From the NCBI GenBank assembly GCA_021432605.1, contig MU271152.1, forward strand, positions 62,001-126,000: 64,000 nt of DNA, in the 5' to 3' direction. The notes under the pieces are model-generated. The model ran no database searches, was not told the origin of the DNA, and saw only the letters and a list, made by a program, of their open reading frames with translations. This DNA comes from Coniochaeta sp. PMI_546. Lineage: Eukaryota > Ascomycota > Sordariomycetes > Coniochaetales > Coniochaetaceae. Positions 1 through 64,000 of the stretch are shown here, in pieces; the first letter of the stretch is position 1, and every line of letters begins with the position of its first letter. A program made the position numbers and the translations under genes.

Positions 1-1661
1 GTGCCCAGCTCAACAGCCTCAAAGTGAGTTCCCCCGTGGTCGAGGTACAACCTGTGTCACCTACAGAGCCTCCACGGTACTCCGAAGTACCTCAGTACCC
101 AGTCACTGCGGGCATCTCCTTCCCCGACCGTCCAGTTCCAAAGCGGCGACCGGCACCATTACCACCTGTGGTTGCTGTCAGGACCGTGAAAGCACTCCAC
201 GATTTCGCGGCAGAATCGGCCGATGAGCTTTCATTTTCCACCGGAGAAGTGCTCGAAATCTTGGACGACAAATCCGGCGATGGATGGTGGAAGGCGAGAC
301 TCGCTGGTAAGACTGGTGTTATACCCAGTAGCTTTGTGAAGGACGTCGTCAACGAGGATCCTATTTCGCCGACGACTCGAGTTTCGAAGACGGCTAGCGT
401 GACGTCAAGCCCAGTCCCTGTTACGCCGTCCTCCCCGATCCAACGGAAGCCTGTTCCGACGGTGGAAACAGGCACGGGACAGTTTCAACCTGTCGCCGAA
501 GCCTCTTCCAGCATCCAGCCCACGGCTGTCCCTGCTATCCAAGAAATGAGACAGCCAGAAGATCCACGCCGGAGCTTCGTACCTGCGCCTACCGTGCTGC
601 AAACCGAGACTGAGAGGCACCAGCCGCAGCCAGAGCCTCAGAATTTACAGATGCCGAGCGGACGACAGTCATACCAGCAACCAGTCGCCGAGGAACCCCG
701 CCAGCAAACATTCACACAGCCTCCCGAGGAAGAGGGACCAGGCTTGTGGAGTCTCGGCGCAGGTCAGGGCGTGCCGCAGCCGACGGTCGTGCGCACATTC
801 TACGGTCACGCTAAAACGGTCGAGGCGGTGACCTTCTCCCCCACGAGTAACATGTTGGTGTCGGGATCCAAGGACAAGACCGTCAGGCTGTGGGACACGA
901 TCACGGGGAACGCTCTGCAGACGCTCAGCGGCCACGACTCGGAGATCGAGGACCTGTCGTTCGCCCCGGACGGCAGGGTCGTGGCATCCGCGTCGGGGGA
1001 CAGCATGGTCAGGCTGTGGGACGTCCGCACGAACGCCGGGATACACACGCTGGACAATTCATCTTGGGCCGACAGCGTGGCGTTCTCGCCCGACGGCACG
1101 ATGCTGGCGGTTGGTCTGCTGAACAACAAGATCAAGATCTGGGACGGCCGCTCGCTGTCCGTCCTGCACACCCTCAAGGGCCACAAGAGTGTTGTGCAGA
1201 GCGTAGCCTTCTCGCCAGACGGGAAGGTGCTGGCATCGGGCTCCAACGACAAGACCGTCCGGACGTGGAATTCGGTCTCGGCGCAGCCGCTGCAGACGAT
1301 CAAAGCCCACCCGGGCATGATGAATTATGTCATGACCGTGGCATTCTCTCCGGACGGCCAGCTGCTAGCTTCTGGTGCTCTCGACGGAACGGTCAAGCTC
1401 TGGAACCCCAGCTCCGGCGTGCTGGTCCGGACCCTCAAGTGCGGCAATGGTGTCAACAGTGTGGCCTTCTCGCCGGATGGTAAGATCATTGCGGCCGCCA
1501 CTATCACGCAGAAGCTGATATTATGGAACCTCGACGGTGTGGAGCTTCGCAATATCAAGGCTCATGAGAAAGGTGTCGAGAGTGTCGCCTTCTCGTCGGA
1601 TGGGAGGCTGCTGGCGACGTCTTCGGAGGACAAGACGATTAAGTTGTGGAAGTGCAATTGA
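1..1661 (+). CDS. SH3-WD40 repeat protein, 5' partial
   Basis: The reading frame is open from the window edge (first whole codon at 3) to the TGA at 1659-1661, so the true start lies upstream. After a short Pro-rich stretch there is one SH3 domain (about nt 185-340; ALHDF, the WW pair of DGWWKARL, and GVIPSSFV are visible). A Pro/Gln-rich linker of about 150 residues follows. The C-terminal half holds seven WD40 repeats (nt about 790-1655), each with GH near its start and a WD or WN end, enough for one closed propeller. SH3 and WD40 domains are both protein-interaction modules, so a scaffold role is the natural inference; no catalytic domain is seen. A perfect donor-like GTGAGT sits at 24-29, so an intron could begin there, but the downstream Pro-rich sequence reads naturally in frame. 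Specific identity is unknown. Confidence 0.8.
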   Translation, partial: AQLNSLKVSSPVVEVQPVSPTEPPRYSEVPQYPVTAGISFPDRPVPKRRPAPLPPVVAVRTVKALHDFAAESADELSFSTGEVLEILDDKSGDGWWKARLAGKTGVIPSSFVKDVVNEDPISPTTRVSKTASVTSSPVPVTPSSPIQRKPVPTVETGTGQFQPVAEASSSIQPTAVPAIQEMRQPEDPRRSFVPAPTVLQTETERHQPQPEPQNLQMPSGRQSYQQPVAEEPRQQTFTQPPEEEGPGLWSLGAGQGVPQPTVVRTFYGHAKTVEAVTFSPTSNMLVSGSKDKTVRLWDTITGNALQTLSGHDSEIEDLSFAPDGRVVASASGDSMVRLWDVRTNAGIHTLDNSSWADSVAFSPDGTMLAVGLLNNKIKIWDGRSLSVLHTLKGHKSVVQSVAFSPDGKVLASGSNDKTVRTWNSVSAQPLQTIKAHPGMMNYVMTVAFSPDGQLLASGALDGTVKLWNPSSGVLVRTLKCGNGVNSVAFSPDGKIIAAATITQKLILWNLDGVELRNIKAHEKGVESVAFSSDGRLLATSSEDKTIKLWKCN

Positions 1662-2030
1662 GAGAGACTGCATTATGTTGTTTCTGTGTTTGTCCACCGC
1701 TATATGTTTTATCGGATTCTGGCGTATATTCGGTCGAACGGTATCGTGTGGTGGTACCAGCTTGGGTTTTGGTCGTGGTGCTCTTAGTGAGGTGTCGGCT
1801 GAGGACAGTCGTCGAAGATGGCGTGGCAGTCAGGAAATTGGCGTTCATTATTGCAGTGTACTTCTAAACCTGCCTGATGAGGCAGACGACCAATCTCAAG
1901 TCCATTCAAAACAGATATCGTACTCGTCTACCTCTCCGCTCTATCGGCAGCCCGTACATCATCTACTAGATACACACATGCGAGCCTGAAAGCCCACCAA
2001 GAAGCCAACCCATCTCAAGTCTAGCAAGAT
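1662..2030. other. Convergent intergenic region
   Basis: About 370 bp between the 3' ends of the SH3-WD40 gene and the nitronate monooxygenase gene. It presumably holds both 3' UTRs. I see no gene, repeat or clear structural element. Confidence 0.5.
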
Positions 2031-3267
2031 CTACAGCTTACTCTGCGTCGCAGCCGGCACAATCAAATCCAACTTCTCCCGCAACGCCGTCTCGGCCTCC
2101 TTCTCTATCCGCTGGATCAGATCCTTGCATGTCGGAATGTCATGAATCAAACCGATAACCTGTCCGGCCGTCCAGACACCATACTCAGGATCACCGTTGA
2201 GGAACACCTCCCGACCCCGCTTGCCACTCACAAGGGGCGCCATCTCCTTGAAATCACCAGTCTTGCTCTCCCGTTCGACCTTGAGGGCCTCCTCCGTCAC
2301 CTTGTTGCGGTACAGCCGCGTGGTGTTGCGCCACCTGCGCAGGACCAGCGCGGTATCGGTCTCCTGGGCCGCGACGATGGTCTCCTTGATCTTGTGGTGG
2401 ATGGGCGACTCGACGGTGCACAGGAAGCGAGTGCCCATGTTGACGCCGCAGGCGCCTAGGCATAGAGCGGCGGCGAGGCCCTGGCCGTCCGCGAAGCCGC
2501 CTGAGGCGATGAACGGGACCTTGAGGGTCTGGCGGGCGCGGGAGAGAAGGATGAAGTTTGTTATGTCGGATTCACCGACGTGGCTTGTGATCTTGCGTCA
2601 GTGCGGCGTTCTCCGCCATGAAGAGTCATGTGATGACTTACCCGGCGCACTCGAAGCCGTCTATGCTCAGAAAGTCGACGCCTAGCTTCACGGCACTCTG
2701 GGCGTGCCTGATGGTGGTGCACTTGTGCAGAATGATGCAGCCAGCCTTCTTGAGCTTGGAGATGACGGGACCGGGCGAGTTACCGGCCGTCTCGACGATC
2801 TTGATGCCCTCGTCGATGACGACCTGGGCATAGGCCTCATAGTCTGGCGGCACGAGGGCGGGAAGCAGTGTGATGTTGACGGCAAACGGCCGGTTGGTCA
2901 TCTGCTTGCAGCGGCGGATTTCCTTGCGTAGACCCTCTGGCTCAGGCCAGATGAGCGCGGTAAGGATGCCCAATGCTCCGGCGTTGGACACGGCGCTGGC
3001 CAACTCTGCGTACCCCACATGCTAGAACACGAGGTGCGATGTCAGCCAGATTCCGATATGAAGCGAGGACTTGAGGACGCACGAGGTCGCCTTGTCCTGG
3101 TTGATGGGATAGGATTTGAGACTTACTTGCATGCCGCCCTGCACGATGGGGACTGTTTACGGCCAACGGTGTCAGTCAGATAGCCGCCTTGATGTCTTAC
3201 AGAGCCGGCATGGTGCTTGCTTACCGGTGATGCCTAGCCGGCGTGTCAACTCTGTGTTGAACGGCAT
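2031..3267 (-). CDS. Nitronate monooxygenase (2-nitropropane dioxygenase family)
   Basis: Four-exon model, complement(join(2031..2583,2642..3021,3127..3152,3225..3267)), 333 aa. All junctions keep phase and use GTAAGT/GTAAGC donors. Family enzymes are FMN-dependent TIM barrels that oxidise alkyl nitronates (such as propionate 3-nitronate) to carbonyl compounds and nitrite. Visible family motifs are the N-terminal PIVQGGMQ, the GFECAGHVGE segment carrying the putative catalytic His, and the FMN-phosphate motif FIASGGFADGQGLAAAL followed by GVNMGTRF. The start MPFNTELTRRLGI is the usual N-terminus for fungal members, and the length is near the family's usual 320-380 aa. Exon 2 is only 26 nt. 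No signal or membrane segment is seen, so it is probably cytosolic. The gene is convergent with the SH3-WD40 gene. Confidence 0.9.
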
Positions 3268-6200
3268 TTTTTAAGGGCACTGATGGAAATGAATGAGTTG
3301 ATGACGGGGAGAGTAAGAGAAGATGTTATTTGAAGGAAAAAACAAAGCAATTGAGACCTCTCTTTCCGGGGGGGTTTCGGTCAGATGAGACCTTCCCGTC
3401 AGTCGCCCTGTGAGATGGCCGATGCGCAGTCCAAGGAGCCGAGGTATGTCTGTCAATTGCCCTGTGTGTGGGGTAACTGTCCCCGGCTAACTGCGGCCGC
3501 CATCTGCTAGCAGCTGATTATCTGAACACCCCTCGTCGGTTCAGAAGATGCTAATGATTCAGCGGCAGACTGACTCCGTCCTCGGTCGACTGTTCATGCT
3601 GTCTGGTTTTCACTTTAAAACGACGACTATCTCCATGACTTGCCGCGGAAGAACTGCGCTATCCTTCCCTCGCCATCCGGTACCCACCCACTCTGTACGA
3701 TGCTTGGGCATAACTTGGGCCGACGGCTTCGTGCAACTCTTTGCTGCATGTCTCCGTCCGTCATTCAACCGTCCAACGGGTGGCCTGCAGTGGCCGGGAC
3801 GTCCTGTCGGAGCCGAGAAAGCCAATCAGCGCCATCAAGGAGGCTCTAACCCGCTTCATGTTGTGTAAGCCTGACACGGGATGGCACGGATGACAGGTGA
3901 TGGATTTTCAACTTCATCTCCTTCTTTTCGAGGCCATGGAGACGAGTGGACGGCAACAAAAGATTCCCGCCCTCTCTCTGACCACTACACATCTAAGTAT
4001 GTGGCCTAACAGAGGATGGTGCCTAGTTCAATGACAGCTTAACTCGCGTTGCGTGCTGCCTGTGAACGGCTTATACGACGGTATTTTCCGGTTGTGTATC
4101 CCTGAAAGCGGTCCATGACAGGAGAGATGTTCACCGGAGCGGCAAGGGATCCGTACACGTTTGAACATTGGGCCTTGTAGCAGACGGGTGACAGCATACA
4201 CGACGAGGGAAAGGCCGAAAGCGTCATCTCATCCCTATCGCCTTATTTTTTCTCTCGTCGCGACGCAATTCTTCTTGTCTTAAGGTAGCTGGTACTTTGG
4301 GAAAGTATCCCGCTTGACCTGTTGATACCGTTCGAACTTTGAGTGCGCATCGCCCGTTTGCAAGTGGCAACCCGGTGGTAGCTATACGCTGCCTGCGTTT
4401 AGAAGGAGCATACTTGCATCCCGCTGTGATCGATCACACCGATGCCGGTCTCCTTAGTGGTGCCTTGGTCGTGTCGACGGCGTTGTCCGTCCGTAAGTTT
4501 CAATATGCTTAAGGTTCGCAACGTCATACAGCACGGGTGACGCGACAGGGCCAAACTGCGTCGGCAAATTTTCGAAGCGCTGCACTGCAATGGCGCGCAG
4601 CAGCTGTCATTTCCTTGTTCTCCCTTGATCCAGCAGCTCCTGCCGGATGTTGGACCAGAAAGCCTGCCTCTCATGGCTGCGGTAGTGCTTTCACGGTGCT
4701 CTCGACGTTGTGAGATGCGGCCCCAACTAGCACTCACATTATCTCTGAAAAGACAGCCATGGAGGGACACATCTTTCGCGTCTCAACAAACCAAATGCCG
4801 CCTACCTCGTGGTCACATCGACACAAGAGTTTGTGTATGGTCTTATGTGCTCACCACGCGAACTGTTGGCTCGTGCTCCTTCTGCCTTTGGCGTCCGAAC
4901 TCGCAGCGAAGGGAGTAGGCCGCGATACCGGCTTATCACTGGCAGCCACATACGTCCGACTTCTCCTTCATATGCAGTCTGTGGAAGATGGTGTGCTTCG
5001 CTGATCTTCAGCGACGAGACTGAGCTGACGAAAGCGGAGGGGTTCCAGTGAGGCGTGCGTCGGGCCATCCATGTCCTGCCTTGCCGATCATCACATCAAC
5101 CCTACGTGTACTGAGCGACAAGCCTCGATCTGTGCGTACACCTGTGATTGTACTGTACCACCCAGTACAATGCCCTAATATCTTGATTTGCCAACTCGTC
5201 AGACTACTGACTGACCGACTAAAGCGCCACATTCGCCGTAGCTACGTCAAGGTTGTCGCTCCTCACCGTACGAAAACATGAGTTCCCGACGAGGGTTCCC
5301 AACTATCAGGGAAATACGGTCCTCAACAGAGTTGGGAGGCGCAAAAGGGTCGTTCTGCTTCAGAGCCAGCAAACAGAAGGCTCCATGAAGAAGATAACCT
5401 AGAGTCAGGCGGATAAATGCGAAAGTGGGTTGACAGACGGAAGCGAGAAGCCACAGTTCCAACTGGATGGGATGTCATAGCTCTTGTCATCGCTGCAGTA
5501 GTGGACGCCTCGTTTCCTCGGGCTGACCGCTCACCTTTGGTACCAGGGCTGATAGCACATCCCTCCCTTTTTTGCGATCAGTGATTGGGACTAATCGCGA
5601 CCTGCGATTTGGGTTCCTGTGGCTGAATGGTCATAGCCAGTGTTAGTTGCGAGTATCTTTTGTCACAACTCAACAGAGCAATTCTCTGGAACCTGGCCGA
5701 TGGTGTGGCAGGACTGTAACCTTCTAGCAAAACCTCCCGAGTTACAGAAAATCATACCTCGGGACTCGCCCGTATCGGCATATGCGTCTCGATAGAATGA
5801 GTGTCGAAAACTTTCCCGCCATGACTCTTTTGGAGATATGCAAGTCGATCGTGCAGAAAAAGCAAGTCCGCTGACCGGTGAGACGTACAGAACCCGAACG
5901 TAACCCCTACAGACGCTAAACGGGAACAGCACGGATGTCAACCAGCTTGTATGTCAATAGGTTCTGCAGTGATATGGTACGAGGCTGAAAAAAAGCAACT
6001 TGGCTCAACTGTGGGTTGGAAGCCAGGTCTGCGAGACTTTGCTCTGTTGTTGGATAACTAAGGACCCGATCGCCTGGGTCAGGCAGCCAAAATGCAACCC
6101 CAGACCGTGGACATGTACTACACTGTTGTGTATCCGTGTCTTTTTGATCCGATGAGCAGACAGCAACAGAGCGGCAAAGCAAACATGCTGGTGTAAGTGT

Positions 6201-8233
6201 ACTCAGTAGATGGAGGGCTATGCAGACCGATACTCGGTCGGAGAAGATGGTAGATAATACCTATGTCCACATCCTCTCTCTGACATGGAATAAGGTGAGT
6301 TGTGCAACTAGGACAAGTGGATACCTAAGGCAGGTTTCAAGCACTTTAGTGCTCCGAGTTCTAATGATTACCCTGAAATAGGTGTCATAGGTTATAGGGA
6401 GGGAGGAAAGAAGGAAGGATCTGTGATGGAGCTTTCTCTCATATGGTACTTTGCTGAAGAAGGAAGTTGGGGGTCGTAGCTGCCTCCCGCAGAGATACGC
6501 AGTACGTAGTCCAGAAAATGGCACGGGCCCCAGGCAAGATCGGCGCAAACGTAGTACCTAGGTACACTATATTGTTCAGCGGTGGTTACACGTACACGTA
6601 AGTGTACCTACCTTACACTTCGCGTCCAACTCCGAACCAATTAGGATCAGTCGTGATGTCGTACCATGTTTCTTCCGTCACGTTCTCCCCTCGCTGTGAT
6701 CAAATAGGTGGTTCAAGATCTTCCAGGTTTATTTGACTTCCAGGTTCCTAGGTACCTTCTTGACATAAGGACGCCTGCATCGACCGGATGGCCGACCCTT
6801 TGCACAAGTCAAGCACATCCCGTCTTCGCCCACATCAAGCAAGAGGGTGACACGGGAGATCGACGGTGAACTTGAATCCAATCAAGACGCACGGAAACCA
6901 GAGCAGTCGCCGGGGAACTACCATGAAAAAGGCGCTTCGGCAGTGTGTGGGTAACGACGCACGGCAAGCGACGGTCTCGATGAATTCGCGTGTCTGCGCT
7001 TCCCGGTTCGTGTACATACTGTACAGATGGATGGATACCTTACATTTGTGATCAAGCCATGGAGCTCTCGGCAAGGTCATGCAGCGTGGTCTACACTATG
7101 TGTAAGGTAAGGTAGGTATCGTTCCTAAACGAGAGAGGGTCTGTCTGGGCTTGAGAAAGACCGCACATCAACTTCCTCGAATCAAGCCAATCCCACATCA
7201 TTCTCCTTCTGCGTAGCGAGCTGGGGGTCGCGTCTCTCCAATCACGACATCTAATCAGTCTTCAACTTGCCGACTACAGTCGCTATCATCGCTCCTACTC
7301 CACCCCCAGCTGGTCTCCCATTGCGCTAACCTATGCACCCACCTCGTCTTTCTCCTTGTCGGGGACCCAGCGCCACAACGACGCTACCCATGTACCATGG
7401 TCTGTATTACCTGGTGCAGCACTGCTGCTCAACCAACGCCCACTCTTCGCCCTCCAATGCGGCATGTCAGGCCCTACATGGCTAGTGTCATGGCTTGGTT
7501 CTGTCCCAATGGACCCGTCCCGAGAAGTGTCACTCCCGGTTCGGGGAACCAGGGTCAGGCGAGGGGGAGGGGGGGGATTAGAGTGGGAATCGAAAGTCAC
7601 AGAGTGGCATGCAAAAAGCAACAAGAGGGAACCACCTTCATGCGGCTACTTTGTCCACCACAGCACCAGCACCAGCGCCCGCCAGGCTGTGCCTGCAATT
7701 GGAATAGACGCAGAGCTATGGAAGCTGCCCGCTGCCCGCTGCCATTACTGTTGCTGGTTAGACTAAAAAGCAATGTCACTGCAGCTTCCGTCATGGTTTG
7801 AAATACTTCTGATTTCCCTCTCCTACTGTCCGCACCTGTTGCCGTACATCGATGCACCATCCCGATTCCTCTGCCCATACCTTCCCGTTGCCGTCCTGCG
7901 ACGTCGCGATATCACGCGAGTGACAAGAAGACCATCGACAGGTTTAGAGACGTCTCTGTCTGCCACATCTGATCTCCCGGTCCCTCACAATCCTCTCCTG
8001 CCCACCCTGTTGACCTCGTCTCCCTGATAAGACGAGAGTGGTTCAGTATAAGAGCAAGGCCTTCGCTCCTCGTCCTTCGTCTTAGCCTCACAACATTCAC
8101 CACACCTATCCTCACTATCTAGCAATACTCTGCGGTATTGGCGACGTAAGGCATCTACGACTCTTCACGCTCGCTGCGCATACTTCGCGACCACCCAGCT
8201 GTCAACTCACCTTGTGTGAACTCGCCTCAAGCC
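3268..8233. other. 5-kb region without recognisable genes
   Basis: Only short ORFs with no family resemblance on either strand. It contains several copies of a short TACCTAGGTA-like palindromic word (near 6552, 6605, 6745-6757 and 7107-7122), a purine-rich patch near 6395-6420 and a G-run near 7560-7576. The last 200 bp include a TATA-like stretch (CAGTATAAGAG near 8043) and CT-rich sequence, which fit a promoter for the gene starting at 8234. No tRNA or transposon was recognised. Confidence 0.5.
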
Positions 8234-8666
8234 ATGCCATCCTCAGCTCATAGCAGCAATGGCGGCTCTCCGTGGCAGGACAAACTCGTCGGTAAGGGTC
8301 TCTCAGTTTATGCTTTACAGGTCACCGGACTGTCCCAGCTGACCCCCACGCAGAGGCCTGTCTAGATTTCCAAATAGCTGCTCCTGTCTTCCAGATCGTT
8401 TCAGATAGGCGAGGTGAGTGCCGACTCCCCAAAGAGCAGTCGGTCGGCGGACCACGTACCTTGAGCAACAGGACTGATTACACCTCTCAGGCGGTCGTAC
8501 GGCGTGGTCGAGCAGAGTGACAGTCCACGGGTCGGTGCACAATGCCAGGTATTGGTATGACGGCAAAAACCTCAACAACGCAAAGGAGGATGCGGCCGAG
8601 GTGGCCTTCACTTGGCTTAATGGCTCCAATCCAAGCTCGCCCTCGACCTCTAAGGGCGGGTGGTAG
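8234..8666 (+). CDS. Small dsRNA-binding-domain-like protein
   Basis: Three-exon model, join(8234..8291,8354..8413,8491..8666), 97 aa, all phases consistent. The protein is essentially one domain. A short Ser/Gly N-terminus and WQDKLVEACLDF (helix 1) lead into APVFQIVSDRRGGRTAWSS and TVHGSVHNARYWYDGKN (three strands). NNAKEDAAEVAFTWL (helix 2) follows. This alpha-beta-beta-beta-alpha order and the basic-acidic KEDAAEVA helix match the double-stranded RNA-binding fold seen in many small fungal proteins. A role in RNA binding is inferred only; no nuclease or deaminase domain accompanies it. An alternative 29-nt first intron (ending near 8320) was rejected as too short and because it gives a less family-like sequence. 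Confidence 0.75.
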
Positions 8667-9368
8667 ACGACACCGATCCCCTATCCTTCGGCACTGGCCC
8701 AAACCAACCTCTTCTCGAACTTTGTCTTTGCGCCTGCAGCGTCGATTCCTGTACTATACGATACCACTTTGGCGTTGGAACAGGAAACTGGTGAGTGCCA
8801 CGCGGCACAAAGATCACCATTGGAATCGGCGTCAACGGCGCCGTGTCTTTTGATCTTTACCTCTCTCATTTACTTTATTCCGGCTCGGGCAATGACGACG
8901 ACTTATGATCGAGATATCTCCCTCCTATTCACACACTGGGAGACGACAGACAACCTGGACCCAGAGAGCCTACTGCTGCCATTCACGGTTCCGAGATTGG
9001 ACACGGATGGGATCGGACCGCCACAAGATCGGCGCGAGGTGTCTAGGCGTTTTGTCTTGACTGGGTAGCAACTGTTCTGGAGTCAGGGTTTGGGGACCAC
9101 GATTTCGAGGAGTAACACTCTGTTTTCACAATCGAGAAGGACGGTGGGAAAATCCGGCACTTTTCTGTTAGTAATTCGGGTTGGCAATCTCAAGAAAGCT
9201 GAAAGCACCTTTTTGGAGTTGGGACTTGTTGCCAAAGGGGCCTCCGCAAGCAAAGACAGGGCAAAGATAAGCTCCAGTCTAGGTTTAATTGCGGGGGTGG
9301 TTTTTTTCCCGGCGGCCATCAGCTCGGGGTCAGCGTTACTGCGTAGCTGTCGATCACTGGAGGGAGTC

Positions 9369-9384
9369 TAGAGTCTAGACTCTA
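9369..9384. repeat. 16-bp perfect palindrome
   Basis: TAGAGTCTAGACTCTA is its own reverse complement. Similar CTAGACTAG words recur at about 15410-15427 and 26250-26262. It lies far from any CDS start; function unknown. Confidence 0.6.
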
Positions 9385-10300
9385 GGCTCAAGCAGCTAGA
9401 AACCACAGCGACGGATCCGATGGGTCGAAATTCGACGATGGTGGGCTCCCAATCGACGATTGTGGGTTTGGGTCGGTTGGCGATTCTAACATTCTATTAC
9501 GATCAATGACACCAGTACCAAGTAAGACATTGCAGAAGTATGAAGTCAGTCCGCACGGCATCCGTTACCTAGTGTAGTGTATGAATGCCTTGGCATTTAT
9601 CATCCCTCATCACTGGGCTGCTCACCGACCATTCGACGGGTACATTAAAGTGTAGCATTGCATGGTGTTATCGTCTACTCAAGCTAGATCTACATATGCC
9701 TTCCCCATATGAGCCCCGTTGCTCGGTACCAGAGAAACACCTGTCACACTCTCGAAATTGCCCGCCAGGTTCGCCATCCACCCAGGCAGCTTATACGAGC
9801 CAGTAGGTATCCAGTGTACCTCAAGTACCGAACCAGTACGGCTGTGTAACGTGGATAAGAGAGCATTGGATGCGAAGCAGACGCCACAGATCATCAATTC
9901 ACCTGGCAATCAACAAGAAAACCAGCACGAAAGAAAAACAGCTGGACCTCTTTCCACATCCACCATCCGCATGACCACTCTGCCAGCCAAAGACAATGCG
10001 CCCGGGCGTCCAGTCAGATGGAACGGACCGGTCGAGCTGCCAGACCGGAGCCGCTAGTCATGCAAGGACGGCTGGCGAGAGCGGGGGGTAACCTTGGAAG
10101 CCAACAACCCTTGACTGTGTGTAAAAACCAGGACCGTGGATTTGGTGGAGTAGCTGAAGAACCAAAATATGCAAACGACACCAATGTATCTTAGGTACCT
10201 ACGTTGTGGATGTAAAGATTGCAGCTCAGAAAATACACACACTTTTTTACTGTTGCAGTAGCGCAGCACCACACCCCCAATAATGACGCAGACCATTACT

Positions 10301-10317
10301 TTTTCTTCTTCTTCTTT
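10301..10317. repeat. TTC-rich microsatellite
   Basis: Short run of TTC/CTT units within the intergenic region on the 3' side of ATG13. No function is evident. Confidence 0.5.
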
Positions 10318-11338
10318 ATACCGAGTCCCTTGAGACCGGTGAGCACTCTTTTTTCTCTCTTTTGCTTCTCGTTATCCTATCTGTTCGACTGAGACATATG
10401 TTCAAGGCCGACGAAAAACCCCGCCTTCCCGCATGATGCGAGGGGGCGGAGGGGGGGTTCGGTTTTTTTTGCTTGTCGTTTTGTTCAGCCAACAAAAAAA
10501 ACCCCACGCATAAGGTAGTAGGGTGTGATGACGGTGGTGAGAGCATGCTTCCTAGGTCACCAGACGGCGGGTTTTTCTGAGACATCGTCGCATTGGACCG
10601 TTTGTACAGACGACCAGGCCTGTGGCCAAGTTTTCTTCTTGCGGCTGGGACTGGGGGACTGCCAAGGATCTCTACCATAGTAGTATTAACGCGCATATCG
10701 GCGTCGCCTTGAAGTTCCCGCGGAAGAACCTACCTCATACCTCAATCTGTTTGTGTCCAAGGTACACTAGGTACGGGAATCTGGTTCTCCGGGTGGATGA
10801 TCAGAGGCGCTGTTTGCTGTGTGCTGCAGGGTCCACCTTAGCTAGCCTGGCAAGGCTTTTATCGCCGAAAGCTTGATGGCTAGGAGGACCATGGTGCTTG
10901 TACTATGGTTGGAGTTGGATTGGATGGTTGGTGGCGCGTGGCTGTTTGGGTGGGAACAAGGATGCCAGTATACATCACAGCATCTCAAGGATCATGACAC
11001 AGACACTTGAGAAATATACTCCTAAACTTCGCCAAACTCAGAGTACGTAGGCCTTCCCAGAAATATGTGACAGTATATCAACACCGCACCTCTTTGCCAA
11101 AGGGTATCTGATGGCCTCTGTTATCCCAATCTGGACCCTGTCATTGTAATAGTAATCCACCTTATCCCAAACGGCTTCACCGGCCATGAACCAAAATGCT
11201 CCGTATCTATCTTTGCAGTGTCTCCTTCCTCTCGCGGTGAGGTCGGACAAAAAGTATGCTCCACTATGCGCCTTCTCTCGTTTGCGTCTCTTGCTGGTCC
11301 AATCTCCTTGCTCTCTCTCCTGTAAGTCAGTTCAAATT

Positions 11339-14300
11339 TCACCACCCCCTCCTCGACGTCCCTCTCGGCTCGAACCCCGGCCTCCTGGGACCCGGGCCAG
11401 AGGCCGACCCGGATGCCGATCCCGAGCCCGAGCCCCCGCCCCGACCGGCCTGCTCCTCCAGACTGCGTCTCGAGTCGCGCTCCAGCTCAGACATGGCAAA
11501 CACAAGCGGTTCGTCATCGGCTCCGTCCTCTCCACCCCGGTAGAATCTGCTCGTGCCTCCGCCGGAGAAACTTCCTCTCGACGATGAGGTAGCTTGGTGC
11601 GGCGGGGCTGAAGAACGCCCGCTGCCGCCGCGTGAGGTTGTAGCGGGGTAGCGTACACGATAAGGAGTGCCGGACAGCATGCTTCCGGGTGAGTGCGAGT
11701 CGGCGCTCTTGCCCGCATCCCTGTCGGGAGCAGGCGAGGGCGTCGCCCGCGAGGAAGACGGCCTGATATCCGCAGCCGGCCTTAGTTGGTCTGGGCCAGA
11801 ACTACCAGGAGCGACGGTTGGAGACCCGCCGGTCGACGAGGATGCAGTGGTAGCGACCGTGCGCTGGAGTGCCCGCAACGTACTCATAGTCGGGGCCTCG
11901 CGGTCGTCGGCGCCGAGACTGATGCTGCGCTGGTTGAGACCGAGGCCAACCTCAACATCGTCGTCTTCCCCCCGTGACGACCGTGGTCCTGCTGTCGACG
12001 AGCGGTGCTGATGTGCCACTGAGCTGGCCGCGCGCCGATCGACGGCTTGCAGGACGCGAGGTGACAGCGGGATGTCGATGGCTGTAGTGCCTTCTTGACT
12101 GACTGGTACCTGGGTGTCGTCTGCGCCGTCTCCCTCCGCCTCACCCTCTTCCTCAGCGGCCAAGTCTGGGTTCCGGGCTAGTCGACGGGCTCCTTGTCTT
12201 TGGCCTGGGTAGTCGATGATGGAGTTCTCGCTTAGACGTGATGGGATGGCGGGTGTGTGAGGAGTATGGGGCGAGAGAGGCTTGCTAGGCGAAGACGACG
12301 CAGACAGTGACGCCGGATTTACCATACTCGGGACGTTGGCGAGCTGCCTGCTAGACGAGCTAGAAGACCGGTGCAGGTGCATCGATGACGTTATCGAATC
12401 CGTCAGTGCATTGTTCGATTCTCGCATAAGGGCAAACTTGGAAAGTTGAGCCGCCGTCCTCTTGGCTGTGGTCGCCTCTCCTTTCTTGTTTGGCTCAAAG
12501 CTCTGCAATGTCTTTCTGCTGTCCAAGGCTTTTAAGAATTCCGAGATGTTGTCATCATCGGCCTGGAACGATCCCGAGCTGGCAGCGCCACCTGCTTCGG
12601 CGAGGAGGCCTGAGCCTGGCTGAGCAGACGACGAGAGACTCTGTCTTCCGCTGCTGATTTGATCGTCGTCGCCCGGTTTGCTTTGTCCTCCAAATGACAG
12701 CCGCCCACGTCGGTGCGTGAAACTGCTGCTATATCGACTGGTGTTCTGCGGCCTTGGGGATCCGACGACCGGCTGCTCGGACCCAGGTGGTGGTCCTCCG
12801 CGTAGTGACGCAGCCATGCCTGCAGTCAATGATGAGCGATTGGTCCTTGGTAGAGACACTCCGCTATATGAGTGACCACGAGAATGCGACGGCGAGCCTG
12901 GCGATTCGCCCTCACTCATTTTAGGAGAGCCGGAAAGTGAGCCGTTTTTGAAGGGGTTGATAGCAAGAGACACAGATGGTCGCCTGTTCAATGCTTCGTA
13001 GGTCCTGAACGGACGAGATCCCGACGATTGGCCTGGCCTGATGGGTAGAGAGTGTGGCGGATCTTGGTCGGCACTCTCTGGAGCAGATCCCGCAGGTGAG
13101 CTAGTATCGGATCCTATGGGACGGACAGCTCGCAAAGCTGTCATAGGGCTTGTGCCTAGAGCGCCGGCACCATGGAAGGTGGACAAGCTGCCATAGGTTT
13201 GCTGTGGTTCTTGACCAAGCCTACCGTGTCTATTTGAGGGCAGCGATCCAACCTCCCCGTAAGACTCGGTCCGCGCATGCTCCCTGCGCTGCGGTAATGA
13301 AGGTTTGAAGAAGTTTTCGTCCACTCCCATGAATCTAGAGCTTAATAATGACTCGGAGTCATCAACCCTAAAGTTGCAATCATTGCGATATGTCACCGAG
13401 GCACTGAACCTTCCTACAGGTATCTCCAGATCTCCGAACACGTAGTCGCTGACGACGTCGCTCCCGTCGTAGAGAGGTTGCCGTAAGGGGTCATATCCGG
13501 GGTAGTCCGGCTCTCCCGTCAGAATGCGACACTTTACGTCCAGAGCCGGATGGATCTTGTGTTGGGAGTGTTTCCACATTGGCATTATGTGAACCGTGGT
13601 GTATAGAGATCTGAAGAAGACAATGGCCCTTTTGTAGATGGTCGGCAGGGTCGGGGCGAAGTCGTCTGGTTCGTCGGTCGGTATGCATTTCAGCTCAACC
13701 CGCCATCGTTCCAGGATGACCTCGTTATTTCGCCTTTGCAATCGCGATGGACTGCCGCCACCGCTGGATGACTCTGACGAGTTCAATGCCTCTAAAACAT
13801 CCCACCTCTTGCCATTGTCATCCACTATCACCAAACTCTGACTGTTCGATAGTCGTGAGGCGTCGAGGTACGTCTCGATTATCATGGGTGGAGGTCGATT
13901 CTCGTAGCTGCCGGAACTTTTCCATATCTTGAGTTCTTCCTTGAAGTCGTCGATGTCGTCTGTCTCGATTTGGAACTAATTGAATCACTCTGGTGTTTAG
14001 CGGTGTGCCCCCTCCTCCCGAACGGTTGCCAATAAACCTGATCTGTGGTGTTGACTCACCCATTTATTAGTCTTCCCTCTATCCGAACCCTTGACCGCTG
14101 TAGGCGTCACATTGATTCGCGACTGCAATATAAGTACCGCAGCTTTGGAATGGAAGTTCTAGGGGCTGTTAGCTATTCTGTCCGGCCCAAGTCGTCACAC
14201 GACAGCCTGCCGTACCTGCACAATCTGGTCCAACTTCTTGATGGCTTCCCTGCTAGGGCCTGAGCCGGGTGTCTCTCCAGTGTCGCCGGTAGAGGAGCCT

Positions 14301-14446
14301 GCCTGAGCGGCAAGCGCCTCGGAACCAGACCTCGTCCTCGCGGCGGCACCGACTGCTTCCCTCGGATTGTTCGTTCTTGTGGGGTTGGTCTGAGGAGATG
14401 ATGCGGGGGATGTCACCCTCGCGGGATGTCGAGATTGTTGATGCAT
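11339..14446 (-). CDS. ATG13: Autophagy-related protein 13
   Basis: Three-exon model, complement(join(11339..13975,14060..14158,14216..14446)), 988 aa. ATG13 is the regulatory subunit of the Atg1 kinase complex. When TOR is inactive, dephosphorylated Atg13 helps assemble the complex at the phagophore assembly site and starts autophagy. Visible features: a Ser/Thr/Pro-rich N-terminus, then the HORMA segment beginning KKLDQIVQ|NFHSKAAVLILQSRINV, ending around residue 300 with CNFRVDDSES. A very long Ser/Pro-rich disordered tail follows, typical of the family and rich in potential phosphosites. The C-terminus contains DEPLVFAMSELERDSRRSLEE, resembling the conserved end of filamentous-fungal Atg13. 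The length fits Sordariomycete members (about 900-1000 aa). The start ATG at 14446-14444 precedes MHQQSRHPARV. Confidence 0.92.
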
Positions 14447-16182
14447 GTTGGGCGAATGTGCACGAAGGAGATTACGATGGATAGAGGTGCGGCCGTCGCT
14501 CGTTTTGGGCCGGACCAGCCAAGGAAGGGAAAACAAGCAGCCTGGTTGTCCAAAACATAGGACAATGTCAGGGGCCGAGCTATTATGCCGTTACGAGAGC
14601 CCGGTTCAGGAGCGGGTCCGGGGTTGATGATGCTATGCGGCACGGTTCGAAATCGCTCGGTATCGAGGAAGGTTTGCATCCATTGTTGTGCACCAAGGGT
14701 TCTTTGGATGAAAGAAGCCGGAAAAGGAGAACTAGATGACCATGAGAATGTAAGGCAGAAATGGTGGAGGCCGGCTCCTGGCCGATTGTGAGGATGGAGC
14801 CGTGTCGATGACTGCGCAGATGCGGTTTATGCAGTGCCAGGGGAGTTCTGAATGCCTGGCCGATGGAGGAGTAGCTGGCAGGCGGTGACAGGTTCAGCAA
14901 GGCAGAACAGCGGAAGTCGATGAACCCTGATGAGCTGTGTGGCTGCTCTGACGAAGCTAATCCATGCGGCTGCAGGTTCAAAGTGTAGCTTTGTTAGGCG
15001 GCCAGAGGTCCTGCATGCGGTATCCCGTACTCGGCCCAGCACCAGGCAGTCGTGGTGCAGATCTGCGAATCGAGTACCGGGAAAAGGGAAATGGACGGGA
15101 TCTGTTCCCAGCAGCACTTCAGACGACAGAGGATTGGGAAAAGGGGATAGAATCGATGTGGCTATCGGAATTGGACAGTTATTGAGTGTGCTTGTTTGCT
15201 GGAGAGTCGGGAGGTGTCATCGGTCAGGTACGCATGGCTCGTGATCAGATAAGAGGACCCATAAGAGTTATCAGTACTTTGCGCGCTCTGACTGTCGTGC
15301 ACTGTTAAGAGAGTTTCGTCATCGAGACAACTGATTGACGGCGATCATGTGCATAAGCCGGAGATAGCAGTGTGTAGACGCATCTGAGTAAGCCGGTTTC
15401 CTAGTTCTATACTCTAGACTAGACTAGGTAAAAGATGACGGATATAGGGAGGCAATCAAACAATTCAATCCCGAAAGGGCGTAAAGGATAGGTGTGAAGC
15501 TGTTGGAACAATGAGAATAATGATGGGATCATTTGGGTTGGATGGACAGATGGATGGATGGATGGATGGCTGCCCGCACGCCAAGGTGGAGAAGAGTCGG
15601 ATAGCGATAGCGTTTCCTCCAGCGCCTACCACAATGTAAACCTACACATACTATGCAACTGGCCTAAGGTACAGTACCTTATGTCAGGAAGGGAGCTCAT
15701 GCTCTCGAGCACATGTGGATACCAGCAGGTTGGCGCTGTGCTCTTCCTTCCTGCGAAACCCGGTAGTATCCGAAACAAGCGTGACATGATTGGCCAATCT
15801 GTGCATCTCTGCTCGGAAGCTCTCAACCAAGGTACCTACCTATATTACCTGCCTACGGTATGTCACTTAAGGTAGGTCGACTTCCTTCAAGCCAAAAAGG
15901 CGTAACCAGCTGGGAATGGGCCTGTCAGTGTAAACCGACGATACAGTCCTGTCGTTGAGTGGTGAGAGGCTGGTAACTTGGATATTCTCTATAATTCCCG
16001 CTGTATTTTCTCAGGTTCTACAGATGATATTACTCGTACAACATTATCAACACAGTAATGGTACATAGACACGATCCGATGGTTGGGCAAACGAAGCATC
16101 GACACCATCTCCGCAACATGTGTCACACCAATGCTTGAGATGTCCGCATGTCCCTGACCCGTCACTCTCGACTCACAGACGC
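14447..16182. other. ATG13 upstream region and spacer
   Basis: About 1.7 kb. The left part is probably the ATG13 promoter and 5' UTR, and the right part the 3' UTR of the methyltransferase gene. It contains a GATG/TGGA microsatellite near 15540-15569, a CTAGACTAGACTAG-like stretch near 15412-15427, and clustered GGTACCT/TAAGGTA words near 15665-15680 and 15830-15875. No gene was recognised. Confidence 0.5.
15540..15569. repeat. GATG tetranucleotide microsatellite
   Basis: Tandem GATG/TGGA units with one interruption (GACAGATG). It lies about 1.1 kb upstream of the ATG13 start and is likely to vary in length between strains. Confidence 0.8.
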
Positions 16183-17595
16183 TCATTTCACGCTCTCCTG
16201 CGCTACCGCGTCCGGATTCAACCTGAGCTCAATCACCAGCGTAGTCCCTACTTGTCGTAGCAGAGGCCGTCCCAGGTGAACAACCTCCAGACCGGGGACC
16301 TTCTGTGCCGCTTCCCGTACGATACCCTCTATATCCCTATTCCACCAGCAACCATGTTTCTTGAAGTGTCCCTCTGCCGTCTCGTCCAACAACCGGTTCA
16401 GGAACTCGAACCACCCCCGCCCGTGCTCAAGCAAGTAGATCCTACCCGTGCCCGGCTGCAAGACAGATGCCATGTTGGTCACGAGCTTGACCGGATCTGA
16501 GACACTGCATAGGCCGAACGATTGGAATATCGTGTCGTACTTTCCAGGCTCCGAGCCCGGAGGTGCAGGAGCCTTCGGTGCCGGCGCCGGCAACTCCTGC
16601 TCCGCATCAGCAATGAACAACCGGACGCGACTGTCCAAGACGTCCACCACGACGCCGCTCTCGGGCATCGGCTCGGCACGCTTCCTCCTCATCAGCTTCT
16701 TCAGTCCCGGCACCGTCTCCCGTAGTCTCGCTCGCGCAACTCCCATCATGTCCGCCGAGATGTCCACGCCCGTGTAGTTGAGCATCTCGCCATCGAACCG
16801 TCCCGGCATCTTCGCCTGATCGGCGTCCACCGCAGTTTTCTCCCCCTTCTTCATCCGCTCAACCTTCTTCAACCGTTTCTCCTCCCTCCTCTCCCTCTCC
16901 TTCCTCACCTTCTCCGCATCGTCCGCAGGAATCACACCATCAACAACTTCCGTCCAGTCATACCACGCCAGATTCCTCCCCGTGCCTGCCGCAACCTCCA
17001 GCACCCTCCCCCTCGCCCAGCGGCCCATCTCCTTCCTCAACCCCCTGATACCGCCCAGAAACTCCGGCACATCCAGTCCGCGATCGAAAGCCTCCGCCGT
17101 CTGCCGCCCATCCTCGCCCTTCGCCGCATCCACCACCGGCGGTCGCCCGGTAGGCGTCGCCGGTCCACCGTCCGGCCCGGCCGTGGCCGGGTGCGCGCAC
17201 GTGCCGCTTGCACAGGCGGGACAGGGCGTTTTCGCCAGCGAGGTGAGCACGGTGGTGACGTAGAAACCGATGCACAAGGCTACGAAGCCGGCTCCTATGA
17301 AGCCCCATTTCCGCTGTTGGAATATGGCGTCTATCGAGGCCTTGTCTCCTGCCGCTGCCGCTGGCGATGATTTGAGGTTTGGTCGTGGTGGCGGCTGTGA
17401 CGCCTTTGGTGAAGATTTGACGTTCGGGCCTGGTCTTGGTGAAGGTGCAGCACGAGGTATTGGGCTCTGTGCTTTGGCAAAATGCGGTAATGAGATGTGG
17501 ATTTGTCGTCCCGGCTTGAAAGGCGAGGACCATGATATATGTGTGCTTGGCGTGGCCTTGAGGCCACGGACAGCTCTGCTGAGCCGGGCAGCCAT
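16183..17595 (-). CDS. OMS1-like mitochondrial methyltransferase-domain protein
   Basis: Single-exon 470-aa ORF. The N-terminus is Arg/Ser-rich and lacks acidic residues (MAARLSRAVRGLK...), as in a mitochondrial targeting peptide. One hydrophobic segment at about residues 98-120 (GFIGAGFVALCIGFYVTTVL) would anchor it in a membrane. A class I SAM-methyltransferase fold follows: motif I VLEVAAGTGRNLAWYDW, the acidic strand YTGVDISADMMGVAR, YDTIFQSFGLCSV, and a C-terminal HFKKHGCWWNRDIEGIVREA typical of the UbiE/OMS1-like group. Yeast Oms1 is an inner-membrane protein with this architecture whose substrate is poorly defined. The linker after the membrane segment carries TPCPACASGTC, a Cys cluster. 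The central Lys/Glu-rich insert is probably disordered. The family call is firm; orthology to OMS1 is inferred. Confidence 0.82.
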   Translation of the reverse strand: MAARLSRAVRGLKATPSTHISWSSPFKPGRQIHISLPHFAKAQSPIPRAAPSPRPGPNVKSSPKASQPPPRPNLKSSPAAAAGDKASIDAIFQQRKWGFIGAGFVALCIGFYVTTVLTSLAKTPCPACASGTCAHPATAGPDGGPATPTGRPPVVDAAKGEDGRQTAEAFDRGLDVPEFLGGIRGLRKEMGRWARGRVLEVAAGTGRNLAWYDWTEVVDGVIPADDAEKVRKERERREEKRLKKVERMKKGEKTAVDADQAKMPGRFDGEMLNYTGVDISADMMGVARARLRETVPGLKKLMRRKRAEPMPESGVVVDVLDSRVRLFIADAEQELPAPAPKAPAPPGSEPGKYDTIFQSFGLCSVSDPVKLVTNMASVLQPGTGRIYLLEHGRGWFEFLNRLLDETAEGHFKKHGCWWNRDIEGIVREAAQKVPGLEVVHLGRPLLRQVGTTLVIELRLNPDAVAQESVK

Positions 17596-20500
17596 AGCTA
17601 CCTACTCCTTCCGATTCTGGGTCAATTGCTTCCTATGAAGCATCTCGAATGCAGTAGCTGCGGATTAGCGAGGGCTTGCTCGGCTCGGTGGTTGCTTGCC
17701 TGCGCTGCCGAGGCTTTCGACTTTGTTAGGCTTTCTTCCCCAAAATTTTGCGCAGGTGTGTCTTGAGGCCGCTAAAAGAGACGACCCAACTCTAACCCTA
17801 ACCCGGGAGCTGTAGCTACACAGAGACAGCTATGGATTCCGAACAATCTAGACTACCTTATTGTTACTTCACGCCTAAAACCCACGTGTTCGGCCGTCAA
17901 GCCCTCAAGGTCGTACAAGAAATAGGATACGTGATTGATAACGACCTGCAACTTTCTACTAGATAGGCTTCGTTCATGATGTACCACCACTTACGGCGAT
18001 GTGGCAATGTAAGTTTCGCAATCGGTTTAGTTCCCTGCATTCAGTTTGTCAGCGGCAATGCTTCGAAACCTCTTTGAAATGAGTGTATCTCCTATTCGAA
18101 ATGTCACTAGAAGCTGGTGTAAGAGCATATCCTATCAAGGCGTGCAGGGGCAATGTAGCCCTTAAGCAAAATTTCCAAGCTCACCCCGTAAGAAGTCCAG
18201 AATTGCTAAACATCCAAGCATCAATAAGCCCTTATGATGAGAAGCGCGATCCAATCATAGAGTGCTTCTTTAGATCATTTCATAGTGGTATATGTATGTC
18301 AAGACTGGGACTGGTGTTGCAAGTTCTCCCTCACGGTGACCATGACGACGATAGATAGCAGTAAGAAATACTGCCTAACAAATGTCCCAATCTTACCGGT
18401 AAGCCTTTTCTTACCATAGGCAACATAGGCACACTTTGCTAGATCCTCTACATGAGTACTAGGTGGATGCGGAGCCAAAATACGAGGCAGCTTTGCCTTG
18501 ATGAAGCAGAACGCCAGGGACCCAGCAGCACAGCCCCTAAGGCAAAAAAAGGGGCTGGTCTAGCATTAACCTCCTCTCCCGGCATTGTTGCACCGAGAGA
18601 CGACTTGCACTTGTCCGATACTGATGATAAACGGAGGGCGGTAAAGCCAGTGAGACAGTGGAAGGAGATACTACGGCACGGCCAGGTATTCATACCACTG
18701 TTGTAGATATTTGGCACAGTGTGGTATCCCAGAGCGTAATATTGAAAATCATGCCGGCATAACATCAATCTAGCAAGAATTTGCTCCTTTTCGCCCTTAG
18801 ACAGTTTTAGTGCTGTGCGGGTGGACCTGAGCAAGCTTGGCCAAGATGGCTTCCCAGTGCCCGATACATACTCGACGTTCTCATATGAAAGAAATCTGGA
18901 CGGGATTGACCGAGGTATGACAACAAATTTCAGCGAGAACCTCCCTTATTTTTCAATGCCTCCCTGGTCTTGCGGTGCGAGGGGAAGAGGCTATGCCGGT
19001 TCCGATGCGTCTCACAGAATCAAAGAGAAATGTGATATTCGGCACTTTCACCCCTACACGACGAGGTTGACGGGAGAAACGTGCTTTAGGCAATTTGTTA
19101 CCATCTCATGTTCATATGTAATAAAAGTGGCGGAGGTAGAGGTTGTGCCTTGCTCACAATCCGCTGCAGGAAGCTTGAGGGGAAGAAAGGTTCCTGTCAA
19201 CCCCTAGAAGAGTCTCGAAGTCTTGCAGCCTCTGGCATGAGACACCATGTGACTTTCAGCGTATCGGGCGTGGCGTCGGCAGTGAAGATGGCGGCATCCT
19301 CGGACATCAGTTCTGTGCTCCATCCTCATAGTTGCTTGGCTATCTTCGTCCAGGTTTGGTTGGATAAAACAAATAGGAGACTGGAAAGGCATTCTTCGAC
19401 GCTCTTCAGGCAACTTGTCAGTGTCACTGGTCATCACCTTGGGCAGCGCTCTACTCCAGTAGCATATGATCATGGAGCCGACAGTCTTCCTTTGCAAATA
19501 AGTCCACATCACCGGCGATGATCAGGCGTCAGGAGAAACGCAGCTCAACCCTGTGTGGCAGTGACGCTGAAGCCTAGCCGAGCCCATGATGCTAATTTCT
19601 TGTCCATACGAGGCCCATCAACATTTTATAGCAGTGGAGCCCTCCGGGTGGTGTGTCCGGGTCGATGACCGGGCGGGAGTGTGATATCAGATACGGCATC
19701 GACAATGGCCAGCCTCCGGACGGACGCCCTGTTGATCAACCCACCAGTGCTCGACCTTGCGGCGTAGCATTCATTGACGGCCCCCAACGCAGGTAAGGCG
19801 TACAGAGATCGGAGATGAGCGATCACGTTCGAATCTCCACAGTCAGCTCGCTCAAAGTAAGTGCTTGCTCAGTTGAGTGACAGTATGACTGGATAAACTC
19901 ATCACTACTAGAGTGAAGTTGTCGTTTCACAACGATGGAAACACGGTAAAGATGGCGGCCTCAGACACGCTATTACAGTAGCCATTATTCAGGCCGGCGG
20001 TGACTGGAAGACGATAAAAGTGTCATACCAAACGTGAGCCGAGTCGGTGTGATGATATCGTCTGAGGTCAGACTGGTGAGGGAGCAAGCACGGAACAACT
20101 GGATAGGGCATGTGGAGCAGCCGTCAAGGTGCCTTCAGTGAGCCTCGTAGTCTCTGACCAATCAGAAGTGTCGGCGACAGGGCTCAGCCACAGCGCGCTA
20201 AAAACCGGCCCCCATGAGATCCAACAGAGCATTTTGGTGGTCAAAGTGCCCAGGACATGTTGCCTACCTTAGGTGGCGCCTGGCTGAGGGTAATAAGGTA
20301 CCTTACTATGGTACGTCCCATTACCTGTCGTCATGCTCCGAAAATGCGTCTCGTTGATTCCCCGTGACAACACAAACACGGCTCTTCCAGCAGCAGATCT
20401 AAGCATGCGACAGACCCCACGCGCCTTGTATACGTATCTTAGCTCGACCAGATTTCAAAGTGGGTTTCAAGCATTTTCAACCTCCTGGTTGGTTCCATCT

Positions 20501-20994
20501 GTTTTTGTTCCTGACGCCCTCAGCCTCGCTCAAGGCCCACCGGGTAACCTGCCTGGTCGCATCTCAAGGAGTGACCTCCGTCCGGACTGATTCCCATCTG
20601 TCCGGGCCCCTGACACTCGACGACTTCAACGCATCAAAGTACTTAAGGACTGCCATAGACCTGCAAAGTCGCGTTCACAGTCTCTGTTGATCACCGGTCG
20701 CACTCACTCGCTTGTGTTCCCACTGGGAGTGTCGACCATATCTAGGCTTCCCCGCGTTGTTTGTGTCTCCGGTTTGTCACTCCAGCCGCAACAGACGAGG
20801 CTCTGCGCCGACTGCAAACCACCCAGCGTACCCTGTCTTTCCTCTTCAAGAAGCCTTAAGTCACTATTGACTAGCATACTCCAACTCAACTTTGGCTAGA
20901 GCAGGCGCCCTCGACATCTCACCCCATCAACGGCAACAAAAGACCCACGGAGCTTCTTGCCGGAATTGAGCCCCTACGGATCAAACAGTCACTC
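17596..20994. other. Intergenic region, possible gene relics
   Basis: About 3.4 kb. It starts with a telobox (17792-17804) in the probable promoter of the methyltransferase gene. Between about 18080 and 19520 there are overlapping open stretches of 80-138 codons on both strands. None resembles a known family, and no consistent exon chain could be built; a decayed gene is possible. TAAGGTACCTTA-type words occur at about 20262 and 20290-20305. The last 600 bp are CT-rich and probably hold the promoter and 5' UTR of the deaminase-like gene. Confidence 0.45.
17792..17804. promoter_or_regulatory. Telobox-like element (AACCCTAA)
   Basis: CTAACCCTAACCC contains two telomere-type CCCTAA units. It lies about 200 bp upstream of the OMS1-like start codon. 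AACCCTAA is the binding word of Tbf1-type factors, which act at promoters of ribosomal and other housekeeping genes in several fungi. The role here is inferred from position only. Confidence 0.45.
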
Positions 20995-23058
20995 ATGGGC
21001 GGGCTCTGTAGTATTTATAGACCAGACAGTAGCCATGCCGGAATGGATGCGCATGAGTTCCAGCGCTCTCCGTCGAAGCTAGTCAATAACCCTCGCCATC
21101 AAATCCCCTCAGAACACGTCACTAATACCATGGCTAGCAACCACGACCCGAGTAAAAACACATATGACTTGGCAGCTGCCCTGGATAATGTCACCAAGAG
21201 CCGCCGGGGTAACCCAGAGAGGGTCCACACCGTTCTGGATGGTACCAACAGGGAGAAGCGCTTCAACGGCCCAAACGATTACGAGAAGCAGCGCGCTGAG
21301 ATCGTGGCCCGGGAAGGTGCACTATCATGGGATTTCATCTGCGGACGGGACGCTTCTTCTGTTGAGAGAAAGGCGAACCGAATACTGCAGGCGATGAGGA
21401 AGCTTGACGAGGAGAACGTGTATGCCAAGGCTCCCAGTCGCAGGGGATACCGTGGCCAGGAACATCCGCGCTTCATGGGAGACCACTTCTTGTACAACGT
21501 CGATCTGATCAACGAGACCATGCTCTACCGCGTCGCCCGGAGGATGCCCAAAGGCGCACATCTGCACATCCATTTCAACGCAAATCTCCTCCCGGGCTTC
21601 CTGATAGACATCGCGAAGCGGATGGAGCGCATGTTTATAACCAGCGATATCCCGCTGGTAACTATCGGTAGAGACGAGTCTGAGCCGGGATATTACGACA
21701 ACTTCGACCGCTCAAAGATCCAGTTCTCCATCTTGTCCAAGGAGACAGAAATGGAGGGAACCGGGGACATCTTCGACCGCAACTACCCGGTCGATAAGAG
21801 GCAGCCCATGAGTTTTCGGAAATTCTTGGAAGAATTTGGCAAGCATTACTCCAAATGTACTGTTGACCAGTGGCTGATCGACAAGCTGGTCTTCCACGAA
21901 GAGGAGGCTCACGGATGGCTTCAGACGGCAGAGGGCGCATGGGACCGATTCAACACCCGCACACAGATGATGAAAGGTCTCTTCAATTACGAGACGGCCT
22001 ACCGGGAGTACACGCGACAATGCCTGCAAGAATTTGTGGACGACAACATACAATATGCCGAGATTCGGCCAAACTTCATGACGACCAACCAAGTGTGGTT
22101 GGATGACGGCTCCAAGCGGATTGATAATGCAGGCATCTTGAAGATCATTATCGACGAATGCGGGAAATTCAAACCGGAAAAGAACGAGTATTTCGCGGGC
22201 ATCAAAGTCATCTATTGCACCCCAAGGTCGTTTTCACGTTCAGATGTCAGTAGGTCCCTAGATGAGTGCTTGAAGTTCAAGAAGAACGAGAAATACGGCA
22301 AATGGATAGCTGGTGAGTGGCTCCTCTTATCGAGACTATGCCGAGTTCGAGAACTCACAAAAAAATATAGGCTTCGATCTTGTTGGCGAAGAGAGCAAAG
22401 GCGAGCCCATAAAGACATTCATCCCGGAGCTGCTCGACTTCAAGGAAAAGTGTCGTGCCACGGGCGTGGAGATTCCATTCCTGTTTCATTGCGGGGAGAC
22501 TCTTGATATCGGCAACGACACGGACGGCAACCTCTATGACGCGCTTCTCCTAGGAGCCAAGCGCATCGGACATGGCTTCGCGCTGGCACGGCATCCGTAC
22601 GTGATGGAGCAGATGAAGAAGGATAACATCTGCCTGGAGCTCTGCCCCATATCCAACGAGATTCTGGGACTTACGCCTCGAGTCAACGGTCACGCCATGT
22701 ACAATCTACTTGCCAACAACGTACATTGCACCGTCAATACAGACAATGGTACCCTCTTCAAGTTAGTTGAGCGCTTTTGAGGGTCGGCAAAAAAGGACGA
22801 TCGGGATATGCTAACATGGTCTGCAGATCAAAACTCTCGCATGACTTTTACCAAGTCTTCGCTGGAAAGACCGACATGACGATATATGGTTGGAAGCAAC
22901 TCGCACAGTGGAGCATAGAGCACTCATGCATGGATGCTGAGGAAAAAAAGGAAGTCATGACGCACTGGAAGAAGCTTTGGGACGAATTCTGCCTCTGGAT
23001 CATCCAGGAGTACGGCCATCTCGTCGAAGACGAACCCGACCCGAGAACAAAAGCCTAG
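20995..23058 (+). CDS. Adenosine-deaminase-related (ADGF/CECR1-like) amidohydrolase
   Basis: Three-exon model, join(20995..22312,22371..22761,22827..23058), 646 aa, phases consistent. The amidohydrolase core shows the metal ligands of adenosine deaminases: HLHIHFN (about residue 188), FLFHCGET, RIGHGFALARHP and TVNTDNGTLF. A long N-terminal region as in growth-factor-type ADAs (ADGF) precedes the barrel. Compared with classical ADA, the Asp after the first HxH is Asn (HIHFN instead of HVHLD), and the second Asp of the DD pair is Asn (TDN). Substrate preference may therefore differ from adenosine. No signal peptide is apparent from the first ATG. Instead the N-terminus MGGLCS resembles an N-myristoylation signal with a palmitoylatable Cys. 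In-frame Met codons at 21043 and 21130 are alternative starts. Confidence 0.82.
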
Positions 23059-23902
23059 CTAGACTCTGGTCGAGGGTCTCTGGCTGCAGCAAGAGATCCA
23101 CTTCACGATATACTCGGTTGGTTCCAGGGGTAATGACATTACGAGACACGTCGTCCGAGGGGAGGAAGTTTCACGATCAAGACAGTATTTGGTTGAATTA
23201 GAGATACCTATTATCGGCATGAGCACACCATCAGTGGTTTGGATTCGGGAGAGGGTTGGAGACAATTCTGCGCGGCGTTGGCGGTTGGTAACACTGTGCG
23301 GTAGAAAGCTGGCGTGTAGACAGTCAGCATGGCGACGGTGCCTTCATCCAGTGAAGCTATTCCAAGACCAATTCACACCTTTTACCATGCACACTCTCGA
23401 TGCTCGGGGCATCTTGCCTCAGGTTGTGGCTTGGAAGCGGCAGTGCTGTCTCTTTTGTGTAAGTAATGTGGCACGGGCCAATGGCAGTTGACGATCTGCG
23501 CCGCCCCTGTCTAAACTAAACTATCGATTGCCCTTGTTGCTTTCCCAATCGGGTTGCTCGAGGCTCTGGCTGCTCTTCAAGACTTTAGCAACACTCAACC
23601 AACGTATCTACACCTCACTCCTTCCTATCTTTCTTATCGAGCAGTGCCGGAACCATCATACCATATTCAACATTCCATAAGCAGCCTCTAAACAAGCATT
23701 GAGCTCTCCCGACACCTGGTTATCCACAATTTCCCCGCGTCCAGCTTCTCCAAACCCCAAGTTTCGTACGACCAGGCTGCGGGTCCTCCCGTCCGCAGCC
23801 TCCAGGCCCGAGACGAAACAAAGGACGACACACGGGGGCGGCGAATTCCTTCCTCCGAACTGCAGAACGAGGCCGTCACAGTCCCTCGGGACGAGAGCCA
23901 CA
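23059..23902. other. Spacer and probable promoter
   Basis: About 840 bp between the deaminase-like gene and the membrane-protein gene. The frame upstream of 23903 is open back to 23699 but has no ATG there, so it is read as 5' leader. CT-rich sequence near 23560-23640 fits a promoter. Nothing else was recognised. Confidence 0.5.
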
Positions 23903-25597
23903 ATGGCCTCCCCCTCCGATACTCCCCCCTCCGACAACACCTCCTCCTCCTCATCGAACCCGCTCTCCCAATGGTTTCCAACCGGCCAAAACGACTCCTC
24001 CGGCTGGCGCCTCGACGTCGTGACCCTGCTGGCCGTGATAGGCGAGTCCAGCGTAGCCGAGCACAGCCAGGCCATAACCGCCTCCTTCCTCTGCCTCCTC
24101 CCGCGCATCATACCCGCCCCGCAGGCGCTCCTCAAGCCCTCGCGGCCCATGCGGCTGCCCGAAGTCCGAGCGAAGACGGCGGGGGTCTATAATGGGGTGG
24201 TGCTGGACTCTGTGGGGTTCTTCGCCGACATCTTGCACCCGCTGGACCAATTACATCCCTTCGAGTTCAAGGTGTTGGAGATCACGCACACGGACCTGAA
24301 CGAGGCTGGGGGCATCGTGGTTGATGGCGAGCGGGCCGGGGAGGGGAGTTGGGCGGAGGGGTTCAGGCGGATGTTCCGCCGGACGAGGACGCGGAGGGGG
24401 TCGGGGGAGTTTGACAGGCAGAGGCGGGGGAGCAGATTGACGCCCGGCCCGCTGCCGGAGGCGAACGAAGCGAGCAACGGGAAGGAGAGGGAAAAGGACA
24501 CCGTTACGAGGACCGGGACGCTGGCTACCGGCGCGAGCGGGAATGTTACGTTTGAGACCAAGGCGGACAACGATCCCGAGATCGGGGGCGTGCTGCCGCA
24601 GCCCGGGGTGAGGAGGCGGGAGACTGTGTCGGAGAAGATGACGGATTACCTCGTCAACCCGACCCTGGCGAACACGGAGAAGCGGCCTGCCGTGCCGGCC
24701 ACGCTGTACAGTCCGGTGCACGTGCTTTCGTTCCTGTCGTTCCTGCTGAGTCTTGCGCTGGTGGGGACGGCGGTCTACTGGAAGGACGGGACGGCGATCG
24801 TGGCCGTCGGCGCCATCAGCGTGGCTAGCAGTGTGGTTGGGTATGCGAGCTGGTGGCAGCCCATGCTGATGAACCGGAGCCACACGAATCAGGTGCCCCG
24901 CGGGGACGTGGTGATCCGTACCCGCGAAGGGGCGTTTGTGCTGATCCGGTGCACGGAGGAGGTTGCTAGGGAGCTGTACTCTGGCACCGAGGAGTGCATG
25001 TACTATGTCAGCGAGAGGAGTTATCCGGCGTACATGGGCATCGGGACGGTGATGCTCATGATCTCGGTCGTGCTGCTGGGCAACTGCAACTGGAACTCGC
25101 AGGTCTTCATAGGGGCCAGCTATATCACGCTCAACGGGCTGTATTGGGCCATGGGGCTTCTGCCGCGGGAGTACTTCTGGGATATGAGTCGGTACAAGTG
25201 CGAGGACAAGACGCCACAGGACGCGAAGGATGCGCACACCACGACCAACCCGGATGATCCGCGAGAAGGGGTTAAGAGTTATACACGGACCTTGTGGTAT
25301 GCGATCCGCGAGACGAGGAGGACAGGGTGGGTGGAGAGGAGTGGTGCGGCGCCGGGGACGAAGCAGTGGAGGGAGTGGCTGCAGGAGGCAGACCGGGCGG
25401 CCAAGAAGAAGCAGAGGAACTGGCCTTCTGTGCAGAGGAAGGACGAGATCATGAGGAATTTCATTGCCGAGGAGAGAGATTGCGCCGATACTGAGGCTGA
25501 GACGGATGGCGAGGCTGTGGATATGGCCGAACAGCATGCGCCGTTGATCGAGGTGCAGCCGAGGACCATGTCGGGACGACTGGACTCTTCGTTCTAG
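23903..25597 (+). CDS. Fungal four-helix integral membrane protein, function unknown
   Basis: Single-exon ORF of 564 aa from the first in-frame ATG (context CACAATGG). The N-terminal part is Ser-rich, then SQWFPTGQNDSSGWRLDVVTL. There is a basic, probably cytosolic stretch at about residues 155-200 (RRMFRRTRTRRGS). Two adjacent hydrophobic segments lie at about residues 271-292 and 297-318, and a second pair at about 378-400 and 406-426, separated by a loop with a Cys-containing ECMYYVSERSYPAYMG. The C-terminal tail is charged (KKKQRNW, DTEAETDGEA). I recognise this as a type of conserved fungal hypothetical protein but know no assigned function. High GC in codon third positions produces a 469-codon antisense open stretch, which I regard as a shadow. 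Confidence 0.8.
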   Translation: MASPSDTPPSDNTSSSSSNPLSQWFPTGQNDSSGWRLDVVTLLAVIGESSVAEHSQAITASFLCLLPRIIPAPQALLKPSRPMRLPEVRAKTAGVYNGVVLDSVGFFADILHPLDQLHPFEFKVLEITHTDLNEAGGIVVDGERAGEGSWAEGFRRMFRRTRTRRGSGEFDRQRRGSRLTPGPLPEANEASNGKEREKDTVTRTGTLATGASGNVTFETKADNDPEIGGVLPQPGVRRRETVSEKMTDYLVNPTLANTEKRPAVPATLYSPVHVLSFLSFLLSLALVGTAVYWKDGTAIVAVGAISVASSVVGYASWWQPMLMNRSHTNQVPRGDVVIRTREGAFVLIRCTEEVARELYSGTEECMYYVSERSYPAYMGIGTVMLMISVVLLGNCNWNSQVFIGASYITLNGLYWAMGLLPREYFWDMSRYKCEDKTPQDAKDAHTTTNPDDPREGVKSYTRTLWYAIRETRRTGWVERSGAAPGTKQWREWLQEADRAAKKKQRNWPSVQRKDEIMRNFIAEERDCADTEAETDGEAVDMAEQHAPLIEVQPRTMSGRLDSSF

Positions 25598-27052
25598 GGA
25601 TTCGTTGGGTATACATTCGAAGGGCGTATGGGGATATTCTAGCTTGCATGGAATGGGCATCTATACAAATACTGGCGGCATGTACACGGTAATGAGGAAA
25701 GGCTACTTTCGGGATATCTGGTCTAGCATGACGGGAAGGAAAATACAGGTCAATGTCTTAGGCTATCTCTGGATGCCACTCGTCGGGCTCGTCGTCCCGT
25801 ACAGTCTTGAAGTTTCGGTAAGGAAGGTGACAGACAGGTGAACTGAGCTAGACATCTAAACATTGATCGTGGACAGATCCTCTAAGCCAAGATGGCCCAA
25901 GGGATCAGTGACCATGTGTGCTCAGCGACAGCTCTATAACAGATCACATTGCTTGAAGCCAGTACTCACACAGGAAGATCACTTCCGAGCGCGTGTTCTA
26001 TTTGTTGAGAGACACTAGAATGCCGCAGATGGCCAAGTCCGTGCTAAAATCTAGGGTGAGAGCTCCCAGACAGGTTTCCAGCCGACTACCTCTCGCGCAG
26101 TTATTTAAATGCCTAGGAGAGCGAAGCTAAATAACATAGTAAGAGCTAAGGCTTGTACGAGAGATGGAATTGTCCACGTCAAGTTAGCTATTCTTAGACA
26201 CGTATGAAGGTGGACGACCTCCTGGTTATTTTGGAACCAGGGGGAGGAGGTCTAGACTAGAGATGTATGGGTGTGGACGACATCGTTCCGAATCAATATC
26301 TCGAACACACACAAAAGTTCCGGTAGCAGTCTGCGGTACCTGGGCTGCTGGGGTAGTGATTGAGGTAGGCGTCACCTCCATTACCGGTATGTTCTCGCGA
26401 TCGCGACGTTTACCAGCTACCTTACCTTATGCGGCTTATTCTCGCGCAGCCTTGTCGGGCAAGCCCGTTTCACAACAGGTCCTGTGACCTTCACGGCCGA
26501 CCAACAGGACGGCAAGGAGATGCTAGCATGAGTGAAACCGGAGCCTCTCAGTAGCTACGCAGGGAGAAGCTGAGCCCGAACCCGTCAAGATCCGCAACAG
26601 GACGGGAGGGAAACACCAAGGTAGCATCCCGGCGCCCTTTCGCGGGTTTGGCGGGTGCGGCCGGCTTGAAATACGGTCAGGTGGCAGCTGAAACCCGGCC
26701 CTCCGTGCAGGCCAGGCCGGCAACCATTTCGTGGCAGTGATGGCAGTACTTTGATGGAAGTCCGGTCAGCCACGGAGTTGGACACTCTAATGCTCTGGAT
26801 GCCTAAGGTAGTAGGACTGCAGATGTTAGCAGGACCATATCGGTCTGACCTACGAGTTTCTGGACGAACACGCGGCCATGCCACAACTGCTAGAACTGCG
26901 CTACTAGCAGAGTCCAGTGGAGGGCTTGAAAGGCAAGAGGATGACAAATGTACCACAGTAGATAATACCGGTAGTAATAGTCCTACAATCTACGATCTGC
27001 GGAAAGTGGAATTCACCTGCAGCCCTTCACAAGGGTACCGTTACAACGCTGG

Positions 27053-27059
27053 TGACTCA
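27053..27059. promoter_or_regulatory. Candidate GCN4/CPC1 response element (distal)
   Basis: TGACTCA, the core word bound by Gcn4-family bZIP factors, about 1.2 kb upstream of the first CPC1 uORF. A single 7-bp match can occur by chance. Confidence 0.3.
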
Positions 27060-27576
27060 TGTTCTCAATTGACGAGGGATGCACGAGACGCACCGCCAGC
27101 TTTCCAATTCACTCTCCTGATTCGCTGTCACTGTTATAATGCGAGTTGAGACGATCGTAGAACTCGTTTCTGCACGGCACAGGTCCGTCTGGAAGATTGC
27201 TTGCAGGCTGTGGACTCCACTGCCAGGTCCGAAGTTGACTGGGGCACAGTCTGACCTCCGCAGTTTGCCGGCGCGGGAGACAATCGAGAAGCTTGATGGT
27301 GGGCAAAGCCCTACGAATTCATTTGCGTGGCCCTGACGCGCCCGTCCTGGAAAAGGCGCGGGAGAGGATTGCGACGCTTGGCCTAAGAAAGGTAGCCTAG
27401 GATTTTGCTTGCGTGTGCTGTCGCCAATGCCTTCCATCCCTTTCGACGAGATTCAGAAGATGGAATTTGAGTCCGCTTCAGTAGTCTTCTCATGAACTAT
27501 CTGTGATCCAATCGTAAAAGACACGATTCAAGATTGTATTGAGAGGAGGTGCCCCATGTGCTACGAAGAGTGCCTT

Positions 27577-27617
27577 TTGACATTTCCCTTGACATTTGCC
27601 TTGACATGTCCTGACAT
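27577..27617. repeat. Four tandem TTGACAT elements
   Basis: TTGACAT occurs at 27577, 27589 and 27601, with CTGACAT at 27611. Spacings are 12, 12 and 10 bp, with a pyrimidine-rich filler (TTCCC, TTGCC, GTC) between them. The array lies about 670 bp upstream of the CPC1 uORF1. Regular spacing near one helical turn suggests a cluster of binding sites; the factor is unknown. Confidence 0.6.
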
Positions 27618-27903
27618 TCCGCGCCTTTTGCGGTCCGATCCCACGACTTCCTGATCAAGGCGGCCGCAACGCTCCAATCAGAGGCACTCAATTTCGCGAT
27701 ATTCTGCTGCTACGCTAGTCCGCAAATGGCTTAGCCATTCTCGGCCGAGAGACAAAGTCCTCAGCGTTGCGCCTATTGGCTAGGCCAGGTCGTGAAGCTG
27801 GGGCAGTGCGCCAAGAGACACTCCATTTGGCGGCAGAATCACGACCCCCTGGTCGTCCGGCGAGGAAAGCACCCAGCCAGAAGGGGCTTAGCGTAAAAAG
27901 GTG

Positions 27904-27910
27904 TGACTCA
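27904..27910. promoter_or_regulatory. Candidate CPC1 autoregulatory element
   Basis: TGACTCA, flanked as TGTGACTCACAC so that the neighbourhood is itself a near palindrome. It lies about 375 bp upstream of uORF1. Gcn4/CPC1-type factors bind this word, and cpc-1 is known to be transcriptionally autoregulated in related fungi; use here is inferred. Confidence 0.5.
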
Positions 27911-28283
27911 CACGGTAAATCCCCACAATTGACTTTGGACATCAAACGGACAGAAGCCCCAAGCAACTGGTCCTGCAAGACATGTCCCTGCCTATCAGGC
28001 AGATCTCAAGATAGCGGGGTGAATAACCAGTGCGAAATTGTTAGTGGTTAGCTGGGAACTTGACCCGTCGTCCTTCGACTTCTTCACAGGTAACCAACAG
28101 GCGGGCAGGCAGTCAGTGGCCTGGCGCACATGCCCCTCCGCCTCGCGTTTGGCTTTTTGCTGCCTGAAAAATACAAAACCTCGCTCCGCCCACCAAAATT
28201 CTCGCTCGTCTCTCTTTTTTTCCCTTCTTCAACCCAAAATCTCACCACCAGAATATTATAACAGCATCAAGGTCACGTCCAAG

Positions 28284-28292
28284 ATGCGCTAA
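28284..28292 (+). promoter_or_regulatory. uORF1 of CPC1 (AUG CGC UAA)
   Basis: A two-codon upstream ORF. It lies in the same frame as CPC1, and its stop UAA marks the upstream limit of the open frame that continues to the bZIP domain. Minimal uORFs of this type allow reinitiation in the GCN4 system, where eIF2 phosphorylation lets ribosomes bypass the inhibitory downstream uORF. It assumes transcription starts upstream of 28284. Confidence 0.6.
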
Positions 28293-28979
28293 CTAAACCC
28301 CTTCCCCGGTGAACCTGCTTCGGCAACAATCGACAAAATTACTTCCACATCAAACTACACTTTTCTCCCCACTCAACCCCCTTCAGCTCTTCCTTCACAG
28401 GTCGATCTGAACTATAGCACTGTGCTTCCCAGCTCAAGCTCCAGTTCTCCGTCAACTACCGCCGCCATTTACGGCCTAGACTTCCCAGTCTTCATCACGG
28501 GTTCCCAACAGTCATCATGGCTTCCCTCCAGTTCCACCAGCCTGCCGGCAACACCCGCGCACCAACAACCTACTCAACCGCCGCAACAGGACTTCGTTCT
28601 GTTCCCCGACGAGCCTTCACGGCTAGCAGGACACCACCGTCAACCTAGACGCCTTGTCTCTCAACCTCCAGCCATCGGAGTTGTAACATCTCAGCAACCG
28701 CAACATCATCAACAACAGCACTATTCTCAGCAGCAGCAGCACTTAGGCTCGCCAGCAGTGCAGAATCAACGAGTTGCGAACATCATCCAGGCTACAGGGC
28801 ACGCAACGTCTTCTTCGGCTTTCAACAATCATCGGTTTAGCTCTACGCAGAACTCCAACCAGTTCTACGCTTCATCTGCTCCATCTTCCACTGTTGCTCT
28901 GAACCAGGCACGCGCCAACTCTCGGCCGCCAGTTCCCCTGTTCCCCCAAAGCACAGGTAGCATCCCGCAGCAAAACAAG
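28293..28979 (+). other. AUG-less in-frame N-terminal extension of CPC1
   Basis: 229 codons in frame with CPC1 and without a stop or an in-frame AUG. The translated sequence is not random: it is Ser/Pro/Gln-rich with blocks such as QPPQQDFVLFPDEPS, NQRVANIIQATGH and QFYASSAPSS, which look like conserved activation-domain sequence of filamentous-fungal CPC1/CpcA proteins. Near-cognate candidate starts include AUC at 28329 (A at -3, G at +4), CUG at 28407 and GUG at 28422 (A at -3). Published work on Neurospora cpc-1, as I recall it, reports initiation at near-cognate codons giving extended isoforms. An intron with an acceptor at 28400 (TTCACAG) is an alternative explanation, but no upstream AUG exon is obvious. 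Confidence 0.6.
28517..28648 (+). promoter_or_regulatory. uORF2 of CPC1 (43 codons)
   Basis: ATG at 28517 (context TCATCATGG, G at +4) opens a 43-codon frame ending in TAG at 28646-28648. It runs in the +2 frame relative to the extension and is nested inside it. It is the first AUG after uORF1, and no other AUG lies between it and the CPC1 AUG at 28980. Its size is close to the roughly 41-codon second uORF of Neurospora cpc-1, so it is the likely inhibitory uORF. It begins MASLQFHQPAGN; peptide sequence conservation is not known to me. Confidence 0.65.
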
Positions 28980-29669
28980 ATGTTCTCAGGTAATTTGCCA
29001 TCTCACCGCTCAGCCGCGTTACACTCAAACTCACACACCTGCTCAGATCTCGAGGATTTCACCGCCTTCGGTGGCGGCGCTTCTGGCTACGACATGAGCC
29101 GTAGTGCCTCCAACTCCACCAACATGGGCACCATCTCACCGAGTGAACTGCTCATGTCTGCGCCCAACTCCACCGCGCTCACAGCTCTTACTTCGCCTTC
29201 TATCTATACTCCAGAATTGAGCGATAGCTTCGATGTGTCGCCCAGCTTTGAGCCCGCCGACGCGTGGGACAGCTCAGACAACTGGCCTTCATTGTTCCCC
29301 GACAGCAACGCGGCTCAGCCTCTTGTTGCCGACCAGTCTCCTGACATGGACGGCATCGACATTGAACAGGCTGCAACAGCTCACGAGCGTCGCAAGTCCA
29401 GCAATGTCTCGCCCAAGAGCTCTAGCCGTCACTCGCTCGTCGCTGGCGTCAATGCCCGGAAGCGCGATAAGCCCCTCCCTCCCATCGTAGTCGAAGACCC
29501 CAACGACAGCGTGGCCGTCAAACGAGCTCGCAACACTCTTGCTGCTCGTAAGTCACGGGAGCGGAAAGCTGCAAAGATGGAGGAGCTGGAGGCGGAAATC
29601 GCCCGGTTAGAAGCGGATCGTGATTATTGGAAAAACTTGGCGATGGCACATGGCGTGAGCGGTGCTTAA
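28980..29669 (+). CDS. cpc1: Cross-pathway control bZIP transcription factor CPC1 (GCN4/CpcA ortholog)
   Basis: 229 aa from the first in-frame ATG to TAA. The C-terminus is a GCN4-class bZIP: basic region VKRARNTLAARKSRERKA, with the Asn, two Ala, Ser/Cys-type and Arg positions that contact TGACTCA, then a leucine-zipper stretch MEELEAEIARLEADRDYWKNL. Upstream are an acidic patch with DNWPSLFPD, resembling the Gcn4 central activation motif (WTSLF in yeast), and the linker RDKPLPPIVVEDPND preceding the bZIP as in family members. The factor activates amino-acid biosynthesis genes during amino-acid starvation. Translational control is indicated by two uORFs and a long leader. The same frame extends upstream without AUG, so longer isoforms are likely (see the 28293-28979 entry). 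No intron is needed in this part. Confidence 0.9.
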   Translation: MFSGNLPSHRSAALHSNSHTCSDLEDFTAFGGGASGYDMSRSASNSTNMGTISPSELLMSAPNSTALTALTSPSIYTPELSDSFDVSPSFEPADAWDSSDNWPSLFPDSNAAQPLVADQSPDMDGIDIEQAATAHERRKSSNVSPKSSSRHSLVAGVNARKRDKPLPPIVVEDPNDSVAVKRARNTLAARKSRERKAAKMEELEAEIARLEADRDYWKNLAMAHGVSGA

Positions 29670-31813
29670 GAAGCAGTGCTCACCGGTTTACCAGGGTTTG
29701 GTCTGGAACGACCTATTTAACCCTCGTCCAACTTCGCGGACGAGGAGGGGATTAGTTTATACCTGTCTTTTCTACTTACTCCCACTAGGGAGTTAGTTTC
29801 AAGCATTTCTTACAGTTCGGTTCGGCTTGGACGTGTTATCTAGTATCTCTATCATCCGGACGAACTATTTTGGGTTTCCTAGGCTCGATGCTGCTGAGGA
29901 GTTTCGTCTCCATCGACAGACATTATGTGTTAGTTTCTTAGGCTCAATTATATCGGGGATCTTTATCCCTCGAACACAACTTGTGACGCATCTTAAATTT
30001 ACATCTTGTCCACTCGTCGTGATTATGAATAAGGTCAGCCTCATCCTTGTAAGACGGCATTGCTTCTGCCCGCCCTCAGAGATCTTCTGCCTCGTACCTT
30101 ACCAGCACAACTGTTTCCGTTACCTGTGGCACCCCAAGCTGTATACTCCGACTTATTTCAACTTGCAGAACCGGCGGCAGTTGCACGTCTCCCTTCACTC
30201 AGGCGCTCACTGTGCCTTCTCAGCCCTCCCCTGACCAAAAGTTAGGTGCTCAGCCAATGAAGGTCTGACGGTTTACATCGGGTCGTTGCTTCTCCGCGGC
30301 TGACCTCCTACAGGCTCACTTGCTGATTAAGTCTATGATGGAAACTCCCATATGATGGAACCCCCATGACAGATCTTCAGAGGACAAAAGGAACTCGTTT
30401 CCACGGCGGAGTTTGCCTGCAAACCATCTGTCGGTGCCTGACTGCGTTCCAGCCTTACCTCTTCAAACAACCTGGATGGAACTCATGTATGCTCAGGCTT
30501 TCCTTCAAACGCCTGATTCTGCTATGCTCACGATGACAATGTCATTGTCAACGATACCCGCGGCTTCTCTCGGCTTCTACTGTGAAGCATGTGCCTGTTT
30601 GCTAGACGCTTTGTAATACGTAGATAAGGTAGCAAGATAACTTGGTATCGAATTAGTACGCGTACGGTAGGCAAAAGATAGATACTTATTTCTAGACCTC
30701 TCCACCCATCCAACGCACTGCTTGGCAATGTGTCCGTTCTCCTGAGGTACTGCCGAGATAACAAGTCCCGGAAACACGTCCTCTCACGCCGTTCTAGCTG
30801 GGCACTCTCAAGCAAAGTCTGGTCTTGGAGCCTAGGAAAGACCGTAGACTGCCGCCATATAGTTGGATGGAATTACATCGTAACTTGATTCGTGGCCACT
30901 GTATTGTATCCAGGTACGTCGAGATAATAACACGCGGTCCTGCCCAAAGCAGAAAAGTGTCGCCGGAAGTGTGACCGTATCTTTATTCATTCAGACCGTA
31001 TTCGTCAAAACTCTATAAACACGTAGAAATAAGAACGAAAAGCAAAGCTGAGGTCATGTTCCCCCTATGCAATGAACAAAAGTCGGAAAAGAACCTTTCC
31101 TTTCCGATCCGCACCTTTTTCCAAGCCGAAAAAAAAAAACATGCCAATCCGGTAGTACCAAGTTGATCCAGTTTTCCATCCAGCCCTCCATCGAACCGAT
31201 CATGCTGAAGACGCAACCCCCTTTGCCATTGCCTCTTGACCTCAAGGCTGGGCAATTCGCAATCCTCATGCGTGCGGTACCATCGGGTTGAACTCGGCTT
31301 GCTTGTCTCTCATGTTACATGTCAAATGCTCTCTCGCAAAGTAGGAATTCGATCTCGGAATAACACCAGACGAGAATGGAAACTGAGACAACCTAACCCC
31401 GACGAGACACAGAAGAAACCCAGTGGCGCAAAAGCCACCACCGGAGCCCTCGGGAGAAAGGACAAAGTACTTTTTGTTGTATCCACTGAACCCTCCGCCG
31501 TGCAGGGAAAAGGCCCAAAACATGAGAGTCGTCATAAGGGCGTCTTTCAGCCACGACGTCCGAGAACTTGTAGGAAAGGGGCATTAAGTGAGTCCCACCC
31601 CCAGGTCTCATCTTCTCTATCTCACTACTTCTGTTCCTGCTCTTCGTAAAATAATCGACGAGATCCCCTGACCGAACGATATAGGCGGGGATCTTAATCG
31701 TACATATACAATGTGATTAGGTTCTTTGCTGGTATTATCCTGCCGTAGTTGCAGGGAAGGAGGGGTGTTTTCACGACGTCCGCATGCTAGACTGCCTCGT
31801 GCGCACTTTCGAA
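29670..31813. other. Convergent intergenic region
   Basis: About 2.1 kb between the 3' end of CPC1 and the 3' end of the large minus-strand gene. Near 29705-29750 a CCTCGTCC / CGGACGAGGAGG pair could form a hairpin in the CPC1 3' UTR. An A-run lies at about 31129-31139. No gene was recognised. Confidence 0.45.
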
Positions 31814-34800
31814 TCAGCTCACTGTCATCAACTGCATCCTGTGAGAGTCGACCGACGTCCTACTCAGCACCGTGCTGGAGCTGTGGCTCTTCGGTAACCG
31901 ACTCGATGGGCTCGACGGCGGCTCCGTGAAGACACGAGTGAAGGCCGGGCTTCCGTCAGCCAGCCGTGAGTGACGCTCCCTTCGTGGAGTCCCTGCCGGG
32001 CTCTGCGTAAGCACCTCGGCTCGGCGAACAATGTCTGAGAGGGAATCCCGAAGGTGGCTGGCCCGCTTGACAAGTTCCTGAAGACTGTTTGTATCGAAGA
32101 AGAGCTTCGACTGTGATGGTTTGACGGGCGATCGACGCCTGACAGGTTCCGCGGCACGCTGTTGCTGCATGGCTTCCATGACTATGGAGATCATGGCCGA
32201 GTCACGGGTGGAGTTCCTCGGCTGGTCCGGGGTCCGAGGTCGATAAGGAGAACCGCTTTCTTCAGACAATGGCCAGTTGTTTCCGAAGATATCATCCTCC
32301 GGGGAAAACACCGATCGGCGGCGCACTAGCTGGCGTTCCCGTACAACCGCGGTCTTGGACATTTCAGGCTCGTCAACCAAAAATGAGTTATACGAGGGTT
32401 TGCGTTCCAGGCTGCCTGCATCAAAGCCGTCATCCAGAAAGCGTTCGTCAATTGACGTGGCATCGAATTCATCGACGCGTTCCGTCGGTAATTGCAGGTC
32501 TTCGTCGTCTTCGTCGTCATCCGGCGCGGCCAGTTCGATAATGTTTTCTGCCTCTCTCCATTTCGCTGCAGAAGAACCATCAAGCATGTCAAGATCTTTA
32601 CCGTGCCGACACAGCCGCTTCAAATCGTTGACCAGCAATGACAACTCTCGAATTTGACCAGAGTGTACCTTGACAGTGTTCTGAATTGCCTGGATAGATG
32701 GGGGGACAACCATCGAAAAACTCGTGGTCGAGTCCTTTCCCCCAACCGGACCAACAATATCCTCACCCAGGTCGAAGTCCTCGTCCCAGTCCTCGCTTAC
32801 GTTTTTCGTGCCCATGCCCCAAGTTCCGAACTTCGGGACAACCTTGGATGTCTCGGCCGGATCTGGAACCACTGGTACACTTTGGCTTCGCACATGTGCT
32901 GCAACCGGACCCTTGCGGTTAGCAGGACGGCCTCCTCTCAAGTCCAGCTCCTGCTTGCCGTGCACAGTCTTCGGCCTAGGCGAATGTCCATCAACCTCGA
33001 ACTGCGAGATTGGCTCGCTCCAATCGAAAATGTTGCTCCGAGGGCGCTCCGAGAGAGTATCCGGGTAACGATCAGAACTGCTGTTGCCACTAATAGAAGC
33101 TAGTGCATGTCGAAGGTTGGGACTCGCCCTCTTCGAGTTCAACGAGCTCGTCGGCGGCGATAGGTGGTTGCTCAGCGCATTATCGTCATCCCGTGCCCAG
33201 TCGTCGTCGTCGTCATCGTCAAGTGACATTCGAGCAAAGTCAATGTGGGCCATTGACATGTCGCGGTCGAGTCTCAAACTTTTCTCCACGGGTCGATCGT
33301 CCAACTCGATGTCGGCCTGAGCATGGCTGGCTCTGATTGGTGTTGATATGCTCTCATCCTCCTCTAATATATTCGTGTCGACATCCCAAGACTGTCCAAG
33401 AATTTCCTGAATGGACAACCTCTTTGTCCTGCTGTTTCCGGCTGTGCTCGGCGGCGACTCGTCAAACATGGATTCCAGTGGTGTCTCTACAGTACGCAGT
33501 CGCACCGATGTCCCTGTGCGAAACGAGTCATACATTGTGTCGCTCCTGCCATCGGTATCGTCATCGTCGCCAGATGTAAAAAGATTCTCAAAATCGGAAC
33601 TAACGATGGTCGAGGCACGTTCACCTGATACGGCTCGACTCTGAGGCATGGATAGCTGGATATGCGCGCCTGCCGAAAGCGTCGCAGGCGCGTGCGACGG
33701 CCGACGGGAACCGGACGATGACGACGCTGTAGTTAGCCCTACTCGGGAGACGTCGACATTGAAACTTGAGAGGCGAGATAGTGGTGGTAGTGGGGAAGAG
33801 GAATTTCGTTTTCTGGCTTTTGGGTGGTAATTGGACGCAGGTTCGGGCTCCAATTGCTGGCGGGGCTGATGTGAGATAAATATTTGGTCCAACGCAACAG
33901 AAGCCTTGGACTGTGGTTGGCCTGAGACGGGCGATGTCGTTGTCGGGTCTGATACATTCCGCCTGCCAGCCAATTTGGCTTCACTGGATCCTCGTTTTGA
34001 CCGCCGTATGCTGCCAGTTTTGGAGATCCAAGTGGTCGGTGAGGTGAAGTGCATTGATATCGACCGCCGTACCCGCTTGGTCGGGGTTTCATCGGCAGAA
34101 ACAGGTGATCCATCCTTGGTGGTATCAGGGCTGTCGTCAATCATTCTGTAATCATCACGGTAGGCAGCGTCTTCCGGTCGTACTGCAGTGCGAGTTATCA
34201 GGGTGGAGGCCCTGACCAGATATGCACGAGGTTTGCCTCCAGAGGGTAGCTGCACCCGTTTGTTTGGCCCCGGTGCAACGCTCGAGTTGTCAGAACTGCC
34301 ACGGCCAATCCTCTTAATAGCTCGCGAATGGAAGAATGACGTCCAGCCAAGATTTTCTTGAGTATAAGCGGAATCCATCTCCACGGCAGGCAAGATCTCC
34401 TTCGGGCGTAGTTGCTGATCGAGGGAAAATCTAGGCGCATGGGGTGGGCCGGAAAACCCACCCTGGGCTTGGAACTGCTGCAAAGTGGCAGATCTCTGGT
34501 GGCTTGTCGCTGGTCGCCGTAGAGAAGGCATCTGGGATCTCGATCCTCGTCTCAAGACAGTCGCCGTGTTGTTACTCTGGTCAGATGTCCCCCGTTTGAC
34601 AAGTTTGTTAGGCGGTAATTGGGAGACTGCTGGCCCGTGTGGTGATAATATAGGAGCGCCAGAGCCGTGGGAGAAGAAAGACGGCGCATCAGGACCTATA
34701 CTCGAACGCGGGCTTCCATGTTGCGAGAGCGGGCGTATCGAAGAAAGTCGCTTCATCCACGACCCGTTGGATGATATCGAATCCCTAGTATTTTCTGCAA

Positions 34801-35357
34801 TTGGTCGTGCAGACAGGTCATTCTGCCTCATGAATGATTGCCTGCGGCTGGTCGTCTTTGGGGGCGTAAGTTGACTCTGAGACGGTCGTGGACGTGCAAA
34901 ACTTGGCGGATGTGAGAAGAGAGGGCTGGGTAATGGCTCGTCGAGATGTCGCGGGTTTTTGGACGGAAGATCTTCTGGGGGACTGTCGAATGCGGGGGAA
35001 TCGGCCTGCTTGGATGAAGTACGAGGACGTATGCTGCCAAAGTTTGAGGTCAACTTCCTCTTGTTCGAATCCGGTCGGCATTCTTGGGGTCCGTCGGGTT
35101 GGGCAAAGGCCAACCCAGCAGTCGCAGCGGCCACGATGGTACCAGTCCCTACGAGCTATATACTCATAGTTGTCAGCCTCAATCCAGAAAAGACCAATCG
35201 GAGGTCGGGTGTCGATCATAAGATCATTCGTCCCAAACAGTGACTGAACCGTTCTCTGAAGCTTCCCAACGGCAAAATTCCAGGTGCTCGTCCCCGGCCT
35301 GCTTGCTTCGGTTCAATTGAAGATGTGATAACGACTTACACTTGGTACAACCTCCAT
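31814..35357 (-). CDS. Large disordered fungal protein, function unknown
   Basis: Two-exon model, complement(join(31814..35155,35340..35357)), 1119 aa. The big exon is one open frame. The 18-nt first exon (MEVVPS) is inferred from an ATG followed by GTAAGT, and a GCTGACAA branch site 17 nt before TATATAG. The joined N-terminus MEVVPSLVGTGTIVAAATAG begins a short hydrophobic segment, perhaps a membrane anchor. Most of the rest is Ser/Pro/Arg-rich and probably disordered, with many possible phosphosites. More ordered-looking pieces are LGQSWDVDTNILEED, an acidic EDWDEDFDLGEDI (about residue 795), PPSIQAIQNTVKVHSGQIRE (about 823-855, likely helical) and a C-terminal helix NSLQELVKRASHLRDSL. I considered a Byr4/Bfa1-type GAP subunit because of the WDEDF motif but cannot support it. 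Exon 1 is the least certain part. Confidence 0.7.
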
Positions 35358-38300
35358 ATCGACAGCTTGCTATTGGCAAGGAGCCGCCTCTGACAACAAG
35401 GAGGCAAGGGGGAACTCGGAGTTTGCAAAGGTCGTCGTTCGCATCGTCAGTCCATCACAGGTGGAGCGTATTTGATGTGAGGGACCATGGAAATGTGGTC
35501 GAGAGCCCAGCCACAGAGTTGAGAGAGCGTTGCTCTTCCCAACACAGGACGATGGCCTTCTGGATCTCGTGGTAGGAGGTTGTCGAGAGGCGTGGAAGCA
35601 AAGGATGACCTCAGCTGCTCGAGACGAGGTTGTGGACGCGGTTGGCACTCTGAGAGATTGGCCGTCGTTAGCGGCAAGTTTGGGAAGAGGAAATCACCGA
35701 GAAACACCAGAGAGCATGCCTTTGCGGGCTTGGAGAATGATCCCAGACCTGGCAAGTAGCAAAGTCGCGAGACAAGAGTGGAAATTGTAGAATGCCAATG
35801 CCCAAAATGGACGAGGTTCTCTCCCCAATGGGCAGAAAGTACGTACCGAATGGACAAGAGCGAGGCCGTCTCCGCTTCAAGTTCCAGATAAACAGTGGGA
35901 AAAAAGCAAAAACAAACCAATGCCCGACCAGAAGACGAAGAGAATAAAACAAAACAACCCAGCTTCTCTCTCCACTGCGTGCAATGAGCGACACAAACCG
36001 AGTCGAGCTGTCAGGTAAAGTTTAAAAAAAGAGGGGAGGAGAGTCTCGGGACTCGTGTGCCAGGCCAAGCAGGCTTGTGGTTGTTTTGGCGTGTCAAGCA
36101 CGACACCACCATAGAGCAAGGTACGTATTGAGTATTGATTGTTGCAGCACGTCAACAGCCAGGTGAGTGGAGAGGGCCAGGTACGTACCGGCCACCCACA
36201 GCGGAGTGATTTACACGCTAATCTTGGCCTGCTTGAACTGCGCTAACACGTCCGGCTAAGTCCACTGGCTGATCAAGGCCAGGGCGAGCTGACATCGCGT
36301 TAGCACGACCGTACAGTCGACGCTAATGTGCGGCACGGAGGGCGATGACCACGATTGTCTGCTGTGTTTTGCAGCAAAGTCAACGTCAACCGACACACTG
36401 TGGCTCTTTTGCTCCATTTAACTTGCAGACTAGGGCGGTCCTATTGCCTTGGTTTTCCCAAGCCTCTGGCGCTCCTTCCAAATCTAACAGACGATAGACG
36501 ACAACATCATTTACCGATGGGGGCGGGAGCGTACCGTATGAGACGTTCCTGAGACCCGACGTCTCTGCCTTTGGGTTAGCATCGGGCGTGCTCGCCGTCT
36601 CTCGTCATCGCCCGGACACCAGCCTTCAAGGAACTTTCAAGTTGCGCGAGTAAAGGTATCTGACTATGGGAGATGCACGACCACAAATGCTTGCTCCGAC
36701 GTCGACGGAGCATCTTCTGCTAATTGCGGGACCACAGTGGTGCACCCACTCACCACAGTAGGCACAGCTACCACAGTACGTACCTGTACCTCGTAGGTGT
36801 GCTGTGTAAGGCAAGCTTCGGCCTCCCCACGAACGCCCTCATTTGATCGACGTTTTTGTTTTCCTACGAGCGATCAAGCACGTTCATGGTACGCCATTTC
36901 GAGGCGTTCTAATCTAACCACCTTTCCCTGTCTGGGCAGTGTGCAATGAGTGTTCACGAGCCACCTTTGTCTCCATTTGACCGCTTATTACTACACACAA
37001 TACATAGTACGTACATCCCTCCTTTCATCCTCAAGGGCCCCCGAGGGATCGATCTCACCCGCTTTGTTAGCGTGGATGAGCTGAGAATTATCATTCGCCT
37101 CGGCCTCGGTCAAGCCCCTGGAAACGCAATCAATAACGTGCCATGAAGCCGCCTAAAGGTATCTATCGCAGGGGATTCCACGGACAATAGGGCAGGGGTT
37201 AGTGGACGTGCGGGCGCTGCACTCATCCTTCCGAGCAGTAAAAAGCCCTGATACCGGAGATTCAACTCACCAGAACCTGCTAGGAACATGCTTGGTTGTG
37301 ATGTGGCAACGTACACTTTCTCGGCCGAGCCATTTGATTCTTCAGTGACAACCATACTATGTGACAGGAGAACCAGTGCGAGCCGCTGATCTTGACTGTC
37401 ATGTTCTGCATTGGGTATCAAAGAAGCCACTCATGTATACAAGCAAATCCGCATCCACGACATCCTCTAGCCCCTGATATTCATACGTTCGTGGCCTCAA
37501 CTCTCCCACCGTCTCCCATACTGTTACTGCTGTGTAAGCCCATCTCTCTTTGCAGCTTGTTCTCGGATTTCCCATCGCTCTTTTATGTGAGACAAGGGAT
37601 TCGCCTCATGGATGCGGCGAGCGACAGACTCTGTCCCGCATTTTGTCCCCGCAAGCCCTGACCGAGCAAACTGCTGCTCTCATGTCGGATCCTGGGCCTC
37701 GATGCACTCTTGCGTTTTCGAGCTTGATCATTCTTCCGGGTAGAGACAAAATTTTGCTTTACTTTCCCCTTTGGAGTCACTCGTCTGTCGAGTCAGCAAC
37801 CGTAACTTTTATCACACTGACCCGATAGGGGCCAAGAGGGCGGCCTGTTACGAAGCCACTTATATCACAGCAAGCATATGTATAACACCGCTACCCCAAG
37901 TCATGAGCCGATATTGCATTCGGCCAGAATGCTTGTATTGAGCCGTACGAGAACCAGACATACGGTTGCTATCCGTAGGCGCGTGCCCACTCTTGTCGTT
38001 GGCTTGGATTCGGGAGATTTGAACCTGGAGTTTCGAGAGACTCATGGCATCGTCAACAGTATCCATGGAGGTTTTGGTTGATAGCTCTATCTTCACCTGA
38101 TATCGACCGTACTTCGTACTTGCACACCCAGCAATGCTGTCCTTACTTCGCTTCTTTCTTGATTTTATTCTTATTGAAATTCTATCGTTCGAGGCCATCT
38201 TTTTGGGCCACTTAGCCTCGCTTCTCCTTGCTGCTGCCACACCTCGCATCGTGCATTGAGGCTGGTCGATCAAGATCGTCTGGTGTCGCTTCCGAATATA

Positions 38301-41300
38301 CATCGGCAGGGGTCCTTGGATGAGGAATCCAATCGTACGGAGTTTCAAACCAGAACCCAGCTACCATGGATCGCAGCATGACCGGTGCTTGGCCGACATG
38401 TCCGGCCTTGACACGTCGTGTGTTGGCTGACAGCATTAGACATCTTTAGTGTTGTCTGTAACAGGTTTGCCTTTGACGACACCTCACTACTCCTGTTGTG
38501 ACACTGTTAACATGTCTGACGTCGGGCTCATCACGTCTATCAACCGGCAATACAAGCAGGCCTTACACTGCCTGCTCGCGTCCCGGGTCAGAAAATATTC
38601 CTCCATCTGCAGGGAAACGCCGATACTGTGCCCAAGCTTGTCTCTTGAATATAACTGAAAACTTGTCAAAACCTGAGCTGACCACTTGGGTTCCGTCACA
38701 GCAGATATGCTATATTTGCCCCGCGCCGTCCCCACGCTGCCACCTGCCGTTGAGGCTTCATCCTTTCCAGCCTATATTGTCTGCCTTCTCCGTGGGGCGC
38801 CACCGTGTCGTTTCCTGTATACGACCGCCTCGACAGGGAGTCTATTAATCATAGCTATGGTCAGTTCGCTCTGTTTTGTTGCACAAGTTGCCGTTTTGTT
38901 GCCCGCCCTCTGCTCTGCCGCTGGGCTGTGCTTCATTCACCCTCGTGGATCTTTCTGAGGTGGGTTGCCGGAGTTTGAGCCGGACGGGAACTACGTGCAC
39001 CTTGCCGTCACCGGGTGGAATGTAGACGAGTCGATGCTTCTCCTTACCTATGACTCTCCAGAAGAGGCTGCGATACGAAAATTGTCCCTTCTCAATCTGT
39101 GCTATGTTCCGCCAGCCAACACAAGTCTATCTCTGTCTCGGCTTGGAGGCCGTACATATGTTACCTAACAACATTCGTCCAATCCAATCCCGTCGTGGGC
39201 GCTATGGCTGGAGTGAGGCGTTTTTGACGAACTTCGAGAAACTCTAGATCGACTGGTCTCTGCCTTGTCCTTCTCGGCGGCACCGTCGTACATGACCCGT
39301 TCTTTGTGGTACAAGACATACGTCCATCCCCTTTGCTGCACAAGACAAGTGCTGTCGAGCTCTCAGCCGAACATCGGACGGCGGAATGTGGGACAGCTTC
39401 ATCAGAGCCAGCATCATCAGAATACCATGTCACAGTGCCTCACGATGGATCACAGTGATGCTTTTTCGTCAGCTGATTCAAGAGCCTCTCGGTGTAGCTG
39501 ATCCATCTTGGGCTAGAGCGATGGTTTTAGACGTCAGCCCGCGTATCAGAGAGACCGCGGGCAGAGACACAAGCAGCACTTATAAATGGGCAGCTTCAAG
39601 GTGAATACTATTCAAAGGCCCTGGCTGTATGGACCCTGAATTTGGGCATTCTTCCAGACAGAGTGGTTAGGGATGGAAACCTGCTTGGGCCAGCTTTCAT
39701 GCGGGCACAAGGAGAGACCAGGCTACTGGATATCATTTTCGTTAACAGGGTCTTGCCTGTCAAAGAGCGTCCAGTTGCCGCCAACTTCGGACTCTACGGC
39801 GCTGCAGAATAGAACAAAAGCTGGCCATAAATGCCTCTCAACCCTCTTTCGTTATCATCTACAAGATACATCAGTCACTGCCTTTCGGGGCCGGTGGCCT
39901 GTTGTTGCCTCCAATCCCTCTTGGTGTGATTCATACGAGGACCACTGGAAAATCTACACACCACGCCTCTGCACCTCCATTACCAATAGATTTTCCATGG
40001 CTAAAAACAGCCTGCCAGGCCGGGTAGCTTGAAAACGAGCTCGAACATCAATGCCAAGTTCCATGCACACTTTCCAGGTTAGTTGCATGCGGCAGGAAGT
40101 ATTCTCAGATCCTCTCCATGCGCCCCTCTTCTCCCAATAGCGCCAGGTTTCGTAAGCCGAACGCCCGGCAACGCAGCGGGAAATAAGCACGTAGACGGAA
40201 GTTGGAGGAGCGGTGGCTTCAGCTTTCGGCCAGGGAATAAGGGTCCGTAGGGGGATCAGAATCCCAAAACTTCACCTTCCCTGGTTTCTCCAGATATCAA
40301 CCCAGGAGCGTTACCCCCTTACGGAAGACATCCGACCGAGACAGACCTGAGGACCTGGTCCTGATTCCCAACAGCAACATTGACCGGTCTCAAAACCATA
40401 ATCAGAGCTTAGGACGGAGCGCAACTCAATGTGACTTACTTGTTTAAGAGCATGCCGGATTGACGCCTAAAATCTCCTCTTCCTTAATCCGAATCCGACA
40501 CCACCACGGGGCTGACTGAGGTGCTGCTGGTTGGTGCCGCCTGTCCCCTGCCCTCAATCTCAGCTAGCTGCAGTCCTTGCAGGGAGAGCAGAAGTTCCCT
40601 GTCAGCAATTCTGGCAACCAGCATTTGCGGTGCAAGCGGTGGAGATATGATACACCATCCAGATTCTGATGCCCTACGGTCGGGGACCAACAGGCCAGGA
40701 ACCCCGGACTGATCTTCAATGCATGTTGGAAGCTTCAAAAAAGTATATCCGTAATCGTTCTAAAACTAAAATCGGCGGTTTTGCATTGCGATTGGCTGGG
40801 GTCCACCAAGGTAACTGCCCACTTTCTCAAAGGCAGCCCCGCGACGCGTTCTTATTGGTCAGAAATTCGCGAACACGCTGTGTGGAAACTTTCCTGTCGC
40901 GTCACTAAATCGCGTCACGTCTGCCCAGAGCTATCAGGGCTGTGACACGGACCCACATTGAATCTTGGAGAATATACATACCGTGGTTATCAACGCTCAA
41001 GCATGGGACTTCGACCACTGCCTGACCTGCATGTCGCCTCAAGGAGCAGTCGGCGGAAGAGACGCTAGATGTGATCCGCTTGCTCTTTGCAGCGTTTCAA
41101 GATTCAGTGGCCGCGGAGAGGTGCTTTGGGTTCGTATTGCCGTCATTCTGTAGGACCTCTTCGCAACAGTCCCATAACCCATAATGCAGCTGTTTGACTT
41201 GAGGACTTCAACTCTGCTCCAGTGAAGAGAAGAATATCGAAAGCGACTACTTGACGTGTGTCTGCTATCAGCGGTTCGTCATGCTGCTTGCAACTTACAA

Positions 41301-41670
41301 GGCTTGATGTTAGCGTTGTTCACCTTACGCTACTTCATATCGTGCTTGATGCGAATGTGAGAGACGCAGACGATGATGTCGATTGTCGAACCCGAATCCC
41401 ACCAGATCAATGTGGGGCGGTAATCTCAAACTCGCGAAACGACGAATGAGGAAGCGCGGGGTTGAGTGCACGAGCCTGAGCCGGATATGCCCCGCTTGAG
41501 CCGGCGACGGAGACTTCCGTTCACCGACCAAAATTTCCAACCTCACCTGGCGGTGATATCAGAAGTGAAGCTTGAAAAGGTCGTGAAAGAGAAGCATACT
41601 TTCACCGTCGAGGAAGCTATCGCAGCGCCGGCCATCCCTGTAGCTTCTGCACTTCCAGATTCTCGTCAAG
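35358..41670. other. 6.3-kb region without recognisable genes
   Basis: No ORF here carries a recognisable domain. The longest plausible open stretches are a minus-strand 162-codon frame at 37860-38348 and an 84-codon minus frame at 40484-40738; neither is family-like. A near-perfect inverted repeat built around GGTACGTACC lies at 36176-36194, and CGTACCTGTACC-type words lie near 36775-36795. Base composition is similar to the rest of the window, so there is no sign of RIP. The last 200 bp are the probable leader of GCN20. Confidence 0.45.
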
Positions 41671-41885
41671 ATGGATTCCGAAATCAGAACTCTGATCCCG
41701 AACATCGACCCGGTCGTGTCAGAGTACTCAGTCGGCTATCTGACCCATGCTTCCACCGCCTGGTCCGGAGACGACGAGGCGTCAGGAGAGTCACCCCTTT
41801 CCGAAGCCGCTTCAGCAGTTACCGATATCCTCGTTTCCGCCGCTGGCGATGCGTCCGTGCAAGACCAGATCCGGCAGCTGGTTGA
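41487..41885 (+). promoter_or_regulatory. Candidate overlapping uORF at GCN20
   Basis: An ATG at 41487 opens a 132-codon frame that runs across the GCN20 start (41671) in another frame and ends at 41885. A shorter uORF (ATG 41447) ends at 41498. If the transcript starts upstream of 41447, both would reduce initiation at GCN20. Transcription start is unknown, so these may simply be promoter sequence. Confidence 0.3.
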
Positions 41886-43923
41886 GAAATGGGTGGACAG
41901 GTACATGGCTGCAAACGGCGGCAGCGCGGAGAGGAGGGCCCCTGTAATCAGGCGCCTCGACCAGACCATTCAGGTCAGCTCCCAGCGAAACATGTCTTCC
42001 ACCCTCGCCGTGGCAACGAGCGGCGGCGTGGACCTCGAACAGGCCAACGCAAGGAAAGTCGAGTCGAAGGTCGACAAGAAGAAGCTAGAGAAGGCAGAAA
42101 GGAAGATTGCGGCCAAGCAGAGCAAGAAGACGTTCAAGACTGTGGAGTATGAGGCTTCGAGGCTGCTGAACCAGGTAGACGAGAACCAGTCGTACGAAGA
42201 GTTCTACATGGCAGTCAACCCGCTGCAGATGGGCGCAGGTGCTGGTGGCAAGAGCAAGGATATCAAGATTGACAATACCGACGTGTCCATTGGAGGTTTG
42301 AGAATTCTGCAGGATACCACGTTGACTCTTTCTTACGGACACCGGTACGGTCTTGTTGGTCACAACGGTGTGGGTAAATCGACACTTCTTCGGGCACTGG
42401 CGCGGAGAGAAGTACCTATCCCGCCGCATATCTCCATCCTCCACGTTGAGCAGGAGATTACCGGCGATGACACACCCGCTCTGCAGGCTGTCCTTGACGC
42501 CGATGTGTGGCGCAAGGTCCTCATAAAGGAGCAAGCCGAACTCATTCAGAAGCTAGCGGACATTGATTCTCAGCGGAAATCCCTGGCAGACACCTCTGCT
42601 GATGCCGCAAGACTCGACAAGGAGAGTGAGGCACTTGATACGAGACTAGGCGATATCCAGGCTAAACTAGCCGAGATGGAGTCGGACAAGGCCGAGCCCA
42701 GGGCGGCCAGTATTCTAGCCGGTCTCGGATTCTCGCCGGAGCGCCAGCAGTTCGCAACAAAGACATTCTCCGGAGGTTGGCGTATGCGTCTCGCTCTTGC
42801 TAGAGCCTTGTTCTGCGAGCCTGATCTGCTACTACTCGACGAGCCGTCCAACATGTTGGACGTCCCCTCTATCACCTTCTTATCAAATTATCTTCAAAGC
42901 TATCCCAGTACAGTTCTGGTCGTGTCTCACGACAGGGCATTCCTCAACGAAGTCGCTACAGATATCATCCATCAACATTCGCAGCGGCTCGACTACTACA
43001 GAGGAGCCAACTTCGACGCCTTCTACGCCACAAGAGAGGAGCGGAAGAAGACGGCGAAGCGGGAGTACGAAAACCAGATGGCTGTGCGCGCACATTTGCA
43101 AGCGTTTATCGACAAGTTCCGCTACAATGCTGCCAAGTCATCCGAAGCGCAGTCTCGCATCAAGAAGCTGGAGAAGATGCCTGTCCTCGAGCCCCCAGAG
43201 GCCGAATACAGCGTCAAGTTCAGGTTCCCCGAAGTCGAGAAACTGTCGCCGCCGATCGTACAGATGACCGACGTCACTTTCGGATATACCAAAGACAAGA
43301 TTCTCCTCAGGAACGTGGACCTAGACGTGCAGCTCGACTCTCGGATCGGCATTGTCGGACCCAACGGTGCGGGTAAAACGACAGTGCTCAAGCTTCTAAT
43401 CGGTAAGCTCACGCCGACGTCGGGTCTCATCAGCCAGAACCCCCGGCTGCGTATCGGCTTCTTCGCTCAGCATCACGTCGACGCGCTCGATCTCAACACC
43501 AGCGCCGTCAGTTTCATGGCGAGGGAATACCCCGGCAAAACAGATGAGGAATATCGGAGACAGCTGGGCGCTTTTGGCATCACTGGCACGACGGGCCTGC
43601 AGAAGATGGAGGTGCTGTCCGGTGGTCAGAAGTCGCGCGTGGCGTTTGCCTGTCTGGCGCTGACGAATCCACACATTCTGGTACTTGACGAGCCGTCCAA
43701 TCACTTGGATATCGAGGCCATGGACGCGCTTGCGGATGCGTTGAACGAGTTCCAAGGCGGTGTGCTGATGGTGTCTCACGATGTGACGATGTTGCAGAAT
43801 GTGTGTAAGTCATTGTGGGTGTGTGATAACGGCACGGTGGAGAAGTTTCCTGGCGATGTACAGGCGTATAAGAAGAGGATTGCTGCTCAGGCTGACGCTG
43901 CTGGCGTGGTCAAGGCACACTAG
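41671..43923 (+). CDS. GCN20: ABC-F ATPase GCN20
   Basis: Single-exon 750-aa ORF, the usual Gcn20 length. Gcn20 binds Gcn1 and the ribosome and is needed to activate the kinase Gcn2 on uncharged tRNA, which raises GCN4/CPC1 translation. It has an N-terminal helical region (residues about 1-190, with the KVDKKKLEKAERKIAAKQ stretch) and two ABC domains without membrane segments. ABC1 has Walker A GHNGVGKST (about 230), signature FSGGWRMRLALARAL (about 366) and Walker B LLLLDEPSNMLD. The ABC-F linker RRKK-type region (TREERKKTAKREYENQ) follows. ABC2 has Walker A GPNGAGKTT (about 563), signature LSGGQKSRVAFA (about 648) and Walker B ILVLDEPSNHLD. The ATG lies in a good context (AAGATGG). Confidence 0.95.
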   Translation: MDSEIRTLIPNIDPVVSEYSVGYLTHASTAWSGDDEASGESPLSEAASAVTDILVSAAGDASVQDQIRQLVEKWVDRYMAANGGSAERRAPVIRRLDQTIQVSSQRNMSSTLAVATSGGVDLEQANARKVESKVDKKKLEKAERKIAAKQSKKTFKTVEYEASRLLNQVDENQSYEEFYMAVNPLQMGAGAGGKSKDIKIDNTDVSIGGLRILQDTTLTLSYGHRYGLVGHNGVGKSTLLRALARREVPIPPHISILHVEQEITGDDTPALQAVLDADVWRKVLIKEQAELIQKLADIDSQRKSLADTSADAARLDKESEALDTRLGDIQAKLAEMESDKAEPRAASILAGLGFSPERQQFATKTFSGGWRMRLALARALFCEPDLLLLDEPSNMLDVPSITFLSNYLQSYPSTVLVVSHDRAFLNEVATDIIHQHSQRLDYYRGANFDAFYATREERKKTAKREYENQMAVRAHLQAFIDKFRYNAAKSSEAQSRIKKLEKMPVLEPPEAEYSVKFRFPEVEKLSPPIVQMTDVTFGYTKDKILLRNVDLDVQLDSRIGIVGPNGAGKTTVLKLLIGKLTPTSGLISQNPRLRIGFFAQHHVDALDLNTSAVSFMAREYPGKTDEEYRRQLGAFGITGTTGLQKMEVLSGGQKSRVAFACLALTNPHILVLDEPSNHLDIEAMDALADALNEFQGGVLMVSHDVTMLQNVCKSLWVCDNGTVEKFPGDVQAYKKRIAAQADAAGVVKAH

Positions 43924-44485
43924 AGTCGTTATGGACTATAGATAGATAAAAAAGGCCGTACAAATTCTCAAACATGATTGTGTCCACTTATGACTATCCT
44001 AACGTGATTTAACGTCTAACCATGACAGATAAGACACAAATGTTGTCCTGCCTTGTGCTTGAGTGTCAAGTACTACAGTAGAACTCAGTTCGTTGATCAT
44101 GCCTCGGAGGTTTGAGGTTATCGCAAACTGGTCAGGTGACCTGTCAACACCTGACACAGGAGGTACCCCGCGCATTTTGAGGGAAAGTGCCGTTGGCCAA
44201 TGCTTTTTCACGCTAGAAGTAAACAAGCAAGCGCGCCAGGGGTCGCAGGGACCAACTTCCCCACCTTGCAGCTTCCCTTTTGGTGGTGCCTGGCTTCACT
44301 CAAGCGGTGAAGGCACTCGCTTCATTTCTCCTCCCAAAAATCAACAAAATCTCCCTCTTGCAACATTCCACCACTACCCATCCACAACATCCCTGACCTG
44401 AGCCTCGCCCGGTTTCGCAACTCCTTCATCTCGCTTTTTTTTCCATCAGCAAGCCTTTTCTGCGAAGCTTTTACCTACCTTCAAG
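43924..44485. other. Beta-tubulin promoter region
   Basis: About 560 bp between GCN20 and the tubulin gene. The final 150 bp are strongly pyrimidine-rich (CTCCCTCTTGC, CTTTTTTTTCC), as in highly expressed fungal promoters and leaders. No other element was identified. Confidence 0.5.
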
Positions 44486-46310
44486 ATGCGTGAGATCGTA
44501 AGTTCTTGTCTTTCCCAACGTGCGACGCGTCCGGCCGACCCCTGATCTGCCCCACCATCACAATATCTCGGACTTCAGGCGGCCACGACGACGAAACCGG
44601 GAGAGAAGCCTTGTCCTGGAGTCTCTATTTAGGAGGATAGTGACTGACAATCATCTCTATACAGGTCCATCTTCAGACCGGTCAATGCGTAAGTCGACTC
44701 TGATCTTCTCATCCGTGTGTGATGGTTCTAACATGTTTTGTAGGGTAACCAAATTGGTGCTGCCTTTTGGTGCGTCCGCCTCCAGATGAACAACTCGATG
44801 TTGAGATCTGCGCTCGAATCAAGATTCTAATGATGATAACAGGCAAACAATTTCCGGCGAGCACGGTCTCGATAGCAACGGCGTGTACGTAACAGTTCTA
44901 AGGTTGATCTTCTAAAACGCAAAAGCTCACCGCTCTCCAGGTACAATGGAACTTCGGAGCTCCAGCTCGAGCGTATGAGCGTCTACTTCAACGAGGTAAG
45001 CCACTATTCATCACGCTATGGCTCTGTATCGCAGATATTAAATCGCAATCCCAAAAATAGGCTTCCGGCAACAAGTATGTTCCTCGCGCTGTCCTCGTCG
45101 ATCTCGAACCGGGTACAATGGACGCTGTCCGCGCCGGTCCTTTCGGTCAGCTCTTCCGTCCTGACAACTTCGTTTTCGGCCAGTCGGGTGCCGGCAACAA
45201 CTGGGCCAAGGGTCATTACACTGAGGGTGCCGAGCTTGTTGACCAAGTTCTCGATGTCGTCCGTCGCGAGGCTGAGGGCTGCGACTGCCTCCAGGGCTTC
45301 CAGATCACCCACTCTCTCGGAGGTGGCACTGGTGCCGGTATGGGAACTCTCCTCATCTCCAAGATCCGCGAGGAGTTCCCTGACCGCATGATGGCTACCT
45401 TCTCCGTCGTGCCGTCTCCCAAGGTCTCGGATACCGTCGTCGAGCCCTACAACGCCACCCTCTCGGTCCATCAGCTGGTCGAGAACTCGGACGAGACCTT
45501 CTGCATTGACAACGAGGCTCTCTACGATATCTGCATGAGGACTCTCAAGCTGTCCAACCCCTCATACGGCGATCTCAACCACTTGGTTTCGGCCGTCATG
45601 TCCGGTGTCACCACCTGCCTGCGTTTCCCTGGTCAGCTCAACTCTGATCTCCGCAAGCTTGCCGTCAACATGGTTCCTTTCCCTCGTCTGCATTTCTTCA
45701 TGGTCGGCTTCGCTCCTCTGACCAGCCGTGGTGCTTACTCTTTCCGCGCTGTCACCGTTCCCGAGTTGACCCAGCAGATGTTCGACCCCAAGAACATGAT
45801 GGCTGCTTCTGACTTCCGCAACGGTCGCTACCTGACCTGCTCTGCCATCTTGTGAGTTTATACCACACTTTTCCGTTAGTCGATGTTCTCTTAGCTAACA
45901 ATCTTTACCCTCACAGCCGTGGCAAGGTCTCCATGAAGGAGGTCGAGGACCAGATGCGCAACGTCCAGAACAAGAACTCGTCCTACTTCGTCGAGTGGAT
46001 CCCCAACAACGTGCAGACCGCCCTCTGCTCCATCCCTCCCCGTGGTCTTAAGATGTCCTCCACCTTCGTCGGTAACTCAACCGCCATCCAGGAGCTGTTC
46101 AAGCGCATCGGCGAGCAATTCACTGCCATGTTCCGGCGCAAGGCTTTCTTGCATTGGTACACTGGTGAGGGTATGGACGAGATGGAGTTCACCGAGGCCG
46201 AGTCCAACATGAACGATCTCGTCTCCGAATACCAGCAGTACCAGGACGCCGGTGTTGACGAGGAAGAGGAGGAGTACGAGGAGGAGGTTCCTCAGGAGGG
46301 CGAGGAGTAA
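44486..46310 (+). CDS. Beta-tubulin
   Basis: Seven-exon model, join(44486..44497,44665..44688,44744..44769,44843..44884,44941..44995,45061..45851,45917..46310), 447 aa, all phases exact. The protein forms the beta subunit of microtubules. The N-terminal MREI autoregulatory tetrapeptide, the GTP-binding tubulin signature GGGTGAGMG and the acidic C-terminal tail ([16 protein letters not shown]) are present. Five small exons at the 5' end are the classic layout of ascomycete beta-tubulin genes used as phylogenetic markers. Residues associated with benzimidazole response are the sensitive wild-type state: His6, Tyr50, Glu198, Phe200 and Leu240. It is convergent with the downstream dioxygenase-like gene. 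Confidence 0.97.
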
Positions 46311-46863
46311 GCGACTCGCGTGCCCGCCCCGTCTGGTATGATGAATGTTGCAGGAGTGGTGGTACAGCGCCTCTGAGCTATAAGCCTTCTTCTGCGGTGG
46401 TTGCCTTCGTTTTTTCTTAAAGTACGGCGATGGTGGTGTTGGAGTAAATCAAGTTGGGACGCACTACACGTCGTACCTCTGAAGTACTCTTTCTCTTCAA
46501 ATTGATGGAATCCCTTCCCGGGTTCCGGCTGTTGATAGGAAAAGAGCATAATGTTTACAGAGATACCTGTCACTGTGGGAGCTCCGTTATTGCGTATACA
46601 GAAATACATGCTTTATATTGCCATCTACGGCTGGTGCTGCCTCTGCCTGTGCATTTGACCCCTCCCAGTAGCATAGCGTATAGCTCAGCATGTCCGGTAG
46701 CTTTTGTCCGAGTACAACACGCCTGGATTCCCTGTATGCCAACAAAAGAACAAAATGCATTTGCCAGCGTACCGTGTAGGTAACCGGCTAACTTTTTTCA
46801 CCGACTTGTCTGCTGGCCGTCAACATCGCGATAAAAAGATACCTGTAGCGACTACAAGCTCAC
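46311..46863. other. Convergent spacer
   Basis: About 550 bp holding the tubulin 3' UTR and the 3' UTR of the dioxygenase-like gene. No gene or repeat recognised. Confidence 0.5.
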
Positions 46864-47543
46864 TCACCCCAACATAGGCCTCAGTCCCAACTCCACCGGC
46901 GGAGCAGCTCTCTGTATCTTCCTAAACAAGCTTCCATCAACAGGAACCCGCTCGCCCAGCCAGATGGCCTGCTCGGTATGGTTCCTAAGCTCCCTCTCTG
47001 CGTCGGGCAACCACTCCTCCGTCGTATTAGGGTGGACCAGCGCGGACAACGGACCGCGCCAGATGGCGAGCCAGGGGATGAAGGCGCCGAACTGGGCGGG
47101 CGTGAAGATGTTGACCTCGAACATGGCCATGGCGTGCGGGCCTATGGGTCTGTCCCAGATGCGGTAGATGCGCAGCTCCGGGAACTCGCGGCGGATGCGC
47201 TCCCAGAGCTGTTGGGCGTAGAGGGCTTGAGAGGGGTTCTGGGGGAAGTAGTAGATGTGGACGTCACTAAGGCAAAGGCAGATGGTTCAGCAGGCTGTTT
47301 TCACTAAAGGAAGACAGAGAATGAAAACACATTAGGGAGGAGGGCATCGTACAAGCCGCCTCGCCGACCATTGTCTAGTGGCTCTACGAACTTGTCGTAT
47401 GCCGAGCTCAGCACGCCGGTCTGGGGATTTTTGTAGCTCTTGCCATCTTCGTTCTTCTCGTCTGGTAGGGGCTCGGCGTTCTCGTAGCCTGTGAGCGGGG
47501 ACGGGTAGGTGACCGTGGGGAAGCTATAGCTAGAATTGGTCAT
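46864..47543 (-). CDS. DOPA 4,5-dioxygenase family protein
   Basis: Two-exon model, complement(join(46864..47266,47329..47543)), 205 aa. The core DVHIYYFPQNPSQALYAQQL, PELRIYRIWDRPIGPHAMAM and FEVNIFTPAQFGAFIPWLA matches the small DOPA 4,5-dioxygenase family, first known from the Amanita pigment enzyme, which cleaves the catechol ring of DOPA. Conserved His residues (DVHIYY, GPHAM, LVHPNT) are candidates for iron binding. The intron uses a weak donor (GTTTTC) but has a CTGAAC branch and is the only choice that keeps the family sequence continuous. The gene is transcribed in the same direction as the methyltransferase gene upstream (335 bp gap). The substrate in this organism is unknown; many family members are of unknown function. 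Confidence 0.82.
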
Positions 47544-47743
47544 GGCTTCAACTGTAGAGTAGGATATAATGGGAAGATATTGGGGAGTCTGAATGTCAGA
47601 TGGTGGTCACAAAGTTATCTTATGAGAGACAGCGAGGGAATTGTCGACGGGTAGAGGAAGGTAGCTGAGATTGGAAGGGTTAACATCGGTTCAAGTACCG
47701 CCTCCGGAAGCCCAGGGTAGCAGTTAGCTGACTGACGGCCCCG

Positions 47744-47764
47744 CTCCGGCCGCTTCGGCCGGAG
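47744..47764. promoter_or_regulatory. GC-rich inverted repeat upstream of the dioxygenase gene
   Basis: Two 9-bp arms, CTCCGGCCG and CGGCCGGAG, separated by CTT. It lies about 200 bp upstream of the dioxygenase-like start and about 115 bp beyond the methyltransferase stop. CGG/CCG triplets in inverted arrangement are typical targets of Zn(II)2Cys6 factors. It could equally act as a hairpin in the methyltransferase 3' UTR. Confidence 0.45.
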
Positions 47765-47877
47765 GAGACCACCTTTGTCAGCCATTAGTCGGGATTGGAT
47801 AATCGCTACCATTCCGTCATCTGTGCTGCATCCATCGCCATTGCAGCTTTAAGTAAATACCTCTACGCATGTATACC

Positions 47878-48812
47878 TCAAGCTGACATCTGCTTTACAA
47901 CAAACCTAACAGCCTGCCCCTCCGCAAATATGATGACGCCCTGAAACCCCGGCACGGGACCCAAGACGTCCATGTCGACCTTCCACCGCGTCCCAGTACG
48001 CTCGCCAACCTCATCCCACAGCCGCTGAAAGCTGGTCCCGTCATGCAGATATTTTTCGCCTCGGACCGTCCTCGTCCCCGGCTCAGATGACCCAATCATG
48101 CGTCCAAACACCACGCAGTTCCCGTTTTGCAGGTCCAGAAATCTAACGATCCTCTCCGCAGCGCGGACCTGGTCGTCCCAGCTAAACAGGTGGAAGAAAT
48201 GCGCCGCGTGCACGAGCGTCACCTTGCCGTCTAACCTAGCCAGATTCTCATCCGCCGGGTCGAGCATATCGCCGGCCACAAACGTCGTCTCGGGCAGCCT
48301 GTCCCGGTCGCGGAAGAGCTCGTAGCCGATGTCCCAGAAATCGCCTCGCAGATCCGTGGCATACAGACGCGACGGGTCGACTCCGGACATGACGAGGTAA
48401 CGGACGGTCTGGGCCAGGCAGCAGCCCACGTCCAGCAGCGTGTCGGACGAGGCCGGGTCTCGAAGCCGGGCCACGGCGTCCAGCATGGCCGGATCGCGTG
48501 ACGAGGAGAGCCGGGCGAAGGAGAAGCGCCCGATGCACGGGTATTTAGCTACTTCCCATGCTCGGTCGCGCTGTTTTTGTGTGTTTGTTGCGATGTCAGA
48601 CAACTTCTTCTCGATGGTTGGGACTGGACGCCGGGAAGAGAACCTACGATGTGGTAGATGTGAGCTTCGACATCTTCTGGCGGGATTTTGCTGTATGTCT
48701 CGAGCAGACGGCGGAAGTCGCTGTAGTCCTCTGGAAGAGTGTCGCTGTACATGAACTTCTTCCAGGACGCGGCTCTGTCCCCGGCAGTCAAGTTGCCCAG
48801 TTTGTCATCCAT
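47878..48812 (-). CDS. Class I SAM-dependent methyltransferase, secondary-metabolism type
   Basis: Two-exon model, complement(join(47878..48570,48648..48812)), 285 aa; the 77-nt intron has a GTAGGT donor, CTGAC branch and ACAG acceptor. Visible motifs: KYPCIGRFSFARLSSSRDP just before the fold, motif I TLLDVGCCLAQTVRYLVMSG, the acidic strand RLYATDLRGDFWDIGYELF, ETTFVAGDMLDPAD, and VTLVHAAHFFHLFSWDDQ followed by GNCVVFGRMIGS. This arrangement, with PCIGRF and a DLRGDFWDIGYELF strand, is that of methyltransferases often found in fungal meroterpenoid and polyketide clusters (AusD-like). No PKS, NRPS or terpene synthase is present in the window, so there is no evidence for a full cluster. Substrate unknown. 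Confidence 0.82.
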
Positions 48813-49269
48813 GGTGAAAGCTGGAGAACAAGTGTTCGGTCTCCAACAAAACGAAGGTGGCGCATTGTGTCCCTCTTAATGGCCACGGAGAAGGTGAAAC
48901 CAAGTGGTAGCAGCCCGAGGAGACATGGTCGCTCACAGACGAGGTGGTTGCCAGATCTGGATAGCTTCATCGGGATGTCCACTCATCCAATCATATAGGT
49001 GCTTACGCAATGCGAGACGGATATCGGGTCAATCACTGATTATCGAGACATGTAATGATGACAGGCAGACGTAAGACTTGAGAAAGTGCGACTCTGTGTA
49101 TAGGAATTTCATGGCGTCTACCTTCGCCAAGCGGTGTTTGCTGGCTGCTAAGCGGCAAAGTCTACAATCTTTCGTCCCCAATTACACTTTTGGTACTACG
49201 ACCTTTCTCTTGTTATCTCTTTACAACTACCGTGATCTGATTGTATAGATCTGTTACAATTCAGATCCG
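48813..49269. other. Spacer between methyltransferase and vWA gene
   Basis: About 460 bp that should contain the methyltransferase promoter and the vWA-gene 3' UTR. No distinct element was recognised. Confidence 0.5.
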
Positions 49270-50742
49270 TTACAACAACAACCCAGCCAACAGAACGCCT
49301 ACAGCCCCAACCCCAAAAGTGACCTTACCCGCACCAGCAGTAACAATCGGCGGCCCAGTCTTGGTCGGCGTGGGAGTCACATGGCCCGTTGCGGTACCGC
49401 TGGTTCCACTGCCACCACCACCAGTAGTAGTATTACTCGGCACCGTGGTCAGATTGCAGGCCGATATCCCCAAGCTGCTCAGGACGGAAACCTGAAAGAC
49501 GCCCTCGGCCGTCGAGTTGGACGAGCTGACAACCAGCTTCAGATCCGTGCCGGCCGCGGCGGTATACTCGACCACGGCAGGTTCGCCGAGCGACCCGGTG
49601 CTGTTCTTCCCCAGGCTCGCGCCGCCGGCGTCTTTCAGCTCCGCGTCGAGGGCCTGCGCCGAGAGCGAGTCGACCGTGAAGGAGACGGTCTCGCCAGCCA
49701 CGGCGGCGTAGCTGAAGCCCACGCCGGTCGACCCGGCAGTAAGCTTCGCGACCGTCACGCCGGGGAGCAGAGCCTGGTCGCCGCTGGCGGCGGTGTCGGA
49801 CTTGGTCAAGCCGTTGCTCAGCAGCAGGTACAGGAAGGATTGGATCGCGTCGGCGGTCTCGAAGGAGACGTACGTTCCGCCTGTCCTCAGGATGGCGGCA
49901 AGCAGGTCCGGGTCGTAGGAGGCGGTGGAGGAGGCCAGGAAGCCGAAGGATACGCGGATCCCGGCCTGCCCGGCCGAGACTATAGCTGCTGTGAGGGAGA
50001 CGACGTCGCTGTCTTCACCGTCGGTAAGGACGACGATGCCGGAGCGGTCGGCTGTAGGGTCTGTGCCCGGGGCGGAGAGTTGGGTAACGGCCTTCTCGAT
50101 ACCACTATGATAATATCAGTCAAGTTGATTTGCAGATAAAAAGAAGAGAAGATTATAAATAAAATGAACGAAGATTGTAGACAGAGGGAAGAAAAGAATT
50201 TTAGATAAAAAGAAGGAAAGATTTGTTGATAGATTGAAAGGAAGATTAATAGATAGAGGGAAGATCTAAAGAGAAGGGTAAAGCTTACTCGGCGATGAAA
50301 GTACCTCCCGAGCTGTCGATCTGGTCGAATGAGCTACCCGCTCCGGCAGGGTCACCAAGGGGGTAGATGACCGTTGCAACATCGTCGAAGCTGTTATCTC
50401 TGCATTAGCATTTTTTTCGCCGTAGCACCCAACTAGGCAGGCCACTTACTCGACAACGGTGACCAAGTCGGCCTTCTTACCGCCCGTGGCCCCGGCAGCG
50501 GAGACGAGCTGATTGTTGAGCGCCTTGCCGGCCGTTATGCGCAGGTCGTTCGGGTCGGTGGACGACATGGAGCCCGAGGAGTCGATGACGATGGCCACCT
50601 TGCGTCCGCCGTTGCTGGTCGCGAGCTGGATGTTACATGTCCCTGTGTCGCGGCGGAAGACGCCCTCGCGCCTGGGGTAGTAGCGGGAGGCGAGAGCTGG
50701 GGTTGCGGCTAGGAGGAGATTGAGAGCGGTGGTGAGCTTCAT
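49270..50742 (-). CDS. Secreted GPI-anchored von Willebrand factor A domain protein
   Basis: Three-exon model, complement(join(49270..50104,50289..50399,50450..50742)), 412 aa, phases consistent. A signal peptide (MKLTTALNLLLAATPALA) is followed by a dibasic FRRD, a possible Kex2 site. The vWA domain carries the MIDAS motif DSSGS at residues 54-58, with further metal-site candidates near GGTFIAD and LTDGEDSD. A beta-rich region and a Ser/Thr/Gly linker (TGGGGSGTSGT) follow. The C-terminal hydrophobic tail ending AGKVTFGVGAVGVLLAGLLL fits a GPI-attachment signal, so the product is probably cell-surface. vWA domains mediate metal-dependent adhesion; ligand unknown. Intron 2 is 184 nt and unusually biased in composition. 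Confidence 0.8.
50140..50285 (-). repeat. Polypurine/polypyrimidine tract inside an intron
   Basis: On the plus strand this stretch is made of GAAGA, AGATTG, AGATAA and GGAAGA units with very few pyrimidines. In the vWA-gene transcript it is a long pyrimidine-rich tract filling intron 2. It looks like degenerate tandem-repeat DNA. Confidence 0.65.
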
Positions 50743-51763
50743 GGTTGTTGATGGGGGTAAGGCCTTGCTAAACGATTGTATAAGGCAGGTTCAGGTGATC
50801 TTCAGGCAAGAAACGAGAGACTGTCGATTATGAATGGCAGAAGTACGACTAAAACTTGTGTCTCATGGCTAGTCTATATAGTCATCAGCAATTGACCCTT
50901 CTCCAAGCAGAGTCTGCAACGATCACCATGCCGAGCTTGGAGGCGTCGTGGCTGGAGATGTGACTATGACTGAGATCCAGTCGTCCTGTGAAAGGTTTTG
51001 TCATGTCCGATCCCCTACGTGTCAATCCCTCCAATTTCGGAGTCATATCACCTTCATCAAAGCCCGTTGGGTAGGCCGGAAGTTTGATTAGCGTCGTCCG
51101 CCAGCAGTCTCTATCGGATATTTTTGGGTCGTGTAGGGCTGAATAGAATACCGGGACTGGGGAGGAGCTTGTGGTGGCCGCCGCCTTACACAGCCCCTGA
51201 TGCAGTCTTGGCTCGCAGTCCTCGCCCGTGATCAACCCCCGGAAACGGCGAGGCTGGAATCGCAACTCGTCTACATTGGAGACTGGGTTCTGCTACACGA
51301 GAGACTTTCCTGGCTTTATTCACTTGTCACCAAGGCAGCTTGCGTAAAGCCAGCAACATCATAGTGTTTGCTAGTCCCAGCATCACATGATGAATACGAG
51401 GAAATATCATGTTTCCGCAAGCCGTTACTATTAAAGACTTATGCCGGTTCCTAACCCGGCTAGCTAACATAGACGGAGCCAAGTCCAAGTAGGCGCTGTT
51501 GTTGAGGCAGTTCACGCTCAGAAGGACACCGTACTGGCCCAAACTACACGCAATGTATCGGGCCAAGCCCTCGGTAAGTTCCGCCACTCACATACAACGG
51601 GCTGAGTACCGGACGTATAGCAAGGCAAAGGATGATCCGTATGTCTCGATGAAACACTGCGGCTGAGGCTGTCAGCGACGGCTATCCAATCATTCCAATT
51701 CTTCAACCGAAACGTACATCCGAAGCCAAGGCTTTCTCTTTCAGTCTGCCTAATACATCCGCA
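50743..51763. other. 1-kb spacer with unassigned minus-strand open stretches
   Basis: Two minus-strand frames, at about 50885-51265 and 51327-51587, encode protein-like sequence (for example FRGLITGEDCEPRLHQGLC) but have no ATG in a sensible position and no exon chain that keeps phase. A decayed gene is possible. The vWA-gene promoter should lie in the first few hundred bases. Confidence 0.35.
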
Positions 51764-54026
<2,263 letters not shown>

Positions 54027-55953
54027 TGCGACGACACTCAGGGGCTCAACTGGTAAGGTGCGTATATACAATCAAGGTCAATAATTGTAGCACTGTCCCT
54101 GTCCCCTACGCCAAACAACATGACAGTCTCTTAAGTACACCAACTCTGGTGGCCGACATCACTGCGACTTGTCGATCCGCCCCGCAAACCTGGGGAGATG
54201 TGACATTGGCAGCTTGCCGGATAAAGGACGAGGTTAAAGAGAAATCTTGGGTCATGGTCAAGATCCGGGATGCAATGGCCCGAACTTAGGCAGCTTGTTC
54301 TCCACAGCCTGTCATCAACGACTTCTATCTTGCCGTCATACCTTGTATGCGGGGAGAAGACCGTCGAGGGTCGAGTCGAGGACTTTTTCAAGCGTGAGGG
54401 GTTACCCCAGCATTGTAAGACGGAAGTACGGAGGTGCATACGGGAGCGAGCCGTTGCAACGGTAAACTAACTTGGAGGTTGCTGACTTCTCCCCGAAAGT
54501 GTGGAATCGCCATGTTGACGTGCAGACGAATGCACAGAACTGCTCCTCCATGGTTCCTGTCTTTGGGCGATTGAGCCAGTTGAACTGTAGGCGTAACACC
54601 TTTTCTCCGGGGTCAGGCTTCAGAGGTCGCAGACCGAACAATGCCTTACCCCAGTACGCACACGCTCCGCTGTCGAGGAGCAGGCAATTGTGAGACTGCT
54701 TTGCCGAGTCTTGGTAGCAATCTCTCAGCCTATACACGTCTCTACGTGCCCAGAATCATGTTAGACGGCGCCAGAAGTTCTTCAGGCCGTGGTGCTCGTT
54801 CTGGACAGACTTCGGCGCAATTGAAAATGCGTAAGCTGTGTTTTTCCGGCCACTGACTGCACATCCGTTAGTGTACCAGTTTGGCTCATAGTTAGTCAGT
54901 ACTGTGTTCATTGCCGAGACTGTAAGTACAAGTGGCCATATACGACATTGATCTGTGCCTTACCTCTTGTATTGTTAGTCCGACCGCCTCCTCCAGTATG
55001 CCGTTTTAACACTACGGTCTGCAAGAAGGATCGGCATCTCGAGGGTGGAAAAAACCCACACAAATCGAGGACTTGGCGAGGCTTTTGGCCATGATTGTTA
55101 AAGAAAATACTGCATGCGCAGATGGCTCAGTGGCTTATTGCACATACCTACGCTCCAATCTTCTTCGCCGAGGAGGTGAAGCATAGCGACGGCATCTACA
55201 AGATTCTGCTGCACGTCACGGAAGCGCCGCCTCAAGGTTTCTGTGGATTGTGCGACATAGCCACAGACCGTGTCGACCTCCTTCAGAATTTCCCCGTGGA
55301 TCTTCTTTCTATCATCAGAAAGCTCTTCGGGTGTGACTTCGGGTCCGTTTCGAGGAGTGATGGAAAATACCTATCATCCACGCATAGTCTTCTACAACGC
55401 TGTGCCTGTTTCCGTGGGCGAAATAACGGCAGAATTGAGGACACTCTCCTTTTTTGTGGAAAGGACGCCGGCTCCGCGTGGAACCTATCGCAGACGTCGC
55501 TGCAGGTCATGGTGCTGATGGGGGTGAGAGCGCGAGACGTGCAAGTACCAGGCGCTGCGAGGACCGGAGTGAAGTTGAATACGATTGAGATTGAGATAAT
55601 TAACGGCAGATGGCTTGAATCGAGGACTGATGTGTCACAAAATGGGCAACAATGTTGAAAAGAGAGGCGCCTGTACCAGAGTGCAGAGACTTCTTCTGAT
55701 GATATCTGCCTTTTGCGGACTGTCTTAGGTCTGGCGCGCCAACTTGTAAGTCAAAAACATATAAATGCAATGGGCGTCCCACCTCCTGCTGCTGCCTGTC
55801 TGTACCTCGCCATTTTCCCTCCTCCTCCAAGCTTCCCTTTCTTTTTTTTTTTTTTTTAAAAAAAAAGTCAAACCGAAGGCTAATCATTTGGAACGGCACA
55901 AAGTCAATCTCTCCTGCATTAGATCTATTTCTACACGACTCTTCAACTAGAAG
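54027..55953. other. Divergent intergenic region
   Basis: About 1.9 kb between the divergent GH43 and SIMPL genes. It contains a plus-strand open frame at 55095-55658 with no recognised domain; neighbouring frames overlap it, so it could be a decayed gene. A T-run followed by an A-run lies at 55842-55866, just upstream of the SIMPL gene. An A-box-like word near 55123 does not belong to a tRNA. Confidence 0.4.
55842..55866. repeat. T16A9-type homopolymer junction
   Basis: About 16 T followed by about 9 A, ending 88 bp upstream of the SIMPL-gene ATG. Such poly(dT:dA) tracts exclude nucleosomes and are common in promoters. The exact run lengths may be affected by sequencing. Confidence 0.7.
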
Positions 55954-56778
55954 ATGAGTCGAAAGCGAACCCGCGGCTCATTGATGCCCCAGCTTGAGAT
56001 CCACGTCGACGGCAGTGGCTCCGTTTTCCGCAAAGCCGAGCGTGCCTACGTCCGCCTGACAATCCTGTACAGTAGCACAGACCAGTCAGAAGCCTTTGAG
56101 GAAGCACAAACGACTGTCTCGAGCCTGACTGCCAGTATCCGCGCCCTCGCACTGAAGACCGAGGACGGCCGCCCGCATCCCTCGGCCGCCGTCACGGCCT
56201 TCACTGTGGCTCCCCTCAGCACGACGTCTTGCTACCAGCGCGACAAGAACTACAAGGAGCTGCGTAACCTGCCTAAGCAGTACACAGTCAGCACTTCGGC
56301 CGAGATCATCTTCCGCGACATGGTCCAGCTTGCGGAGACGTCTGCCGAGCTGGCGATCATGCCGCACGTCTCCGTCGGGGGCACGGAGTGGCGGCTCACG
56401 GAAGCCACCCGGGAGGAGATCGAGCGCGAGGCTAGGCTGAAGGCCATCAAGGACGCGGTGCAGAAGGCACAGGACTACGCGGGCGTGGTTGGGCGGCGGG
56501 TCGTCGCCGTCGAGATTCACGATGGGGCGTCTTCCAACTCCGGCCCGGCGCGCTACTACGGAATGGGGGCACATGGGGGCATGATGATGCAGCAGCAGCC
56601 GCAGCAGCAGCAGCAGATGGCGCCGGTGATGCCACAGATGCGGGGTGGTAGCGGGATGGTTGTGGCCTCTGAGGGCCCTGCGCTTGAGCCCAAGACTATC
56701 ACCGTCTCGGCCTATGTTAATGCCAAGTTTGTCTCCAATGATGGGGATGATGAGGACTATATGGAGGTTGTGGTCTAG
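55954..56778 (+). CDS. SIMPL-domain (DUF541-type) protein
   Basis: Single-exon 274-aa ORF. The pattern fits the SIMPL family: an N-terminal strand with IHVDGSGSVFRKAERAYVRL, a region with YQRDKNYKELRNLPKQYTVS, a central strand and helix AEIIFRDMVQLAETSAELA, then REARLKAIKDAVQKAQDYAG. A C-terminal strand EPKTITVSAYVNAKFV completes it. The A-xx-KA-xx-YA helix is the family hallmark. No signal peptide is seen, unlike many bacterial members. A Met/Gln-rich insert (MMMQQQPQQQQQM) interrupts the C-terminal half. The start at 55954 could be replaced by Met11 (MPQLEIHVDG). The molecular function of fungal SIMPL proteins is not established. It is followed in tandem by the IMPACT-domain gene. Confidence 0.7.
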   Translation: MSRKRTRGSLMPQLEIHVDGSGSVFRKAERAYVRLTILYSSTDQSEAFEEAQTTVSSLTASIRALALKTEDGRPHPSAAVTAFTVAPLSTTSCYQRDKNYKELRNLPKQYTVSTSAEIIFRDMVQLAETSAELAIMPHVSVGGTEWRLTEATREEIEREARLKAIKDAVQKAQDYAGVVGRRVVAVEIHDGASSNSGPARYYGMGAHGGMMMQQQPQQQQQMAPVMPQMRGGSGMVVASEGPALEPKTITVSAYVNAKFVSNDGDDEDYMEVVV

Positions 56779-57277
56779 GTTGTCCCACTGGTAGAGAGCA
56801 TTGATGCGCGAGGCTGATATTGTGTTTACGTTTGACCGTAAACAGGTTGGTGTCAATTATTCTTGTGTCGTTGTCCTTGGGTTTGGGTCGTCGACTATCG
56901 GAATGGATTCTCGCTACCAGCTGTGGGAAGTGTTTGCTACAATCAAAGGCCCCTAAGGTGTATTTAGCTTCAGATATGATCAGACATGCGTGTGTATCTA
57001 CCATATACTGGTCAGATGAAGTAGGTAATGTGTACGGGTAGTAGTATGTACGCAAAGTAATAAATGGCTAGGCACCCAGTTTTGAGCAGCTACCCTATAC
57101 ATCACAGTGTCGCGAGCTGAGGTGGGGCGGCGTGTGTGACGTACCTTCCACCTCCCATCCCAATCGCTGCTCATCAAAACATACCCTCGACCACATAGTG
57201 ACTCTAGCATCATCCCAGCCTGTTGATTTCCAAAGTCCAGAGCCAGTTTGCAGCAAGGTCTTTATTTTGTCGAAGGG
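56779..57277. other. Spacer with probable IMPACT-gene promoter
   Basis: About 500 bp. No repeat or gene recognised. Confidence 0.5.
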
Positions 57278-58990
57278 ATGGCCACTCAGCAGGATTTGCA
57301 GGAGCTTCTCCGGCTGCTCACCGTCAGCCGGAAGATACCCATGATACAAGCCATGGGCCAGATCAAAGCACTCCAAGCTGTCGATCTGAAGAGGTGCGCC
57401 AATCGTCGAACTCAGACTTGAAATTCTGGAATAGTACTAATCACGTGAGACAGCATCAAGGACATTGCAGATGCCGAGCTGTCAGTAGTCCAGTCCGCCG
57501 TTAAGGACGAGAAACAAGCCAAGGCCCTGCAGTCAGCCTGCAAAGCAATTCTCAAGCGCGGCAGTGCTGGCAGCAAACGTGATGCTCCCTCAGCCTCAGA
57601 ATCACCATCATCCAAGCGCTCCAGAGTCTCATCAGACACAAATGATCTCCTTCCTGGCTTGAGCCAACAGGCCCAACTCTCACCCCAGGAGCTCGAAGCA
57701 TCTCTTGCACTACCTATCAACCTGGACGAGGACCTGATCTCACGCACAGTCCTCCAAACCAACCGCGCCCCGCTGGTCCTCGCCTTCGCCGTTGAGCTTC
57801 TGCGGTACACCAGGCCCGAGCAGCCGCCCTCAAGCCGCCTCAGCCTAGCCCAGGCCGTCGTAAGCGCCAACTCGCGGTCGAAAGCCGTCAGCCTCGGCCT
57901 CGAGAAGGGCGCGCCGGCCGAAGACGAGGGCTGGGGAACCGGCCAACCGAAGGTACGAGTCATGGGCCGCGACGTCGCCGTCCTGAAACGGGGCGGCTAC
58001 GAGTGGAAGGGCGAGGAGGAGGTCGGCACGGACGAGGTCGCCGCCTCAGAGCCAAAGGCCTCAGAGCCGCCAAAGACACACCCCTTCTTCCTGCCTCAAC
58101 CCGAACCCGAACCAGCCCCTTCATCGCCGATCTGGTCGACCTCGCAGCCGCTCTCCCTCAAATCTTCGACATTTGTCGCGCGCGCAACGGCAATCACCTC
58201 TCCCTCCCAGCGCCAGGCCCTGCTCACATCCCTCATGACCTCCATCCCGCACCTGAAAACGGCAACCCACAACGCCTGGGCGTACCGCACGACCTCCAAC
58301 ACGGGCTACGTGTCGGAGCAGAGCGATGACGACGGCGAGACGGGTGCGGGCGCTCTCCTCCTGCGCGTCATGCGCGACTTGGGGGCGACGGACACCCTGG
58401 TCGTCATGACGCGCTGGTACGGGGGCATCATGCTCGGCCCGGACCGGTGGCGGCTCATGCGGAACGTGGTCACTGCTGCGCTGACGGAGAGGCTGAGGAA
58501 GACTGGGACGGAGGTCGTGGTTGGCGGCGAGGCGATCTGGGGTCTTGATCTCGAGGGGATGAGGGGGAAGGCTTCCGGGGCAGGGGGAGGAGGGAGGCAG
58601 GCCGGGAGCAGTGTGGTGGGGATGCAGATACATAGTCCGCAGGGGGCGAGGAGTTATCTGCTCAAGAGTTTTGGGAGCGCTCCGGCTGAGGAGAAGGCGG
58701 GAGGGGGTGGGGATGAGGCAAGTCCGGGTAAGGTGAAGAAGGCGGCGAAGAGGACGCTGAAGGACATTGATAAGGAGAAGGAGGAGAACCTCGGGTTGTT
58801 GCTGGGGGCCCTGAGGTTGTTATATGACAGCTGGGCCGATCATCTGAGCCCTGCTGATCTTGACCGTAGGGCTTGGAGCTGGTATGTCGCTGTCAGACCC
58901 GAGGTTGACGTTGGGCCGTCTGGCTGGGGGGCCAAGGGGCTGTTGAAGTTGGAGGATATCTTGAAGCTGAGGAGGAAGGAGAACACTTGA
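57278..58990 (+). CDS. IMPACT-domain (UPF0029) protein with helical N-terminus
   Basis: Two-exon model, join(57278..57393,57454..58990), 550 aa, with phase kept across AG|C. The C-terminal half holds an IMPACT domain: SSTFVARATAITSPSQRQAL, THNAWAYRTTSNTGYVSEQSDDDGETGAG and the signature VVMTRWYGGIMLGPDRW (about residues 355-371). IMPACT and yeast Yih1 bind Gcn1 and restrain Gcn2. They carry an N-terminal RWD domain, and none is visible here. Instead there is a helical segment (MATQQDLQELLRLLTVSRKI and LQSACKAILKRG), a Ser-rich NLS-like KRSRVSS stretch, and an acidic linker. After the domain comes a Gly-rich insert and a second helical part ending LLKLEDILKLRRKENT. The domain call is firm; a role in GCN control is only a possibility. 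Confidence 0.85.
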
Positions 58991-59416
58991 CTCGCTTAAC
59001 ATTACGCGGATGAAATAGGAGCTGAGGTTTCATTACAGGTGCTGGGCTTGCTTGTGCTTTGCGGGACCTCAACATCACGACCGGGCGACAACGGGCACAG
59101 ATAGCGTATCGAACAGATGAGTGTAGGTACATTTCCCCCCTGCTATTCCCTTCTGTGAAGCGCACGAAATACCATCTACTGACGCTGTTCTCAGATCACC
59201 GCCCTTATAAATCAGATGGTGATTACCTCGAAAATGGTGAACCTTTCGATTGCGACTATGTCGATACAACATAAAGGCCCATATTCTGCCCAAGAGACTC
59301 TCCAACTCCAAGCCAGTCCTTTAGATAAGCTAACCTCAACGCGCCGTTGTGTCACCTCGACCGGCCCTTCCTCCCCGTGCGTTGGTTCTCGTGGAATAGG
59401 TAATACCAGCAACAGC
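58991..59416. other. Convergent spacer
   Basis: About 430 bp between the 3' ends of the IMPACT-domain gene and the LysM gene. Nothing recognised. Confidence 0.5.
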
Positions 59417-60118
59417 TCACAGTTCAGTCGCAGCGGACATGTCCATCTGCCCTTGCGTAAAGCAGCTGCAGTAAGAACTCACCACTACGGCGGCCGGCAT
59501 GGACAGCTCTGGACACTGCAACGCGGGGACAGCCGGGATGCCGGGAAAGTTGCTGTAGCTGGGCTCTGTGATGGGTGGGTTGGCGTTGAGTACGGATGTG
59601 CACCACGACGATTGCGAGGAGCGAGCGCGGCCGGAATGGGCTTGCTTGAAGGCGCGGAAACAGTCGTTGATCCGACACGAGACGGCCGTTGTGGGTGGAA
59701 TCGCATCTGTTGCTTGTGGAGAGTATTGTGTTGTTGTCGTCTGCGGCGGCGGTGGCGGGTTTGTGGAGGCTGCTGATGGTGGTGAATAGGGTATCGTGGT
59801 TGTGATGAGGGTTGTCCTTGGTGCTGTTGGCTTCTCGGTGCCGCCGCCAGGACCGATGCAGTACCAGCTCCAGGCGGCTACATTCTGGGGACAGCTGGAT
59901 ATGCCGCCGATCAGCGGGTTGAAGGCTAGGAACTGGAAGAGGGTGAGGTGGTGCTTTAGTGCGAAGGACTCGCAGGTGTCGCCTGGATAGGCTATGGCGA
60001 AGTCTGTACAGCCCTCTGGAAAACTAGATGGGCTCGGTAATGGTGTGTATGAAGAAGGTTCTGCCCTGGTGAGGAAGGCATTGCTTAGGAGAGTGCTGAG
60101 GACGAAGGGGAGCCTCAT
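59417..60118 (-). CDS. Secreted LysM-domain protein
   Basis: Single-exon 233-aa ORF. The signal peptide is MRLPFVLSTLLSNAFLTRA. One LysM-like module lies at about residues 37-88: CTDFAIAYPGDTCESFALKH, then LTLFQFLAFNPLIGG and AWSWYCIG, with Cys spacing of fungal LysM proteins. LysM modules bind chitin or other N-acetylglucosamine polymers; secreted fungal versions can shield hyphae or mask chitin from host receptors. A Pro/Thr-rich linker (TTTIPYSPPSAAS) leads to a second Cys-rich piece, CRINDCFRAFKQAH ... WCTSVL ... SYCSCFT. This resembles the DNCLRAL...CSC module common in fungal secreted proteins. Six cysteines in that piece could form three disulphides. The gene is convergent with the IMPACT-domain gene. 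Confidence 0.8.
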   Translation of the reverse strand: MRLPFVLSTLLSNAFLTRAEPSSYTPLPSPSSFPEGCTDFAIAYPGDTCESFALKHHLTLFQFLAFNPLIGGISSCPQNVAAWSWYCIGPGGGTEKPTAPRTTLITTTIPYSPPSAASTNPPPPPQTTTTQYSPQATDAIPPTTAVSCRINDCFRAFKQAHSGRARSSQSSWCTSVLNANPPITEPSYSNFPGIPAVPALQCPELSMPAAVVVSSYCSCFTQGQMDMSAATEL

Positions 60119-61727
60119 GGTGACTTGTGTGGTGGAAGGCAGGCCTGCTCAGAGGTTGGGGTTTGGATGCCAGGGTGGGAAGCCTCTCACGAAAGACAGT
60201 GATCTCCATGTCAGTCAATCAATCCGGGCCTTCGAAGTTGATGTTGGATATTTGATCGAGTTTGATTGTGATATATGTTCCCATCTTGATCTCTTCCAGC
60301 TTCCTTTCCATCAATAACGCATCAAACACACGCTGGAGGATGCTTGGACATTAGAACTCAAAATTCGAAGCCACGCACAGCAAATGGGCCGACAGTTTAT
60401 TGAGTCTAGCCCGAGAAGAAGAAGTTCAATGGACTCAATAGGGCCGCACGAGAGCATCGGCCATCCCAGAAGCCAAATCAATAGCAAGAATGGCTATTCA
60501 AGTTCGACAGCCTTCAATTAGACTCTGGTTTTCTAATGTATGTACGTAATGACCCCTTCCGTGTCCCCTTGGAAGAAAGCAGCATATAGACATGAGAACA
60601 TTTGGTGAGCACATCCTGTCGAGTTATTATGTAAGCCAGAAGGCTCTGGTGTACTATGCGCAGTGCTGTGTAGTTGAAGCTCTCACCAGTCCGAGTCCCG
60701 CAAGGTGACTACTATGGTAAGGTAGACGACGACTAACCTCCAAACCATCTCCGCCTCGATGCAGGGCCCATCCAATCATTTATCGTCCCCTTTTCTAGTG
60801 CAGCACGCAGATTTGGTGGCGTTGCTAGCTGCTCCTTCGAAACATTCTCTTGGCGGCAACAATTTTCAGCTGACAGCGCAAACAAGATGGATGGAGATGA
60901 AGCGTCCGTTGTAAAGAAGAGTGTCTGATGTACAGACCATCCAGTTCCGTAGGAATTCAAGTTTTGGAGTTGAAGAGATTGTTGGAGCCATCCTACGCGC
61001 TCCCGAACGGAGCTCGCTCGACTGCCATCTGGGATGAGCGGTGGGCCGGTATACTGGTGCGCTGTCGGGTCATATATCAGTCCGTGACCAGGGTTCTCCA
61101 ATTCCTCTGTGCAAGGCGGACATCAGTGTCCCGCGACTGTACAGACTTGAACCACAGTACTCGCTGACAGTCGTGCTAGTTTACACTAGGTCTCTGCGAT
61201 AAACGGAGTTCAAACAAAGGGACAGTCATCATCGTTGTCGTCGTCGTACCGTTGAGCACTGCACTGTACTATGTACGGCATGGATCTGCACCCAAGACAT
61301 TTAGTTGCAGAAAAAGGGCATGGTAGACAAGGCTCCTTTCTCGACGCGGTAAGAGCCTTAAGCGCAGAAAACCGTTCGCTTTCAGCTGGCAGGGGTGGCT
61401 TGTCGAGCGAAGCCGTAACCACCTTGCGATACCATGGCGTTCTCTACCGTCGTCCTGTCTTGGACCTATCAGATCGCCGCCGCCAAGCGCATGAAGCGAA
61501 AGGGACGAGTTAGGGGGGGTCCCAAGAGGGGGATAATATTGGAAGCACCGCACAACCCTCACCCACGCGATCCCCTACAGTTCTTCATCCTTGGTGCTTC
61601 GCTCTTTTCGTTGCCTTCTCCAGTCTTGACTCGACCGGGCATGTTGCGTCACAGTCGTTGACTGCCGCTTGTTCTGCCACAGTACTCCTCTTTTCTTCTC
61701 TCCTCTGTTCGATTATATATCCTCAAA
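60119..61727. other. Intergenic region between divergent genes
   Basis: About 1.6 kb containing promoters of the LysM gene (minus) and the receptor-like gene (plus). A 122-codon minus-strand frame at 60733-61101 lacks an ATG start and family resemblance. A GTCATCATCGTTGTCGTCGTCG stretch near 61223-61244 is short low-complexity DNA. No gene is supported. Confidence 0.45.
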
Positions 61728-64000
61728 ATGAGGCGGGCTGTATCTTCCACTCTCTCTATTTACCTCGGCGCGGCGCTCGTGTCGGCTGCCGAGGTCGTAT
61801 ACGTTACGGACTTGTCCATCTTTACCTCACTTGTATGGGCTTCTCATCTGTATGCGAGCTGTTGGATATTGCAAGACTGACTCCTCGCGCCTCAAGGCAC
61901 CATGTGCGGCGAACGCGCTCTCGTATAACATACAGTCGCAGACGTATAATAACTGTCCGGAAGCTGTTACCGAGCTACAGTCATGCGTCTGCACCAAGAA
62001 CCAGAACCTGGCGTCAATATCGACGGCAATATCCAAATCCGTCAGCTATAGCTGTGGATCGACTGCGAGTGAAGACCAGGCTTCAGCAGCGACTGTGGGT
62101 GGAATGGATTACTCGTGTCTCAGTGACAACGCGCTAATACACACTGGCAACCCCTAGGTCCTCAGTGCGTACTGCAACCAGAACTCGATCCCTTCGTTTC
62201 CGACTCCCGCCACACCAGTGTCTGTATACATCACAGATGTCCCAGAGATTTCTCTCCTGGCACCATGTGCCTCCCATGCCGTGTCTGCGGCCGTCCAGTA
62301 CGTCCAATTCCTGCGGATTACATCGCCGACGGTCGATAATGCTGTACTTGCTTGCTAACTCCTCCCCTAGGACACTGGTGGGTTTTGCGAATGCGCTCAC
62401 GACAATGAACCTCGTTTTGGCTGACTGCCTGTATTGTAGACGTACGACCTTTGCCCTCCTGATGCTACAGCACTGGCGTCCTGCGCTTGCAACAAGAATC
62501 AAAACGCCCTGAAGGTCAGTCAGCTGATCAATTCATCGGCCAAATACTCCTGCGCGTCGCATACGGCAGACATCTCTTCGGCACAAGCCATATTCGCTGC
62601 TTATTGCGCACTTAACAATGGCACTTCGGCCTTCCCTACGCCGACGAACCCGCCTGGCGATAGTAAGTGATCGTCTACTCATCTCCTAATACCTTTGCTG
62701 GTGTAACAAACACTCACACTCTGGTGTCAGTGACGTACTATGTGACCGCCTTGACCCAGTACGCCTCCCTAGCTCCTTGTGCTGCGTCAGGGTTGTCGTA
62801 CGCTGTATTCTCGGTAAGCAGTCCTTGGCAAGTCGTCAAGATAATTGTAAGGCCGGTGTAGCTGATATCTCGGTTTAGCAAACCTATGATTACTGCCCCG
62901 GAGGCCCACAAGCTCTCGCATCATGTGCTTGTATCAAGGACAGCATGTCGGGGTCCCTCACAAGCAGCATTAGCTCCAATGTGAAGTATTCTTGCAGCTC
63001 CACCGCCACAGAAGATGTTGCTTCTGCCATTGCCGTGTTCGACTTCTACTGCAGTGCCGCGAGGAACGAAGTGGTAGCAGCCGGCATCACCGATTCGGTA
63101 GCTCAGACATACCCTACAGCGGCAACTGGGAACTCGGGTGGAAGTGGCAGTGGTGGAGCGAAGTCGACAAGTACGAAGAAAGGTGGCGCTAGCAGTACCA
63201 GCAGCTCATCAAGTACTTCCGGTTCTGTGAATGATGGAGGCGCCAATGGCAGTGGCAATGGAAATGGACCTAAGCCGGGTGTCATTGCAGGTGCAGTCGC
63301 TGGTGTTGTGGTCGGATTACTGGGTCTCGGCGCTCTTATCTGGTTCCTGGTCAAACAGTCTCGCAAGAAGCAGGCAGACTTGGCAGGCCTGGCAGCAGCA
63401 CATGCCAGCTCATATCAAAACGGTCCACACAACGATGGGAAGCCGGAGCTTGCAGGAAACCCGATCAGCAATATGCCGCCGCCCAGCCCCTCGGCAAGCA
63501 TGCTCAAGCCGAACATGATGGGCCGCACCGGATCGGTCTCACCAGTCTCAGCCCACGGTGGTAGCACTTGGACTCCACCGCCCAACAATGCTGAGCTGCA
63601 CGGACAGCCTGCCTCTTACCCTCCAATGCCGCCGAACGCAGCGGAACTAGCCGGTCAGGGTCAACAAGGATCACCATATATGCCACCAAACCGATCTGAA
63701 TTGATGGGCGGGCAGGGCTATCCTTTGCAACAGTTGCCATCGCCTAATAGGCCAGAGTTGATGAACCAGCAACCCGGCGGGCATCAAGCGTACCCGAACA
63801 GACCGGAACTGATGGGTCAGCAGGGTTACCCACAAGGTTACCAGCAAGGTCAAGGATACCCTATGCAAGCTCAGGAGTATAACACATACCAAGGACAGCA
63901 GCATCCTCAAGAGGCACATGGCCAACCGATTTACGAGTTTCCAGGACAGCAAGGGCCGTACCAACAGCCCGTATGTGAAGCAAATTCGAGACCTGTGACA
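61728..64000 (+). CDS. Receptor-like membrane protein with three Cys-rich modules, 3' partial
   Basis: Seven-exon model, join(61728..61832,61897..62094,62158..62297,62371..62377,62440..62662,62731..62813,62879..>64000); at least 626 aa, running off the window. A signal peptide (MRRAVSSTLSIYLGAALVSA) is followed by three tandem modules of about 80-100 residues. Each starts with a Y-V/I-T-D/A segment and LAPC, has TY-x-x-CP and S-C-x-C-x-K, and ends YSC...YC. That is six Cys per module. Then come a Ser/Gly linker, one membrane helix (GVIAGAVAGVVVGLLGLGAL, then IWFLV), a basic stop-transfer KQSRKKQ, and a Pro/Gln-rich cytosolic tail with five PPN-type ELxGQ repeats. The design suggests a cell-wall sensor or adhesin; no ligand is known. 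I do not recognise a named family. A GTATGT donor at 63971 may end the exon. Confidence 0.75.

Follow-up and report, generated by a model that had tools for sequence, protein, structure and literature searches.

The closest described system is the leader of cpc-1 in filamentous fungi, which Ivanov et al. (2017; PMC5487733) compared across 100 Pezizomycotina. They report a uORF1 of 3-6 codons and a uORF2 of 35-70 codons in the -1 frame, along with a CPC1 frame that is open across uORF2 and stop-free for at least 160 codons. Three near-cognate codons are described as deeply conserved: NCC6 (CUG in 73 and UUG in 4, together 77 of the 100 species), NCC7 (AUU, including AUC/AUA, in 74 of 100) and NCC8 (ACG in 98 of 100, always flanked by A-3 and G+4 where the ACG occurs). 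From NCC8 to the AUG the reported dN/dS is 0.348, a sign of purifying selection on the extension, and two regions of the extension are conserved, one under uORF2 and the other at codons -16 to -10 (PMC5487733).

The experiments of that study were carried out with Neurospora crassa (PMC5487733). Mutating NCC5, 6, 7 or 8 abolishes specific products in extracts, and mutating the earliest codons, NCC1-NCC4, causes no detectable change; early AUC codons of N. crassa occur only in its close relatives. In vivo, footprints that lie 5' of the AUG but not within the uORFs follow the CPC1 frame, and four of the eight near-cognate codons of N. crassa show a build-up of footprints. Near-cognate starts gave less than 1% of the main-AUG output in an in vivo reporter, toeprints were without signal at the near-cognate codons, and larger products remained, although reduced, when NCC5-8 were all mutated. 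Thus, the exact starts and the amounts made from them are uncertain even in N. crassa. The role of the extended isoforms was already left open by these authors (PMC5487733), and the main point of their study is restated in a commentary (PMC5676045).

Two further systems are relevant. Leptosphaeria maculans, a dothideomycete, has the shortest extension of the 2017 set (160 codons; PMC5487733), and its cpcA is reported to carry two leader uORFs and to encode an AUG-started bZIP protein of 246 aa (PMC3199737). Saccharomyces cerevisiae GCN4 shares with the gene described here the bZIP domain and, presumably, the uORF-based logic of starvation control, but unlike it lacks an in-frame extension (PMC5487733).

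Genomic context and gene identity

We analyzed a window of 64,000 nt (the whole stretch of DNA under study) on one of the 24 contigs (C10) of a 33.5 Mb genome. A uL3 exon is closest to chains 7r81, 8oo0 and 7olc, which we take to be from Neurospora and Chaetomium ribosomes (470.5-480.9 bits; the next match scores 400.8, among 60 of the 70 matches listed, a ranking by score and not by a tree). This comparison is the basis for tentatively placing the host in Pezizomycotina.

The gene is very probably a filamentous-ascomycete orthologue of cpc-1/cpcA/GCN4, preceded by the leader conserved for that gene. A GCN4-type bZIP domain lies at the C terminus of the CPC1 frame. It was matched by Pfam bZIP_2 above the cut-off (E 5.8e-06) and by bZIP_1 below that family's own cut-off, and GCN4 itself (2dgc_A) matches the frame at E 2.5e-05, with GCN4 chains forming the top four of the 6 PDB matches. 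A Pfam match to DUF7831 (residues 104-166, E 0.018, 15.3 bits versus a cut-off of 27) was dropped as low complexity, the segment being rich in Q and H. No Rfam family matches at its gathering score in 27500-30500. Searches for CPC1 relatives, using as queries the 458-aa frame and an alignment to the GCN4 bZIP, returned 62, 20, 86 and 93 pattern matches with none confirmed by tblastn; they covered prokaryotic and viral contigs and say nothing on fungi. Coordinates of the leader and of the gene are given in Table 1.

Table 1. Positions (in the window) of the CPC1 gene, its leader uORFs and its candidate near-cognate start codons.
Feature	Positions	Strand	Basis or remark
uORF1, ATG CGC TAA, 3 codons including stop, CPC1 frame, A at -3	28284-28292	+	sequence
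AUG-less in-frame N-terminal CPC1 extension, 229 codons	28293-28979	+	frame scan; homologous feature in PMC5487733
CPC1 stop-to-stop frame, 458 aa	28293-29669	+	ORF scan
AUC, 446-aa product, A-3, G+4	28329-28331	+	named by the sequence-only reading; early AUC codons sporadic in PMC5487733
AUU, 443-aa product, A-3, A+4	28338-28340	+	sequence
CUG, candidate NCC6, 420-aa product, G-3, A+4	28407-28409	+	matched to NCC6 by order and identity
GUG, 415-aa product	28422-28424	+	named by the sequence-only reading; not one of the eight N. crassa near-cognate codons
AUU, candidate NCC7, 400-aa product, G-3, U+4	28467-28469	+	candidate for NCC7 by order and identity
ACG, candidate NCC8, 390-aa product, C-4, A-3, C-1, G+4	28497-28499	+	context TTCATC ACG G
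uORF2, 44 codons including stop, -1 frame relative to CPC1, A-3, G+4	28517-28648	+	sequence
CPC1-frame block QDFVLFPDEPS, under the uORF2 overlap	28587-28619	+	frame translation; matches the published first conserved region by position alone
VPLFPQS, codons -16 to -10 before the main AUG	28932-28952	+	matches the published second conserved 7-codon region by position alone
CPC1 main ORF from AUG, 229 aa	28980-29669	+	ORF scan
bZIP region, GCN4-like, residues 409-442 of the 458-aa frame	29517-29618	+	Pfam and PDB matches

To the two sides of CPC1, Pfam identifies an ATG13 autophagy protein (11339-13885, minus strand) and an Etd1-like septation protein (31814-34831, minus strand). Upstream of the leader there is a small tandem repeat (27577-27611, 2.9 copies of TTGACATTTCCC). 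The motif TGASTCA (CPRE) occurs three times in the window versus 11.2 expected; the one at 27904-27910, which precedes uORF1 by 380 nt, is therefore by itself no evidence.

Elsewhere in the window, a second ORF with an ATG-less in-frame extension was found at 57449-58990 (plus strand), with 171 codons before its first ATG at 57962. Past the ATG, at residues 238-345 of the 513-residue frame, Pfam UPF0029 matches (E 1.1e-26). This domain belongs to the IMPACT/YIH1 family, whose members restrain Gcn2, the kinase acting upstream of CPC1; the simple reading is an intron-bearing gene. A long plus-strand ORF (564 aa) and a long minus-strand ORF (469 aa) overlap each other at 23903-25660, and neither has a Pfam match at E 0.001.

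Leader architecture

The leader resembles that described for N. crassa cpc-1 (PMC5487733) in its short uORF1, in a longer uORF2 that is read in the -1 frame, and in its open, AUG-less CPC1 frame. uORF1, with 3 codons including the stop, and uORF2, with 44, fall within the published ranges of 3-6 and 35-70 codons, and uORF2 overlaps the extension. The open, AUG-less part of the CPC1 frame begins upstream of uORF2, reaches the main AUG and counts 229 codons, where the published minimum is 160. As in L. maculans cpcA, two leader uORFs precede an AUG-started bZIP protein, although the main ORF is shorter here (229 versus 246 aa), as is uORF2 (132 nt versus 159 bp), and the distance from uORF2 to the AUG is 463 nt compared with 344 (PMC3199737). 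The N. crassa uORF1 occupies frame 2, and the CPC1 frame there continues to the transcript start (PMC5487733), whereas at this locus uORF1 is in frame 0 and ends the extension at 229 codons.

The frame relationship of uORF1 creates a further route to an extended protein. Because uORF1 shares the CPC1 frame and ends in UAA followed by CUA (28284-28295, plus strand), a readthrough product is conceivable: ribosomes that failed to terminate at uORF1 would make an AUG-started CPC1 that includes the entire extension and measures 461 aa if M, R and the stop-site residue are counted. If so, the reinitiation element and the extended isoform would use one common start codon. We regard this as highly improbable. 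N. crassa cannot use this route, since its uORF1 is in a different frame, and the abstract, results and discussion of PMC5487733 do not mention it. In a fungal test, a swap of UGA to UAA lowered readthrough. The UAA CUA motif may be chance.

Open frame ahead of the main AUG of CPC1

The extension contains no stop and no in-frame ATG between the uORF1 TAA and the main AUG, and the only plus-strand ATGs in 28284-28979 are those of uORF1 and uORF2. The sequence-only reading had described exactly this, 229 codons of open CPC1 frame with no AUG, bounded by the uORF1 stop, and its coordinates are exact. The other two forward frames of the segment contain 7 and 5 stops. We sampled 264 kb, made up of the window and 20 further stretches of 10 kb each, for ORFs that have a closed 5' end and no fewer than 200 codons. 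Among the 67 such ORFs, this one has the longest extension, followed by one of 171 codons.

The frame could be open merely because the leader is C-rich and poor in stops, in which case the extended protein would be unimportant. Base composition (C 38%, G 17%) does make stops rare in the extension, and 23 of 2000 dinucleotide shuffles of its 687 nt are stop-free in frame (mean, 4.0 stops), but an AUG-less stretch as long as this one has no equal among the ORFs sampled. The open AUG-less extension is confirmed as a real feature, and from this genome alone it exceeds chance only moderately.

Codon usage adds to the case for chance. With 37 long ORFs taken from 200 kb of this genome as the training set, the codon log-likelihood gives z = 1.53 for the extension and 5.05 for the AUG ORF, with control values of 1.54 for a promoter stretch (27600-28286) and -1.21 for a 3' stretch (29670-30356). 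Since the promoter control equals the extension, this score cannot separate the extension from non-coding DNA. N. crassa cpc-1 has a codon usage that differs from that of its genome (PMC7554675), so a weak codon score decides neither way. The CPC1 frame has the top full codon score of the six frames in the extension (-31.5; second, -38.3), and by a synonymous-only score the +1 frame (-1.5) is better than the CPC1 frame (-9.9). From the end of uORF2 to the main AUG, the CPC1 frame has no stops and the highest full score of the six; the part overlapping uORF2 is uninformative (codon z -0.3 and 0.2). Period-3 signal over the full extension is not significant (rank 76 of 1000). The stretch between the uORF2 AUG and the main AUG ranks 10 of 1000 and the AUG ORF itself 0 of 1000, compared with 338 and 417 of 1000 for the promoter and 3' controls.

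Activator regions are often rich in S, Q and P, and the extension peptide has these residues at 16.6, 13.1 and 12.7%, respectively. The extension had been said to look coding. The peptide blocks named in that connection are present in the CPC1 frame, but this genome alone supports its coding character only weakly. The very low reporter output in N. crassa is also what an unimportant protein would predict. Against a by-product of composition stands the published record (PMC5487733), in which the frame is open in 100 of 100 Pezizomycotina and under purifying selection. This conservation makes chance openness unlikely.

Splicing

A spliced leader offers an ordinary route to a long protein, in which an upstream exon with its own AUG is joined to the frame near 28400. 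The sequence CACAG at 28396-28400 follows a pyrimidine-rich stretch, as an acceptor would, and an ATG at 28130 opens a frame of 43 codons. However, introns scored with a model built from 23 of 24 genome introns, a small set selected for having open flanks and GTNNG donors, do not bear this out. The top intron ending at 28400 scores 7.6, with a donor of 1.5, where the training minimum is 16.3; the best donor 5' of 28400, at 28090, reaches 3.9 compared with a 5% quantile of 5.8; and uORF1 is without GT and could not donate. Scores for whole introns cover lengths of 45-129 nt. An earlier model with only 6 introns had been dropped. L. maculans cpcA is reported as intronless, with both uORFs in the 5' RACE product (PMC3199737), and the N. 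crassa frame continues without a stop up to the mapped transcript start (PMC5487733). We consider an upstream AUG exon very unlikely.

Across 28051-29640, nothing in the 45-129 nt range reaches the training minimum. One candidate in-frame intron of 57 nt (28990-29046, plus strand; GTAATT ... CTCAC ... CTCAG) scores 14.1, below 16.3. It begins 10 nt past the A of the main AUG, and its removal would take out 19 codons, keep the frame and leave the extension untouched. Terms such as intron and uORF are absent from the accessible text of the paper on Cochliobolus ChCpc1 (PMC12345223).

Near-cognate start codons

CUG 28407, AUU 28467 and ACG 28497 stand in the published order between uORF1 and uORF2, a match made by order and identity and not by alignment. 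As in N. crassa (PMC5487733), this CUG/AUU/ACG series lies upstream of uORF2, the ACG has A-3 and G+4, and the frame ends in a GCN4-type bZIP. The ACG is in frame and located 20 nt upstream of the uORF2 AUG. Among 5000 shuffles of 28293-28516, an ACG with A-3/G+4 arises in 169 and an open frame in 956, with both together in 35.

The sequence-only reading had pointed to near-cognate initiation for Neurospora cpc-1, and rightly so (PMC5487733). Its choice of codons agrees in part with the conserved set: CUG 28407 fits NCC6, but AUC 28329 and GUG 28422 fit no deeply conserved start, and the NCC7-like AUU 28467 and the NCC8-like ACG 28497, which has the best context, were overlooked. An extended product of about 446 aa had also been proposed, and AUC 28329 does yield 446 aa. 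Given that mutation of NCC1-NCC4 was without detectable effect in N. crassa, this form seems the least likely isoform.

Ribosomes could also enter the CPC1 frame between uORF2 and the AUG by +1 frameshifting within uORF2, without any near-cognate start. The authors of PMC5487733 name this possibility, and uORF2 is in the -1 frame at this locus too. Against it are two of their N. crassa results, the loss of specific products on mutation of NCC5, 6, 7 or 8 and the gathering of footprints at four of the eight near-cognate codons, and we give frameshifting a very small chance of being the explanation.

Discussion

The reading that we consider very probable is a conserved cpc-1 leader with uORF control plus minor CPC1 isoforms started at near-cognate codons. 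The near-cognate interpretation of the extension in the sequence-only reading is the one published for the same gene, and it is supported, as the architecture tested here fits it. The frame, the uORFs, the codons with their contexts and the bZIP domain are established by the sequence of this locus; initiation, regulation and selection on the protein are aspects that we infer from the published orthologue.

By analogy with that orthologue, ribosomes would translate uORF1 and then resume scanning. With amino acids plentiful, reinitiation would take place at uORF2, which is inhibitory; phosphorylation of eIF2 would let the ribosomes get to the main AUG. A minority of scanning ribosomes may initiate at near-cognate codons between uORF1 and uORF2, for which ACG 28497 is probably the best candidate, then AUU 28467 and CUG 28407. 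Ribosomes started in this way would read the CPC1 frame through uORF2, producing CPC1 forms of about 390-420 aa that bypass uORF2.

This architecture is not new, having already been published for cpc-1 across filamentous fungi, and the locus is an ordinary, well-formed example of it. The finding adds one more fungal genome with the published combination of two uORFs, near-cognate codons and no AUG; no new question is opened, and start codons worth testing are identified. For annotation, a CPC1 model beginning at 28980 leaves out a likely minor class of isoforms.
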